Assembly: GCA_027596075.1 (NCBI GenBank)
Contig: JADGJC010000083.1
Span: 78,984-142,983 of the forward strand
Length of the DNA stretch: 64,000 bases
DNA from: Rhizophlyctis rosea
Lineage: Eukaryota > Chytridiomycota > Chytridiomycetes > Rhizophlyctidales > Rhizophlyctidaceae
Reading direction: 5' to 3'
Shown here: positions 1 through 64,000 of the stretch, in pieces
How the letters are laid out: each line of letters opens with the position of its first letter
How positions within the stretch are numbered: position 1 is the stretch's first letter
Translations under genes and position numbers: made by a program
Notes under the pieces: generated by a model
Databases searched by the model: none
What the model was told of the DNA's origin: nothing
The model's input: only the letters and a program-made list of their open reading frames with translations

Positions 1-3000
1 ACCACTGGCAACATCTTCCTCTTCCTCTTCCTCTTCCTCGTCCATGAATGCGGGACTCATATTCTGCGGCACGGCGCGATCAATGGGAGAGCGAGGTGTA
101 AATCCTTCGATATCAAGATCGCCCTTCGCAACAAGGAGAAGTCGTATGAGTTGATGCCTGTGAACATAATACCTATGCATATACATTGCAAATACCTCTT
201 GGCTAATCGACCGACCGGCCTTCCGTTTTGTACCAGTCGTAGTTGGTGTAGTAATGGGCGAGTACGACGGTGCTTTGATGGATCCTGCTTGAGAATCGGC
301 CGGGCTCATAGGCCGATATGACGTGCTTGCAAGGAAAGGGTTCAATGATTCACCGTCAAAGGCAAGATCTGATTCTGAGTGATAATCACATTCAGTGAAA
401 CCGCAAGCGATGCCTCCAAAAATTGTGACATACCTGAGAGGAAGTCCTGCGGACGGATGGCAACGGGCACAGCTGCCGGATGTTCGTACCAGTCCGACAC
501 AAGTCCGTGCGCCCTCGCTCTGATCCGGAACCGATATTCTGCAGTGTACGAGTTGTTCTCTTCCCCTCGCTTCCGCTTATTTGTGTGGCGCCAGTCTTGC
601 AGCCAGCCCTGCCGACTTGTTTGTGCAGCAGCAACTTCTCGATGAACCTCCGACATGACTTTGCCAAACCGCCGACTGTTCCCCACCCAGATCTGCTTCC
701 AACCCGGGACATCGTCTGCACCGGAGGACTCCATCGACCCATTAGATGCCGATTTTGTCTCGCCGTGACCGTATGTGGACGATGAATTGTAAGGCTCTTG
801 CGGCGAATTGTTGACCGAGATTACCAATGCATCTTGTTGCTTCCGACGCTTGATCACCCGCTCCGAATTTTCCTTCACACCTCCCTCTTTTGAGAAATGA
901 CAGGCGGCCTGAACTTCGAAGAACACTCCCTCCTGAGCGTCATGCTCCCATTCAAAACAAAGGCATCCGCTAGATGGGCCCGACGTGGAGTTCGCCACGA
1001 ATTCTGATCCGCCGAACTCCTTAGGAATGTAGGGCACAACGACGGCGTTCGTAGAAGTGGGCGCACGGGGCGATGCTAAATCACACAACGTTAGTTGTTG
1101 GTAGAAATGAATGACCTTTTCAAGCTCAATTACCATGAGGGACGATGATCTCGTTGCCATGTTGGAACGCTTCCTGAGCAGAACTTTCCGCAGCACCATT
1201 GAATGCCACCAACCTAACAGTGTATTCTTCGTCGGCCACCATGGCAATGCGTTGTTCGGACGACTCGAAGTCTGTCAACGTTATTTCCATATCCGATCCC
1301 TTATATGCAAGGTCCCAGGCGGTCTGGTCGGCCCCATTTTTCCTCACGTACACTCGGTATTGCCGCCAACCGTCCCAGGATTGCGCATCACTCCATGCCA
1401 ATTTCATTGGAATTCCAGGGGAAAGTATCAATAAAGGCCCGGGTGATAACGGAGGACCAACATCCAACCGCCATTGATCGCCCAAGGTGGTCTTGCCGCT
1501 TGTATCGTATATGACACCCCCGAAAATGTACATGACATGATCCAGCTGCGATGGCGCGGGTTAGGTCCCATGCATGGTCCCATGCATGCCTCACTTCACC
1601 AAGGAAGCATACCTGACATGCGCCGAAGTTTGCCCGTTCCAAGGGATGCGGTCCTTCAGCTGGCGCTTCAATCATGTTCCATTTCCATGAATCTTTTCAT
1701 ACGAGTCAGAGAGTCGGTTGCAAATGAGATGGAGTTTATCGCTTACCAAGATCCAAAGTGTATAAATCGTCGGTCGTTCTGAAGATCTTCAAGCCCTCCA
1801 TTTCGGCCGCCGTTGCAAAGGAGTGTAGTTCGTACGCGTCGTCCCAAAGCTCGGCCTCCTTTCGCACTACCACTCCCCCGAAAATGTACAACTTTTGATT
1901 GACCAGGCATGCCGTATGCAGAGATCGTCCGCTGGGCTGGATTCCGCTGATTTTAGGGTGTACCCATTGCATGCCATCTACAAGTTCGTTTGAATACCGA
2001 ATCAGCCCGACGCTATTATTGCAATGCACATACCCAGATCAAGCACCGCGACATCGTTCAACCTCCCATATTCAGGCGGCTTCCGCCAATCATCATTCAT
2101 GCCCCCGAAAATCACAATCTTGCTCTCTTTGCCTGACTTCCCACGCCACAAGTCGGCAGAATGGGACTCGCGCGGGGTTGGCGGCTTGCCTTTGACAGCA
2201 AGCGTTTCCCATCGGCCGCGTCGAATGTTGAACAAATACGTATCATTCAAAGTCTTTCGGTTGGGTGTTATTCCTCCAAACAGGATGAGTGCCGGCCCCG
2301 TCCGCCAATCAGGTATGTAAGTCAAGCTGGCCCCCAACCGTGGGCCCAGTTGAACACCGTGTTGTAAAAGAATGTGCAGTGTTCGTGTTGGAGCATTGAA
2401 GCGTGCCAGCTGTTAAATGAGAGGTATATTAAGATGCGAAGGCGCTTTGTCATACATTCATGTATTTCATACCGAATTCGAGATCTGGAGATGACACTCA
2501 TCATTATCGGAGACTCCACCGAAAATGTAAATATCTTCTCCGGCAGCTGCGATAGACGGATGAGCGGCGACGATTGTTTGTTGAACAAGCTGAGCATCAT
2601 GTAGGTTGGATTCATTCCCACGAACGTCAATCACTTTAACTTGCAGTTCACTCCAGTGCGAAGTCTCTGCGGAAAAATGTTACATCGATTGACAGGTTGA
2701 TGAAAAAGTGCATGCGCATACTTGGATCAAATGAATATACATCATGCAGGATCGTATGGTCGGATCCAAAGAGCACGATGACTTCAACCACTTCTTCCGA
2801 ATTTGCGCTTGCTGAAGTCGGTCCGGGTACATTCGACGTTGCCCCCTCATCGATGCCAGTGGTGACGGGGGAGTCTCCGTTTTGCTGTAAGCGAGAACGT
2901 GGGTACCGCACGAGAGCAACGGCATGGCCATAGCGTTTTCTTGGCACATCTCCGTTCCCGTTGACTTCCCGCCAACAATTTGACTCTGCAAGAGATGTGT

Positions 3001-3022
3001 CCGCTTCTGTAGTTGGTCCCAT
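1..3022 (-). CDS. HCF-1-like kelch / fibronectin III protein (3' partial)
   Basis: Eight exons join in frame to 870 visible residues: 3022-2722, 2666-2473, 2409-2034, 1977-1747, 1692-1613, 1545-1134, 1075-434 and 374 to the left edge. An in-frame stop lies upstream of the ATG at 3022 with no other ATG between, which fixes the start. About the first 410 residues are kelch blades; GG motifs such as IFGG and LFGG and the WRE..G..P..RYGHA opening recur. Fibronectin III-like segments follow (about 410-545 and up to about 745), with typical YRVYV and YRFRIRARA strands. The visible end becomes basic then acidic (a run of seven Glu). Kelch propeller plus FnIII is the architecture of host cell factor 1, a chromatin-bound scaffold for histone-modifying complexes; in that family the FnIII pair is near the C-terminus. 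Function by homology is inferred; a generic kelch protein is the alternative. Confidence 0.75.
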
Positions 3023-3602
3023 CTTGACGTCGAGCTGAGTCAGGCGCAGATCTCCGTCCTGGTCGTCAAACGGACAGTCTGTCTGTATCGATTGCGATGC
3101 CTATACTATCATATACTATGTGTCACGGAATATGCATCAAAAGGTTGTAATCTCGGTGCGTTTGTTTTTAGATCATCGCGAAACGGACATAAACAAACAC
3201 TTGGGGAACGATCCACAAAATCTGTCCAGACGAAGCCACATGTGGACCCACGGGTGCACCCATGATTTACATGGTCAGGTCTCACTCGGTCTTCACTGCG
3301 ATGGAACTCATGTAAGCCGTGTTCACGTCCGTCTCACGATTCAGAAAATATGAATAAGCTGGGGATCTGCTCAGGCCATTGAGATCACTTGGTAATATGC
3401 CCGTCAGCTGAGAGCTTCGTCAATGTGACCCTAAAGAAGGGAGCGACTACGGAGAGCATTTGGCCGCATGACCTCAACAAACTCGGAGTGTATCATTGTT
3501 ACTTGTCCAGTGGAACCGTTCAAAAGCAAAGTATATTCATAAAATTGACAGATGATCAACATCATGTAGCTTCTCACCCGCAAGTCATCCCATCCGGTGA
3601 TT
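3023..3602. other. intergenic, upstream of HCF-like gene
   Basis: This lies between the 5' end of the HCF-like gene and the 3' end of the next minus-strand gene. No conserved coding segment, tRNA or repeat is recognised; short open frames here lack splice support. Confidence 0.5.
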
Positions 3603-4262
3603 TTACACAGGTGGTGACTCTTCAGTTTGTGTTGGCAACGGCTCGGAGGTCTTACGACCATGCTGTGGCCAACGCAGAGAAGACATAGATGGAGGTGGAC
3701 TGGATGGTGAAGCTTCCTGATGGGCAAGGGCTGGAGAGTTGTCAGCAGCCCATTCTACATTCATAAAGTAACAACATAACATTATTTAAGCCTTACCGAT
3801 GCCATATGACGGCATCTCACAGAAGAGAGAGAAAGGCACGCTGGCATCCTGACGAGGGCTGCTACTTGACAGGTAGGTAACATACATTGTTTATCACATG
3901 GCTCTTTGCATAAAAGCCTGAATATTGACCATTCGAAATGACACGTGGCTGTTAAAAACTTACCTGTCAAGCGAGTTGGCTCTACTGAACTTATTTCTGC
4001 TGCTATTCTCCCATGATTGAGGTCTAAAATAGTCGCTGTCATCAGGAGATTCACTCAGCGGGGATGTGACGGGTGAGATGGGGCCGTCTCGTGCATTTTG
4101 AATGAAAGATCTTGTTCGCAGTCGCATAGGGTTAACCGGCGAGGAGCCCAAAGATGACGGGGGAGAGGAAGTAATTTGATTGAGGGAGGAGCGACGGTGC
4201 AATGTGTAAACCGCGGCCGCTCCTGCGACCGTTGCTGATGTTATGATAATTGGTGTTGACAT
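3603..4262 (-). CDS. small N-terminally anchored membrane protein, unknown
   Basis: Proposed exons 4262-3964, 3858-3797 and 3754-3603 give 170 residues and close exactly in frame. The N-terminus starts MSTPIIITSATVAGAAAVYT, a single hydrophobic segment followed by HRR, so the protein probably sits in a membrane with a long hydrophilic tail. The tail is Ser/Pro-rich (SSPPSSLGSSP, SPSSPPPS), likely disordered and phosphorylated. The second intron is only 42 nt, shorter than its neighbours, so the 3' half of the model is less certain. I do not recognise a family. The start is the first ATG; the frame is open slightly further upstream but without ATG. Confidence 0.45.
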
Positions 4263-4764
4263 GTTGAAATGATGTGGACACAACGGATGGAGTTCGATGC
4301 TGGATAACTCTAACCAGGCGGAGAGGTGGGAGTCCTTGCAAAGTTTTTATAGTAATTTTTTTTCATCAAGAAATCCCTTGATATGGTTGGGAACGAAAGT
4401 GAGACAGGGCGATAAGGGGCAGGAATGGGGAGGCAGGGAAGCCGCCTGCACGTCAGGCGACACCCCCTTTCGCCATCACGACGCGAGATGCGCATTGCAT
4501 TGGTTCGACTTGGCGGGCCAAGGGCCCAGTAAACAGGGGCACAACGCCAATCGCGTCAAATCAGGGTCCGAACTTCCGCGTTGGCCAAGCCACTCCCGAT
4601 TTGAGCGATCAGCCACAGCAAGCCTCACTTCCTGTCCGTAAGGTTCGGACGTGGGGTCGGTGCTATTTTTGACCCTTCCACCACAATTGTCCTGCAAATC
4701 TTCCAACTCCGTTTTCCCGCGCTCCCTACTCTCTTCTCTTGATGTGGATCTACTCAAAAGCAAA
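4263..4764. promoter_or_regulatory. divergent intergenic region
   Basis: About 500 bp separate the small membrane protein (minus) from TXNL4B (plus), so it probably holds both promoters. No clear TATA box or other element is recognised. Confidence 0.4.
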
Positions 4765-5415
4765 ATGAGCTACATCCTCCCCTCCCTCAGCACAAAACAA
4801 GACATCGACAACGCAATCCGCCAAACCCAAGACCGCGTCGTAGTCCTCCGCTTCGGCCGCGCAACCGACACAGCATGCATGCAACAAGACCACACCGTAC
4901 GCCTGACCTCCAAAATTCTTTCCCGTAACCCAATAGCAAAGGATAACCAAAAACGTTTTTCATCCACCAGCTCTCCAAAGCCCACGAAGAACTTCGTAAA
5001 ATGGCCGCAATATGGACGGTTGAAGTAGACTCCGTCCAAGAATACCCTCGCTACTTCGATATCTCCCTCATCCCCGCTACCATCTTTTTCTTCAACGCCC
5101 AGCACATGAAAGTGGACTACGGGTATGCTTAATCCCTTCATTCACTATAGCTCCCCTCTGGGGAACGCCCAGTCACTAATGCCTCCTACTATCACCATGG
5201 ATCATCTAACCTCTGCATTGATACTTATTACCCGGCACACCCACATCAGCACTCCAGACCACACAAAATGGATCGGCGCCTTCGCATCAAAACAAGACTT
5301 CATCGACCTAGTTGAAGTCATCTACCGCGGCGCAATGCGAGGCAAACTGATCGTCACATGTCCCATCGACAAAGACCGAATACCCAAGTACCAGCTAATA
5401 TACCAAGACATCTGA
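4765..5415 (+). CDS. TXNL4B: TXNL4B / Dim1-like spliceosomal thioredoxin-fold protein
   Basis: Three exons (4765-4896, 4971-5122, 5250-5415) encode 149 residues, the same length as animal TXNL4B. The start [15 protein letters not shown], the block [20 protein letters not shown], the segment [20 protein letters not shown] and the C-terminal YQLIYQDI match TXNL4B rather than its paralogue TXNL4A/Dim1, which ends differently. The family has a thioredoxin fold without the redox CxxC pair; none is present here. TXNL4B acts in pre-mRNA splicing and binds the U5 factor PRPF6. Introns are 74 and 127 nt and each keeps phase. It is a single-copy housekeeping gene, and its presence argues against a budding yeast. 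Confidence 0.93.
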
Positions 5416-5608
5416 AGACAGACAACGGTCAGCGTTCCGCAGCCCTTCCCACTTTGCCGACACCTGTCACAAACTCATAGAAGGTATGTCCATCTACATA
5501 ACATCCCAGCCCATGCAACAGCACCTCATGTATTGTATACACCTCCCACCAGCCCGGAGCAGCAAAAAAGCAGCAAAAATGCAAATATGTACATATGGAA
5601 AATCACCG

Positions 5609-5684
5609 CATGCAAAATACAGTGTAACATGCAAAATACAGTGCAACGTGCAAAAATGCAGTGCAACATGCAAAATAAAATGCC
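5609..5684. repeat. short tandem repeat, ~19-20 bp x 4
   Basis: Four imperfect units built on catgcaaaatacagtgcaa lie in tandem in the 3' flank between TXNL4B and WAPL, which converge here. The copies differ by single substitutions and a 1-bp length change. It is simple repeat expansion in a convergent intergenic stretch; no CRISPR-like spacer structure is present. Confidence 0.8.
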
Positions 5685-5710
5685 GTACCTCCTTAACCCC
5701 ATACTAAGCC

Positions 5711-8700
5711 TTATACCCCATCCTCCGTCACCTCCGCCTCCTTCAAAATAGCAATGGCATCAAGCAAAGACCGTGCAGCACTGCTAGCCTGTGACGCCGC
5801 CTCTGGATCTGCTTCTCCCCCTTCCCCACCCACACCAGCACCAGGAAGTCTGTCCTGATGTTTTTGCACAAAATCGGTCAAACCATCAATGGCCGACTTG
5901 AATGACTTTGACGGCATGCGCTCCTTGATGAAGCGACGATTTGCCGGGTTGTCCTTGGTAAGACACCCGAGCAGAATGGCTAGGTAGGCCACGGCTTCAT
6001 CTCCATTTGCGTCCTGAGGAAAATTGGTGAATTTAGTCTCTCCGGCCTCCCATGTGCCACTGCGTCCGCTGAAAAGAAAGACCCTCCCTCCATTACCATA
6101 CCTCTGGACTGATAACCTTCCTCTTCGCTGCAATATCCACAATCAAGGCCAACGCCGACTCTTTGTCCCCACAACTGCACTCCTTTGACCACTCCCCGAA
6201 TCCCTTACATCTCGTGCTAAGCTCTACAATCGACAAAAAGGTCAGCCCAAACGCTTCTCACCATCACAAAAATTTTAAACCAAACAAAAAAACTCACCGA
6301 CCCTCCTAACCCTCTCCCTATTCCCCGCATTAAACTCGACAATATTAATCAAAAGCCCCCAACTAGAAAGCAAAAGCGCCATCCCCAATTCATCCCTCCC
6401 CGGTCTCCCTTCATCCCCCCCACCATCCTCCCCCATCATCTCCCCCTCATGCCTCCTAAACATCGCATCCCCCTCCGCATCCTTAGCCCAAAGCGGAACA
6501 ATCGCCAACCGCAAAAGGATATCCAAAAACGGAGATGTCCCCAATATGTTGGAACACGCTTCGTGGTGGTTGGTGAAGTTCATTAGGAAGGTCGTGGCGT
6601 GGAGAGTTGTTCTGCTTGCTGGATTGGGAAGGTGCGTCTTAGTGCGTTCTCGCGTATGCGTGGTCTGTAAATGGTGCAAGATACCTGCAAGCATCTCATC
6701 TGCATCGGTCAGGGTATCGGCCGAGACTATTTACAAAACAGTCAGTCGACACTAGCAAAGTTGCTAAACGGCAATCAAAGAAACCGTACCTCGACAAAAG
6801 ACAATAGCATCCATCACACTCTCCACAAAGCCCTCCACACCCGTCAACTCCGCCTGATTCGGAACGTCCCCATATATAGCGTAATCCAGCGCCCGCATGC
6901 ATTTGTTGACATGATCGAATGGGAATCCGCCTGACGAGGTCTTCCGGAAAGTTTTCGTGTAATCAGCGAATGAAAACGGACTAGTCAATGTTGCAATGAA
7001 AACCACACCTGATCATCCACACTCGTCGCAGCAACCTGCTTGGCCCGTTGTCCCAACCCAATAACAATTTTTCCCAACAGCACCAACAAACCCGATTCGC
7101 GCAGTTTGCCGCGGATGTAAGGACTGTGGCCTGATGCCAGCAACTCATCCAAACACATGACAACAGCGATGTCCAGCCCTAACTAAGAACACCGCCATCG
7201 TCAAAGTCTCGCAACATTCAATCAATTCTCATACCCACTTACAGGTCTCGGAGCATCTTCCAACACATCCGCCGAAGCAAAGATTTCCGCCACATCCTGT
7301 GCCTGCACCCCAGAAACAAAAACAGTCAGCAATTCAACACCCAATCCATGATGCAGATGCCAAGACCAATATCACCATCCGCTTCTCAAACTTCGTTGAT
7401 CCCCATTCGCCCTTCAAAGGATCTGCCGTCAGTCCAAGAACGCGAGCCAGAACTTCAAACAAATCCGGCTCGCGCAACAGGACTTCAATGTTCCTCTTTT
7501 CTTGTGCAAGCAGCAGTAGCATTAGCGTGAGCAGTGCGAGGAGGATCTGTGACGCAGCGTAAGACGTTGGCACTTCAACAAATTCCACTTCAATGAAGTA
7601 CCGCATCGGTTTCAGAATGAAGAAGACCGTATAGACGAGGCACATAGTCATGAGATCGGACTTTCGCAATGTACTTTGATGAAAGCATTTTCTTCATGAG
7701 TTCCAAGCAGCTGCATAGTAGGATGCATCAGATCCCAGTGAATCATCCCACGTTCAGCATCAAAGCCCAAAAACCCACCTCGATCTCCTCACCCCAACAG
7801 GCTGTTCACCTCGCAACCCATCCAAAAAATAATCCATCTCATCCGTAAACCGCCTCGCCTCCCCCGACTCCCGAATCTCATGCAAACTCTTCACCTCCTT
7901 CCGCTCCTCATCCTCACTACTCGTCTCCAACTCCTCCTCCCGTCTCCTCCGTACCTCCGACTCGTACTGGTCGCTATGGTCTTCCGGCGCATCTTCCAGG
8001 AAACTGCGAGTTCGGCCGTAGGTGATCCCGACGGTGGTTTGCACCGAGACTGCGGTGTAGGAGTTTGTGCGGTCGAGCGGTGGGGCTGTTAGAGTGGAGT
8101 TTGTAGGTGATGTAGGCATGCTATCGCTGGATAGGGCGCGTCGGGCGTATGTGCGGACGATGCGACTTCCGGGTGTTAGAGCGGCTGGTGTCGTTGTTGA
8201 TGATGATGATTGCAAGGTTGATGCCGTGACAACAGTTTCGGAGGATTGGAGTTGTATCTGATCGGATTTTATTTGGGCAAACAAGTTGGAAGAGGGCGCA
8301 GAAGCTTTCACACTTTCTTCGGCAAGCACATTGAAGGACACAGTCCTTCGCACTGCTGTAGGACTATTTCCCGGTTGGCCTGCCTTCATTCGTGCGACAC
8401 GGCTGCCGGGTCGAGCGACTGCTGCGAACTTGTTTGGACTGTTGATGAAAGAATTTTCCTCTTCAGTAAAGCTTATGGCTCGCCGTATAGGGGTACTGGA
8501 CCCAGTGCCACTTTCAGTCGGGCTACTACCCTCCATGCCCTGAACATCAATATCCTGCTTGACCTCCTTCCCACCCACATCACCCACCACAGTTCCTGAC
8601 AAGTCAGACGCTGAACATTCGGTCGCATGCACATCGATTTCCATATCATCCGGCAATGACGGGCCTAATCCTTCATCCAGATCCGTACTGAGGTTGGACT

Positions 8701-9463
8701 TGGAGCGACTCTTGTTACGTCCTACGGCTTGTGGTTGATGACGTTTTGCCGGGGTTGATGCTTGTTCCTCTATATGCTTATTGGAACTTTTCGGTGTACC
8801 GATGATGTCTCCCCCTATCCGCGAATCTACCGTAGAATCTTTCACCCGCTTGGGTGTTCTTTTCACAATCGCGACTTCCTGACGGTAACCCCCATTTGCG
8901 GTGGAATCGAAGTCGAAAATATCGTGACTGATATCCATTTGATTGTTGTCGACGGATGTGGATAGCTGTGCGGGCGAAGGGCGATACTTTTTGAAGTCGA
9001 ACAATGCGCGCTTTGGTGACGGACTTGGCGGTTCTTTGGGACGTGGAAGACCGATACTACGGATACGATTCGTGGGAGGTGAGGGAGAAGAACTACTGGA
9101 TGCTGAAGGTACGTCCCGCTTGATTCTCTTAGGAGAACTTGGAGGTATTTCGACAACAGGACTGTTCTTCTGCATCGTAGCTCGTTTCCGCTTTACCGAC
9201 TGTGCGGGAAGGCGTTCAGGTGAAGGCGACAAGCCCGATTCCACTTCTTCGGCTCGTTCATCGGAGGCAAAGGCAAAAGGATCTTCGGAATTTACTGTCT
9301 CTTCCTGAGAGTATTCTCTGTTCGCTACGTTGCTGTTGGTGGAAAAAGATGACGGCGAACCCCGTTCTGGGGAAGGACTCAAAAGAGAGAAAGTAGGGGC
9401 AGGTCGTCGGGCAGGTCGCCGGCTGTAAGTGACCAGCTTTTTGGCCGAGTTGTTGGATTGCAT
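5711..9463 (-). CDS. WAPL: WAPL cohesin-release factor
   Basis: Nine exons give about 1,075 residues: 9463-7779, 7710-7602, 7546 to about 7376, 7302-7243, 7182-7009, 6940-6790, 6726-6298, 6223-6102 and 6037-5711. The 3' end of the third exon is uncertain (7376 or 7367). The first 540 residues are Ser/Pro-rich and disordered, with three TY[SAG]R motifs (VTYSRR, RTYARR, ITYGRT). The helical WAPL domain begins at LHEIRESGEARRFTDEMDY and contains LGCL, LLINIVEFNAGNRERV and VAYLAILLGCLTKDNPAN, matching WAPL C-terminal HEAT-like repeats. WAPL opens the SMC3-kleisin gate with Pds5 and removes cohesin from chromatin. The first ATG in the frame is at 9463; sequence further upstream is open but lacks ATG. 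Orthology is well supported by order and length. Confidence 0.88.
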
Positions 9464-10046
9464 GACAGAGGGATCTGAGATGATTGTGTGAGTGTGAAAC
9501 AGGTCAGGAACTGTAGTTACTTCGTGCCCCAATTATTTAATAACGCAGAGACCGAACAACGTGACAACACGGGAAGATTTCCATGAAGGGGATGCTATGA
9601 AAGCGATGATTACCTTGATCAGTTACACGTGGGAACACATCTGTACGATGATCGCAAAGTATATATATATGGGTGCAGTAACGTGGGAAAGTGCTGATGG
9701 AGGGTGCCCGTGACGGAAGCCTCGGTATTCAGTGAAAGAAGCTTCTGTGTGAAAGTGTGAAAGTGTGATGAAAGTGTGCGCCAAATCGCGAGTCGGACGC
9801 GATCGGACATCTACAAGCCATACGCCACATGCAAGTGCAAGCCACCATTTCTTGCGTACTCTTGTGTTCAATTCCCCAGGTTCGGACCTTGCAGCTCTCC
9901 ATTCACTCCCGCATACGCAGCCAACAGCCGGGCCAAAAGTGGGGCGGTGTGGGGCGAGTTCGATTCTCTCCTGTCAACAAGCTTTTTCATCGAAGACCTC
10001 TTTTGGACCTCTTCGCAATGGAACTCTAGTTGAACTGACCGTTTAG
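9464..10046. other. intergenic / possible unresolved first exon
   Basis: This is the divergent gap between WAPL and the Thr/Pro-rich membrane protein. It may hold the missing first exon of the latter, because its frame stays open back to an acceptor-like TTTAG ending at 10046. I could not pick a convincing donor or signal peptide here. Confidence 0.35.
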
Positions 10047-10109
10047 GCCACCTATTCCTGGCGAGTCGAGGAGGTTTCCACCGCAGATAGCGCGGCAACA
10101 CCGAGGGAG

Positions 10110-11260
10110 ATGAGCTCAAACTCAACGACCACCAAAATGTCTAGCGCACAACCCCTCACCACAACGACGCTGCCACAAGCAACGTCAAGACCCACCACTA
10201 ATCCACCTTCCACCACCCGAACCACACAACCACCCCCGACCACCACCACCACACAACCTCCTACAACCACAGACGCACCCCCACCCACTACACAACCTCC
10301 AACAACATCCAGCCTGCCGTCTTCGTCAACATCAACCCAACCACCCACAACAACCGTTCAAGCTGCAGCAACCGTCCAGCCAACAGCCGCGACTGTTCCA
10401 CCCCTCGTCACCGGCGCTACCACCGTACTTCCGCTCCCCGCGCCCACCGCAACACTCGCAACATCTCCTACCGCACCCATAGACCCAACCAGCACTGCAA
10501 CAGCAGAATCGTCAGGCGGCAGAGGCGTCAGTGCGCCGGCTGTAGCCGGCGGAATAATTGCTGGACTGATTTTGTTAGGTCTTGTGTCATTGATAGTGTT
10601 TGCCAACTATCGCCGTAAGAGACGAGAGAAGGGCTTGAGTCCGGACCTACCGTGGGGATCGGATGACGCTCAAAACCCATATGCGGCAAGGTATATTTTT
10701 GTCTGAATTTTGCACAGCATTGGGATGACTTTCATAACAGGAATCATCCCAAAGTTACAGTGGCGGCTCAATGCGTCGCACATACCTAAGCGACGCCGTC
10801 GAACCAGCACTCCCTCCCTTCGACACCCGTCCAACCAGCCCATACGGCGGAGCCCTGCCGAGATCCCCATCAGCATACAGCAGAAACGACTATGGCTCCG
10901 ACGCTGGATATGGTCAACAACCGATCCAAAGTGGTTGGGTAGACGCAGCTCCAACAGCAACATACACATTGAATCCTCGGTCTCAAACACGCTCGCCTTA
11001 TCCAAATACACTCGAACGCAGCGATCCGCTAGCAGCCATGGGCTTCGATACCCGTGAGTCCCTCGTCTCGTCCCCATCATACAGAACGTCCAATGTTGGA
11101 TCGCCTGTGCCCATGATGCAGTCCAGCCGGGTAGAGAGTCCGTATGGCGGATACGAGTTTGATAGAGTGCCGGTTAGTTGGACGATATTGATGATTTGTT
11201 TACATCGCAGTTGACCCTAATTTCACTTGAACATAGACACGCCAGACTTACTACTCTTGA
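10110..11260 (+). CDS. Thr/Pro-rich single-pass membrane protein, unknown
   Basis: Exons 10110-10690, 10755-11172 and 11237-11260 give 340 residues from the ATG at 10110. The N-terminal half is mucin-like (TTTTLPQ, TTTTTQPPTTT), a typical heavily O-mannosylated fungal cell-surface stalk. One membrane helix follows (AGGIIAGLILLGLVSLIVF), then a stop-transfer NYRRKRREK and a Tyr/Ser-rich cytosolic tail. The frame continues open upstream for 21 codons to an acceptor at 10046, reading ATYSWRVEEVSTA, so a first exon with a signal peptide is probably missing and the start is uncertain. The architecture resembles wall-stress sensors, but no WSC or lectin domain is visible. The last coding exon is only 24 nt. 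Confidence 0.65.
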
Positions 11261-11754
11261 GGCCGGGCATCAAAAACGATTAAGTGCAGTTCACTAGAAA
11301 AGTAGAACCGAAGACCTTTTTACAGTAAAACATACAATAAGACAATGTGTAGATAGATTGTATGTAATTGGGCTATTAGAAGTACAATAGCGTCATGAGC
11401 CATCTCAACGGCCATATCGCAGTCGTAAGACAGCCCTCTTGATTAATGAAATAGATGTTTGAAAAAGGATCATTTGTTGAATTTAGTGGTTGATAGTGCT
11501 GTTTCATATCAATCTTTATACCGAAACGCGTATGACTTCCCGCTTTTGCCACGCTATGATTCATGGCCAGCAAGAAAAATGGTATTGTAATATGTATCTA
11601 TAGAACATGGCCTTCACCAGCTAGCTGCACTTGCAGCCAATAAGTCCGCATCCTCCATTCAACCGCCATCCAAATAGCTGCAAATCTGGACCCTCAATGA
11701 GTAAGCCATCGCCAACTGAACTGCCAATGACCCAGATCAAGAAAAACCCACCAT
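11261..11754. other. convergent intergenic region
   Basis: This is the 3' flank shared by the Thr/Pro-rich membrane protein (plus) and the eight-cysteine protein (minus). The sequence is A/T-rich early on and probably includes both polyadenylation regions. No gene is recognised. Confidence 0.5.
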
Positions 11755-12155
11755 CTAGACCGCAACAGCACCACCCTGGTTATCCTTGATGCACTGCGTC
11801 AACTCAGGCGTCTGGACCCAACCGCATTGTCCCTTAACAGAGGTGCAAGTAGCGTTGGCGTAGCACGCATACTCGGGACGGTAGATGCAGGTGGTGTACA
11901 TAGTCTGGTTGGCGCAGACTTCGCCGCTGCAGCCGGTGCGCCTGCAGACGCCGCCGACCTTTGAGTGGAGGAGGAAATCATTGGTTGAAGGGCATGGTTA
12001 TTTTCGAACATGCAAGATGAGAAAGATGGTTTTCTGAAGCAACAGCTGTGGATTGTCAGGTAAACTTCCTTTATTTACAGTACCTTTTGGGCGGGGACGG
12101 CCATAGCGGTAGCGAAGAGGGCGAAGAGGGCGATGATGGTGGCGTGCATGGTCAT
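11755..12155 (-). CDS. small secreted eight-cysteine protein
   Basis: Two exons (12155-12084 and 11958-11755) give 91 residues. The first exon is exactly a signal peptide, MTMHATIIALFALFATAMAV, cut near VPA. The mature part has exactly eight cysteines in about 55 residues, with blocks VCRRTGCSGEVCA, CIYRPEYACY, CGWVQTPEL and a final QC. From memory this spacing (C-x4-GCSG-x-C ... C-x-xRPEYACY ... C-x6-CGW ... C) resembles the eight-cysteine-cluster domain seen mainly in bacterial secreted proteins; I cannot run the search. It is almost certainly extracellular and disulphide-bonded. Function is unknown; effector, inhibitor and wall-protein roles are all possible. The intron (125 nt) separates secretion signal from domain. 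Confidence 0.72.
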
Positions 12156-12953
12156 TGAAATTTGGGGTTGGTGGACTTGGAAGGTCGATGAGGTTGCTTG
12201 AGGGGTAAGAGACAACAATATGGGGGCGGGAGGTGGATTTTATAACTTTTATAGTTTAGTAGTTGTTTGTAAACAAGGAGGAGGATGCCGAGACGGAGAG
12301 GAAGGTAAAACAAATACCGTGGGAACGAGACATCCACCAATCCATGTGTTGGACCATAATCGGAATGGAACGCGACAAACTTTTTGGATGCGTGGAAACG
12401 GACGCAGTCGGAGCAAAACACGCGGTGGCGTTGTGGCCTTGTTTCGCGACGTGCATCATTTTGCGCAGCAGGGTTACCCAACCCCACCTTTTCCAAGTCA
12501 TCGTTCGGTTTGGTTGGGATGGTGCATAGGAGCGCAACTTCCAAGTGAGTTCATCAAGTCTCATGTTGGCAATAACGATTTTTCACTGTCCCGTCTGTTT
12601 TTTTTGTGACTTTCAACAATGGCAAGCACGTGCTGGCGGTAAGTTTCTTCCATTTTATCTATCAATACGATCTCCCAGCTTTACGCAAAGCTCTGTAAGA
12701 TATCCATGACAATCCATTATCGTGACGTTTCCATCAGGGCGGGTCGTTGAAGGTCCCCAGATCATCCTTCGCGTCAAAACAAGAAATAGCTTCACCCCGC
12801 AGCTTCAAGCACACAACCACACGAGCGAAAGTATTCGTGAATAAACAAATGCAGAAGGGTATATTGAAACGAAAATGATTTTGCTAAGACTAAATACTTT
12901 ACAAATTTACATGCATGCCCTGCTAACCCCTACCCCAAACTCCATCTCCCCGC
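12156..12953. other. intergenic, upstream of eight-cysteine gene
   Basis: About 800 bp hold the promoter of the eight-cysteine gene and the 3' flank of the Ala-rich repeat gene. Open frames occur on both strands but none has a domain or consistent splice pattern. Confidence 0.45.
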
Positions 12954-14796
12954 TCACACAACAGTAGCACTAACACTCCCATCCGGATTCCGACTAGCAA
13001 CAACAACAACCTCCTCCGGCTCAACAGGCACAAACACCTGCTCCGTAACAACAGTTACCGGTGCACTCTCCGCCAAAACGGCTTGATCAGCTTCATACTG
13101 CGCCCCAGTATGCGCAGGAGGTTGCGTCAAATCCCTCGCTTTCTCCGTACCCGCACTAACGACCTGGTTCGTCTTGGTGGCGGCGTAGTCGTACGCCTGG
13201 TTTGCATTCGCGCTTGCAGCGTTGGAGATTTGGGAAGCCTTGTCGCTGGCGGCGTTGTACGTATCCGCAGCCTTGTTGGTGGCAGCATTGTACGTATCAG
13301 CAGCCGTAGCACGGGCAGTTTCAACGGCACTGGTGGTCTTGTCAGCGATGGCGGAGGCGGTGGCGGAAGCTTGTTGTTGGGCAGCAGCAGCGGTAGCCTT
13401 GGTTGCTTCGACGGCTTCAGCGGATTTTTGGGAGACGGTAGCAGCGGCTTCGCGGGTGGTTTGGGCGGATTGGTCGTAGGATTCGGAGGCGGCGGGTTTG
13501 GCGTGGTTGATGAATTCGCTGGCGACGGTGGTGGCTGTGGCGGCCTGTAGATAGACTTCGTTAATGCCGTTCATCACAAGTTTGCTTGAATAATAACTCT
13601 ATGGTACTCACCAAGCTCCGCGCAGCAGCGGCAGCAGCGGAAACAGCGCTCATAGTGGTGGCTCCAACGGTGCTAGCAACATTACCAGCAACAGAGGCAG
13701 CAGCACCGGCCTTCTCCGCAGCAACACCCGCCAATTGACGAGTAGTTTCCGACACCTGAGCAACGGTTTGCCTCTGTTGTTATGAAGCAATGTTTTAGCA
13801 TGAACCGTGGCATTCCATAGTATGAAAACAAAACACATACCGTGCTCTCATAGGCAGCATCGTGGGCAGGAGCTGCAGTTTCCCTGGCGTTCGCGGTAAA
13901 GTCGGTGGCAGCAGAACGAGTGGTGTCGTAGGCGGTGGAAGCCTTGTCGGCAACAACGGAAGCGGTCTCGGACGCCTTCTGAGAAGCGACAGCACCGTAT
14001 TGTTGAGCAGTCGCCGCGGCTTCAGAAGCCTTCTGAGAAGCAGCAGCACCGTATTGTTGAGCAGTGGCCGCAGCTTCAGACGCCTTCTGGGAAGCAACAG
14101 CACCGTATTGCTGGGCAGTAGCAGCAGCCTCAGAAGCCTTCTGAGAAGCAGTACTGGCAACCTCCGAAGCCTTCTGCGACGCAACAGCTCCATACTGTTG
14201 AGCAGTCCCCGCAACCTCCGACGCCTTTTGGGAAGCCGCAGATCCCAACTCCGAAGCCTTCTGACTCGCAACCGCCGCAGTCTCCGACGCCCCCTGCTTC
14301 AAATCCTGAACCTTCCCACTCACAGCCTGCGTCGTCTCCTCGACAGGGGGAAGCGTCTCGTCCACCGGCCGGGCTTGAGTGTACAACTCCGCTGTCCTAA
14401 CACGAGTAGGAGAGGTGATGGCCGCGTCAGAGTCCGTCACTGCATCCGCGACCCAGTCGCCCGATTGAAGTCCAGATGGAGCTTCCTCGACGGCTGTGGC
14501 GATGATGGGGGTGGTAGGGGCGGCCTTGACGGCGTAGACTTCAGCGGTACGGTCGCGGGTGAGGGTGTCGATGTCTTGGCCGTTGAGGGGAAGGGAGGTG
14601 TAATTTTCGGCGGAGGGTTTGAGGGTTACGGGGGTTTCGTTGAGGAGGTTGGTCTGTTGAGGAGTTTGGTAGACGGGTGAATACTTTGGATGTGGGGATT
14701 CAACGATGACATTTCCAAAATGGATTTTAGAACGTTGATGTTCGCAGCTTAGCTTACCTGCCAGTTATAGTTTACGTTGTGGCTTTCGTGGGTCAT
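12954..14796 (-). CDS. Ala-rich amphipathic-repeat protein (LEA / perilipin-like)
   Basis: Exons 14796-14758, 14653-13841, 13773-13612 and 13544-12954 give 534 residues, all introns in phase 0. The middle is built from 11- and 18-residue modules that start SQKASE and often continue AAATAQQYGAVA. Further Ala/Thr/Lys repeats (SAEAVEATKATAAAAQQQ, ADTYNAA) continue to near the C-terminus. Such 11-mer periodic, Gly-poor, Ala-rich sequence is the hallmark of group 3 LEA proteins and of perilipin/apolipoprotein-type surface helices, which coat membranes or lipid droplets or protect against drying. There is no signal peptide or membrane segment. The N-terminus carries two similar RTAE[VL]Y motifs. 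The exact role is inferred; a scaffold or lipid-droplet coat is possible. Confidence 0.75.
13952..14266 (-). repeat. coding tandem repeat, 54-bp and 33-bp units
   Basis: Inside the Ala-rich gene, 18-codon and 11-codon units starting SQKASE follow one another in the order 11, 18, 11, 18, 18, 18, then a partial unit. The 18-mers are the 11-mer plus a seven-residue QQYGAVA insert. Near-identity at DNA level among the last three units suggests recent duplication or slippage. Confidence 0.8.
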
Positions 14797-15367
14797 GGTT
14801 GCTGTGTTTAGTGTGTGATTGGGGAAGATGTGATGTGTTTTTGGTATTGAAAGCTGATGCACGGTATTGATGTTTGAATTTGTATGATATGTGTGTTGCA
14901 GTTATGTGAGTGAGTAGCGGAAGGGCGACAGCCTATGATAGTTTTATATTTGCGGGTTCGATTAGGCCGCTAGAAGCTCGATGCAATCACATGCATGCCA
15001 TATGTGACGTCAAGGTCGCAATCGGCAGTGCTCACATCATCATGAATGGGTGGGTCCATTTTGGGGCTGAGAGGCTCCAAAACGCGGGTTCACATGGACC
15101 CTTGCCGTCATCCTGATCAGAAGCGATATCTGTGGCGCAGCCACGTGACAATGACATCACAGTCGAGCATTCAATTCCAAAAGCTTCTAATATCGCCAAT
15201 AGTACAGCTATCGACTTGACAGAAATTGTAATTTGTGGAGTCGCAATTAGGATCACGTGACGTCCTTGTCCGTCAATGTCAGATGCAGGATGAGAGCAAA
15301 TCATAGGTATAATCTTATACAAGATAGGTATTAACATGCAACCTCGAACGTTGAACCATCGAAACTC
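14797..15367. promoter_or_regulatory. upstream region of the Ala-rich repeat gene
   Basis: This sits between the ATG of the repeat gene and the 3' end of PEX13. No gene or RNA is recognised. It holds two CACGTGA motifs, which may be basic-helix-loop-helix sites, but this is weak evidence. Confidence 0.4.
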
Positions 15368-16648
15368 CTAATTGAACCCATCCTTGGGCACCGCTATTGC
15401 GTCCGGATCATATGTGGCCGGATCTAAACTCAAACTCGGTTTGGGCTTCTCAAGCTCAGCGGATGCGGGTGCGGATGCGGGTGCGGGTATGGGTATCACC
15501 TCAACATAATTGGCAGGAAACACCCCCATCGCCCCATTCTCATGCACTCCCCTCCACCACCCATCATCTTTAGCCAGCACTCTAATAACATCCCCTCTCC
15601 GAAGCGTCAATTCCGCCGGTGATGTCCCCCGAAAATCGTACAGCGCCCGACAATGCTGAAGCTGCTCCTGATGTGGATGTGGCTCCGCATTCCGTCCAAG
15701 ATGCGCCGCCGCAGCCGCTGCTTCCAACCGCCGTTGTTGCATCCTCTTCATCAATTTAGCAACCATGTACGGTATTCCGACCACCAGCACCACGAACAAC
15801 CACATCGGTCCACGAGATTTCCGCCGATCGGTGCTGCTCTGACGTGCAAACTCGTCCGCATTCAACCCTCCATCGGGCCCGCTCCCCGCCTGCGGTCCGC
15901 CATCGACTTTCCTTCCCGTCACCCAATCCCTAACACCCCTAATCAACCACATCATTGACAACGCCGATCCCAGATAATTCCTCAACTGCCCCAAATGCTC
16001 CGCAACCCCGACCATGGCCATGAACGATGAATGCGTCGCGAAGAACGTTGACTCGAGCATCTGTGCGAAACCACCGAACGCTTGAACGATGGAGTCGAGC
16101 AGGTGGAATGTGGATTGTGTTGATTGTTCAAGGCGCGCGGACAGGGGCATTGGGCCTTCCCCGAGCTCATTGTGTTGAGGATTGTAAGCGGCGTAAGGAG
16201 AGTAGCGGTTGTAGGGAGATGTGTTGTATGGTGATGAGTTGTAGGGCGATGAGTAGCGGTTATAGGGTGACGAGTAGGAGGAATATGGTGAAAACCGGTT
16301 ATATCCACCCCCGTACGCGTTGTATCCGCTACCGTATGAGTTGTATGTGCTGCCATACGAGTTGTAACCGCCACCGTATGAATTATATGTACCGTACCCT
16401 ATGTCCGGTGTGAGCGAGAGTCACAAGAGGATTCAAGCGAGCACAACTGCCATACCTGGTCTTGCGTATGGTGATTGACCGGCAGTTGCCAGGGTGGCAG
16501 GACGTGGTGGGACTGGTGGTGCTGCGGAGGTGGCGGCGGATATTTGCATTGGTGTACTCTGACCGGTAGAAGGCATATTGGAAGACGATGGTATGGGAGG
16601 CACCGGAGTGTTTGCGGAGCGTTCCCATGGTTTGGCAGGAGACGGCAT
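15368..16648 (-). CDS. PEX13: peroxin 13 (peroxisomal docking / pore SH3 protein)
   Basis: Two exons (16648-16456 and 16398-15368) give 407 residues. The N-terminus is Pro-rich, then a YG-rich stretch (YNSYGGGYNSYG, YNRYSPYAAY) begins right at the second exon. A conserved region MLESTFFATHSSFMAMVGVA follows, then a membrane helix MWLFVVLVVGIPYMVAKLM, and a C-terminal SH3 domain (ALYDFRGTSPAELTLRRGD, DDGWWRG, GVFPANYVEV). This is the full PEX13 order. PEX13 works with PEX14 in matrix-protein import; published work shows that its YG repeats form a pore-like meshwork that PEX5 crosses. The C-terminus adds a Pro/Ala linker. The next upstream gene, MDP1, is on the same strand about 230 bp away. 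Confidence 0.93.
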
Positions 16649-16879
16649 GGTGTTCTTCAGGTGCTCAGTTAAGTATTTGATACAAGAGAGAGTGATGGGG
16701 TGTGGAGAGTTCGGAAGGAACACCAGAACAAGCGCTGTGACCACATTTGTGTGGGTCAGGCAGTGGCACAGCCGATGAGAGCGAAGCCACATTCCTCTGA
16801 TTTGCGGGTTTTGACGGCCCCAAATTCAATTCAACAGAGTAAACATGCAACCAGTCATATTTTTGTACATTCAAACTTA

Positions 16880-17799
16880 CTATGTCCGGCCGTTCTGCAC
16901 GGTAAACTCAAAATCTTGTCCGCCATCATTCTCAAACCCTCCTCCTCCAACCCCACCTTTCCCACCTTTCAACCAAGTCTTCAATGCTTCCCCACCCCTC
17001 TTCCTCTCCTGATACTTTTGCAATCCCTCCAGAAACTTCACCAAAGTCGTACCCGTCCGCCCAACATCGATACAGGTCACACCCAACTTCCCCACCGACA
17101 CTATGTTCCGTCTTTCATCGTCAAAAAACAGCATATTCTCTAATGGGACGCCCGTCTTTTTGTGAATGGATTTGAAATGCGCTTGTTTATCGGAAGGATA
17201 GATCTGTAATATTGGTCTTTAGCTGAGAGTCAAGGTGTCCCGACATTACAAATACTCCGTACCTCAAATACATGGAAATACGATCGAAGAGGAGGGTGCG
17301 AGATCGGATTGACTTCAACCGCTGATCCTCGTCTCCGTTTCGAAACAACGCCTCCTCCCCGATGATCTGCAGGTGCAACATGGAGCATATCTAATATCTC
17401 ATCGGCATATTCTGGTGCGTGCGTGCGAGACGCAATGGCTGTAAGGGAAATGGATTAGCATGTGAAGCAAAAGATGCGGTCAAAGGACGGTTTCAAACCG
17501 GTACCAAGTTTGATTTCGGGGTGGTGTTCCCTTAGTCGTCGTAGAATTGCAGGTATGTCATCATAAAGGGAAACTCCGTTGCCGGAGCAATCTACTACAC
17601 TAAACCCCTCTGTTGAGAAGGGTGGTCCATTCAAATGCGTATCTATCCAACTGAAGCATGGTGAGAAGCTGGAAAGTAAACGTCCAACGGTAATTGGTAT
17701 ATCAAACAAGACAACTTACAGCGGCCACAAGGTGTAGTCCAAATCGAAGGCTATGAGTGAGGGCAAATGTGTGAAACGAGAGAAGTCTACTTCGGCCAT
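16880..17799 (-). CDS. MDP1: magnesium-dependent phosphatase 1-like HAD phosphatase
   Basis: Four exons (17799-17720, 17650-17505, 17438-17263, 17203-16880) give 241 residues. HAD motif I is FDLDYTLWP with the nucleophile Asp; motif II/III elements include AIASRTHAPEYADEIL; motif IV is LFFDDERRN. FHVFE IYPSDK and THL-type blocks match the MDP-1 family, which hydrolyses sugar or glycation-damaged phosphates and protein phosphotyrosine in vitro. The protein is cytosolic, with no signal. It is longer than mammalian MDP1 because of a Gly/Lys-rich C-terminal tail (GGKGGVGGGG). A strong donor sequence (GTAAGT) overlaps the stop codon, so an extra 3' exon cannot be excluded. Confidence 0.87.
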
Positions 17800-18456
17800 T
17801 TCAGCAGAGGTATCCAAGGTTGAGGTGTGGGAAAGCGGAACGAAGAGGAAAGGGGTTCCGATTTTGACGGGTGGGATTCGTGGATGTGGCTTGGGTGTGC
17901 TGCGCCCGGTGTGTTTATAAATGGCAGTTTATCCCGAAGGGGCGTTATTGTCATACCAAGTTGCTGGACCATTTCCCCGCAGTGTGGCATTGCAAACATG
18001 GGGCATTGTCTGTGCACCCCATTTGCATATAGACCCCAATACGCGGCATTGCTGGAACCCGAGTCCCTTTGGAGGCACAGACTTGCATCACTCCCAACCC
18101 ACAAGGCTGCGGAAAGGAGGATGCAGGAGCTGGGAGAACTTCCTTTTCAACGGGTGGGTCCTACGCGGGTCCGTACTGAACGCCTATCTGTCAACTCAAA
18201 AATATATTTTATGGTCACTATCTGCCGCTGGGATACCAGTATTTATACGCAGGCATACTGCTCACCTTCCCGTAGCAGTACCGCGCGTTCGCAGGCCGAG
18301 TACCTGCTATGTCGACAGTTTTGAGGTAGGGTGTCCGCTGCTGGAACTGAATTTGGAAGGCAAAGCAGCTGACCAGCATCACTCGCACGTAGAAAACCTA
18401 TTCAGACCATCCGCTTTTGTGGTTTACCAGCCCCCCGCTCTGATTGGCAGGCGAAG
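17800..18456. promoter_or_regulatory. divergent intergenic region
   Basis: About 650 bp separate MDP1 (minus) from the next membrane protein (plus), probably with both promoters. Long open frames exist on the plus strand but lack domain signatures and I treat them as chance. Confidence 0.45.
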
Positions 18457-19316
18457 ATGTCCGATCTACATAAGCGTCAGAATGTGACATTACCAATTCC
18501 TGAAACTCTCACTTCTACTCCCGCACCCACTATATTCACGTCGCCAAGTCCTTATCCATCTCCAAAATCAGAGAACAGTGACGAGTCAAATTGGTTCAAA
18601 ACACCTCTTCTTATTTTAGGTATGAAGTCAATGTTTACATCCCTATCTCCGTAAACAAATGTAAACAAACAAAATAACCCAACCCTCAAAATACAGCTCT
18701 CGTCATATCTATCTCCGTTATCTTTTACCTAATCTTCCGTCACTGCCGCCGCCGCAATTTCGGAAACTTCGACGAGTCCGTAGCATATCTACCAACTCGC
18801 GATGGCCGACTCGTCACAAGTGCAGACGGATCTATACGATTCGTTTCGGCAAATGGGATACCCTTGGAATGGACACCGCGCGGATTTAGGCCCTTTAATT
18901 CGGACGTGATGAATACACCATTGGAAACAGCAACGGTAGTGGAGGTCGAACCTTTACCTAAGTACGAACCACCCGCACCGACGTATCAGCCGGCTGTTGT
19001 GGAAACAGGAGGTGGGAATGTGCCGATGCGGTTTGGAGAGGGAGCGGGCAACAATGGGAACGAGCTGGTGGGAAGGGGAGGGGGAGGAGGAGGGGTGGGT
19101 GGTGGTGGGGACGGAGCGGTGTTGACTATTCCATTACCCGAGCGAGCGCCTTCATATCGAACATATCGATCATCATACGTAGGATCGGTCGCCGGGTCAG
19201 AAGGGGGAAGATCCGATACCACACATGGCGGCCCACCGCGCGGAACACCTTCACCAGTCCCACCAGTCCCGCCAATAAACCAGCGAGCGTCGGCTCAGAG
19301 TCGGGATGCGGGGTAG
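18457..19316 (+). CDS. single-pass membrane protein, unknown
   Basis: Two exons (18457-18619 and 18697-19316) give 260 residues. A Ser/Thr/Pro-rich N-terminus of about 50 residues precedes one membrane helix spanning the splice joint (LLILALVISISVIFYLIF), then a basic stop RHCRRR. The C-terminal domain carries a motif EWTPRGFRPFNSD and is otherwise low complexity with Gly-rich and Pro-rich runs (GRGGGGGGVGGGG, PSPVPPVPP). No signal peptide is seen, so it is probably type III or tail-in topology. I do not recognise the family. The layout is similar to the membrane protein at 10110-11260 but there is no sequence similarity that I can see. Confidence 0.65.
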
Positions 19317-19743
19317 AATCGATCACACACATCTATTGCATCCGTCTTTCACACTAATTCCGCAAAGCAAGAAAGAGCATTCAGCGCATTCATTGCAACA
19401 GCTATACACCTGTAGATCAGCATGGGAGTTTTGCAACAGAGGCTTGTGGGATCCTTGTGGTAGTCCCCTGTGAAGGATTCTTGTCCGAATCCATGCTCTG
19501 TTGAAGGCGAATGTTTACAGCCACACTTTTCAGTCATGACAATGAACAGGATGTTCCGTTGGATGCAAATGCTTAGATCACCTACAAGAAGCGAAGACGA
19601 CGAAAAGAGAATATGGAGTCTCCAGTCAACGTTTTTCGGGTCTAGTCAAGGTTCCAGGTGCCACTCTCCAGCAGCTGATTCCAAATTTTCAGAGTCATGT
19701 TTGCTGATGTTGCACTACATACAATGCGGACCTGAGCTTTTGT
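19317..19743. other. convergent intergenic region
   Basis: This is the shared 3' flank of the plus-strand membrane protein and the minus-strand FKBP25 gene. Nothing else is recognised. Confidence 0.5.
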
Positions 19744-21084
19744 TTACTCTATGGAAAACAGCTCGACCTCAAAGATCAGTGGACAGTTGGGCGGTATCCT
19801 ACGGAAAGCGCAGGCATTAGAAATGAATGACATCAGGACCGAATGTGAGGAGAACGCAAAACTCAGCTCCCCCCACCTCCCCATGGCGGAATATGTAAAA
19901 TCACAGCAATGATAGAAACACATACTTAGCATCCGGCAACCCCTTCTTCCCATATGCCCATTCACTTTCTATTGTCAATTTCGCTTTCTCCCCTTTGGAC
20001 ATTGTCAGAAGACCTTCATCCCAGCCCTTGATCACCCGGCCGACTCCAACTGTTGTTTTGAAGATGAGGAGTGTTAGTACACCTGGCGGTAAATTGGCAA
20101 AAAGGTATGACAACAGACCCTTGAACTTCAGTGGAACTGGCTTCTTCTTCCCCAAGTTAGTGTCAAACACCTTTCCGTCCGGTAGTGTGCCTGTGTAGAA
20201 GCATGCCACGGTGTCACCCTTCTTTGGGAAATTGGTGTTGTCGCCCTTTTTGAGGACTTGTTTGGTGTATTTTGGTGATTCTGGTGGTGTGTCGTCCTGG
20301 AGATATAAGACGGTTCAGATGGGCGAGTCAGGGGTAAATTTAGAACATGCACTAGTCGAAAATGATAGAATGGCAGGAATCTGGAACCAATGACGACAAC
20401 CACTTCCTCAGATTGACAACTTATTCCATCACTCGGTTTGAATACAATTGGAATTGTTTGATATTTACATGACAGAAGATAGACCTCAGCCACAACTTCC
20501 CGTCAATCCCCACTCCGGCGCGATGCCCTCCACTGTCTCTACGCCCGACTGCCCAATATATGCATGTACGATGATCGATCACACTAACCTTCTTCGTCTC
20601 CTTCTTGACATCAGCTACAGGGGCACTCGCTGCGGCTTCCGCAACAGCAGCAGCCGCCTGCTCCTCCAACGATTCACCTTCAGCGCGGAATGCGCCTGAT
20701 TCAAACAAGGCATTGTATGCAGCGATCAGGTCCGGCTTTTTGGCGGTTTTTGTGACGTTTGCAAGTTTTCCGTATAATTTTCGATCTTTGAGGAACTATT
20801 ATGTGAATGATTTAGCGTCTTTCGAAGGACAAGATACTGGTATGTGTAATTTTTTACTATGGTGTTTACGTACCTGGTAGGTGGCATGATCGTGCAAGAA
20901 GGACACCAAGTCTGAGAACGTTTAAGAGATTGGGACAGAGGTGATCGGTTATGAAAAAAAAAGCCCATTTCTAAATCAGTGCGACCAAGCGTGGGAGATC
21001 AGAACAAGTCATGGCCATACCCTTTTTGGAGACGTTGTCTGTCTCCAGTTCTGCAGCTGTCCAAGGCGGAGTTGGTTGGGTCAT
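19744..21084 (-). CDS. FKBP3: FKBP25-type nuclear peptidyl-prolyl isomerase
   Basis: Six exons (21084-21021, 20911-20874, 20795-20589, 20296-20119, 20049-19926, 19798-19744) give 221 residues, close to human FKBP3 (224). The N-terminal helix bundle characteristic of FKBP25 is present (DLVSFLHDHATYQFLKDRK, LIAAYNALFES). An acidic/Ala linker follows, then the FKBP domain with VLKKGDNTNFPKKGDTV, YTGTLPDGKVFDTN, VGVGRVIKGWDEGLL, MSKGEKAKLTIESEWAYG and IPPNCPLIFEVEL. Catalytic aromatic residues (Tyr, Phe, Trp of GWDE, Tyr of WAYG) are kept. FKBP25 is nuclear, binds nucleic acid through the helix bundle and is rapamycin-sensitive. The fourth intron has a GTCTGT donor, forced by phase. This paralogue is uncommon in well-known fungi. 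Confidence 0.93.
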
Positions 21085-21288
21085 TGTTGCCGGTGGATGT
21101 TTGCAAACAAATTGTGAAAGATGAGAGCGAAGTAGGAGCGAAGGGCCAATCTTAGAAACTTCTTGGATGGGCAAACCCCGAGCCGCGAGCCGAACTTTTG
21201 GGTGGTCGTGCGGCTAAATTCACACAGGCAAATCGCGTCACGCAAGCCACCTCTTGTGCTGTCGTTCCCACAAGATCTTGTTCCAAAA

Positions 21289-21296
21289 TATAAAAG
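21289..21296 (+). promoter_or_regulatory. TATA box of aldo-keto reductase gene
   Basis: TATAAAAG lies 35 nt upstream of the first in-frame ATG (21331) and 143 nt upstream of the second (21439). With a start site about 30 nt downstream, the first ATG would sit almost at the mRNA end. Confidence 0.5.
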
Positions 21297-21330
21297 GGAC
21301 TCCACCCCTCTACTGTCGTCCCTGAAGACG

Positions 21331-22413
21331 ATGGTTAGCCGTCTTCTCTCAAACTTAATTTTCGCTCAAAGCAAACATTCAGTTGCTTGTCATACCATCC
21401 ATTCTGTCAATCTTCCATCATTGATTCGCAAAAGAACCATGTCATCCATCCCAACCACCACACTCTCGAATGGCAAGACCATTCCCGTTCTGGCTTTCGG
21501 AACCGGCACTCGCTGGTACAAAGGTCCCAACGCTGACGGTCCATTGGACCAAGCCCTCATCACCAGCATTGAACACGCCTTGGAAGCTGGCTTCACTCAC
21601 ATCGACGGTGCAGAGGTATATCCGCGTCTCTCGCAATGAAAAACACCCACCAAACCAAACTCACACCATCCCCCCTCCCAGACCTACGGCACAGAACGCG
21701 AAATCGGCGCCGCGATCCAAAACTACCTCTCCAAATCCTCCACTCCCCGCTCAACCCTCTTCATAACCACCAAAGCCTACCAATCCCTCCCAGACCCCTA
21801 CACAGGTCTCCAAAATTCCCTGAAACGCCTCAACCTCACCTACGTAGACCTCTACCTCGTCCATGCTCCCTTCTTCGACCGTTCCAAAACGTCTCTTACA
21901 ACCGTCTGGCGCGCCCTCGAACGTGCCGTCGATGATGGCTTGACGCATTCTATTGGTGTATCGAATTTCCGGAAGGAGGATTTGGAGGAGTTGTATGCGA
22001 TAGAGGGGGGCTTGAAGTACGAACCCGTCGTAAACCAAATCGAGTACCACCCGTACCTCCTCTCAACTTCAACAATCCAACACCTCACACCCTACCAAAC
22101 AACACACAACGTAAAGATCGAGTCATACTCTCCACTCCTCCCACTTACCAAAGCCTCCGGCGGACCACTCGACAGTGTCGTTGAGGAAATCGCGAAAGCA
22201 AAAGGAAAGACCACCGCTCAAATATTGTTGAAATGGAACTTGCAACAGGGAAATGTGGTGGTGACGAGTTCGGATAAGGTTGAACGGTTGAGGGAGTATG
22301 TTGATGCGACGGCGGGGTGGGAGTTGAGTGAGGAGGAGGTAGGGAGGATCGAGAGTGCGGGGAGGGAGAAGAAGGTTAGGCAGTATTGGGGGAAGGAGTT
22401 TGGGGATGTGTGA
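21331..22413 (+). CDS. aldo-keto reductase
   Basis: Two exons (21331-21615 and 21682-22413) give 338 residues from the first ATG or 302 from the ATG at 21439. The core is a TIM-barrel AKR: NGKTIPVLAFGTG, HIDGAE with catalytic Asp, TYGTE with Tyr, TTKAY with Lys and LVHAP with His, so the tetrad is complete. SIGVSNF, NQIEYHPYL and the cofactor loop VVTSSDKVERL follow, typical of NADPH-dependent reductases. The extra 36 N-terminal residues (MVSRLLSNLIFAQSK ... LIRKRT) are basic and hydroxylated without acids, like a mitochondrial leader. The substrate is not deducible. DGA replaces the usual DTA at the catalytic Asp motif. The gene diverges from FKBP25 across about 250 bp. Confidence 0.9.
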
Positions 22414-22749
22414 AGGAATGGGAGGTGGTCGTGAGGCCGATTGTATTTAGCTTGTGATTCTGTAATTTATATGGGCGATCTGTTCACACATCTTAGGTGA
22501 CAAGAGCCGCCAGGGTGTTTCCTACATGAAGTTTACATGTGCCAAATTTCTGCATTTCTTCAATTCTATCTGCAATTCAGAAGAACGGCAGAACATGTTC
22601 CTCATCACATGGTCAAAAAATCTGATGCAAGCCATGTCTGACCATTTCAAGTGTGCAACCTATAAACATGTGTTATTCTTTACATACTAGGGTATACAAT
22701 CATTTACACGCACGATATATTGCTCAAGCGAAAACCGGGACCCCGTGCG
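22414..22749. other. convergent intergenic region
   Basis: This is the short 3' flank shared by the aldo-keto reductase and the casein kinase gene. No gene is recognised. Confidence 0.5.
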
Positions 22750-24933
22750 TTAGTCTCGGTCATTTCTCCATCGATGACCAGCCTCACCGGCCCTCCGATA
22801 AAACTCCCCACTGGACCTCCCATATCCTTCGCCCCCACCCTGACCTCCACGACCCCGCCCCCTCGCATCGCCTCTCGACCCACCCCCTCCGCGATGCCAT
22901 CCCCGCCCACCGTACCCCCCGCCATCCCCATCGCTCTTACCCCCTCCCCTGTTCGCCCGCCCAGGACTCCCATCGCCCCCTCTCCATCCCCGCCCGTCCC
23001 CGTCCCATCTGCCAATTTCATCGCTCCTCCGGGTATACCCAGCCAATCCCCCACCATCTCTACCCTGCGGACTACCTCCAACCCCATCGTGTCGCCGCCA
23101 CTCAGGAGGAGTTCCTCCTCCGCTCGCACCTCTAGACTGGCTCCGACTCCTAGGCGTCCCTTCAGTCGGCCACTGAGCCGCATCATCCCTTCGCTCGCCC
23201 CACCGGTTCGGCTCACCCCATCCGTCCGTCACCTTCCCTCCCCAGCCTTCATACGGGCTGGGCGCGCCCCATCCGTTCGTATGTATATCGTCAGAAGGAT
23301 GTTTCTTCTGGTCTTCAGAAGGCTTTTCGCCCGATCCCCACGCGTCCGGTTGGTAGGTCAAGTGGTGTTGCGAAGAGGGAGCTTCTTGACCAGTTGCATG
23401 GGCTGACGACTGAGGCTTCTGCCCAGTCGGCGCATGCGAGCTGCTATCCAACTCCGCCCGGGCACCGTACTGCGTCTCCCCTTCACTCCATGCAATGACG
23501 CTCTCATCGCCCTCTCTTCGTAGGTCGTCCCACAACTTCCGGAACAACTCTGATGATGGACGCGTTAGTATTGATATACTCCAAGAAACAGTGGACATTA
23601 ATCACCTTTGCAGTACGCGTAATCCGGCTCCTCCGTGAAACTGAGATCCCGCGTATACTCCAAAAATATGGAAAACTCTGCCGGCATCCCCGAAGTAAGA
23701 TCGGCAGTAAGGGTATCTGACTTACACTCGCCGATTTTACGCCATCCTTCTGTTGACGTCAGCGCACGCATTCCGACCCATGGCAAAGACCTACAGGCAC
23801 CGAGTTATTAAAACTTTATGAGAAGGATTGAACGCTTGAGCGATACTTGCCCCCTCAGAAACTCGATCAGAATATACGCGAGACTCTCCAGATCGTCCCT
23901 GCGCGTATGCTCGCTCCCTTTGTGGACATTGACGCTCGCGTATCGAGCAGTCCCCGTCTTGTGTTTAGGCTTTTTACTTCTTCGACTCGCATTCCTGATA
24001 TGGCGCCCATCTTCACGGTAAAAGGCCGCAAGACCGAAGTCGATAACATATATCTTTGGGTTACGTGTCATGTCTTCGCCGAACTGACCAACGCAGAACT
24101 GGTCGGGTTTCTGTATGTCGCTCGTCAGTTTTATGGGTTCCGCAATACCGTTAGATGCAGAGCGCACATACCACGTCCCGAAAGACAACGCCAGCGCGAT
24201 GAATATCACACAATCTATCCAGCATCTGAATAGCACAGTATGCGACAGTTCGGACAGGGATAGTATGTGAAGGCGACGCGTTCAACATCTGCTTGAGCGA
24301 TGGGCCCAACCGATCCATCACTAAAATCTTGAATGACCCGTCGTCTCCAAAGTGGTGGATGCGAGGAAGTCCACTGATCCCGGAAAGTGCCTGGTACATT
24401 TTATCTGAGAGTAAGGACGTGAGCTGGGGCAGAGAGTTGTAAGGAAGTGAAACGCAACTTCGGGCATACATTCATGTTCTAGGTTATGTCCTGAGGACTT
24501 CAGCTCTCGTTTGACGGCTACCGGTGCTTGCGTCTGTATGTCTGCGCCTGTCGAAAAGATGTTGAGCGTCTGGTGCTTTTGCAAGTCGAGAACATATGTG
24601 TTAGCGCGACATACCTCCAAACACTTCCCCAAAGCTGCCAGCACCGATCTTCCCCTGGGCAGAAGATTAGTACTTGCCACGAAAGGTTTTGCCAAATTAT
24701 GAAGCGCAAAGCCCGTAACTTACATCAATTTCCCATTTATCACAGACTATTTTCGGCATTGGCGCACCCGTTTCAGGTGGGGCCGACAAGGAAGTCGAAG
24801 CGCTGCCGTGAAAGCTTGTAGGGGAAGGGTCCCAGTTGCTGGACCATGCCGATACTGCTGTTTCCGATGAAGGGGAAGGTGATAGCGTGGATTGTTGGAA
24901 GCGGGCTACTGGACGTTTGTCAGGAGTTGACAT
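22750..24933 (-). CDS. casein kinase 1 with RGG/GW-rich C-terminal tail
   Basis: Seven exons (24933-24724, 24654-24615, 24547-24470, 24404-24172, 24110-23851, 23790-23606, 23549-22750) give 601 residues. After a 70-residue Ser-rich leader, the kinase has GKIGAGSFGEV (Gly loop), VAVKREL (Lys), RDVKPDQF (catalytic loop), IDFGLA and TGTARYASVNVHKG, a CK1 hallmark, then FLRGSLPWVGM. The usual HRD His is Phe here (VFRD); the catalytic Asp is kept. The last ~240 residues are Gly/Trp/Arg-rich, with several NGWG/DGWGEP and GRGRGG-type motifs, likely disordered and RNA-interacting. The fifth intron (23850-23791) starts GC rather than GT; only GC-AG restores frame and the LRGSLPW motif. CK1 kinases phosphorylate primed Ser/Thr in trafficking, DNA repair and clock control; the isoform is not deducible. 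Confidence 0.9.
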
Positions 24934-25039
24934 AAGTATGTTGTTTGAGTTCAAAAGATTTACTCCGAGAAAGGACGAGAAAACAAGGCAAAGCAATTGT
25001 GGGAAAGCGAAGGGAAAGTGGGGTTTTGGACGCGTCGAA

Positions 25040-26026
25040 ATGACTCGCGCGCAGCCCTGTCCAAAATCTGTTTTGAACCCCACTTCAGCAACTTTATTCT
25101 GCCTTCACTTTCCCACATCACTTATCGCCAATCTCACGAAAGGCCAAGAAGAAAAAAGACAACACCGAAACGCCTGCCGTTCAATCCAAAACCCTTTCTA
25201 TGCCTTGTACAAGCGACCTGATGTGATTGCTCGTCGCAGGCCACAGAGTGGCATCTATTCCATATCGGACGTCTTTGAAGTCGTCTACGAGAGATGGGGC
25301 ACGGGCGACGGTATTACTCAGACAGTCAACAGGCCAGGAATCATATGCGGCCATTGGGTAACGGAGTGGGAGAAGGGCACGGGCGATGTGACCATCATAA
25401 CATTAGATAATAGCATCTCCCAATCCGCGAAGCGCACGCGTATCCGCCCAAACCCCGCTTTCTTCGACATCAACGAGACTGCCTTGGCGTACACCGTTTA
25501 TGTTCCAGAACCTGAGGCTCCCTATCGCGCTCTACTTAACGTTGTACGTCTCGTTGACGACACGCAGATGGCCTCTCATGTTCTCCCCGATGCGTCAAAA
25601 TGCCGCCACCTTACCGTCACCCGCCTCAACGTTCTGCTACATTACGGCACGGAATGTGAGGTTTTTGATCTCAAACTGACTTCTTCCTACAACCTGCCAC
25701 TTCTCAGCGACCTTTTCGGGCTTGATCGCCGCCATCCTCATGATTGGCAGTTTAATGACTGGTTGGGAATTCACAATCCGACTCGGAGAGCCTGGGGAAC
25801 TGCCGATGCCGGTCTACATCTACTGGACCCGAAAACCAGAACACGTCAATTCTTCACACCCTTGGGCCGCTGTTTTTACAATGATGGGCGTGCTTCGCCG
25901 GAGGGTCCGTATGACGATGGATATTGTTTCACCACAATTGAATATCCTGTCGATGAGGCGGGGAGCAGGACGGGAGCAGGGGGCCATTTACGGCATTATT
26001 GGCGGTGGTTGGAACGGGTTTCCTAA
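25040..26026 (+). CDS. unknown protein, paralogue A of an inverted pair
   Basis: This is an uninterrupted frame of 328 residues from the ATG at 25040; it stays open further upstream but then overlaps the casein kinase gene antisense. From about residue 60 on it matches the minus-strand copy at 27253-27990: ICGHW/ICGHK, DINET, RLNVLLHYG versus RINILLLFS, LDPKTRTRQF, TTIEYPVDEAGSRTGAGG and HYWRW are shared. The repeated beta-strand-like pattern with Trp and His recalls the C-terminal propeller region of fungal F-box proteins, but no F-box is visible in front. The first ~60 residues have no counterpart in copy B and are doubtful. No family is recognised with confidence. Its 3' end is close to a Fanzor remnant. 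Confidence 0.55.
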   Translation: MTRAQPCPKSVLNPTSATLFCLHFPTSLIANLTKGQEEKRQHRNACRSIQNPFYALYKRPDVIARRRPQSGIYSISDVFEVVYERWGTGDGITQTVNRPGIICGHWVTEWEKGTGDVTIITLDNSISQSAKRTRIRPNPAFFDINETALAYTVYVPEPEAPYRALLNVVRLVDDTQMASHVLPDASKCRHLTVTRLNVLLHYGTECEVFDLKLTSSYNLPLLSDLFGLDRRHPHDWQFNDWLGIHNPTRRAWGTADAGLHLLDPKTRTRQFFTPLGRCFYNDGRASPEGPYDDGYCFTTIEYPVDEAGSRTGAGGHLRHYWRWLERVS

Positions 26027-26166
26027 AGTGATGCGGCATTCTGCAGGTTACGGGAGTTGGATATAAAGTTGCGTCATCTAGATAGCTGTACCCTTCTTCA
26101 AGCCGAGATATTTAAGGTAGAAAGTGATGCATGAGTCTGAAGTTCATATAATGTCGTATGTGAGAA

Positions 26167-26484
26167 TGTATTTTCTACACACCCCTCTCCGGGGTTATGC
26201 ATACGAATCAGTATGCCAGAGTAAATTACAGTGCTCGTGCTACCTAATGAGCGGAGAGTATAGACTAGACATATCTAAACTATACAATGTGCAACTGAAA
26301 TCTGAGGGGAACGCCGATGACAGACGCAATGACAGAAAGACGGGGTACGTATTTTACAGGAAGATGGGGAATGCAGGTATTCAACGGGAAGGCTCGGCCC
26401 TCATAAACTCGTCGTCTGCAGTTCCGCCCAGTATTCTGTCGGGGGCTCATACTTGTACTCGTTGGGTGGTGGCAAGTTCCATTC
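26167..26484 (-). mobile_element. 3'-end remnant of a Fanzor element
   Basis: Read on the minus strand, this segment repeats the last ~85 coding bases of the Fanzor-like gene at 28123-29491 through the same stop codon, then its non-coding tail. It ends at the same GTGTGTAGAAAATACA. The coding part differs at only about two positions (one silent, one Asp/Asn). Relative to the right copy it carries about 75 extra bases between stop codon and tail (roughly 26313-26385). Everything 5' of GAATGGAACTTGCC is missing, so it is a dead 3' fragment. Together the two copies form a widely spaced inverted repeat. Confidence 0.85.
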
Positions 26485-27252
26485 TGCAGTAGTTGGAGAG
26501 CGCGTCCGGCTGATCATGAGGGACTCGTAGTCAGGGGAGACAACCGTCGGGAGACAACCGTCAACTTTGAGCACCTCCCTGTAGCTGAGCCATTGCGTTC
26601 GTCATGCTGCCGGGAGCCACTAACTTCTACATGCGTCCACGACTCTGTGCTCCTCTTTTCATTTTCGTATTGGTTCCCGGAGCATTTTCACTTTTTCTTT
26701 TCTTTCCAGATTCATTTAGATGGCAGCTCTTGTTGGTATCCGCAAACAGAGCAGCTAGCTGGCTCCGGTCCCTTGGGGGAATCGCATCCTTGTTGAAGAC
26801 GCATGGATGCGCGGGAGGGTTCGAATCCCTCTCGGAGTCATATTGTGATATGGCGTTTGATTGTTTCAATAATATGCGAACGCTTCTCCATTCTCACTTT
26901 TTGTTTTCCAATGTAGTGCTGTGGCTGTGATGGAAGGGAAGTTCAGGGACGTGTATCGGTCGTTGGGTGGATCAGGGTGGAACATATGAATATTGACGAG
27001 AGATCGAGGTTTTCATAGACCGGACCTTGATGTTTGGCCGCAAAAGTCAAGAGGAATTGGGTCGACCAATGGAAGTGTTGGGATTTTGAAAGCAAGGGGA
27101 TCGAACATCTTTTCATCTACAAGTCCCGTATTCATTGTCCCATATGATACATAGGCACCAATCAGGCTATTGCCCGACGAAAACTGAGCAATGCATCGTG
27201 CTGAACCACACTATTTTGTAATTGACTCCTATGATATAACAGTCCTAAAGTC
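26485..27252. other. non-coding stretch between remnant and pseudogene
   Basis: No supported gene is seen. A direct repeat gggagacaaccgtc occurs twice at about 26534 and 26549, and a tRNA-like segment lies at 26762-26839. A short plus-strand hydrophobic frame (26604-26930) overlaps the tRNA-like segment and is judged fortuitous. Confidence 0.45.
26762..26839 (+). tRNA. tRNA-like segment, degenerate
   Basis: A perfect T-arm (GAGGG, TTCGAAT, CCCTC) containing a consensus B box is followed by seven bases that pair with GCTCCGG at the 5' end, including two G-U pairs. CGCATCC...GGATGCG could form a long anticodon-like stem. A D-arm with normal GG is not found, no T-run terminator follows closely, and the discriminator would be C. 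It may be a tRNA pseudogene or a tRNA-derived SINE head rather than a working tRNA. Confidence 0.3.
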
Positions 27253-27990
27253 CTAACATACTTTTACGTCGTGACCCACCCACCGCCAATAATGCCCAAA
27301 CTGACCCCCCGCTCCTCTCCTGTTCCCCGCTTCATCAACAGGATACTCAATCGTTGTTAAGCAATACCCCGGCACTACCGATCTGCCTTCCCGCAACCGC
27401 TTCAGGCACTCAACAAATTGCCGGGTTCTGGTTTTCGGATCAAGGATCATCATATGAGTTTGCTGCCACACCATAATGATTGGCATTCTGCACCGCCATC
27501 CAGTCCAGAGGGTGCCAATCTGCTTCTGGGGAACCGATGATGTCGGAGAGCTTGTAGAGGAAGTTTGAGTGGAAGTCAAAGACCCAGCATTCTTTGCTGA
27601 ATAGGAGCAGGATGTTGATGCGGGTGAGATGAAGCTGATAACAGGTGGAAATGTCAGGTATGGGGTACGAGCTTAGGTGTGTTGCATCGGACAGACGGAC
27701 AAGGTTGAGTCGAGCCTTAAATGGTGATTCGGGTTCAGAGGTGAGGGCAACGTAAGCTAGGAAGGTTTCGTTGATGTCGCATAGGCCGTCGTGCAGGTGA
27801 AAGTGGTATGGTTTGAAATCATTGTCCAATGATAGGATGGTGGCGGTTTCATCGTCCTCCCCCCATTCTTGAAGCTTATGTCCACAGATAGTTCCCATCC
27901 AGCTTCCCTTAAGTTCGGCAATGATTTCACCGCTGTCAACGTCCTGACCAACGATTTTGTAGGTATCTGGCATGCGGCATGCGATGATAT
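27253..27990 (-). pseudogene. paralogue B of the 25040-26026 gene, frameshifted
   Basis: The minus strand from PNIIACR (about 27990) reads in one frame through ICGHK, LCDINETFLAY, ARLNLVRLSDA and DWMAVQNANHYGVAANS. It then needs a shift at about 27450 to continue as MMILDPKTRTRQF, TTIEYPVDEAGNRRGAGGQ and HYWRW. Alignment with copy A shows one base fewer between the conserved Trp/Gly region and LDPKTRTRQ, with no room for an intron. The first in-frame ATG is at 27973, inside the region of homology, and a stop lies seven codons before it. Thus the 5' end is also missing or unspliced. It abuts the 5'-truncated Fanzor about 130 bp away. Confidence 0.72.
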
Positions 27991-28122
27991 TGGGTCATTT
28001 GTAAGTGTAGTGTTGACCAAGCCAATGCTGGTTCTCCGCCAAGTGTGAACAGTGCTGCCTACATCTTCTCTTGATTTTGAAACCAACTCGCTCCCTTCCC
28101 ATCCTTACATCTTGGAAAACAG

Positions 28123-29491
28123 ATATGGAAGCATCATATCAACATCAACGAAAAGCGTACTTCGGCGTGACAGAAAGAGATACGTGTATCTTTCTCCACA
28201 ACAATATCTTTCCGCACTATGCTAGGTCGGTCGTCGTGTCTAGATCTCTTCATCGGTGAACATCGCATCCACCCGACTGACAGAAACTCATGCTCACAGT
28301 CTCAAAGAATACTATAACCGCAAAATCTTTTACAAAAATGGTTTCACCACACGCCAGCAGAACAAACGCTTCCTCACCATGACGGCACGCCATCTCATGC
28401 AGCTATCTCCGGTATGAGAGTCTACCTCTTTTCGCCAAATTGCCGATACTGAACATACAAATTGCAGAGATGGTGTCTCAACCCGGGACGCGCTCACAAA
28501 AAGCAGCTCAAGCGAGAACATTATTTGCCGTCATCGTATATTGATTCCAACTTCCTGTCAGGTCAGACACGACAACAGAGAAGGTCTGCGGAGGTTGGGG
28601 TGGATATGATAGAGTATAGGCGTTGGCACCCTCTGCCCAAAGAAGAGCAGCCCCGCCAAGGAGCGCTGTGGGCTTGGGGATGGGGAAACTATGCATGGAA
28701 CAAACCGTATCCTCCTGTGCCTAACAAGGTTGGTTAGAAGTTGTTTGCCCATTCTGTGGAGAGATCAGACACTAAACACATTGACAGGCATTGGCGAGGG
28801 AAATAGCAGTGCAAGGTGACACTGTCATCATGATGCCGGAACGAGGCACCACAAAAGGCCAGTGTACTTCAGCCGTGGCCGGCTACGAGTCGCAATTGGT
28901 CGGCCCACCGTTTGAGTTCCGTCCTCATCAACATGCCTTACATTACTTGGTGGCTAATCAGCTTCGATGTGATCACGCGTGAGTGATGTTCATGAATAAT
29001 TCTTAAGGTAATAACCATCATTCTGATACTATCTAATGCTCAATGCAGAAAGACAAAGCTTCGCCGGCACGGCGAACGTCAGAGACATTGCAAGGTGTTG
29101 CATTGCTGGGTCCCGGAAAATCCCCTTCGGAGTGACGACAACATTCCGCGCGGGGAATGGATTCGTACAAAAGATTGTGGCGAACAGGCTCCAAAGCGTA
29201 AGTGTCACTGCACCTTGGAGCAAAAAGCGCACATGTGTTGATCTCCATCTCGTTCCAGTCCTCAAAAACCATCGCCTATTGCTGTGCAAAGATGGTTGCA
29301 TGGCATTGTGCGCCAATCAGCCGGCCATCATAGGACGGGATCAGAATGCATCGGCACTGCTTAGGTACATGCTTGTCAACTGTTGCTGCACGAGGGGACA
29401 GCGTCCTGAATGGAACTTGCCCCCACCCGACGAGTACAAGTATGAGCCCCCGACAGAATACTGGGCGGAACTGCAGACGACGAGTTTATGA
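28123..29491 (+). CDS. Fanzor-like (eukaryotic TnpB) protein, 5'-truncated
   Basis: Six exons (28123-28255, 28300-28411, 28468-28728, 28788-28978, 29049-29197, 29259-29491) splice in frame to about 359 residues ending in TGA. C-terminal hallmarks of Fanzor/TnpB appear in order: LKEYYNRKIFY; a WGWGNYAW ... PNKALAREIA block; TTKGQC where TS-x-x-C is usual; a Cys-rich ribbon (RHCKVLHC, KDCGEQ, LLLCKDGC); RuvC-III GRDQNASALL; and a trailing RGQRPEW like the RPE tail of the family. The RuvC-I DxG region is not recognisable. The expected N-terminal half is absent, since sequence upstream belongs to pseudogene B. It is therefore probably an inactive copy. Fanzors are RNA-guided nucleases carried by eukaryotic transposons. 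The family call rests on motif order, not a search; an unrelated Cys-rich transposon protein is the alternative. Confidence 0.62.
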
Positions 29492-29659
29492 GGGCCGAGC
29501 CTTCCCGTCCGCATTCCCATCAGATTTCAGTTGCTCATTGTATAGTTTAGATATGTCTAGTCTATACTCTCCGCTCGTTAGGTAGCACGAGCAACTGTAA
29601 TTTACTCTGGCATACTCATTCGTATGCATAACCCCGGAGAGGGGTGTGTAGAAAATACA
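29492..29659 (+). ncRNA. candidate omega RNA / conserved 3' tail of Fanzor
   Basis: This non-coding tail is nearly identical in the inverted remnant. It can fold into three consecutive hairpins: GCTCG/CGAGC at 29573-29592, GCATAC/GTATGC at 29610-29627 and CCCC/GGGG at 29632-29644. In the other copy the stem of the second hairpin is unchanged while its loop differs. In known Fanzors the guide RNA scaffold comes from the element's end next to the nuclease gene, so this is the natural place for it. RNA expression is not shown. Confidence 0.35.
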
Positions 29660-29678
29660 CTACTTCTTGCGTGCGGGA

Positions 29679-29809
29679 GATGTGCAATTCCTCAGGTGTG
29701 GTAAGACGTGCATCACTCTGCTATTCCTCTGGTGCGGTAGACGTGCATCGCGCTGCTATTCCTCTAGTGCGGTAGACGTGCATCGCTCTGCTGTTCCCCA
29801 GGTGCGGAG
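29679..29809. repeat. 35-bp tandem repeat
   Basis: Three units beginning gacgtgcatc start at 29705, 29740 and 29775, exactly 35 bp apart, with a shorter degenerate unit before them. Each contains ctgctattcctct and ggtgcggta. The array begins 20 bp beyond the Fanzor 3' terminus. There are no variable spacers, so this is not a CRISPR array. Confidence 0.85.
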
Positions 29810-31192
29810 TGCAGGCGTCCGAATACCTGATAGCAACTGCAGTGAGTACGCGAAGCTGCACGTCCAAACGAGGTGGTGGGGATACTCACAGCTTTCGTTT
29901 GGATAAGATTGGGTTGAATAGTTGAGGTCCGGCAGAACGGCAGCTCTTGACCGGCACCATGAGAAAAAGAAAGAAAGTTCACCAGTCGAGATCCTTGAGC
30001 CGACCCGCTCGTGTTGAACGTGGTACGGAGCAAAAGAGAAGTCTGATGGTGGGTTTGATGAGAGTTTTGACGAGAGACACCTGCATGACGTTTAGATGCA
30101 TGATGTGTCATGAGTCATGTCAGCCGCGATCCGCAATTTTGTGGCCCCTGCGGGATGAGCTCAACATGGCTTAGACTGGTGGACTGTAACTTGGTTCTTT
30201 GGCCCGCAGAAAGCATACAGTGGGATCACCAAACTCAATGGTATCATGACATGTTTGTGTAGCAAGTCCATCTGCCCAAATTTCGGTAATGGTGTCAGCA
30301 GTGTAACCAAATTCGACCAATAAGATTCGACTGACCTGCCAGTCAGTAGCTTCCGAGTCTCTTCGGGCTTTTACGCAGGACTATTCACTGTGCAACTTAT
30401 GGCTGCGGAGTTGGCTTACTAGTCCAATTTGATGAGTGATTGATTGATCGGACCCAAAAAAGCTGCTCGGCCCATCGGTCGTGAGCGAGCTGTGTACACC
30501 GGCGAAGGTGGAAAACTGGAAAATTGAACATGCCCTTTCAATCGCACCTTGTTCACGGTATTGCTGGTCCTCCCCCTTACAACCTGCTAGCCAGCCAGCC
30601 AAACTTGCATCGCGGCGCACTACTTCGCTTCATTCGTGCCCAATAATATTCCACTAGTTTGAATAGTAGCAGTTCGGCATATGACGAGTGGGAGTGTATG
30701 TTATCACTTTCTAGCTCCTCTTGTAAGCTGAATATCTTTCACACGCGTTCAGTGTCCAGAGACTGGTTAGGTGTCGAGACGAACCCAGCTTCTATAGGTC
30801 GGTCCACACACTTTTGGTGGGCGTTGACACCTCGCTACCGCAGAAGATCCCTTCGAGATTGAACTTTCAACTCGTGTTTTCGCTCACTTGCAAAGTGCTT
30901 TGAGGGCTTGCGTCAACCCATTCCTGCGTGGCCCTCGGCTTTGACACGCGAGGTGGCCCAATTTTCCCACACTTCCAATACGTTCCTTACAAACTCATGT
31001 CCTTGGCGAAGTACCTATGAACCAGTAGTCATACTCCACATTCGTCAGAGCCCAAACACTGTTCCTTTTACTTCCACGGCGAGCCAAGCATTTCACACGC
31101 AAGCAGCTCACAGATCTGACCAGACTTCTCGTGTTGAGCCTGCAGTTCCTGCAGTTTCAGGTCCTGCACTTTTGTGTGTTGTCTATTGAACG
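29810..31192. other. long intergenic region
   Basis: About 1.4 kb without a supported gene. Short open frames on both strands lack domains. The last few hundred bases are probably the promoter and 5' leader of the next gene. Confidence 0.45.
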
Positions 31193-34026
31193 ATGAACGG
31201 CGCTACGGTTAGCACTCAGCATGGGACCATCAATGCAGCCTATATCCCGCAGGTGGCTGCCCCACCCGCCTCATACTTCCCGCCCTCATTACCAACCTCG
31301 CAAACTGGGTTGCACACCTACGACGTAACGCCCACCCCGCCCCCCCACCACCCCGCAACACTTCCGAACATTCCCCAGCCATACCCCCTACCCAGCTCCT
31401 CCGATCCCTTGCTCCGTGTTCAACAACAGTTGGTCAATCCAGTTGGAATCGGCTCTCCCACAGACAATGACTCTGGATCGACTTATTCAGGCGTGGATTG
31501 GGAGGCACCGAGCATTCCCACCATGCGTGATATGGAAGGAGGAGGATCATCATTGACACGCCGACCGTCTTACGTGCGTAAACCGCGGCATGGGACGACT
31601 TTGTTCAAATTTCAGCAGGAGCGGTTCCCACGATCAACAAGAGATAACCGATACCCAGCGTTCTTAGAAAGACTATTGAACACGCTAGAATATGTCAGAG
31701 CGAGCATAGCTAGTGACGCGGCAGCTGCAGCGGTTGCGGCTGCCGGAGCAGCAGTGGCTGCTGCAAAAGCGGGGAACGATGGGAATGGTGGCGATATGGA
31801 TATTGACGCAAGTGATGGGATGTCGGAAAGAACACCGGATACAGCGATGTCCAAAGATAGTGGGCCTTCGGAACTTTCTTCGGCAGGCACATCAGCTGGG
31901 TCCGGATTGGGTGGCCCTCGTTCCGTTTGCTTCCATCCCCAAGCAATTGCAACGGTCCGCTCTCGCATTCATGACAAGGTTGATCAGAAGGTGCGTCATT
32001 GACCGCGAGATTTGGATGCTAAAGACACGTTGCTGACCATTCACTGCAGCAAGAGTGGCGGATTTGGCTAGCAGAACCTTTATGGTCGAAGTTCCATGAA
32101 TTGAAAGACGCATGTACACCACCGGGAACCACTCACGCTGAGTTTGTGGAATTGATGCTGGATTTGGTGTCTTGCGAGGCGGGGGGAGTTTGTCATGGCA
32201 TTCAGGAGCATTTGTTGGTTCCTCGGGAAGTTCTGGTGTCCCATATCCTTCCCAGTCATGAGGTAATTCCGACCCTTTTAGACGATACATAGAGCAATTT
32301 TGCTAACTCATTACAACAGTCCGAATCTGCACTCGGCGCAGAGACAGCAACTGACGCACCCCCACTCCACCACGCACCCCAAATTTCCCCTGACCAATTT
32401 CTTGCATCCTTGGAAACAGAACTGGGCCTTCCGCAGATCAGCGAGGATTCGGCTGTTGCCGATGTAGAAAAGCAACCAGTGATGGATTGGGCCATTTCAG
32501 CATTATCTGAACCGGATTTGGAGGGATCGCAGATGGAGGGTGTGGAAGGAGACCAGGCGGGGATGTCGTCTCTGGGACAGAGCGCTTTCTTGCCGGCGCC
32601 AGATTCGGTGATCACAATGACGGAGCAGCCGCCAAAGATGGAAGATGATTGGGCTTGGAATGATGGGGCATCCGGTATTGCACAACGGGATCTGAGGCGG
32701 ACCATGTCTACGCCCGGATTCCAAGCGGAGGTCGGTCTTATACCATCGGTTGAGTACCCCACCACTACATTGTCCAACGAAAGTTCTCGCTCCCTACCTC
32801 GCGTGCACCGCACTCATTCCACGGGAGGATCCTTCCGGCGTCGTGCCACGGAGAATTCTCGCGACCCGTATCGCCGCACTGGTGCTGATGGGTCGTTGAG
32901 GAGACGGCCCAGTGTGTCGAGCGTGGCGTCATCAATTGAATCGTCGCGCACTCATCAACGCACCTTGAGTAGTGGCTCACCCATGGTGATACCGATGGGT
33001 CCACTTGGTTCGGAGGGCTTGTCCAATGGGATAGGTTTACTGTCTATGGATGGAGGTATCCAGCCTGAATTTGGACTAGGCATACCTGCCGGAATGTTGA
33101 CAACCCATCCATCTTTGGATCGTGCTACTACTCCACACCAACATGCCCTCGGCAGAAGCTTATCCATGAGAGTATCATCCTCCACCTCCCACAATCCCCC
33201 GATCTTCCAATCTCAACAACGCTTCGATCACACACTCCCTCGTGCCCCACGCCACCCTTCCCCCAACATGCCCTTCACCTTCCCGCCCACGCAACCCTAC
33301 GAAGACATCCCACCGCCCCCAACCGGCGCGCCGGTCCTACCTCATACCAACAACCTACAAAACGGCGCCATACAGCAAGTACCGGACGTCGATCTTCGCA
33401 CGAAGAAAGAGCATGAGCTGCATGAGATTTTGAGACAGCAGAGCGAGGAGTTGGAGCGGTTGAAGCGGCAGCATGAGCAGCAGAAGCTTATTTTGGAGAT
33501 GCAGGCGCAGCAGTTGGAGGAACAGAGGAGGTTGAGGGAGGAGAGGGAGAGGCGTGAGATGGCGGTTCGGCAGGGTCAGCAGCAGGCGCAACAACATCAT
33601 GTACAGCAACAGCAACAGCAGCAACAGCAGCAACAGCAACAGCAAGCAATGGGCCAAGGGATGGGACATTTGGGAATGGGAATGGGTATCCTCAATGGAC
33701 TACCCCAACAACCCAACCATCATCACCCCCATACATACCAACAACACCAACACCCACACCAATACCCACAACAACTCCCCTCCCACGTCCCCACAACCCT
33801 CCAGATACCCCTCATACCGCAACCCGCACACCAACAACAGCAGCAATCACCACTCTCACCGTCGCCAGACACGTCCATGTCCCCGATTACGAGCAGCAAC
33901 CATTCTGGAGGGTTGTACCATGACCCGGCGAGTCCGAGCCCGACGAGTTCTGGGGGGTCGGCGGGGAAGATGAAGTTCTTTAAGACTTGGAAGTTTAGTA
34001 CGAAGGTATTTGGGAAGAAGGAGTAG
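31193..34026 (+). CDS. large disordered polyQ / coiled-coil protein, unknown
   Basis: Three exons (31193-31990, 32050-32262, 32320-34026) give 905 residues. The N-terminus is Pro-rich. A short folded segment follows (TLFKFQQERFPRSTRDNRYPAFLERLLNTL split over that stretch), then an Ala run. A second conserved-looking part is EWRIWLAEPLWSKFHELKD with HAEFVELMLDLVSCEAG. The rest is Ser-rich with RRRPSVSSVASSIESSR-type phosphosites. Near the C-terminus a Glu/Arg/Gln coiled coil (EELERLKRQHEQQKLILEMQ) runs into a pure Gln tract and His/Gln/Pro-rich sequence, and the last residues are KTWKFSTKVFGKK. The second intron carries a tgctaac branch site. It is probably a nuclear or signalling scaffold; no family is recognised. 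Confidence 0.75.
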
Positions 34027-34862
34027 GGTGGGTGGGAGGGTGGGAGATGGGTATGGGGAGGAGGAGGGGGTGGAAGGGGGGAGAGGGAGGAGGTTGGTGC
34101 CATGTATGCCAGTGAGAATGTATGGGTTGGTAAATATGGTAGGTTTAATGGGAAAACAGATATGTACATAACATATAATATGTAGTATTTTTTTGCTCTC
34201 TTTGCGTATCTTTGTTTGAGATTGAAAGTCCGTGACATCAAACCTTAGGGAGATTAACACATTCCTGATCAGGAAGGTGCTATTGCCACTCGAACTAAGC
34301 CACCACTCTATGGCTCACTCGAGTGATTTCTGGTCAGGATTCCAAGCCGGCAAAATTGGCTGTCAGCAAGATTTGATGTCACGGACTTTGATGGGAGGAT
34401 GGTTTTTTGTGGGTTGATGTGATCGAAACGCATTGGTCGTGATTGCAGTTTTTGCGTTCGGGTTCGATGTTCAGGTCAGATGCGGGGCAAGGAGGATGAA
34501 CATCACAATATCGCGCTTGAAGAAGAGGGCAGAAGAATGTGAAGGAAACGTGGCCGGTCTGACGGCTTGAGTCTGTCAGCTGGACTTCACTAATTTGTGC
34601 TTTTGTCGAAGGGGATGAAAAGGGAAAAGACAAAGGACCCTCGAGTTTTTGTGGCCTTCTCAATTCGTCACCGTGCCACCAGTCTCATCATCAAGCCCCT
34701 TCATCACGACCATCTCCCACGTCACCCGTGTCATCATAAAATCCCCAGGGGCTCGGAACCCTCTTTCATCGCAGAAAACCCTTCAAAATGAGGTTCCCAC
34801 CCGATTGTCCAACTCAGCTCTGGGAGCGACTTTCACCAGCTTCGACAATCTCGTAACGCAGA
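34027..34862. other. intergenic region
   Basis: This is the 3' flank of the polyQ gene (G-rich at first) and the promoter of the MFS gene. Nothing else is recognised. Confidence 0.5.
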
Positions 34863-36377
34863 ATGGAAGTACATTCTCAACACAACGTGGATTCGTATGA
34901 ACTGTCGTATGATCTGCAAAGCGGGGTGGACGAGGGCATTGCCTCACGAAGCGATGAGCCATACGCCGTGACTGAAGTATCGGAATTCTCGTTACCTCCA
35001 ACAGATACGGGCAAAGATGCTTGGTTGGTGCTGCTGGGATGTTCGTTGATACAAATACCTGTATGGGGTCTGTACTACTAGTCGTGCTCTTTCTCGCTGC
35101 GCCAAAGCCATACTAACATTCGTAAACAAACAAACCCCGCAGGATTCTCTCTCTACTTCGGTGTCCTCCAAGAATACTACTCTACCCACGCGGACGAACT
35201 CAACCTCGGCGGCTCTCCATCCTACTTTGCCGTCATCGGCCCAACAGCAACGGGGCTACTATACCTTTGTTCCCCAATAACATTCACCCTCCTAGCCCGA
35301 TGGCCCTACCTCCGTCGCTGGTGTGGACCGCTAGGTCTCGTCCTCCTAATCCTAGCCTTCGGTCTCTCCACCCTCGCTACATCCATCAATCACCTTATCG
35401 CAACACAAGGCATCTTATCCGCCCTTGGGAGCGGACTCCTCTTTGCGCCATCAACGCTCTACCTAGACGAATGGTTTGTTCAGAAAAAGGGACTGGCGAC
35501 AGCGATTATGTGGAGTGGCAAGAACGTTGCGGGGGTGGTGTTGCCTTTTGCTGCTGATGCGGTGTTGAGGAGGTGGGGTGTTCAGACTATGTTGTGGGCG
35601 TGGACGGTGGCGGTTTGTGTGTGCACGGTGCCGGTGTTGGGGGTTTTGAAGCCTAGGGTTCCGGTGTCGAGGGTTAGTGCTGCTAGGCCGGTTGATGTGG
35701 GGTTTTTGAAGATGAGGACTTTTTGGATGTTGCAGATTGGTATGTGTGTTGATTGTGGACTTGATGATGAACTGGTTTTCAATTGTCTTTGTGTAGGGAA
35801 CATCCTTCAAAGTCTTGGGTACTTCCTTCCCTCATCGTACCTTCCTTCCTACGCTTCAAAGTTAGGCCGGTCCCCCCTTCTCGGCTCCCTGCTGCTGGCC
35901 ATGATGAATACCTGCTCCATCCCGGGCGGTCTCATCATGGGCATGTTGGTGGATCGCTTTTCGGTGACCAATGTGATCATGGTTTCCACCATTGGTTCCA
36001 CATTAGCAGTCTTCCTGTTCTGGGGACTTGCTTCCCGCTTATCCTTACTCATCATCTTCACCATATCATACGGCTTCTTTGCTGGCGGTTTTTCATCTAC
36101 ATGGTCTGGTATCCAGAGAGAGCTGCAGAAGGAATCTCCTGGCCTTGACACCGGGTTGATGTTTGGAGTTTTAGCTGGTGGAAGGGGAATTGGGAATGCT
36201 ATTAGCGGGCCGCTGAGTGTGGCGCTTGTTAGTGGGACGAGTTGGATGGGGGCTAGTGCGGGTGGGGAGAGATGGGGTTATAGAACTGAGTATGGGCCAT
36301 TGATCCTGTTTACTGGGTGTACGGCATTACTGGGCGGATGGAGTTGGGTGTGGCAGAGGTGGCCTTGGTCTAGGTAA
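34863..36377 (+). CDS. MFS transporter, monocarboxylate-porter type
   Basis: Three exons (34863-35067, 35143-35739, 35797-36377) give 460 residues. A hydrophilic N-terminus of about 50 residues is followed by twelve hydrophobic segments, the first being AWLVLLGCSLIQIPVWGFSL. FGVLQEYY after helix 1, STLYLDEWFVQKKGLATAIMWSGKNVAG, and GFFAGGFSSTWSGIQREL in the second half match fungal MCT-like members (the Mch family). These carry monocarboxylates, riboflavin or nicotinate-type solutes, or have no known substrate. The substrate cannot be read from sequence. The first intron has a GTCTGT donor and a tactaac branch site. It sits in the plasma or another membrane. Confidence 0.87.
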
Positions 36378-36739
36378 TGATGGATTCAATTGTTCACATG
36401 ATGAATGGAGTGATTTGGAGTATTTACAAATTCAGGAAAGTCATGCTCTTAGAAGAGCAAGTTTATCATCCGCGGACCATTTTGTTGCAGAAATGATCTA
36501 GTCCCGTTGCAAAGTTTGCGATGGTCTGATGGGGGGGAGTTTGATTATGTAATACAATTATACAAGTCCATCTTGCACGTGATCCAGTGCCTATAAATAG
36601 GGCCCAAGTTCCAACAGCGTTCCGTCATCACGGCTTCCTCACCACTCATCTTCATCTACATCGGCTTCTTTCACAGATCAAGCGGGAAGTATCGCACATC
36701 CAGTACCCAAAACACAACGTCAGAAATACACAATCAAAG
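36378..36739. promoter_or_regulatory. upstream region of 36740 gene
   Basis: Same-strand gap; the TATAAATA at about 36593 is a plausible TATA box for the next gene. Nothing else is seen. Confidence 0.4.
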
Positions 36740-38093
36740 ATGGAGGTAATTTCTCGATGTATCAGCGTGTTTTGCTGAACTTCTTACTGAACATGTTGGC
36801 CTTAGGACAGTCGTTTGAGACCATCTTCTCCAGAGTCAGAGGTATTAGCTTCCAAACGCTCACCCAGTGCGACTACCTCAATAGCACTACTACATACAGG
36901 GCTCTGAAGACGTGTCTGACCAGTCTGAGGACATGTCTCCTCATGGCAACAGCTTGTGGTATCTAGCCAGCGGTGCAATCTACCAAACGTGGTTCCTGGA
37001 AACATTCCAAATCGTCAAAAACAAGACCTCCCACCTGCTGTCCAAACTCGCGAACCTCAGTCCCTTTTCGGCGAAGGAGCTCTTTTTGGGCTTTGTGAAC
37101 TTCATCTTCTTCATCCTCGGCGTGGCGCAAACTTGTTACTTCCTGTACGATGGCAGCACTCTCTTCCACAGCATCGCGGTACCGCTTGCACTTACCGGTT
37201 TGCTCTTCACCCATCAAACGCGCTATTGCTACATCGTCGTCACCTTTGCGCTCCTTGTACCCTATCTGCTCATTCCGATCTTCACGCGCCCATACACTGG
37301 TGGTGTGTATTTCGGGGACTTCTACACAAAGGGCCAGCGTGTTTCATTTGCCGTAGGAGTCGCCAGGGACTGCAAGGAACCTCGCTATAGTGTGCAGGCG
37401 GCTGAGCCCCTTCGTTGGGCAAGTCTCGGTGCATCAATCCAACTCTTCGACGCTCCCCTTTTCGCGGACTTTCGGGTCATTGCTTTCTGCCGTAACCACA
37501 AGGAAGTCAGGGCGTCCAATGTCTATTTCACGGATGGGTTGACTGTGTATTTCGCCGGGGCAAATTTGCCTGGGATCAAGTCGGACGGCACCGTGATGGA
37601 CGAGCTGGACCATCGCACGCTGAAAATCAGTGTTCCGTCCGCCAATCCGTACTACGACCCACCTTACATCTCCGACGAAAAGGTGCTGTTGGTGCTGATT
37701 GCGGAGTTTGTGATCTGCAACCTTGCATGGCATCATGTACCGGCTCTCCTCAACTCCGAACGCGAACCAACTCCATGCAACATCAACAAGTCTCCCCAAC
37801 CTGGCGTTCAAAATGTTCAGCCCAATTCCCGGATTCAAGTCAGTCAGCATGCTGTGGGGCCGGCTCTTCACCATCGGGCCCACTTCGATGAGAAATCTCC
37901 ACTTGTCAATTCCGTTCCACTGCCGGCCGAAGATTTTGGTGAGGGGTTCAGGAACAATGGTTGGGATGGCTGGGCCGATGACAGGGGTCGTGAACGTGAC
38001 GGAAGGGACGAGAGTGACTTCACCTTGCGTCTCAGGAGATCCGTGGGTGATGGGAGTGGGACTCGCCATGCTCGTGCGAGCTCTCTGTATTGA
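36740..38093 (+). CDS. polytopic membrane protein, unknown
   Basis: The first exon is only six bases (ATGGAG, 36740-36745); after a 154-nt intron the second (36900-38093) completes 399 residues in frame. Membrane segments include FLGFVNFIFFILGVAQTCYF, a stretch from IAVPLALTGLLF to FALLVPYLLIPIF, and a later VLLVLIAEFVICNLAW. Between them lies a roughly 150-residue soluble loop (YFGDFYTKGQ, YFTDGLTVYFAG) that would be on one membrane face. The C-terminal ~120 residues are hydrophilic with an Arg/Asp-rich end. No family is recognised. Without the mini-exon, the next in-frame ATG is at 36933. Confidence 0.65.
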
Positions 38094-38487
38094 TGGCAGC
38101 TTCGAAAGGTCTTTGGTGTCGGCTGGGTTGTCTGGGCATTCCGCAATGTAAATAATCACTTTTTGTTACACAGTACAATAGTAATGCAATCATTTCATGC
38201 CATAGTTAGACGTGCCCACTCGTGATTGGCGCGACTGTCTGGCAGCTTCGTTATTGACGATGAAATTATTGTGCGGGAGTTGGCCGCTCGAATGTTCGCG
38301 TTTTCATGGAATGCAACACATATTATTTGCAAGTTCGAATACAAGAGTATGTAATACAGGAAGCAACCAATTCCTTCACCATCCCATATTCCTTGAACAG
38401 CATGCATCAGCCACTAAGCATCCCATCCCGCCTTACAACCTTCCCTTCCCATCCCCCCACTCCTCCCCCCCGACCCCCCCACCACAC
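38094..38487. other. convergent intergenic region
   Basis: Shared 3' flank of the polytopic membrane protein and the LIM gene. The sequence next to the LIM stop is C-rich on the plus strand. Nothing else is recognised. Confidence 0.5.
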
Positions 38488-39838
38488 TCACCCATACAAC
38501 TTCACAAAACACCCCGAACAATACGGCTTCCCCCCATGCGCCCTAAACCCCTGCCCCGCCTTCCCCTCCCCCAAAAACCCATTCGTCCACCCATCCCCGC
38601 TCTCCACCTCCAACTTCTTCCGACAAAAACTGCACACAAAACACTGCACGTGGTAGCGTTTGTTGACTGCATTGATGCATTTACCGCTGATGGGCTTCTC
38701 GCATGTCGCGCATGTGGAGGCGTTGAGGGTGTGGTAGCATTTTTCGCAGTATGGGAGGGAGTCGTGCGGGAAGTAGCCTTCTTTTGCTAGAGATTTTTGG
38801 CAGCGCTGTTTGTGGGGGTCGTGGATTGGTGGTAGTTGGGGGTAGGCCGATGAGATATTGTTTTCAAATCACGGATAGGGAAAGCCCTCAGTCATGAAGA
38901 TACCCACAAAAACACTCACCGCACACTGGAAACAATCTCTATGCCACGCTCCCAACCCAGCCGCCTCGACATAATCATCCACAAGCGGTTGGGAGCACTT
39001 CGTACACGCCGCTGCGAACAGCGCTTTATAGTCGTCTTCGCAATATGCCATTCCGTTGTATTCCATGAAGGGTTCATCTGTACCCAGCGTTTTACCGCAT
39101 TGCGAGCAGAAGAAATGTTCCGGGTGGAAGGATTGGGAGAGGGCGTTTATTATGCGCTGCAAGTCCATAAAGGGGGTTTTAGAGTTGTGCGACCACCAGA
39201 GAGAAGAGATGAAGAATGGAAACTTACATCCTTAATAACCTCCTGACAATACCCACACTTCGGACTAAACATATCGTGAAAACAAACTTCACAAAACAAC
39301 GTCTCGTCCTTTTCGTAATATATACTATGCAGTAAATTCCGATTACAATGTCCACAGAACAGGTGGTCTGGATGGAATTTCCGCCCCGAAATGGTAGAAA
39401 TGAAGTTCCCTTCCACCAATTCATGACATGTCGGACAATGATCCGGACTTAGGGGTGTTGAGGAGGGGGCAAAGGGCGAGCGGGCGGGTTGGGACCATGC
39501 TGATGCTGTGGTGTTCCCGCCGCTAGGTTGGGCGAAGGGGGAAGTTGGGGAAGTGGAAGATTGTCGTTGGGCAAAGGGGGAGACGGGGGATTGTGGGGGT
39601 TTGTTGTCGAACGGGGATTTGGATGTTGTGGAGATGGGTTGGAGGGAGGGTTTTTGGGTTTCGCTGGGACGACGGGCTTGGCTGGGTCTGCGGACTTGGG
39701 ATTGACGACGGGGTTGTTGGGTTGGTATGTCGTCTGTTAGGTCGTTTAGGAGGGCGTCTGATGGGAGTGAAGAAATGTATAAGTAGGCGAACTAGAACTT
39801 GTTGATACCATCAGAGCATTCTTACCTAGTTCGTCCAT
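38488..39838 (-). CDS. paxillin-like LIM protein
   Basis: Four exons (39838-39826, 39757-39228, 39156-38920, 38805-38488) give 365 residues. Across the first splice the protein begins MDELDALLNDLTDD, an LD motif like that opening paxillin (LDxLLxxL). About 90 Ser/Pro/Gln-rich residues follow, then three LIM domains: CPTCHELVEG...CGHC, CGYCQEVIKDRII...FHPEHFFC, and CTKCSQPLVDD...DCFQC, with an additional C-terminal Cys/His set (CATCEKPISGKC, CFVCSFCRKKL, YCSGCF). LD-plus-LIM proteins such as paxillin and yeast Pxl1 tie the actin cytoskeleton to Rho signalling at adhesion or division sites. The stop codon overlaps a GTGAGT, so a further 3' exon is possible but not needed. Confidence 0.87.
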
Positions 39839-40129
39839 TTTGGTTGAAAATCCACAAAGGAATCACAGGCTTTCCGTAGAGATTACAAGAGTTCCCTAGC
39901 AAATGAAACTCGATCTATGCGAGATTCATCGGTATCGGAGAGTGAGATTTGAAATCCCTTCTTGGGACCCTCTTAGTTATCAGATCATAATCGGAGCCCT
40001 TATTTCTGGAATGTTTACATTGGTGTTGAGCGATCACTGGGCACCGCCACATGATCGCCCGTTTGATATATTAACTGCTCATTCCAAATGAGACATTCCC
40101 TCGGCAACTAATCGCTGACTCTTTGCCTC

Positions 40130-41798
40130 CTACTGTTTTCGCCGCTCAAGCTCACATGAGCAGAGTCCCTTCCGTCTAGGTCGTCTCCGCCCACACCTCA
40201 TTCCCTCCTCCAACGCATCAAACTCGCGCACCTCCTCCCCCAACTCTGCATCCATGCGCTGACATCCATCACAGCAATACACCCCTTCCTTCGTCCCCTT
40301 CGCATTGTCAAAACACGATCGACAACAGACTATGAGCAAATGGCATCCAGCAGCTACACACTTCACCAGCCTGTCTTCTCCCTGTCCACAAAACTGACAA
40401 TTCGAAACCGTCTCATTCCCACCTTCCTTCCCTTCAACGCTCCCACCACCCTCCCCATCCCCACCATCAACACCCAACGACTGCCTCGCATCAAACACAT
40501 AATTCCTCCCCTTAAATAAACTCCCCTCCCCCCCTCCCTCTTCCTTCACCCACTCCAAATACTGATGAATGCCCCCTTCCAGCATATAAACATCACACCC
40601 AATTTCCTCCATCAACCACGCGCTAGCCTTCTCGCACCGGATCCCGCCTGTGCAGTACGTTAGAACTTCCGGGCGGTTGGAGAAGAGTGTTGGATTGGAG
40701 CGGACGTAGGATGGCAAAGAGCTGAATTTGCGTATTGGGGGGAGGTGGGCGGAGGAGAAGTGGCCGATTTTGGATTCGTAGTAGTTGCGGACGTCGAGGA
40801 TTAGGGGTTGTGATGATGAGGACGAGGAGGGGTCTTGTTCGGATTGGAGGGTTTGCTTCAGCTTTTGGTGGAATTCGGCAGGTGTGAGGGCATGGAGACG
40901 AGTAGAAGATAGAATTGAAGATGTGGATGTGGAAGAGGAGGAGGGAGAGTGATGTGATAGATGACGCATAGATCGGGGATCCCAATCTTTCACACCGAAT
41001 GGACAGATTTCGTCGACCAATTTGACGGACAGGTTTTCGAAAACTATCAATGAGCGAAGTTCAGCCCAAATTTCGGCGTCCTCACAATAAACAGAAATTA
41101 CCATGAGAACAACCAGGGCTCGGCTTGAAAAAGTCCTTTCTTCTCTTCCCAACAAAATTTAAGTCTTGCTCTTGCGACTCGTTCAACCCTAAGTTTGCCA
41201 ACACCTCATGCCTCGAAAATTCATCCATGTATTCCTCAACCGCTGCAACGCTTCCCGCTACGGTAACATTAACACCCTCTGCCGCAACTCTGATCTTCCC
41301 CGTCAGCTCCAATCGTTCCGCAAGTTGCTGCTGCCAAATCGCCACACCGCGAGGATCGGCAATGCTTGTATATCGATAAAATAGCAGGACTCGTCCGTCC
41401 GGACAGGCACAGGTTGTTTTGATAGAGTCAGAAGTTCCCTTTGGTGCGCGACGGGACCGGAGGGCGGCTTCTGGTGAAGATGAACCAGGCTCAATTGTAG
41501 GGACTGTTTGACTATGTAGTTCGGACTCCAAACGTTCTGCTATTTGGTCCACTTCTGCTGTGTGTGTGGCATTTGCGTGCCGGTGAATGGCTTCCAGGGT
41601 TGAAAACGTTTCCCCGCAACATGCCCAGTGACTGTCTTTCAACGCAAGCGGTTGTATGAACTCTGACACAGCACGCTTCCGTATGAGCTTTCTCGCTTTC
41701 GTCGTCATGATTGCCTGACAGGTTACAGGAGAAGGCGGCGGTAGAAGGAAGATAGGTATTGGAGGAGAGAGAAGCGGAGAAGGGCTGAGAATAAACAT
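40130..41798 (-). CDS. TSTD2: TSTD2 / TrhO-like rhodanese-domain protein
   Basis: Two exons (41798-41102 and 41043-40130) give 536 residues, or 506 if the ATG at 41708 (MTTKARKLIRKR) is used; the extra leader is Pro-rich. An N-terminal C2H2-like finger lies at CCGETFSTLEAIHRHANATH. Next is the acylphosphatase-like part of the TrhO family (LFYRYTSIADPRG, KIRVAAEGVNVTVAGS). The rhodanese domain follows (LILDVRNYYE, TYCTGGIRCEKASAWL with catalytic Cys, EGGIHQYL). A C-terminal Cys-rich zinc ribbon completes it (CQFCG, CCRSCF, CCDGC). Bacterial TrhO hydroxylates uridine 34 of tRNA; TSTD2 is its eukaryotic relative. Function is inferred from homology. A large Ser-rich insert sits in the rhodanese domain. 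Confidence 0.88.
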
Positions 41799-42139
41799 TG
41801 TGCCGAATTGGGCCCGGACCCGATTCCAGCCGGATCTACACGGAGACTATTTTTGGATGCCCTTACGTGATCCAAGATGTGGCTTATCCCTGCGGACAGT
41901 TTGACTGGCTAAACACCAACCACACCACCCATCACATGTCGCATGTCGCCCGATGTAAACATGCCGCTCAAAACCAAGCTCCCCCCTTCTTCCTCACCCT
42001 CATCTCCGATCTCGGCAGTAGCCGACCCGCCCCCTAAAACCTATCCCCGCGCGACAATAAGAAGAACCACCAAAGGTACCCAATGAAAGACTGTCCCTGC
42101 AAAGACGCACTCGCATCTCACCTCGCAAAACACTCCAAG
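41799..42139. promoter_or_regulatory. divergent promoter region
   Basis: This gap separates TSTD2 (minus) and EBP (plus). An in-frame ATG at 42083 would lengthen EBP by 19 residues. No clear element is identified. Confidence 0.4.
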
Positions 42140-42899
42140 ATGTCCTCCCTCAAAGACTCCGTCATCCCGCACCCATACTACCCCCTCGCCCTCTCCCTCC
42201 CACACTACACCCTCCCAGTATGGTCAATGTCCTCAATCCTCACAATATTCTTCTCCTCAGTCGGTCTCATCCTCCTCGTCGCCTACATCCTCATCTCCCG
42301 CAAACCTTACCCCTTTTCCCGGCGGTTGATCTTCCTCTGGTTCCTCCTCTGCGGGTTCATCCACTTCGTCGTTGAGGGTTACTTTGCGTACAACCATGTC
42401 AGTATTGCTGGACAGACGACCTTTTTGGCGGATTTGTGGAAAGAGTATGCGTTGGGGGATAGTAGGTATATGAGTGCAGACCCGTTTGTGGTTGTTATGG
42501 AGAGCTTTACTGCTGTGAGTATCGGGCATATGCCTTTTTGCACTTTCGCATCATCCATCTCCCATCCTACCGCGAACCGCTTAACCACTGATCCCATAGG
42601 TTTTCTGGGGCTTGGGCTCATTCCTGACCGCTTACACAATCTACATCAACCACCCCATCCGTCACATTCTCCAATTCCTCATCTCAATGGGACAAATGTA
42701 CGGTGACGTCCTCTATTACGCTACAACCCTTTTCGAGGGATCCCCGCACTGCTCCCCGCACCCCTTCCACTTCTGGTTCTACTTCATCACCTTGAACGGA
42801 TTCTGGATCGTCATTCCCTTGGCTGTCATGTACAGCAGTGGAAAAGTCATGTACCATGCGCTCGTGAAGGAGGAGAGGAGCAAGTCAAAGAAGAACTAG
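42140..42899 (+). CDS. EBP: EBP-type sterol delta8-delta7 isomerase (EXPERA domain)
   Basis: Two exons (42140-42514 and 42600-42899) give 224 residues; the upstream ATG at 42083 would give 243. The protein has four to five membrane helices. Family residues are FIHFVVEGYF in helix 2, WKEYALGDSRY, MESFTAVFWGLGSF across the splice, and GQMYGDVLYYATT. The end is Lys/Ser-rich with a KKN tail, suited to ER retention. EBP moves the sterol double bond from C8 to C7 in the ER. Most fungi use the unrelated ERG2 for this step, so an EBP gene fits an early-diverging fungus. Whether ERG2 is also present cannot be told from this window. Confidence 0.9.
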
Positions 42900-43036
42900 G
42901 CGTGGGGTATAGAGGTTGAACGTCGCTAGAGGACTGTACATTGGCTCTAGAGGTGTAATGAACACGTAGACCATCATCTTGAACAGGTGTCGTGTTATGA
43001 AGCGGTGACAGGAAGGGGAGCATGGATGTGAAGACT

Positions 43037-45327
43037 TTAGAAAAGTGCAACGCGTGCTGTGGGTGTTGCTGGGACTGCAGGATAATCCTCCGTTGCCACA
43101 TCAATATCCTGACTATCGTTGTCCAAACCGTCATCCTGATCAACATCCATGCTGGAATAACCTTCAGTCAGAACGCGTAAGATGGGATTCGAGGGAAGCG
43201 AAGCCGCACGTACCTCTGGTCCGCAAAGTCCACTTCTTCCGGTTGATAGAAAGGATGTTGTAGTACTCCTATGAAAAAATCATCAGTCCGGAGCTTCAGT
43301 GATCGTTAAGACGCAGGCCCTACCAATACTCGTTGCATATCCATAATCATCCAACTGTAGGGTTAGATCAAGTTGTGGAAGGATGCCACTCGACAAACAT
43401 CCTATCGGTGCAGGGCGCCATTCAGAATTGGTCATCTTTCTCCATACAGATTGGCTTGGAGCAGCGATGTTTGTCGGCTCAGAAGGGGCTATTGTCTGAA
43501 GATTCACGATTAATGGCCAGGAAGTGTGCACCAGCAAACATAATGAAAGTTACCTGATGTGTGAGTAGAGCGGAGTTTTGTTTGATGGCAAGGGTTCTTG
43601 CGCGTAGCTCTTGTGCTTCTGGGTCGGCACCTGCTAGGACCTCAAAATCTGCTTCTTGTAACTGTAATCTCATTAGATTTTTGCGAGCTCCACACATGTC
43701 CTGGCATGCACCTTACCTGTGTCCCTCCGTCCTCTTCCACTGCGTTGCGCTGCTTCAAATAACCCAACAGAGGTTGCAACGAACTTGACAAATGGGGACA
43801 AAGCTCCACCAAATCCTTCGCTAGCAATTGCAAGCTATAAAACGAAGATGTCGTCAATCGGAATATCCGAATCAAAAATCTCGACGTTGCAAGCACCCAC
43901 TGCTTCTTTGGCTGTCTGAGACACAAGTCCAAACAACTCGTCAGGTCCATTTTTGCAGCATAGGTTCTGCATATGTGGCGTGCCCAGGCAACTAAAGATT
44001 TGCAGTTAGAGCAACGAAGAATGGTATGGAGAACCCGTTCCACTTACCAAGAGTAGCAATATAAGAAGGATTCAGTACGACCGGTTCCGTTCCATCAACT
44101 GAAGTTCCGCCAGCTGCTTGCAACATGTTCAGCAAACTATCGCCCGCCATCAAACCATTTCGCCACCGACCAACTATCGTCGCAATCACTCGCGCAAATA
44201 GTTCATCAAAGAACTCCGGCCACGCCCTGTCAAAGTGCTCTAAGGCTGGCGTCCAGAGTTGTTTGAGTGGTTCAGGAAGGACTAAATCCGGAAAAGCAGA
44301 TCGTTTCCTGGAGAAAATGCCTGATGTAAACGCTTTTGAACACTTGATCCAGCAACTGCCGGATTCGCTCGAGTGGGCTTACTTTTTGGCGGTCGGAACC
44401 AAGAATCCTTGTTCAATCAATAAAGGTATTGAAATGTCACGGTAGGTGTCTGCGGTGATGATGGTTGTTAAGTCGTTGAGAATGCGCTCTGTTTCGTCAT
44501 TCGTCCTGACTTTCGCTATGCGATTGTTGTTATTCAAAAGTTGCTGACATCATGCATAATGCCAGACCTACCCTTTCCCACGCTTTTCCGTTCTTCTTTG
44601 TATTTTAGCAAGAGTTCCCGCGACTCGTTCGCCGTGTCAGATAAATAACTTTTTTGGAGATTCCAATAATTCTCCTTCAGCCAACCGAGAGCCTTTATTG
44701 ATGGAATGCGTTTAGCGTTTCTAGTCTATACATTGACACATGCATGACTTCTCACCTGCTGGCAACCACTTCTCAAAATCTGTAACGCTGGAAGTTGGTC
44801 ATGTGTTCCGGCATGACGCAGCTCGACAAACCAACCCGGAAGACCCAGCTGCTCAGCCACGGATGCAGCACTGGCGGCATACATTCCACGCTGAGCTTGA
44901 TCGACAAAGCCATTGACGAATCTTCCCATGGAGAATGAGAACCGTGGGATATTGATATGCAGTCATTGATTAAGCTCACCTGATGAAAGCCATTGAATAC
45001 AGTAATCGAACCTCATGCTCTGATATTGGCGCAGGCGGTACATACACACCGCCACACCCGTCTCGAAGCCATACTTCTACCAGTGATACTGTCGCTTCTA
45101 TTGCAGGAGGAACTTTGCCTCTACTCGCCCAAGCTTTTGCCTAGGAGTTCATTGGTTAGTCCCAAACCTGTGAACCCCCACATATCGCAGGCAACGCATA
45201 CACGCTTTACTCCAAGTTCCCGCATCCAGAGGCTTTCAAACTCATCAGGGGCATAGAGCCAGTTATTCACTTGCTCCCATTCTTCTTGGGTGATCCACGG
45301 CACCACTCGCGGTAGGGGCGCCGGCAT
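43037..45327 (-). CDS. LAS1: LAS1 pre-rRNA ITS2 endonuclease
   Basis: Eleven exons (45327-45202, 45140-44980, 44921-44756, 44692-44572, 44509-44383, 44307-44048, 43991-43717, 43661-43554, 43495-43324, 43268-43214, 43151-43037) splice exactly to 561 residues. The conserved N-terminal domain reads VVPWITQEEWEQV, AWASRGKVPPAIEATVSLVE, EHEVRLLYSMAFIRFVNGFVDQ, then LPGWFVELRHAGTHDQLP and ALGWLKENYW. The RHxxTH motif is the HEPN RNase signature (Arg and His catalytic). LAS1 with the kinase GRC3 cleaves ITS2 during 60S ribosome maturation. The C-terminus ends acidic (SMDVDQDDGLDNDSQD). Introns are 55-75 nt. It diverges from the PP2C gene and converges with EBP at a distance of under 140 bp. Confidence 0.93.
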
Positions 45328-45712
45328 GGTCTCTTCGCTCGACTTGGAATGAAATGAGGGAATGTAGTTCTCACTGCGCACCAGTACGTCCAGCGTGTGG
45401 TCGGCGAAGTTAGATGGATAAGAATTGACCAAGTGGGATGGGGTAAAAGGAGAGTGTGGGAAGGGAATGGAGGAGAGGGGAGAGGTCTGCAATGGATGAA
45501 GTAAACAAATGGAGGAGATATTTTGGGAGCGTGTCTGTGACGCATCATGTGTCACGCGTTTCCAATGAATACGAATCCAGCTAAATTAAACGGACAGCCA
45601 ATATAAACCCCTTTGGAGCAAAGCACTCTCAACTTTCCAGTTTCTCTTTGTTCTTTCCAACGAAATTTGTAAAAGGGACTGGGTACTCAGTACTTAAGCT
45701 TTGGAACAGAAT
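45328..45712. promoter_or_regulatory. divergent promoter, LAS1 / PP2C
   Basis: About 385 bp lie between the two start codons, so both promoters must be here. TATAAA-like sequence (aatataaacc) occurs at about 45600 facing the PP2C gene. Confidence 0.45.
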
Positions 45713-48007
45713 ATGGAACCCCCCGTAACGGAAGTGGCTCTACGTCGATCAACCCGCAAACGCAGTGCAGTCGCCGTCGAGAAGGGGCAATCCCCTCCAG
45801 CATCTCCAAAACGGCGGAAAGTCGACACCACCTCCCTGGTCCTCGCGCCCGCTTTTGCCGCAGAGAGTGTAGATGTAGTTCAATGTATCGGTTATTTTAA
45901 GGAGCTTGGGTTGGCGAGCGCTGTACGGGTCTGGGTTTTGGAGATCACTGGCGGGAATATAGGTGCAGGGACGGCGAGCGAGGCAGGGAATGGGGTTGGG
46001 ATAGGAGTCGTGGGAACAGGTGCACAGGGTGGGAAAGCAGTAGTACCCTCTCTCATATGGCAGAACGATCACGCTACAGCAACACGTCACCTTGCGAAAT
46101 GTTATCGAAGCATACGAAGGTTGGAATGCGTTCACACATTGCAGTTTATTGGAACCATCCTGGAGTCATGGACGGCGCGACCGTTCTCAATAGCACGGGA
46201 CGTTTGGAACAATAAGCTTCGCAACGCTGATCCTAGGGTCTTTCTCACGGAGGATCGGCAAACTGGGAATGAAGGGGATGGCGGAGTTAGCGGTGGCAGG
46301 CGAATCAGATGGGCGGCGGCAGGGGCTGCTGGTTGGACAGAGAACGGCAATGGAGGGCGCGAACCTTTGCATCCATATGTAGAGGTATGATAGCAAGTGT
46401 GCTCGTCTGCTCTTGCATATACTCATACGCGATCTTAGGATGTGTTCTATATACCACTCCAAAGACGCGTCCTGATTCATCGCGACAGCAAATCTCCAAT
46501 CCCCATCTTTGCTCTGGCGGACGGTCATGGTGGGCGATACGCGGCGGAATGGTTTATCAAACGCCTTCCAGCACGTGTGAAAGAGCTTTTGGTTAATCAT
46601 AAGGAATGGAACTTCGACGACGAATCTCATCGCCGCGACTTATCGGCGGCGCTACAGGACACCTTCATCCAAATGGACAGGGAGTTTTGCAACAATCGGA
46701 AAGCGGAATACGAAGCATTTCAGCAGCGAAAGACGTCGCCAAACTCAAAATTCAATACCTCCAATTCGACAACGCCATGGGATGACGGATGCACGCTGAA
46801 CTTGGTGGTCATTATGGACGGTTGGTTCATCTCAGCGCATGTGGGGGATTCCAGGACGGTTTTGGGTCAAGCAAGGCAGGCGGAAGCAGTTGAAGATGAA
46901 CGCAACATCTTGAATGATGTCTATGATATGAAGTTCGCCACAACAGATCACTCACCCGCACATCCCGAACGCGCGCTTGCGATACATAAAGCTGGTGGTG
47001 TCTTCAAGGAATGGAAAAATACGCCGCCCATACCCATCACCTTTACTTCCCCGGATTCGACGGCAAAAGACGAAGAACCCAAATTGTCATATGAAACAAT
47101 ACGTGCGCTCGAGTCAGCCCGCGTATTCAGACCAACCACGTTCGTACACCCTTACGGCCTTCCCGTCAAGAACCTCTCATTATCGGATGCCATGGGAGAT
47201 GTAACCATGAAGTTCCCGCCCGCTCTCTTTTCTGGCAAGCCGGACGTCGAAATCGTGAAGTTCGACCCAGACGAAAGATATGTTGTGCTCATGGCTAGTG
47301 ATGGCATATGGACGTACTTGAAGGAGGATAATGGGAGTTATGCCGAGTGCATGTCCGTGCTGGAGGCGGTGGGGGAGCGGCATGTATGGGAGGCATCTGT
47401 TTCCGACGGAAGGGAGGATCTGTGGGGTGCTGGGGACCGGACGTTGCAAAAGCTTGCTGCATCGATATGTGCACGGCGAGAGGGGCCATTTCGGGACATG
47501 TTCTTCGAGGCGGAAATGTGGGATGATGTTTCTGTGATTGTTGTTGAGATTGGAGAGGCGGGGTAAGTCATGTGTTGAGCATGTTGGAGGCACGATAATG
47601 TTGCTGACCAAATTTCTAGATCCGATGACATTAATAATGCCGCCACACCAAGCGGCCTACAACTTGCCAACCTGGAGAGTCTCACTACATTGCTCGGCGA
47701 CGACAACGGAAACACAGTCAAAACATCCTCAGATCCTCCTTTGTCTGATTCCGATAATTCTGACGATCCTTCCCAGACCGAGTTCACCGCACCCGACGCC
47801 ACGACTCCGATATACGTGCCTGAGACACCACCGTGCACTTTGGATGTTAATGAGGTTTCGGAAACGGAGGAGGAATTGAACGCGGATGATGATGATCATG
47901 CTGATGACGTTAGTGTAGATCTTTCGGTGTCGGATGATGAGGAGAGGGGAGTAGGAGGCGGTATTTTGGAGGAGAGGAAGGGGGATGATGCATTGGGAGA
48001 TGGTTAG
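45713..48007 (+). CDS. PP2C-family protein phosphatase with acidic tail
   Basis: Three exons (45713-46384, 46439-47562, 47620-48007) give 727 residues. About 240 N-terminal residues begin with a basic, nuclear-signal-like part (RRSTRKRSAV, PKRRKVD) and a segment of no known family. The phosphatase domain follows with FALADGHGGRYAAEWF (metal-binding DG), DDGCTLNLVVIMDGWFISAHVGDSRTV in two pieces, ATTDHSPAHPERALAIHKAGG, VLMASDGIW and EMWDDVSVIVVEI, which cover the main PP2C motifs. The C-terminal ~130 residues are strongly acidic (EEELNADDDDHADD). PP2C enzymes are Mg/Mn-dependent Ser/Thr phosphatases. Location is probably nuclear. An insert of about 70 residues lies between the DHSPAHP and SLSDAMGD regions. 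Confidence 0.9.
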
Positions 48008-48603
48008 ATTTCGGCTTGAAAGGAAAGATATGGACATGAATGTTTTGTATCACAATGTAAAGTAGTGAAGTTGGTTTTGCGGTGGGGCGCCAGTGGATTT
48101 GAGGGGATGTGACTATCACGTTTAAGCAAAGGGTGTTGACCATGAGCTCACATTGGGGAACTTGGGCCACTCATGTTTTCCATCCATACAAGGCTTTTTC
48201 GCAAGGCGAGCTCAATGGAGAAGGACACCTAGAGATGTCAGGTATCCCTCACGACACACAGTATCCGCCCATACCTCATAACGGTATAGTAAACGCGCAA
48301 ATGACATCAGACCAAATGTACTGATCTCTCGCAACGTGAGAACGATCGAACCTACGTTGCTGTCGTGATCGAGGAGAAGGGTCCAGCTCCGAAACGGAGT
48401 TCAAAGGGTCCGTTTTTCTGGATGCTGATTACCACACCCATACCAGCACCCAACCGTTCCAATATGGCCCCGGCCCATCCCAAACAAAAAACGGGTCCAA
48501 AAATGCTTGTTTTCTAAGTTCCGCGCCAGGAACGTCCTGAAAATCAACTCCGGCACCTTCTGGTACAAAACCTTTTCCAATCTAATACTATCATAGCTAT
48601 CGC
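48008..48603. other. intergenic region
   Basis: This is the 3' flank of the PP2C gene and upstream region of a small secreted-protein gene. Minus-strand open frames here lack support. Confidence 0.45.
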
Positions 48604-49106
48604 ATGCGGCATCTCCGTTTTCCAATCTTTCTCTCCCTAGTGCTCCTATATACTCTGCAGACAAGCGCTTATGGTAAGGGCATTCCACATCTTCGCCCCA
48701 CACCCCATCAACCGATCAACCATCCCTTCGAAAGTCGTATTCCTAGTCTCCTTCTCCGAACGTCAACGACACGACATGCATAAAGCCGTCAACCAATGCC
48801 GGCAATGTGGCTACTTCACACCCGACATATCGGAAGAGTCTTTAACTGGAGAAGTATTCCGAAAAGAGGACGTCGTGACTGTCCTTGCGTGTTTAGAGAG
48901 TTTGGATTATGTTGTTAGAGTCGAGTGAGTAGGAGCCGGTTCCCTGGAAGGCATTTGATGCGAGTCCTATCAGGGAGGTCGTTAGATGCGGGTTTGGACC
49001 ATACGCTTCAATCAACGCCAGGGAGAGCGATACTCACCCACCTTGATCCCTTTTTCTTTGCAGGCCGTGCTGCGATCGACTGAAACAGTTGCGAGACATC
49101 AGATAG
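48604..49106 (+). CDS. small secreted protein, possibly inhibitor-I9-like
   Basis: Three proposed exons (48604-48673, 48735-48924, 49064-49106) close in frame to 100 residues. Exon 1 is a signal peptide (RFPIFLSLVLLYTLQTSA). The mature part starts YVVFLVSFSERQRHDMHKAV and includes CRQCGY, LTGEVFRKEDVVTVLACLES and LDYVVRVEPCC. A first beta strand with VV, two helices, a GEV/F strand and a final V-x-x-VE recalls the peptidase inhibitor I9 / subtilisin propeptide fold (also Pbi2), but similarity is weak. Five cysteines are present. The last acceptor has a strong T-rich tract (tttttctttgcag). If the first intron is not removed, the frame ends early. Confidence 0.42.
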
Positions 49107-49478
49107 TGAAGCCTTTCTGCGTTGCGCCATCCGCATTCTGCGTGTTTTTCAACTCCCACCGCAAGAGCTGGGGGTGTTTTGGAGGCGTTAACTGTCAGGC
49201 GAGGAGATGGCTTGTTAAGTTTCACATTGCACATTGTACAGGTCTCCGAATAGAGCAGGTTTATGTAACCAAAGTAAAAATGTCTAATATAAATCGCATT
49301 GTTCATCGTATTGCTCGCTCATAGGGTTAGTGCTCTTTTCTGAATAAGCTTTCCATGCATAACATGAAAAAGACCGTCGATTCTCCCACTAACAACTTTA
49401 ATCAATGACTTACTTAAAAGGTCAATATCATACAATATTTACAGGGTCATTTACAGCATTAGGTAACAAAGCATCTGC
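49107..49478. other. convergent intergenic region
   Basis: Shared 3' flank of the small secreted protein and the apyrase gene; no feature is recognised. Confidence 0.5.
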
Positions 49479-51213
49479 TCAAAGACGCACAACCAACACA
49501 ACCACCCAAAACACTACTCCCAACAACCAGGACGGATGGAACCCTCGTCTCCCATCGGACCTCATACTCGCACTCTCCTTCCCCTGCAAACAACCCCCAC
49601 CACCTCCTCCACCTCCCGCCCCCTCTCCCTCCCTCCTAGCCCCAATCTCATAAATCGCCGCCCCAAGCGTCCAACTAATCTCCGTCCCATCCTCCATCCC
49701 GTTCCCAAAATACACCCCCTTCTCCACACCAACACCATACCCACTCACCAAAACCTGCGCAACGTACGCCGCCCCAAAACAATACCCTGGCAAAAATGCC
49801 TTGGGCACATCTGGGTACCGGGTTTGTATAGTTTGCCAATTTGACTGGCTACAGAGTGTGGAAGCGTTGTCGAGGAGGCAGGAGATGTTGGAGTGGCCGG
49901 TGCAGGAGAAGAATTGGGCGGTGAAGGCAAAGGCGGATATGGCATAGATTGGGGATGTGGGGGGTATGGGGGCTTGGTATACGCCGTTTATGCCGCAGGG
50001 TTCGGCGGGGCAGAAGGTGTGCAGCCTGCATTTGCAGCATATTATCAGAACATGATGACATGTAGGTGGCGAAGGCATAGGTTGTACATACCCCAGCAAA
50101 TAGTCCTCAATCTGATGATGACACCTCTCAAAGCTTCCAGTCCCCTGAATCAGGAGTGTCTTTCCCTCCAAAGATGTCAAAGTGGTATTGTATCCCTTCC
50201 AACCACACGGATCCTCCACAATCCCCTCATGGTCATCGTTCATCTGCTCTGCAAACAGCCTTCTTCGCGCCTCGTCCATGCCGAATCGTAGGTAACTGTG
50301 CGTGTAGATTTCGTGCCGGATGGAGTGGGTGGAGACGGAGTAGTGGGATGCTAGAGGGATCTCTTCTGGTTCAAACGCTATCTGAGTGCTGGCTCCTCCA
50401 AGGTCTAAAATAGTCAGGTGTCAGTATGGATGCTTTCAAGCGGTTGGGAATGTACTATCTCTTACCCATAACAACTGCGGATTGAGAGTGTTTGGGTGAG
50501 TAAAGATGGCCCAGCAAATGGTTCACAGTCAACCAAGCATACATGCCTACAAGAGTCATTAGTCATATGCTGCCATCCATTGCTTATGGATTGGACTTAC
50601 CCTCGTGTTCTCCGGATATGATGGATGCATGATTCTTTTGCGAAAAGCGGAAAGGACAAAAGGCCGCATCCCCCAATACTGCCCGAACGGCATTGAGCAT
50701 CTTCTTTGGGTGGGCAAGAAGCCGCATGCCACCCGTTGCCTTGAGGTAGATACTGGTATGGTTATGATATTCCGGAGGAAGGAAGGTGGCAGCTTGTTGT
50801 AAAAGAGGCTCGAGGTAAGCTGCAACAACAGGAATAGTTGCTTCCAAGCTGGCAAGGCCAGGCGAGGTCTTGGCAGAAAACTGCTTGCCGGATGGCCATC
50901 GAGCCGGAGATATCTCCAGTCCTGAAGGAGAGTAAGCGTATTCGTACACATAGAGCCTTGTGCCGGACGAGCCAGCGTCCATCATTATTACATAGGGAGA
51001 AGTGGGAATTGCCGTGCTGGCAGAGTTGGTCGATGGTGTGGAGTTGCGGAGAATGGTTGTATGGTGGGTGCTTGGAAGGGTATCATTGAAAGTTTTGTCT
51101 TCGTCGACGGCAACCCTCAGTTGAGGCCGGTCAACTCGAGGCACACCGCGGACTGCCAGAAACCGCGTCAGCAGCAAGAGCTGTAGGAGAAGGTGCCACA
51201 ACCCGGTCGCCAT
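49479..51213 (-). CDS. GDA1/CD39-family apyrase (secreted or GPI/membrane-anchored)
   Basis: Four exons (51213-50601, 50546-50466, 50404-50092, 50025-49479) give 517 residues. A signal peptide (LWHLLLQLLLLTRFLAV) opens the protein. Apyrase conserved regions follow in order: IMMDAGSSGTRLYVY, IYLKATGGMRLL, SIISGEHEGMYAWLTVN and VVMDLGGASTQIAFEP, with a later FLPGYCFGAAYV. The C-terminus is Gly-rich then hydrophobic (WLLGVVFWVVVLVVRL), fitting a GPI signal or a membrane anchor. NTPDases hydrolyse NTPs and NDPs outside the cell or in the secretory lumen. Many Cys in the second half suggest disulphides. An early Asn/Ser/Thr-rich stretch after the signal is likely glycosylated. It diverges from LCL3. 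Confidence 0.92.
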
Positions 51214-51546
51214 TGCCAGCTGCAGTGTTCAGGAGGGTATAGAGGCAGGACAATTATAGGCACCTTCGTTGGCAGGTTACGGCTTTGGTAGGCGGGGCAA
51301 CGGTGTTGAAATGTGCATGTGAAAGGAGGACGAGGGGCAGAAGGCGAGCTGTGCTCCTCGGGAGCGGAGCTGATCATCTCAATTTGATGACCTGGAGGCG
51401 CAGAGATCAACCCCGCAGTCCGGGTCCCCCCCCGTCCACGGCTTTGGGCTGGGAATTTCCTCCCCCTTGCCGTTTATCCCATCTTCACCATTTCTAACAT
51501 CGCTAGATGCACTATCCAGAAGAAGGCAAGGAACCTAACAAAAGGA
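51214..51546. promoter_or_regulatory. divergent promoter, apyrase / LCL3
   Basis: About 330 bp separate the two starts and must hold both promoters; no specific element is identified. Confidence 0.4.
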
Positions 51547-52536
51547 ATGTGGCCACTAACGGACAGCAACAGTAGCGACTCCGCACGACGTTCTAGTTCT
51601 GGCGACAGAAGTGGTGGCACCACCTCCAACATCATACCCTCCTCCGTGACTGATATGCTACCTCCATTATTGAAAGAAAACCAAACCATCCTCGCCCTCT
51701 TTTCCGTTCCTCCCGCGCTAGCAATACTGATCCTCGCTCGACCAAAATCATGGCGGCGATACTCAACAGCAGACTATATTACTCCACCCGTCCTAAAATC
51801 AAAACTATGGGGACGCGTCACATCCGTTGGTGATTCGGACAATTTTAGGTTAGAACCCTCACATTGATCCAATCATCTCCCATCTATCCGATAGTAAACA
51901 TCCTTGATATTCACAATCCACCAGATTCTACCACACACCCCTCCTTCGACGCATCCTCCTCCCCTTCCAACCCATCCCAACAACACCCCGCCTCCTAAAA
52001 GACCAAACCATTCACGTCCGCCTCGCAGGCGTCGACGCACCCGAAGCCGCCCACTTCGGCATGCCTGCCCAAGCAGGTAGTGCTGAAGCCAAAAAGTGGC
52101 TAAGAAACCAGGTCTTGAATAAAAAGGTCTCGATCATACCATTACGGAAGGATCAATATGGGCGGTTGGTAAGTTACCTATGTCCCGCCCACAAGAGACA
52201 CAGATATATCAATCCGGCCAACCAGGTATCGATGGTATACATAAGACCTTGGTACTCACCCTTCCGTCGCAACGTATCATTGGAAATGCTTCGAACGGGC
52301 CATGCAACACTATATGAGCAATTCAACGCGGAATACGGAGACATGGAATCGCAGTTCCGCAAAGCTTTAGCGAAGGCACAGTACGTAAAGCATGATGACA
52401 GTATTTGCCAGCAGACATCAATCGTTCATTGAAGTCTAACCAATGTTACAGATCGGAGAAGCGCGGAATATGGTCTCAAAAGAACTTTGTTCCTCCATCA
52501 AAACATAAAGAGAAACATCTCCGAAGTAAAACATAA
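51547..52536 (+). CDS. LCL3: LCL3-like membrane-anchored thermonuclease
   Basis: Four exons (51547-51848, 51925-52168, 52226-52380, 52452-52536) give 261 residues. A membrane helix (ILALFSVPPALAILILAR) sits at about residues 48-65. The staphylococcal-nuclease domain follows: GRVTSVGDSDNFRFYHTP, IHVRLAGVDAPEAAHFG with the catalytic Arg/Asp/Glu region, KDQYGRLV, and NVSLEMLRTGHATLYEQ. The C-terminus is basic (SKHKEKHLRSK). This order is that of fungal LCL3, a mitochondrial-membrane endonuclease-family protein affecting yeast lifespan. The nuclease role is inferred from kept residues. Confidence 0.92.
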
Positions 52537-52957
52537 GGAATGGTCCTTTGGCTTGTGTTGAAATGAAGACTTCCACATGATCGTAGGATGCCGTGTTGTT
52601 ACTTCACCTTGAACCTGATGAGGAAAACCTTTCTTGCTTTCAATGTTCCAATTCTAGTATGTGTGGCCCCACTAATGACACCCATCAAACCATGCAAACA
52701 ACGCACAACCAACTACAGAAAAGGGGAGCATGTATTGGTGACGGTACTATACTAACAGAAAAATATACAAAAAAGCCCGCACCACAAAAAAAGAACGATA
52801 CATACTGATCAGTTTTCAACCCCCCAAATGATCTAAACATCCGAGGGCACCAACAAGCCACCAAATCACAAAAAAAAAGAAAAAAGAAAACGTGCGGGGC
52901 CAACTACGTTACATCAAACCAAATAGTAATAGTACCCATAATGGTCGGTAATACAGC
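52537..52957. other. convergent intergenic region
   Basis: Shared 3' flank of LCL3 and the Sbp1-like gene; A-rich runs are common, fitting two polyadenylation regions. No gene is seen. Confidence 0.5.
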
Positions 52958-54203
52958 TTAGGTGTTGGAAACGACGGCAGTAGTCTCGGCAGCCTCCGCC
53001 TCACCAGCCGGAGGGACCTGCGACGCGAGCGCAACCTTGATGACGAGCTCGCGGCCATCAACGACGACGTTCTTCAACTCGTTGAGGACTTTTTGTTGCT
53101 GATCCTCGTTCTCGACCTCGACGAAACCGAAGCCCTTGCTGCGGCCGTTGCGGAGCTTGACGACGTGGGCGGAGGTGACCTTGTATTCCTTGAAGATGGA
53201 GGAGAGGTCTTCGTTGGTCACCTTGAAGGGCAGGTTGGCGACGAAGAGGGTGGTCTTGGAGGTCTCGGCGGTACCTTCCTCGCCAGAGGCGGCACGGGGA
53301 GCACGCGGGAAACGACGGCCGGATCCGCGGGTACGACGGCCGGAGCGACGGCGCTCACCACCTTCGGTAGCTTCGGCACCTTCGGCGGGTTGGTCTTCGT
53401 CAACACGGGCCGGCTCCTTGGCCTCCTTGCCCTCTTCCTGGAAGCGACGACCCTATTAGAACAGCCGGCATTGGTCAGCCTCAATCCTTACATGAAGGAT
53501 GAGCCTCCCGAAAACCGAAGATCTATGATCAAATACTTACAGATCGGCCACCGCGAGCACGAATGTAACCACGGCCGCGTCCACGACGACCGAATCCGCC
53601 ACGGGGAGGGCGGGCACCACCCTCGCGCTTGGGGCGGGGCTCACCAGCTTCCTTCAACTTCGCTTGCTCGACGTTGATTTGACGACCGCCGAGGTCGGAT
53701 TTGTCAAGGAGCTGCGATGGAGAGGGGTTGGTCAGATCTGACTTCGATAATTGAGAAGGAAAAGGTGAGATCGGATAGTTACCTCAACAGCCTTCTTGGC
53801 CTCCTCCTCAGTGTCGTAGGAGACGAAGCCGTACCCCAAAGAGCGGGTACCACGGACGATGATGTTGGCGCCGACACTAAAAGACAAAGGTAGATGTAAG
53901 TTATCGCCAATTCTGATCCGTCAGCTTTGATCATAATCGCGATGACCAAAGCATTGCAGCACGAACGACGATGCACGCAAATACTAACACTTTGCCACCC
54001 TTGTTGAAGTACTCCCTCAAGTCATCCTCGGTGGTGGCGAAGGCGAGGTTACCAACAAACACCTTGAAGGTGTTGTCCTCCTCCTCAGGGGCAGCGGGGG
54101 CGGCATTCTTCTTCTTCCGCGCCTCCCCACCGACATCCTTCTTCTCAGTCCCGACCTCTTCGGTCTTCACAACGGGCTTTTCATCTTTCTCAACGTCGGT
54201 CAT
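52958..54203 (-). CDS. Sbp1-like RNA-binding protein (RRM-RGG-RRM)
   Basis: Four exons (54203-53989, 53876-53783, 53711-53541, 53452-52958) give 324 residues. A charged N-terminus precedes RRM1 (FKVFVGNLAFATTEDDL, SLGYGFVSYDTEEEAKKAV). An Arg/Gly-rich centre follows (RPPRGGFGRRGRGYIRARGG), then an acidic/basic linker, then RRM2 (TTLFVANLPFKVTNEDL, RSKGFGFVEVENEDQ). The C-terminus is Ala/Glu-rich. The RRM-RGG-RRM order is that of yeast Sbp1, a translational repressor that binds mRNA and eIF4G and helps decapping. The first intron splits RRM1. It could instead be a general RGG hnRNP-like protein. Confidence 0.87.
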
Positions 54204-55877
54204 TTTGGCTGTGTGGGTATATGAGCATGGGAATGGGGTACGTTAGTATGACATTGGTAGGTTGGGTGTTTGGGGCCAGGTGGCGCCATCTCAGGGGGGT
54301 ATGGGTTGGGGTAGTTTTGTGTATCCATCCAAATGTTGCAATCTTGGCTGGTAAGGATAACTTACGCAGAAGTAAGGACGAACGGTTTTTGTGCAATGAA
54401 CAGGGGGGAAGCGCTACCTCCTTGGTGAACCGGAGGGATGGATGGTCAAATGGAACTAATGAAAATTAGTTAAAGACTTGATGGATGGATGGTTGGGGGT
54501 TTGGAACGCGGGGGGCTGATGGCCTCAGTGGATTATATGTGATTGCCCACCCGCTGACTCCACGCCTTCCCCCCCCTCACGACTCGCGTGCTCACGGGCG
54601 CGCAGTTGCTTCGCAGCCTGCCGCACATTGCTTTGATTGCTAATGCATAATGATCACCATTATTACTGTAAACAATCAAATGTCCTTCCCATCGTGACCA
54701 ATTGCATTTGATGCATGATGGCAAGTCACTGATTTTCCCACACTATGCTGTAATTTCACAACAATCCTCCAAGCACTCCCAAGTCCACCATGATGAATGT
54801 TGGGATCCCAGCCCAGAGCCAATTGGGCTCGCTGGTACAAATCTTCCGCATTCGGTCAACATGGTTGTTGCCCCAAAGCGGTGTCACGAGACGTCGCACA
54901 GTCCGCGGCTTAAGCGGCTTGTTGTGTGATTCAGACTTGCTCACACTGCTTGCGTACACAGTTAGATAATCACATGCATATCCGTGTTTTCGGGTTCCTA
55001 TTGTCCGTCAGCTCCCTTTGACGCCGAATGGGGAGCCGCATGGCCGCATTGCCTCTTCATGTTTGCAAGTTCCTGAGGCAGGTTCTCTTGGAGCGGCATT
55101 GACTGAGAGGCTCTGAGACACCGAGAGGGGTCCCACCGCACACAAAGAAACCCTCCGATTTCCGTGGTTGTGGGTTTTATATATTCGGAGCCCTCCCCCA
55201 CTCATAGCACCAAAGTGACCAACTTTCACCAATGGTCAATTCACCCATTTGGCATTCAACCCATTCACGAAACAAAGTGAATTTTGTGTCCAACCTGATC
55301 ATGGTAACCGTCATTGGGATCTCGATGATTCAAACAAACTCAAACAAACATCGATCTGAGTGGGCCACCTCTCACGCGGGCGAATGCAACAAAGGGGATG
55401 TGTGTTCATACGCTGCAGCTCACCTTGCTAGAGGCGCTTTGTTTGGAACCTTTGAATTGCTTGTCAGATGTCTTTCCTGTCATCATTCGTTTCTGCAGTG
55501 GTGGAACGGTGTAGGTCTCTTTTGCTCCATGCAGCCATTCGCAGGTCGGTGCATAGGTCCCATGGGATCCCATAGTCACCAACTCCGACCACACGACGAT
55601 TCACACAAAGGGTCCTCCCGAGCGCGCAAAGAAAGAGTTATAAAGATGAGCGACCATCGTTTCAAGCGCTTCCATGACGCAAGACTGATAGGAACATAGA
55701 GAACAAACTTACCACTGTGACCGATTCCTTGTTCATTCCAAATCCCTTTGACACTCTCTCGAAGGAGTTGCTTCATCATAGCATAGCCCGTTCAAGCAAT
55801 ACTTTGGACATCAAACAGCTGCATAACATCAACAATCACCTTCATACCCTTTCACAGCGCTGGTCGTAAAGAAAAGC
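54204..55877. other. long intergenic region
   Basis: About 1.7 kb without a supported gene. It includes the Sbp1-like promoter and that of the BTB gene. A 155-codon plus-strand frame at 55232-55699 has no domain signal and I do not annotate it. A TATA-like ttttatatatt lies near 55173. Confidence 0.45.
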
Positions 55878-56743
55878 ATGATTGCGGTTCAAGGACTTCC
55901 AATGTCATTGCCTGCCTCACCACTATCCACATCCTTCACACTCCCACCATCCGCAAACTCTTTAAACCCATCACCCGCGCAAATCGCAGCCATGCTTGCA
56001 CTGAAGATCGATAACACACAAAGTCCTGTATTCAAGATGCCAGCTCTACATGCAGAACTGCTTCCTCGTGTGCCTGAGGAGGCACCCGAAATGATGCGGA
56101 TTATGGATTATGATGTAAGTTTTTGATTCATCCCAATTCGTGTCATCATCGCATTCATTGCACTTCATCTCACCAACCCACTCCCTCCACACCAACACAG
56201 ATCCCCCACCGCTACGTCCTCGACGCCCTCCACCGCATCGGCCCAACTCACTTCAACAACCCTCAAACATCCGACCTAATCATCCGCATCCACTCCTACG
56301 CCAACTCCACCTCCCCTCAAACCCCACAAACAACCCCCACCTCCCCTCCACCCACCACAACACCCCAAGAATACCACATCCACAATCTCTTCCTCTCCCC
56401 GCAATCCTCCTTCTTCCAAGACCTCTACTCAACCCTCTACCGGACATACCCCACAACATCGGAAAAACCTGTTGCGAGCGTGTTTGTGCCGTCCCCTGCG
56501 CACTTCGAACCGCTGCTTAGGCATATGTATACTGGGAATGACGGTGAGCTGGTAGCGTCGATCAAGGATTGGAGTGACTTGAATGGGGTGTGCTATAATG
56601 CAATGGCGTTGGGAATTGGGGCGTCGACAATGGAGGTGTTGGAGAGGAGGTTTAAGGAATTGGTAGTTGAGGTCGGTGGGTGGCGGAATGGAGGTGGTGG
56701 GACTGCGGAGGTGGTTAACGGGATGGGGCAGCTGAAGATTTGA
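55878..56743 (+). CDS. BTB/POZ-domain protein
   Basis: Two exons (55878-56114 and 56201-56743) give 259 residues. After a Ser/Pro-rich N-terminus and the block LPRVPEEAPEMMRIMDYDIP, a divergent BTB fold follows: TSDLIIRIHSY, then a Pro/Thr-rich loop, EYHIHNLFLSPQSSFFQDLY (the usual position of HKAVLAARSPYF), VFVPSPAHFEPLLRHMYTG, and helices MALGIGASTMEVLERRF. BTB domains dimerise and often link substrates to cullin 3. No second domain is visible. It is a fungal-type stand-alone BTB protein; the partner is unknown. Confidence 0.82.
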
Positions 56744-57646
56744 AGTGGAGTTCTGGTGAAATAGGTTGTATATAGACTGTTCGGTGGAAGACCGACGTTG
56801 TACAGTAATCATGTTAAAAGTTCAAAATAAAGGTCTAGGCTTGCTGCAGTCCAGCGCTCATGCTCAATATGACAATCTCGTTGATGTGATTCTGGTCTGT
56901 AAATGCTTTTCGCCTCTGATGTTACATCACGGACCGTTGGTTGTACATCCCGAAGTAGTGTTCTGAAAGCAGCTTCTTCTCACGTCTGGAACTTCTCCGC
57001 CCCTCATGGGAGCTTCGTCAAGTGTACCAGCCTATGTCGTCATCCCCGCCAGCACCAGATTCTTCTGACTCATCCAGCACTTTTGCGACATAACTGTCTA
57101 CACTCTACCCTTGCCCACCCGAGGTATAGATCCTCCATCCATTGAGATAGACATAAGATTGTTGCGGAAATTGAAGCTAAATGGACTCAACGATTGAGGC
57201 ATTGTACAGTCCTGGTAATTGGCCCTAGAATCATGGTTCACTTTGGTTGAACGTGAGGCTAATGCGTGAATGTCACGCTCGAAACACTCAAAACTCTCAG
57301 AGCCGTGGCACAGACAGTGGGGGAGGTCTTGTTTGCTTGCGCCAGCCTTACTATTCCCACAGCGAAAGCAGAAAATGCCGCACAAATCGAGAAGACTTCT
57401 TTCAGGAGCTCGATGATTCGCGAAGACAGGTTGAATGCCATGAAGAGTATGAAGTGCCATCCGTCGCCAGCGACGGAGTCTTCCGTAACACGTCAAGGCA
57501 GCCCCACGCGTGCTGCGCAGCCCATATCAAGTGGGCAAATTTCTTCTCACTGAGGACTCAACATACAAATTGAAGTGACTGAGCCACGAACTCCCATCTC
57601 AATCGACAAGACAAACAACAGAAAGGCATAAAAAAGGTATCTTGCA
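56744..57646. other. intergenic region
   Basis: No supported gene. Overlapping open frames on both strands at 57098-57573 have no domain or codon pattern that singles one out. The T-run behind the tRNA gene begins at its right edge. Confidence 0.45.
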
Positions 57647-57764
57647 TGGTCTGACCCGGATTCGAACCGGGGTGTCAATTTCCAATCGTGCGCCTCTAAG
57701 AGCTTAGATTGAGCTTCGCCTACAAGGCTAAGGATGACGTTTAGTCCAAGTGTACTATCAGACC
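57647..57764 (-). tRNA. tRNA gene with long body (probable intron), isotype uncertain
   Basis: On the minus strand GGTCTGA at the 5' end pairs perfectly with TCAGACC at the 3' end. This is followed by A as discriminator and preceded by a perfect T-arm (CCCGG, TTCGAAT, CCGGG) with a consensus B box. A run of six T follows about ten bases later, a good pol III terminator. The whole is 118 bases, about 35-45 more than a mature tRNA, so an intron is likely. CGATTGGAAATTG could be a long variable arm, which with A73 would suit tRNA-Leu. The D and anticodon arms could not be settled by eye. Confidence 0.65.
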
Positions 57765-59149
57765 TTGATGTAAGCCAAAGGAACGTGCCAAGATGGTGTG
57801 GCGTGGAATTTGGTGGCACGGGCACTGCAAGGCTGTGCCACATATCTATGTGACTGACATAAGCGCCATCTGAGCCTCTTGCACATCAGGACGTGATTTC
57901 TCACACTGCCCATTCAAATTTCCAATTGTGAACTCACCATGATGAGGAAAGTTCCTCCCTTTGGCGTCCGAATTCTACGGAAGTAAATCCTGCCGAAAGG
58001 ATATGGAACTCTCCGCCTGCAAAAATGAGTCGGATGCAATCAGAATATGGGTCGTACGTCCTGCCCACGAACATAGCATGATGCGTAAGTGCTTGCGCTT
58101 GACCTGGATGCGCCATCTGTAATAGACTGATTGGTTTGTGGGATGCCCCGATCTTGCTGGTGGAAGTCAACCCCAGATTGCTCAATTGCATGGATAGATA
58201 ATACATATTCCCACGAAAACCATGTTTTACGGGATTTTCAATGCTGCATAACCTGTCTGGTTTTGGTGGGATGCCCCGAACCTCGTGTTTTGACGTAGCG
58301 GGAACGTTCACGCAAATGCGGTTTGGACGTGACGGTCACAATAGGAGAGGCGTTGCAAGGGTCCACACGATCCAAGTTGTGACATACGGGCTCTTCCATT
58401 CTCGCAGGAGCAGGATGATTCGTTCGCAGATGTAACTGCTGGCTCATCTCAGTCCATCTTCATGTGAGTGAGAATCGTGGACATCCAATGTTGACGCGTC
58501 ACGACTTCATTCCCCAAATGCAAGCCCGGAACGGGTCCTTTACCATCAGCTCTCACATCACCTGCCCATATGCAGTGGCTTAGCTCCACCCATTACATCA
58601 GCCATCCCATCACATGGCATTTGGGCGATTGGCCCTTTGACTTTCCTCCTGTTGGGCCGGGTGAGCATTTGTGGCGCGCCGGGCTTGTTCCACAATTGGA
58701 ACACAAAACGCTCTCTTCATGTTCACCGTTGTGGGGAAAAGACGGGCCACACCCGCTCCCCTGGTGCGGCAACATGACATGAAACCTCACCGTGGACCTG
58801 CTACTAGGCTGCTAGCAAGGAAACCAGTTTTAGACTACTTCTTGTGTTGAGAGCTGCTGCCGGAATTTGTTATTGGCTGTGCTGCTATTTTTGACGTGTT
58901 TCCTTGGCTTATTTTGGTGGGCAGTGACTTGTTTGCAGTGTCTTAGTTTGGTTGGAACTTCTTTTAAGAGAGGTGTTGGTGGTGTGTTTCTGTTTGCCCA
59001 TTTCCAGTCAAGAGTCTGTCTACACGTTTGGTAGGTGGCAATGAGAAGCGTGGGAAAACGTTTGTTTACTTATGCCTTTTTCTGACTTTTTATTTACTTT
59101 GCAGCCTACACAGTAACACCAATCACACCCTCACACCCTCAAACACAAA
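57765..59149. other. long intergenic region
   Basis: About 1.4 kb between the tRNA and the syntaxin gene. The phrase gtgggatgccccga occurs twice, near 58139 and 58267, as a short direct repeat. No gene is supported; the last part is the syntaxin promoter. Confidence 0.45.
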
Positions 59150-60682
59150 ATGCCGAGAGATAGGTGGCAAGACGTTCGGGTATGACATGTCGTCGCACTT
59201 CGGTTGAAATCACCTTTCTGACATACCGCTCATAACAGGACGAGCAACCCTCCCCTCAACCCTCCTACGGCGGTCGCTCCGACTCTTCAAACTACCAACC
59301 CTCAAACTACCAACCCTCTTCTTCCAACTACCAGCAACAACCCGCCCGCCAGCAGCAATACGGCGGCGCATACACGCAATCATCAAACAATTACACCCGC
59401 GCGCAGCCGCAGCAATATGGACGAACAGAGGATATTGAGATGGGGCAGAGGAGGGGCGGTGGATTGGATAATTTCTTGCAGCAGGTGGAAACCTTTGGAT
59501 GCTTTGTTTATCGCCATGGAAATTTTGTATTTACTTTGATTGGGACTGGATAGGCGGAAGAGATCCAACAGCATATTGCCGAAATTGGGAAGAACACCGC
59601 GGATATTCAGGGGTTGCATCAACGGGCATTAGTAGAAACCAATCAGCAGCAACTACAATGTAAGTCTAAGGTGGCTTTCAACTTACATCTTTGCATGAAA
59701 GAACGTGGGAGAACTCATCGGCACTTTTCCTATCCCTTTTAGCCCTCACACGGATCATCGACAGCACAACAGACCGCAACAACGACCTTATCCAATCCAC
59801 CCGCGCCCAAATCAAAGGCCTAAGCAACATCCGTGCCGCCAACAATGGCGAAGCGCGCGTCCGAACCACCCAACAGAAAGCCCTCGCAAAGAAGCTCATG
59901 GAAGCCGCTCAACAGTACCAACAGGTTCAGCAGCAGGCTAAATCCGCCTACCGTAACCAGATGACCCGCCAATACGCCATCGCACGCCCGAACGCCAGCC
60001 GGGAGGAAATTGAGGAGGCGATTGATAGTGGGAGTGGGCAGATTTTCCAGCAGGAGATCATGACGAGTCGGGTTGGGGAGCAGAGGAGGGCGCTTGAGGC
60101 GGTTCGGACTAGGCATGATGAGTTGTTGAGGATTGAGCAGAGTATTACGGAGTTGTTTGAGTTGTTCCAGGAGATGCAGGCTTTGTTGGAGGTGTGTACA
60201 AGGTGATTTCGAGAAATTTTGACGACTGGTCAATCTAACGCACGTCCAATTTTGTAATTCTGCAGCAACAAGGAGAAACCATCAACGCCATCGAAACCCA
60301 CGTCGAAGAAACCAATGCAGCCGTCGAAGACGGGTCCAAACAAATGACCAAAGCCGTTGCATCCGCCAAATCCGCGCGCAAGACCAAGCGGTGGATCCTG
60401 TGCATTGTCATCACGATTATTATCATTATTGCTGCGGGGTTGGCGATTTACTTTCTGGTGCCGGGGTTGAGACCGGGTGGCGGTGGTGGGAACAACAACA
60501 ACAACAGCAGTCAGCAGCAGCAGAGTCAGGCTCCGACGAATGCTGCTGTGCCGACGGTGTCGACGACGGTTGTGGCGGGGGCGCAGTTGTCTCCGACGAC
60601 GACTGTTGCTGCGGCTACTCCTGCGAGATCGACAGTGACTTCGAGGGTTGCTGCGGCGTCGCCCAGTGCTACGGTCCGTTAA
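59150..60682 (+). CDS. Sso/syntaxin-type plasma-membrane t-SNARE with luminal tail
   Basis: Five exons (59150-59179, 59239-59484, 59554-59659, 59743-60191, 60266-60682) give 415 residues. The first ~85 residues are Gln/Tyr/Ser-rich. The helical Habc region runs from GGGLDNFLQQAEEIQQHIAE through STTDRNNDLIQSTRAQIKGL and YQQVQQQAKSAYRNQMTRQY. The Qa-SNARE motif includes ELFELFQEMQALLEQQGETI with the central Gln and AIETHVEETNAAVEDGSKQM. The membrane anchor is WILCIVITIIIIIAAGLAIYF. Unlike ordinary tail-anchored syntaxins it continues for about 70 residues (Gly/Asn/Gln then Thr/Ser/Ala-rich) that would be extracellular. Sso-type SNAREs drive exocytic fusion with Sec9 and Snc. Confidence 0.92.
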
Positions 60683-61835
60683 GGGGGGGCGGGACTTGGA
60701 TGGGGCTTTGTGGGTCATCTTCTTAGACTGCGGAGTGGGAAATTGGGCATCAGTTGCTGAGATGGACTGGGATGGGGTTCATCCCACGTTTAGTCTATTC
60801 CTTGATGGTAGAAAGTTGGGCCTCCTCCACTTGCGGTCCAGATGTGAAAAGTATCAGGTCCCCCTTTTGTATTTGCCTTACCCGTGCTCTTTTGTTTCTT
60901 GCGTTCCTTACTGTGACGGATTATGGGGGATCCATTACTGTTCGCACACACACACGCATCTGTGATTAGAAAAACTTCTGAAATAGTATCTGGTTTGTCT
61001 GTAAATCTATGTACAATAATTGGTTTGATCTTCCGTCTTGAGTGTTGTAGGTTTGACAGGGCCATGATGAAAAAAAGTGTCTGTACATTGCATAGCATGT
61101 CTAGCATTACAGAGCAAAAAGGCAATTTATGCGGCCGCCCTTTGGCCAAGGTGGTGGTCATCAGCACCCAGTTGCTATGTTTCGTGCCCGATTCCAGGGA
61201 TCGAACACTCAACCGACTGAGTGCCTCTCGCAGCGCGTGGCGATATTTTTCATGCCGCTTCTCCCTTACCCGCTATTTGACCTTAGTTAAGACAGTGACA
61301 CAAGCGGAGCCTGATAACTTCCAAAACAAGTTATGCACACCAATATGAAAGTGCGGATCATTGCCTCCATCACCACCGATCACTCCCAGCTGCAAGTGGG
61401 CTCTGTGCCGAATGTCACGTGATTCCCCTTGTTCGAAGCTTTTTGGTGCTTCCGAAAAAGAAATGCGCATAATTGAACCCGGAGATTGGGGGTGGAATTT
61501 TCGTGGCAACTGACTCGGCCTCGGATGGACCATGACATGATGCATGTCTTGCATGTTGGGTTGACATTCTGTTCTCTTGGCTTGCTAGCGCCTCCCTCCC
61601 CATACCTACTTATCGAAAAGGCCTATACTTAGAATATCTATTCAGGCTTGCTTGCATAGCTCATATCTCAAGACACGGGGGTTTGACAGCGCTTACAAAC
61701 CCAAAACAATAGACACCCAGCGTCAGTTTTGTCAAAGTGCTTTTCCCAAACCATCCGCACTCACTCAGGAAATATAGGCTGGACGTGACAAACCAGACAC
61801 ATCACACATTTTCCCACACTACCGGCGGACCCATC
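60683..61835. other. intergenic region
   Basis: About 1.15 kb between the syntaxin and Zn2Cys6 genes. Near 61190-61230 a minus-strand piece resembles a tRNA D-arm followed by TTCGATCC but has no matching acceptor stem. No gene is supported. Confidence 0.45.
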
Positions 61836-64000
61836 ATGGATTTCAGTAATACACCAAACGACTATGGAGGGGACTATATGATGGGTATGGGCAGCGGTTC
61901 ACAGCCGGACGATGACGACAATGAGCAGGTCGGGAGTAAGCGGAAGCGCATCACTCAGGCTTGTGATGCATGTAATAAGAAGGTAGGGAATTTTATCGTG
62001 ATTCTAAACGTTAAGTGCTCAAGAGCAGTTATAAATCAACTTGCGTTGCTCCCACAGAAAGTGAAATGCGATGGCACAAAACCCACCTGCGCAAACTGCC
62101 AACGCTCCAACCAACCCTGCTCCTACTCCCGCGGCGCCAAAAAGCGTGGCCCGCGCGCAGGATACATCGAATCCCTCGAAAACCGCCTAAAAGAAATGGA
62201 AGCCCTCCTCAAACCCCTCCAATCAGACGGCAAAGTCATCGAAGGCTCCATGGGCGGATTCGACGGCCACTTCCCCAAAATGGGTGGGCCCTCAGCTGGG
62301 TCAAGCAACTCCAGTGACGGGGGCGACAATGACGACGGACGTGGAGACGATTTTGGCGGCAGCGGCAGCGGCAACAGTGGTGGTGGTGGTGGTAATCCGC
62401 CCTTCTTCAACTCCCCAGCAATGGGTTACACCTCTCCAATCCCTGCATCCTCCCAACCAACGCCCATTGCAATTCCACCCGAAGCAACCGCCGAACTCAT
62501 CGAACTCTACTTCCACTACGTATACCCCATCATGCCGCTCATCCATAAACCCACGTTCATGCGCAACCTTCCCAATGAGTCGCCTTTGATGCTTAACGCC
62601 ATGTACGCAGTTGCAGCGCGTTACTCGACGCATCCGAGTATAAGGACGAACCCGAATGCGCTGTATAATTCTGGGGATGTGTTTTATATTAAGGCGAGGG
62701 AATTGGTGGATCATTACATGGATGTGCCGAATGTTAGTACGGTTAATGCGTTGTTGGTTTTGGCTACTTATGCTGCGGGTGGGTATCTTGTGATTTTTTT
62801 TGTTTGTGATTACGAACCAATGACCATTGGTGGCAAACGGTCGGAAAAGTTTTTGTGCATTTCAGGCACTCATTCATTACGTATTGTACTCGTTCTTCTT
62901 TCTAACCACTCTGATTGGCAGGCTCAGGAAGAGGGTCAGCAGCCTGGATGTATTCCGGCATGGCAATTCGCATGGCCCAAGAACTCAAACTTAACGTAGA
63001 ACCTGAATTCGAAGAAGCATACGCAACAACCAACCGCCTCTCCTGGCTCGAACGTGAAATGCGTCGACGACTTTGGTGGTGTTGCTTCGTCCTTGACCGA
63101 TACGCCGGCGCCGCAGCAGACCGGTCCATGATCATCAACGAAAAAGACTGCAAAGTCTATTTGCCATCCAACGAATACGCCTGGAACTCCGTCACCGAGC
63201 TGAACGATGAACCGGCCGACATAGGCAACAACAAAGACTCATTCCAGATTGCGGTCGTGACGAGCACAAACATGTTCACACCAGGCATACCAGCACAGAA
63301 CGGCTTCGGGTACTTTGTCCTCCTCACAAAAATATTCGGCAAAATCGTCGAATACAGCAACCATTTCAAAAACCCGCAACGGAACGGGTCCGGAAGTGGT
63401 ACCACGAACGGCCAACCCACCACACCAAACGTCACAACCCCGCTCGGCTCCGGCACAAACCCAAACTCCTCCGCCGCAAACCCCGCCCCCGACACCGACT
63501 ACCAACTCTCCATCCTCGACGCCTCCCTCCGCGACTGGTTCGCCTCCCTCCCCGACTGGATGCGCACCGTAGGCGACGTCTACACCAACGAAATCGGCTC
63601 CCGCAACCCCCCATCTTGGCAAATCGCCTACCTCCACATCTTTTACCACACCTGCGTCATCCTCCTCCACCGTCCGAAAATGATGATCGCCTTGAGGGAA
63701 CAACCCCAATCCGTACAATTCTCCCCGCCTTTTATTGTGTGCAACAGCTCCGCAGGCGAGATTTCGGCGGTTATAAGTAAAGTGATGGCGACAAACCCGA
63801 ACTTCTACTTCTTTAGTCCTTTTACGGGGTTCTGTATCTTCCAGAGCGGGTTGATTCACGTTATGGCGGCGCAGGTGTCGAGTGATGCCGGGGTGGTGGG
63901 GGTCGCGAAGAGGAATGTTGAGGTGCATGTGGCGGCGCTGGGGGGGTTGGCGAAGTATTGGTTTATGGGGGGGAGGTTGCATAGTGTTTTGAGGGGGTTG
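61836..64000 (+). CDS. Zn2Cys6 transcription factor with Fungal_trans domain (3' partial)
   Basis: Exons 61836-61982, 62058-62778 and 62923 to the right edge encode about 648 visible residues. The binuclear cluster CDACNKKKVKCDGTKPTCAN continues with CQRSNQPC and is split by the first intron, a common place. A short coiled coil (YIESLENRLKEMEALL) for dimerisation comes next, then a Gly/Ser/Asp-rich linker. The Fungal_trans middle-homology region follows (LIELYFHYVYPIMPLIHKPTF, SAAWMYSGMAIRMAQEL, EREMRRRLWWCCFVLDRY). Such proteins bind CGG-triplet sites and control metabolism. The target is unknown. The start is the first ATG of the frame. The gene runs off the window. Confidence 0.93.

Follow-up and report, generated by a model that had tools for sequence, protein, structure and literature searches.

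On the explanation that we moderately favor, the window (the whole 64,000-nucleotide stretch of the Rhizophlyctis rosea genome analyzed here) carries a gene derived from Fanzor1 and belonging to a diverged family, situated on a mobile element and now reduced to its C-terminal half with RuvC-II, a zinc-ribbon region, and RuvC-III. The gene has an open spliced frame, shares its intron positions with a relative on another contig (C165), belongs to a family, bears the mark of past purifying selection, and is followed by a fixed 3' end with hairpins. Our confidence is strong for Fanzor descent and moderate for 5' truncation of the window copy.

The coding sequence (28125-29491, plus strand) consists of six exons totaling 1047 nt, which encode 348 amino acids followed by TGA with no internal stop, whereas the other two frames of the same spliced sequence contain 7 and 13. 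All five introns (56 to 74 nt) are GT-AG, and C165 has GT-AG at all 5 homologous positions. The ATG at 28125 is directly preceded by CAG, and C165 has the same placement. The features of the locus and its upstream side are as follows.

28125-28225, plus strand: exon 1, or the first surviving exon; its ATG is common to C165, and it contains GVTER
28300-28411, plus strand: exon 2, with a 61% identity piece in C165
28468-28728, plus strand: exon 3, which ends with WGWGNY...PVPNK, the stretch preceding RuvC-II
28788-28978, plus strand: exon 4, with the RuvC-II-like PERGTTKGQC (Glu, then TT and Cys)
29049-29197, plus strand: exon 5, the Cys/His-rich region between RuvC-II and RuvC-III
29259-29491, plus strand: exon 6, with the second Cys pair, RuvC-III GRDQNAS, RGQRPEW, and the stop
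29492-29658, plus strand: 3' noncoding element end with strong hairpins and a fixed right end at 29658; candidate omega RNA scaffold
26168-26484, minus strand: second right-end copy, 5' truncated, which holds the last Fanzor-like codons and ~66 nt absent from the main copy
27253-27994, minus strand: remains of an unrelated gene with a disturbed reading frame, a paralogue of 25337-26026 (plus strand), occupying part of the place expected for the N-terminal half

The initial annotation had placed six exons in one frame and had read TTKGQC, a Cys-rich stretch, GRDQNAS, and RGQRPEW in this order, and our model agrees on both points. The continuous C-terminal frame likewise stands, but with 348 amino acids in the spliced model rather than the 359 residues counted earlier, and the end then given as 29659 is 1 base off the real boundary, 29658, the 3' end common to four copies.

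We searched the genome (44.1 Mb, 634 contigs) for relatives of this gene. Exons 2 to 6 as the query (20 rows with E up to 10, the last rows being weak) identified the window itself (C617), C165, C463, C150, C603, C443, C566, and C175, plus a tail on C112, and the C150 copy as the query (21 rows) added C502 at an E of 0.0016; relatives are thus distributed over nine contigs, one of them weak. C165 is 56 to 62% identical in amino acids to the window copy in the three best-scoring pieces, and exons 1 to 3 of C165 matched only C165 itself and the window in the genome search (6 rows). The end of exon 3 is common to C150, C175, and the window. For C443, C603, and C566, the matches were confined to the C-terminal end; for C175, they lay in the middle and near RuvC-III, with stops inside the matched piece. 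C463 is cut off by the end of its contig, and C150 lies beside a run of N, which leaves the true extent of either unreadable. At least two apparent frameshifts were read from the sequence of C165.

Between the window and C165, pS was 0.77 (saturated) and pN was 0.19 over 235 codons, a hand-picked set of gap-free stretches whose choice lowers pN somewhat, and the resulting pN/pS was 0.24 (bootstrap, 0.19-0.31). The differences on codon positions 1, 2, and 3 numbered 58, 36, and 129, which, with the amino-acid identity to C165, indicates a coding signal beyond chance. Exon 1 alone gave a pN/pS of 0.16; nine further pairwise comparisons over 32 to 33 codons gave 0.00 for C603/C566 and 0.09 to 0.42 for the eight divergent pairs. 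With a ratio of 0.24 and saturated silent sites, the coding sequence spent a long time under purifying selection in the past; a comparison of two sequences does not tell whether this selection still acts on the window copy. The initial annotation had considered the family recently active. This is true of the 3' end, which was copied recently (94-99% identity), but the compared coding copies diverged long ago, with silent sites near saturation, except for the recent pair C603/C566 (100% identity in 33 codons; pS, 0.09).

Sequence comparison makes Fanzor descent of the window family likely, through diverged signals, and it supports the view that the Fanzor signal sits in the paralogues more than in the window copy. 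The window protein matched 0 families among 24,736 Pfam models, had no relevant match in a PDB sequence search, and matched none of 362 protein-database candidates (preselected by length and shared words) at an E of 0.001; a query that joined several members of the family matched none of 4993 candidates at an E of 1. These two protein-database searches returned no relative outside the R. rosea genome. NCBIfam gave no match for the two paralogues scanned, the family profile from alignment A1 retrieved no Fanzor from the PDB, and viral contigs, when screened with the alignment of Fanzor1, gave 17 pattern matches with no relative among them. The lack of a Fanzor/TnpB hit, which had been named in advance as grounds for rejecting the assignment, is therefore literally true of the window copy in Pfam, the PDB, and the protein database; only the paralogues give subthreshold TNB matches. 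PF07282 (TNB) fell below the cutoff of 26.3 bits at the PERG..C residues of C150 (E, 0.39; 11.4 bits) and C463 (E, 0.16; 12.6 bits) in the scan of 24,736 models, and it was not found in the other four family proteins scanned (pieces of C603, C443, and C175, and the window). In A1, it appeared in 2 of 5 rows, with a best E of 0.028.

An alternative is that the gene is no Fanzor but encodes the protein of a different mobile element, its E..TT..C and RDxN having arisen by chance or convergence. The absence of significant hits in Pfam, the PDB, and the protein database, the degraded zinc knuckle, and the weak block scores of the window could be expected for such a protein, as could the fact that other Pfam models beat PF07282, namely, PF24179 (NTE_Ploop) in A1 (E of 0.0045 in one row) and NPHP3 in C150 (E of 0.11). 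However, TNB was the family named beforehand, so that Es of 0.39 and 0.16 among 24,736 models correspond to chances of the order of 1e-5 each, at the right residues, the two chances being nonindependent since C150 and C463 are paralogues. The ordered blocks of C150 and the RP that follows RuvC-III, which SpuFz1 and PpFz1 have too, also argue against this origin, which we consider quite improbable.

A two-block score derived from Fanzor/TnpB proteins (14 blocks for RuvC-II, 13 for RuvC-III) chose the expected places in 4 of 4 proteins tried. The C150 score of 28.5 was reached by none of 8000 shuffles, while the window score of 7.8 was reached by 27 of 4000, the C165 score of 7.6 by 23 of 4000, and the C175 score of 6.4 by 10 of 8000; in these last three, the best shuffle tops the real score. 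The window score is composed of a negative RuvC-II part (-1.7) and a RuvC-III part of 9.5. With a Fanzor1 HMM of six sequences, the RuvC-III matches of the window and C150 were each equaled by 1 of 1000 shuffles, and C165 did not stand out (40 of 1000 as good). Alignment to Fanzor1 with hhalign joined C..C...RD.N...RP over 36 columns (P of 0.0017; probability, 15%). Both the HMM and hhalign aligned GRDQNAS, weakly, to wnRDvnaArn, consistent with the earlier assignment of the RuvC-III Asp to GRDQNA. The profile search that had been suggested thus found RuvC-III, weakly, in the window but not PF07282. The C-terminal tails are WNRD...RPEVFSR in SpuFz1, WNRD...RPPLFSR in PpFz1, and mostly RDKN...RPEWN in the window family.

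According to excerpts of PMC10711439, the relocated RuvC-II glutamate of Fanzor/TnpB proteins precedes the first Cys of the zinc finger by six residues (E-x6-C). This spacing is exact in C150 (ERGTTKQC) and C463 (ERGSSKQC), as in Fanzor1, and one residue longer in the window (ERGTTKGQC). Excerpts of PMC3627910 give the signature [TS][TS]xx-C4 zinc finger-x(5,50)-RD; in the window, TT is kept, one Cys is left of the first CxxC, and the stretch from TT to RD spans 117 residues. The zinc knuckle initially seen at TTKGQC is degraded to this one Cys. The fungal Fanzor1 proteins compared (SpuFz1, 8gkh; Parasitella PpFz1, 9cf0; and C391 of this genome) share with the family the order E..[TS][TS]..C, second Cys pair, RDxN, and RP tail. 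Unlike Fanzor1, the window copy has no N-terminal half that we could find, no DPG, a single Cys in the first CxxC, and the long TT-to-RD spacing, and it lies beyond profile detection. The kinship proposed for the C-terminal half is thus supported by the paralogues (subthreshold PF07282, ordered blocks, and MAFFT alignment) but finds no Pfam match in the window copy itself, and we do not claim full Fanzor/TnpB membership, since there is neither a C4 finger nor a profile match above the cutoff.

The same genome contains clear Fanzor/TnpB genes, with eight PF07282 places, 0 of 8 at loci of the window family. A Fanzor1 gene with GVDPG on C391 (C391:4500-11000, L034, 2857-4293) shows ~50% identity along the full length of the query to a chytrid protein, from Borealophlyctis nickersoniae, and matches SpuFz1 at an E of 7.4e-5; one in-frame stop or short intron lies between its two reading frames. 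C21 (C21:102000-110000, L028, ~3649-5469) carries an IS607-type pair of a MerR-like/resolvase serine recombinase (PF00239; E, 7.1e-16) and a TnpB/Fanzor2-like frame (PF07282; E, 1.8e-16), and C270 (L030) carries a second serine recombinase and TnpB/Fanzor2-like pair.

The RuvC-I DPG is expected ~120 to 160 residues before the glutamate (excerpts of PMC10711439). GVTER of exon 1, present in the window and C165, lies at a fitting distance of 159 residues, and MAFFT placed it on GVDPG of Fanzor1. In RuvC-I block scoring, GVTER was the best place in C165, but 531 of 5000 stretch shuffles were as good; in the window, it came third in the stretch and fifth overall, and the best place, which lies elsewhere, was equaled by 860 of 5000 shuffles. 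MAFFT likewise pairs WGWGNY with GNAKF, a strand of Fanzor1, for which the block score gives no support, and neither RuvC-I nor G-N strand blocks rose above chance in block scoring. If GVTER is RuvC-I, its aspartate would have been lost before the window and C165 split, because both carry GVTER; if it is not, RuvC-I would have lain in exons no longer seen. An extra domain inside RuvC is possible, as with the FRI of PpFz1, about 100 residues long (excerpts of PMC11423790). NPGR in exon 3 was ruled out as RuvC-I, as C165 has NPNR and the motif is only ~100 residues before the glutamate. On C175 (~2960-3005; locus L042), an open stretch ending with SLDLNTLVRID ahead of the RuvC-II exon is a possible, much decayed trace of the RuvC-I strand.

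An N-terminal WED/REC half was not recognized upstream in the window, C165, C175, C150 (~0.7 kb readable), C443, or C603. N-terminal halves of Fanzor/TnpB proteins are highly variable, so that outside the window this absence weighs little. Searching four Fanzor1 proteins against six upstream stretches with tblastn gave chance-level matches only (best E, 0.22), and upstream reading frames of C165 were rejected as N-terminal exons, only C165 itself being matched (5 rows). The genome-wide search for a full-length copy, which the initial annotation had recommended, thus yielded relatives on nine contigs but no recognizable N-terminal half in the loci examined. In the window, the earlier statement that the half is missing is supported: the upstream side holds the minus-strand gene remains up to ~27895 and then the second right-end copy. 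That the upstream site belongs to another disrupted gene is likewise correct, given the disturbed frame at 27253-27994. This gene and its plus-strand paralogue at 25337-26026 form an inverted pair, 48 to 77% identical in pieces (27277-27895 aligning in pieces to 25337-26011), and neither has a Pfam match. Insertion of the element into the minus-strand gene was rejected, as nothing beyond 29659 could be read convincingly as the rest of that gene.

The shared ATG and CAG of the window and C165 also fit a genuinely short protein. Such a protein, which we regard as somewhat unlikely, would be a RuvC-half derivative of Fanzor that lacks the guide-binding half, begins with the ATG common to both loci, and is kept by selection for another role, conceivably to bind DNA or RNA or to interfere with Fanzors of full length. 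It would be in keeping with the intact frame, the pN/pS of 0.24, the C165-only matches of the upstream frames in C165, and the tblastx comparison of the DNA upstream of the two starts, in the window and C165, which gave nothing convincing (best E, 0.12). However, silent sites are saturated, so noncoding DNA would not align anyway, and upstream exons kept in C165 and lost in the window would give the same picture. In addition, the CAG before the start resembles an intron end, so that exons may have preceded it, and C165 has at least two apparent frameshifts.

It is also conceivable, though unlikely, that the locus is a simple dead relic, functionless since its origin. The N-terminal half was not found, C443, C603, and C566 were matched in C-terminal pieces only (C150, beside a run of N, and C463, at a contig end, are left out of this count), and C175 stops within its matched piece. 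On the other hand, the window copy has no stop in 348 codons and five intact introns, and selection is seen along its coding sequence, although with only two sequences this selection is not datable on the window branch. The copy had initially been called dead; its frame and splice sites are unbroken and do not show this.

The Fanzor1-derived, 5'-truncated gene that we favor would be part of an element whose right end can be followed in the genome. The 3' noncoding end recurs at three other places, inverted at 26168-26484 and twice on C112, in pieces 94 to 99% identical. The end base is identical in all 4 copies (29658 in the main copy), while the 5' ends differ; a 23-base end pattern occurs exactly at 4 places, with none at 1 to 3 mismatches and 0 in a reversed-pattern control. 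The last codons are kept in the inverted window copy and in one C112 copy. The 222-nt copy at C112:89154-89375 lies between a direct repeat of 8 to 10 nt, with extra bases at its 5' end; in the sequence searched, no direct repeat flanks the other three (1 of 4 overall). The 5' part of this copy may be captured DNA, and its start (GTATTTGGCGGG...) was rejected as the left end of the family, since its first 25 bases occur nowhere else at up to 3 mismatches. The ends at 26168 (minus strand) and 29658 (plus strand) point outward but were also rejected as inverted-repeat ends of one insertion: the flanking bases do not repeat, and the two are treated as separate copies. Beside the second C112 copy lies a 31-nt right-end remnant with a shortened hairpin (C112 ~96510-96595; L027 8511-8596), which adjoins a direct repeat of ~60 nt with its units 171 nt apart.

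As RNA, 29500-29659 reaches a folding energy of -44.9 kcal/mol (z, -3.3), with 0 of 200 shuffles as good; for 29440-29659, z was -2.3, and 5 of 200 were as good. The right-end copies are too alike for covariation, and in 25000-31000 Rfam gave no family above threshold and one subthreshold tRNA-like match elsewhere than at the right end. With weak to moderate confidence, we propose the 3' end as a candidate omega RNA scaffold; a fixed end followed by locus-specific DNA would fit the look of a guide boundary.

Excerpts of PMC3627910 (Bao and Jurka) describe CRe-1, CRe-2, and CRe-3, which are Chlamydomonas Fanzor1 elements that move in the manner of Helitron2, with a fixed 3' end, 5' truncation, and TSDs of ~7 to 19 bp. 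By that account, they share with the window element the fixed 3' end with a subterminal hairpin and the 5'-truncated copies, and the 8- to 10-nt direct repeat of C112:89154-89375, with its extra 5' bases, is CRe-like. In contrast to CRe-1 to -3, only four right-end copies were matched here, and the RepHel replicase (PF14214) had 0 matches in the genome, control genomes being equally silent. The guide RNA of SpuFz1 comes from the 3' end, with 14 to 15 nt of variable sequence past the conserved part, and Spu-1 has many "ghost" elements without the Fanzor gene (excerpts of PMC10432273, Saito and colleagues). From what is described there, ghost Spu-1 elements and copies of the right end of the window element both keep the 3' end without the gene, with a structured end and then locus-specific sequence, whereas Spu-1 has 30-nt inverted repeats and none are established for the window element.

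In the favored scenario, the ancestral protein would have taken its guide scaffold from RNA encoded at the 3' end of its own element (29492-29658), flanking DNA would have supplied the guide, and matching DNA would have been cut through the RuvC site, which helps elements of this kind to persist or spread. The window copy most likely would have lost its N-terminal, guide-binding exons when it was copied or rearranged, recently enough that no stop or frameshift arose. All four right-end copies keep the 3' end and vary at the 5' end.

We consider it highly unlikely that the gene represents a eukaryotic half-Fanzor, i.e., a protein with only the RuvC/zinc-ribbon half, whose RuvC-I Asp would have changed to Thr (GVDPG to GVTER) before the window/C165 split and which selection would have kept working without cutting, for example, by binding guide RNA or target DNA, like TldR in bacteria. 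TldRs are nuclease-dead TnpB repressors of bacteria. If GVTER is a former RuvC-I, the likeness would consist of loss of a RuvC residue with selection on the protein; unlike TldR, the window protein keeps the Glu and the RuvC-III Asp and is without the N-terminal half. Among the matches listed on Fanzor/eukaryotic TnpB, mostly without subscription literature, no title names a half-Fanzor or a catalytically dead Fanzor. Were this true, a Fanzor-derived gene would have been selected without its guide-binding half or RuvC-I, which would bear on whether eukaryotes put such nucleases to other uses; if the window holds only a 5'-truncated copy, it would be a further case of one-ended spread of a Fanzor element. 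The Fanzor survey described in excerpts of PMC10432273 demands filled catalytic columns, and surveys needing these or a profile hit could miss the window family.

Two minor observations concern the surroundings. A tRNA-like stretch at 26761-26839 (plus strand) best matches tRNA-Sec at 22.3 bits (cutoff, 47) with the T arm paired; ARAGORN found nothing there at its usual threshold and low-score candidates at a lowered one, and the stretch is probably a decayed long-arm tRNA. Three 35-bp tandem units, 86 to 91% identical to the first, occupy 29704-29808, starting ~45 bp past the right end.
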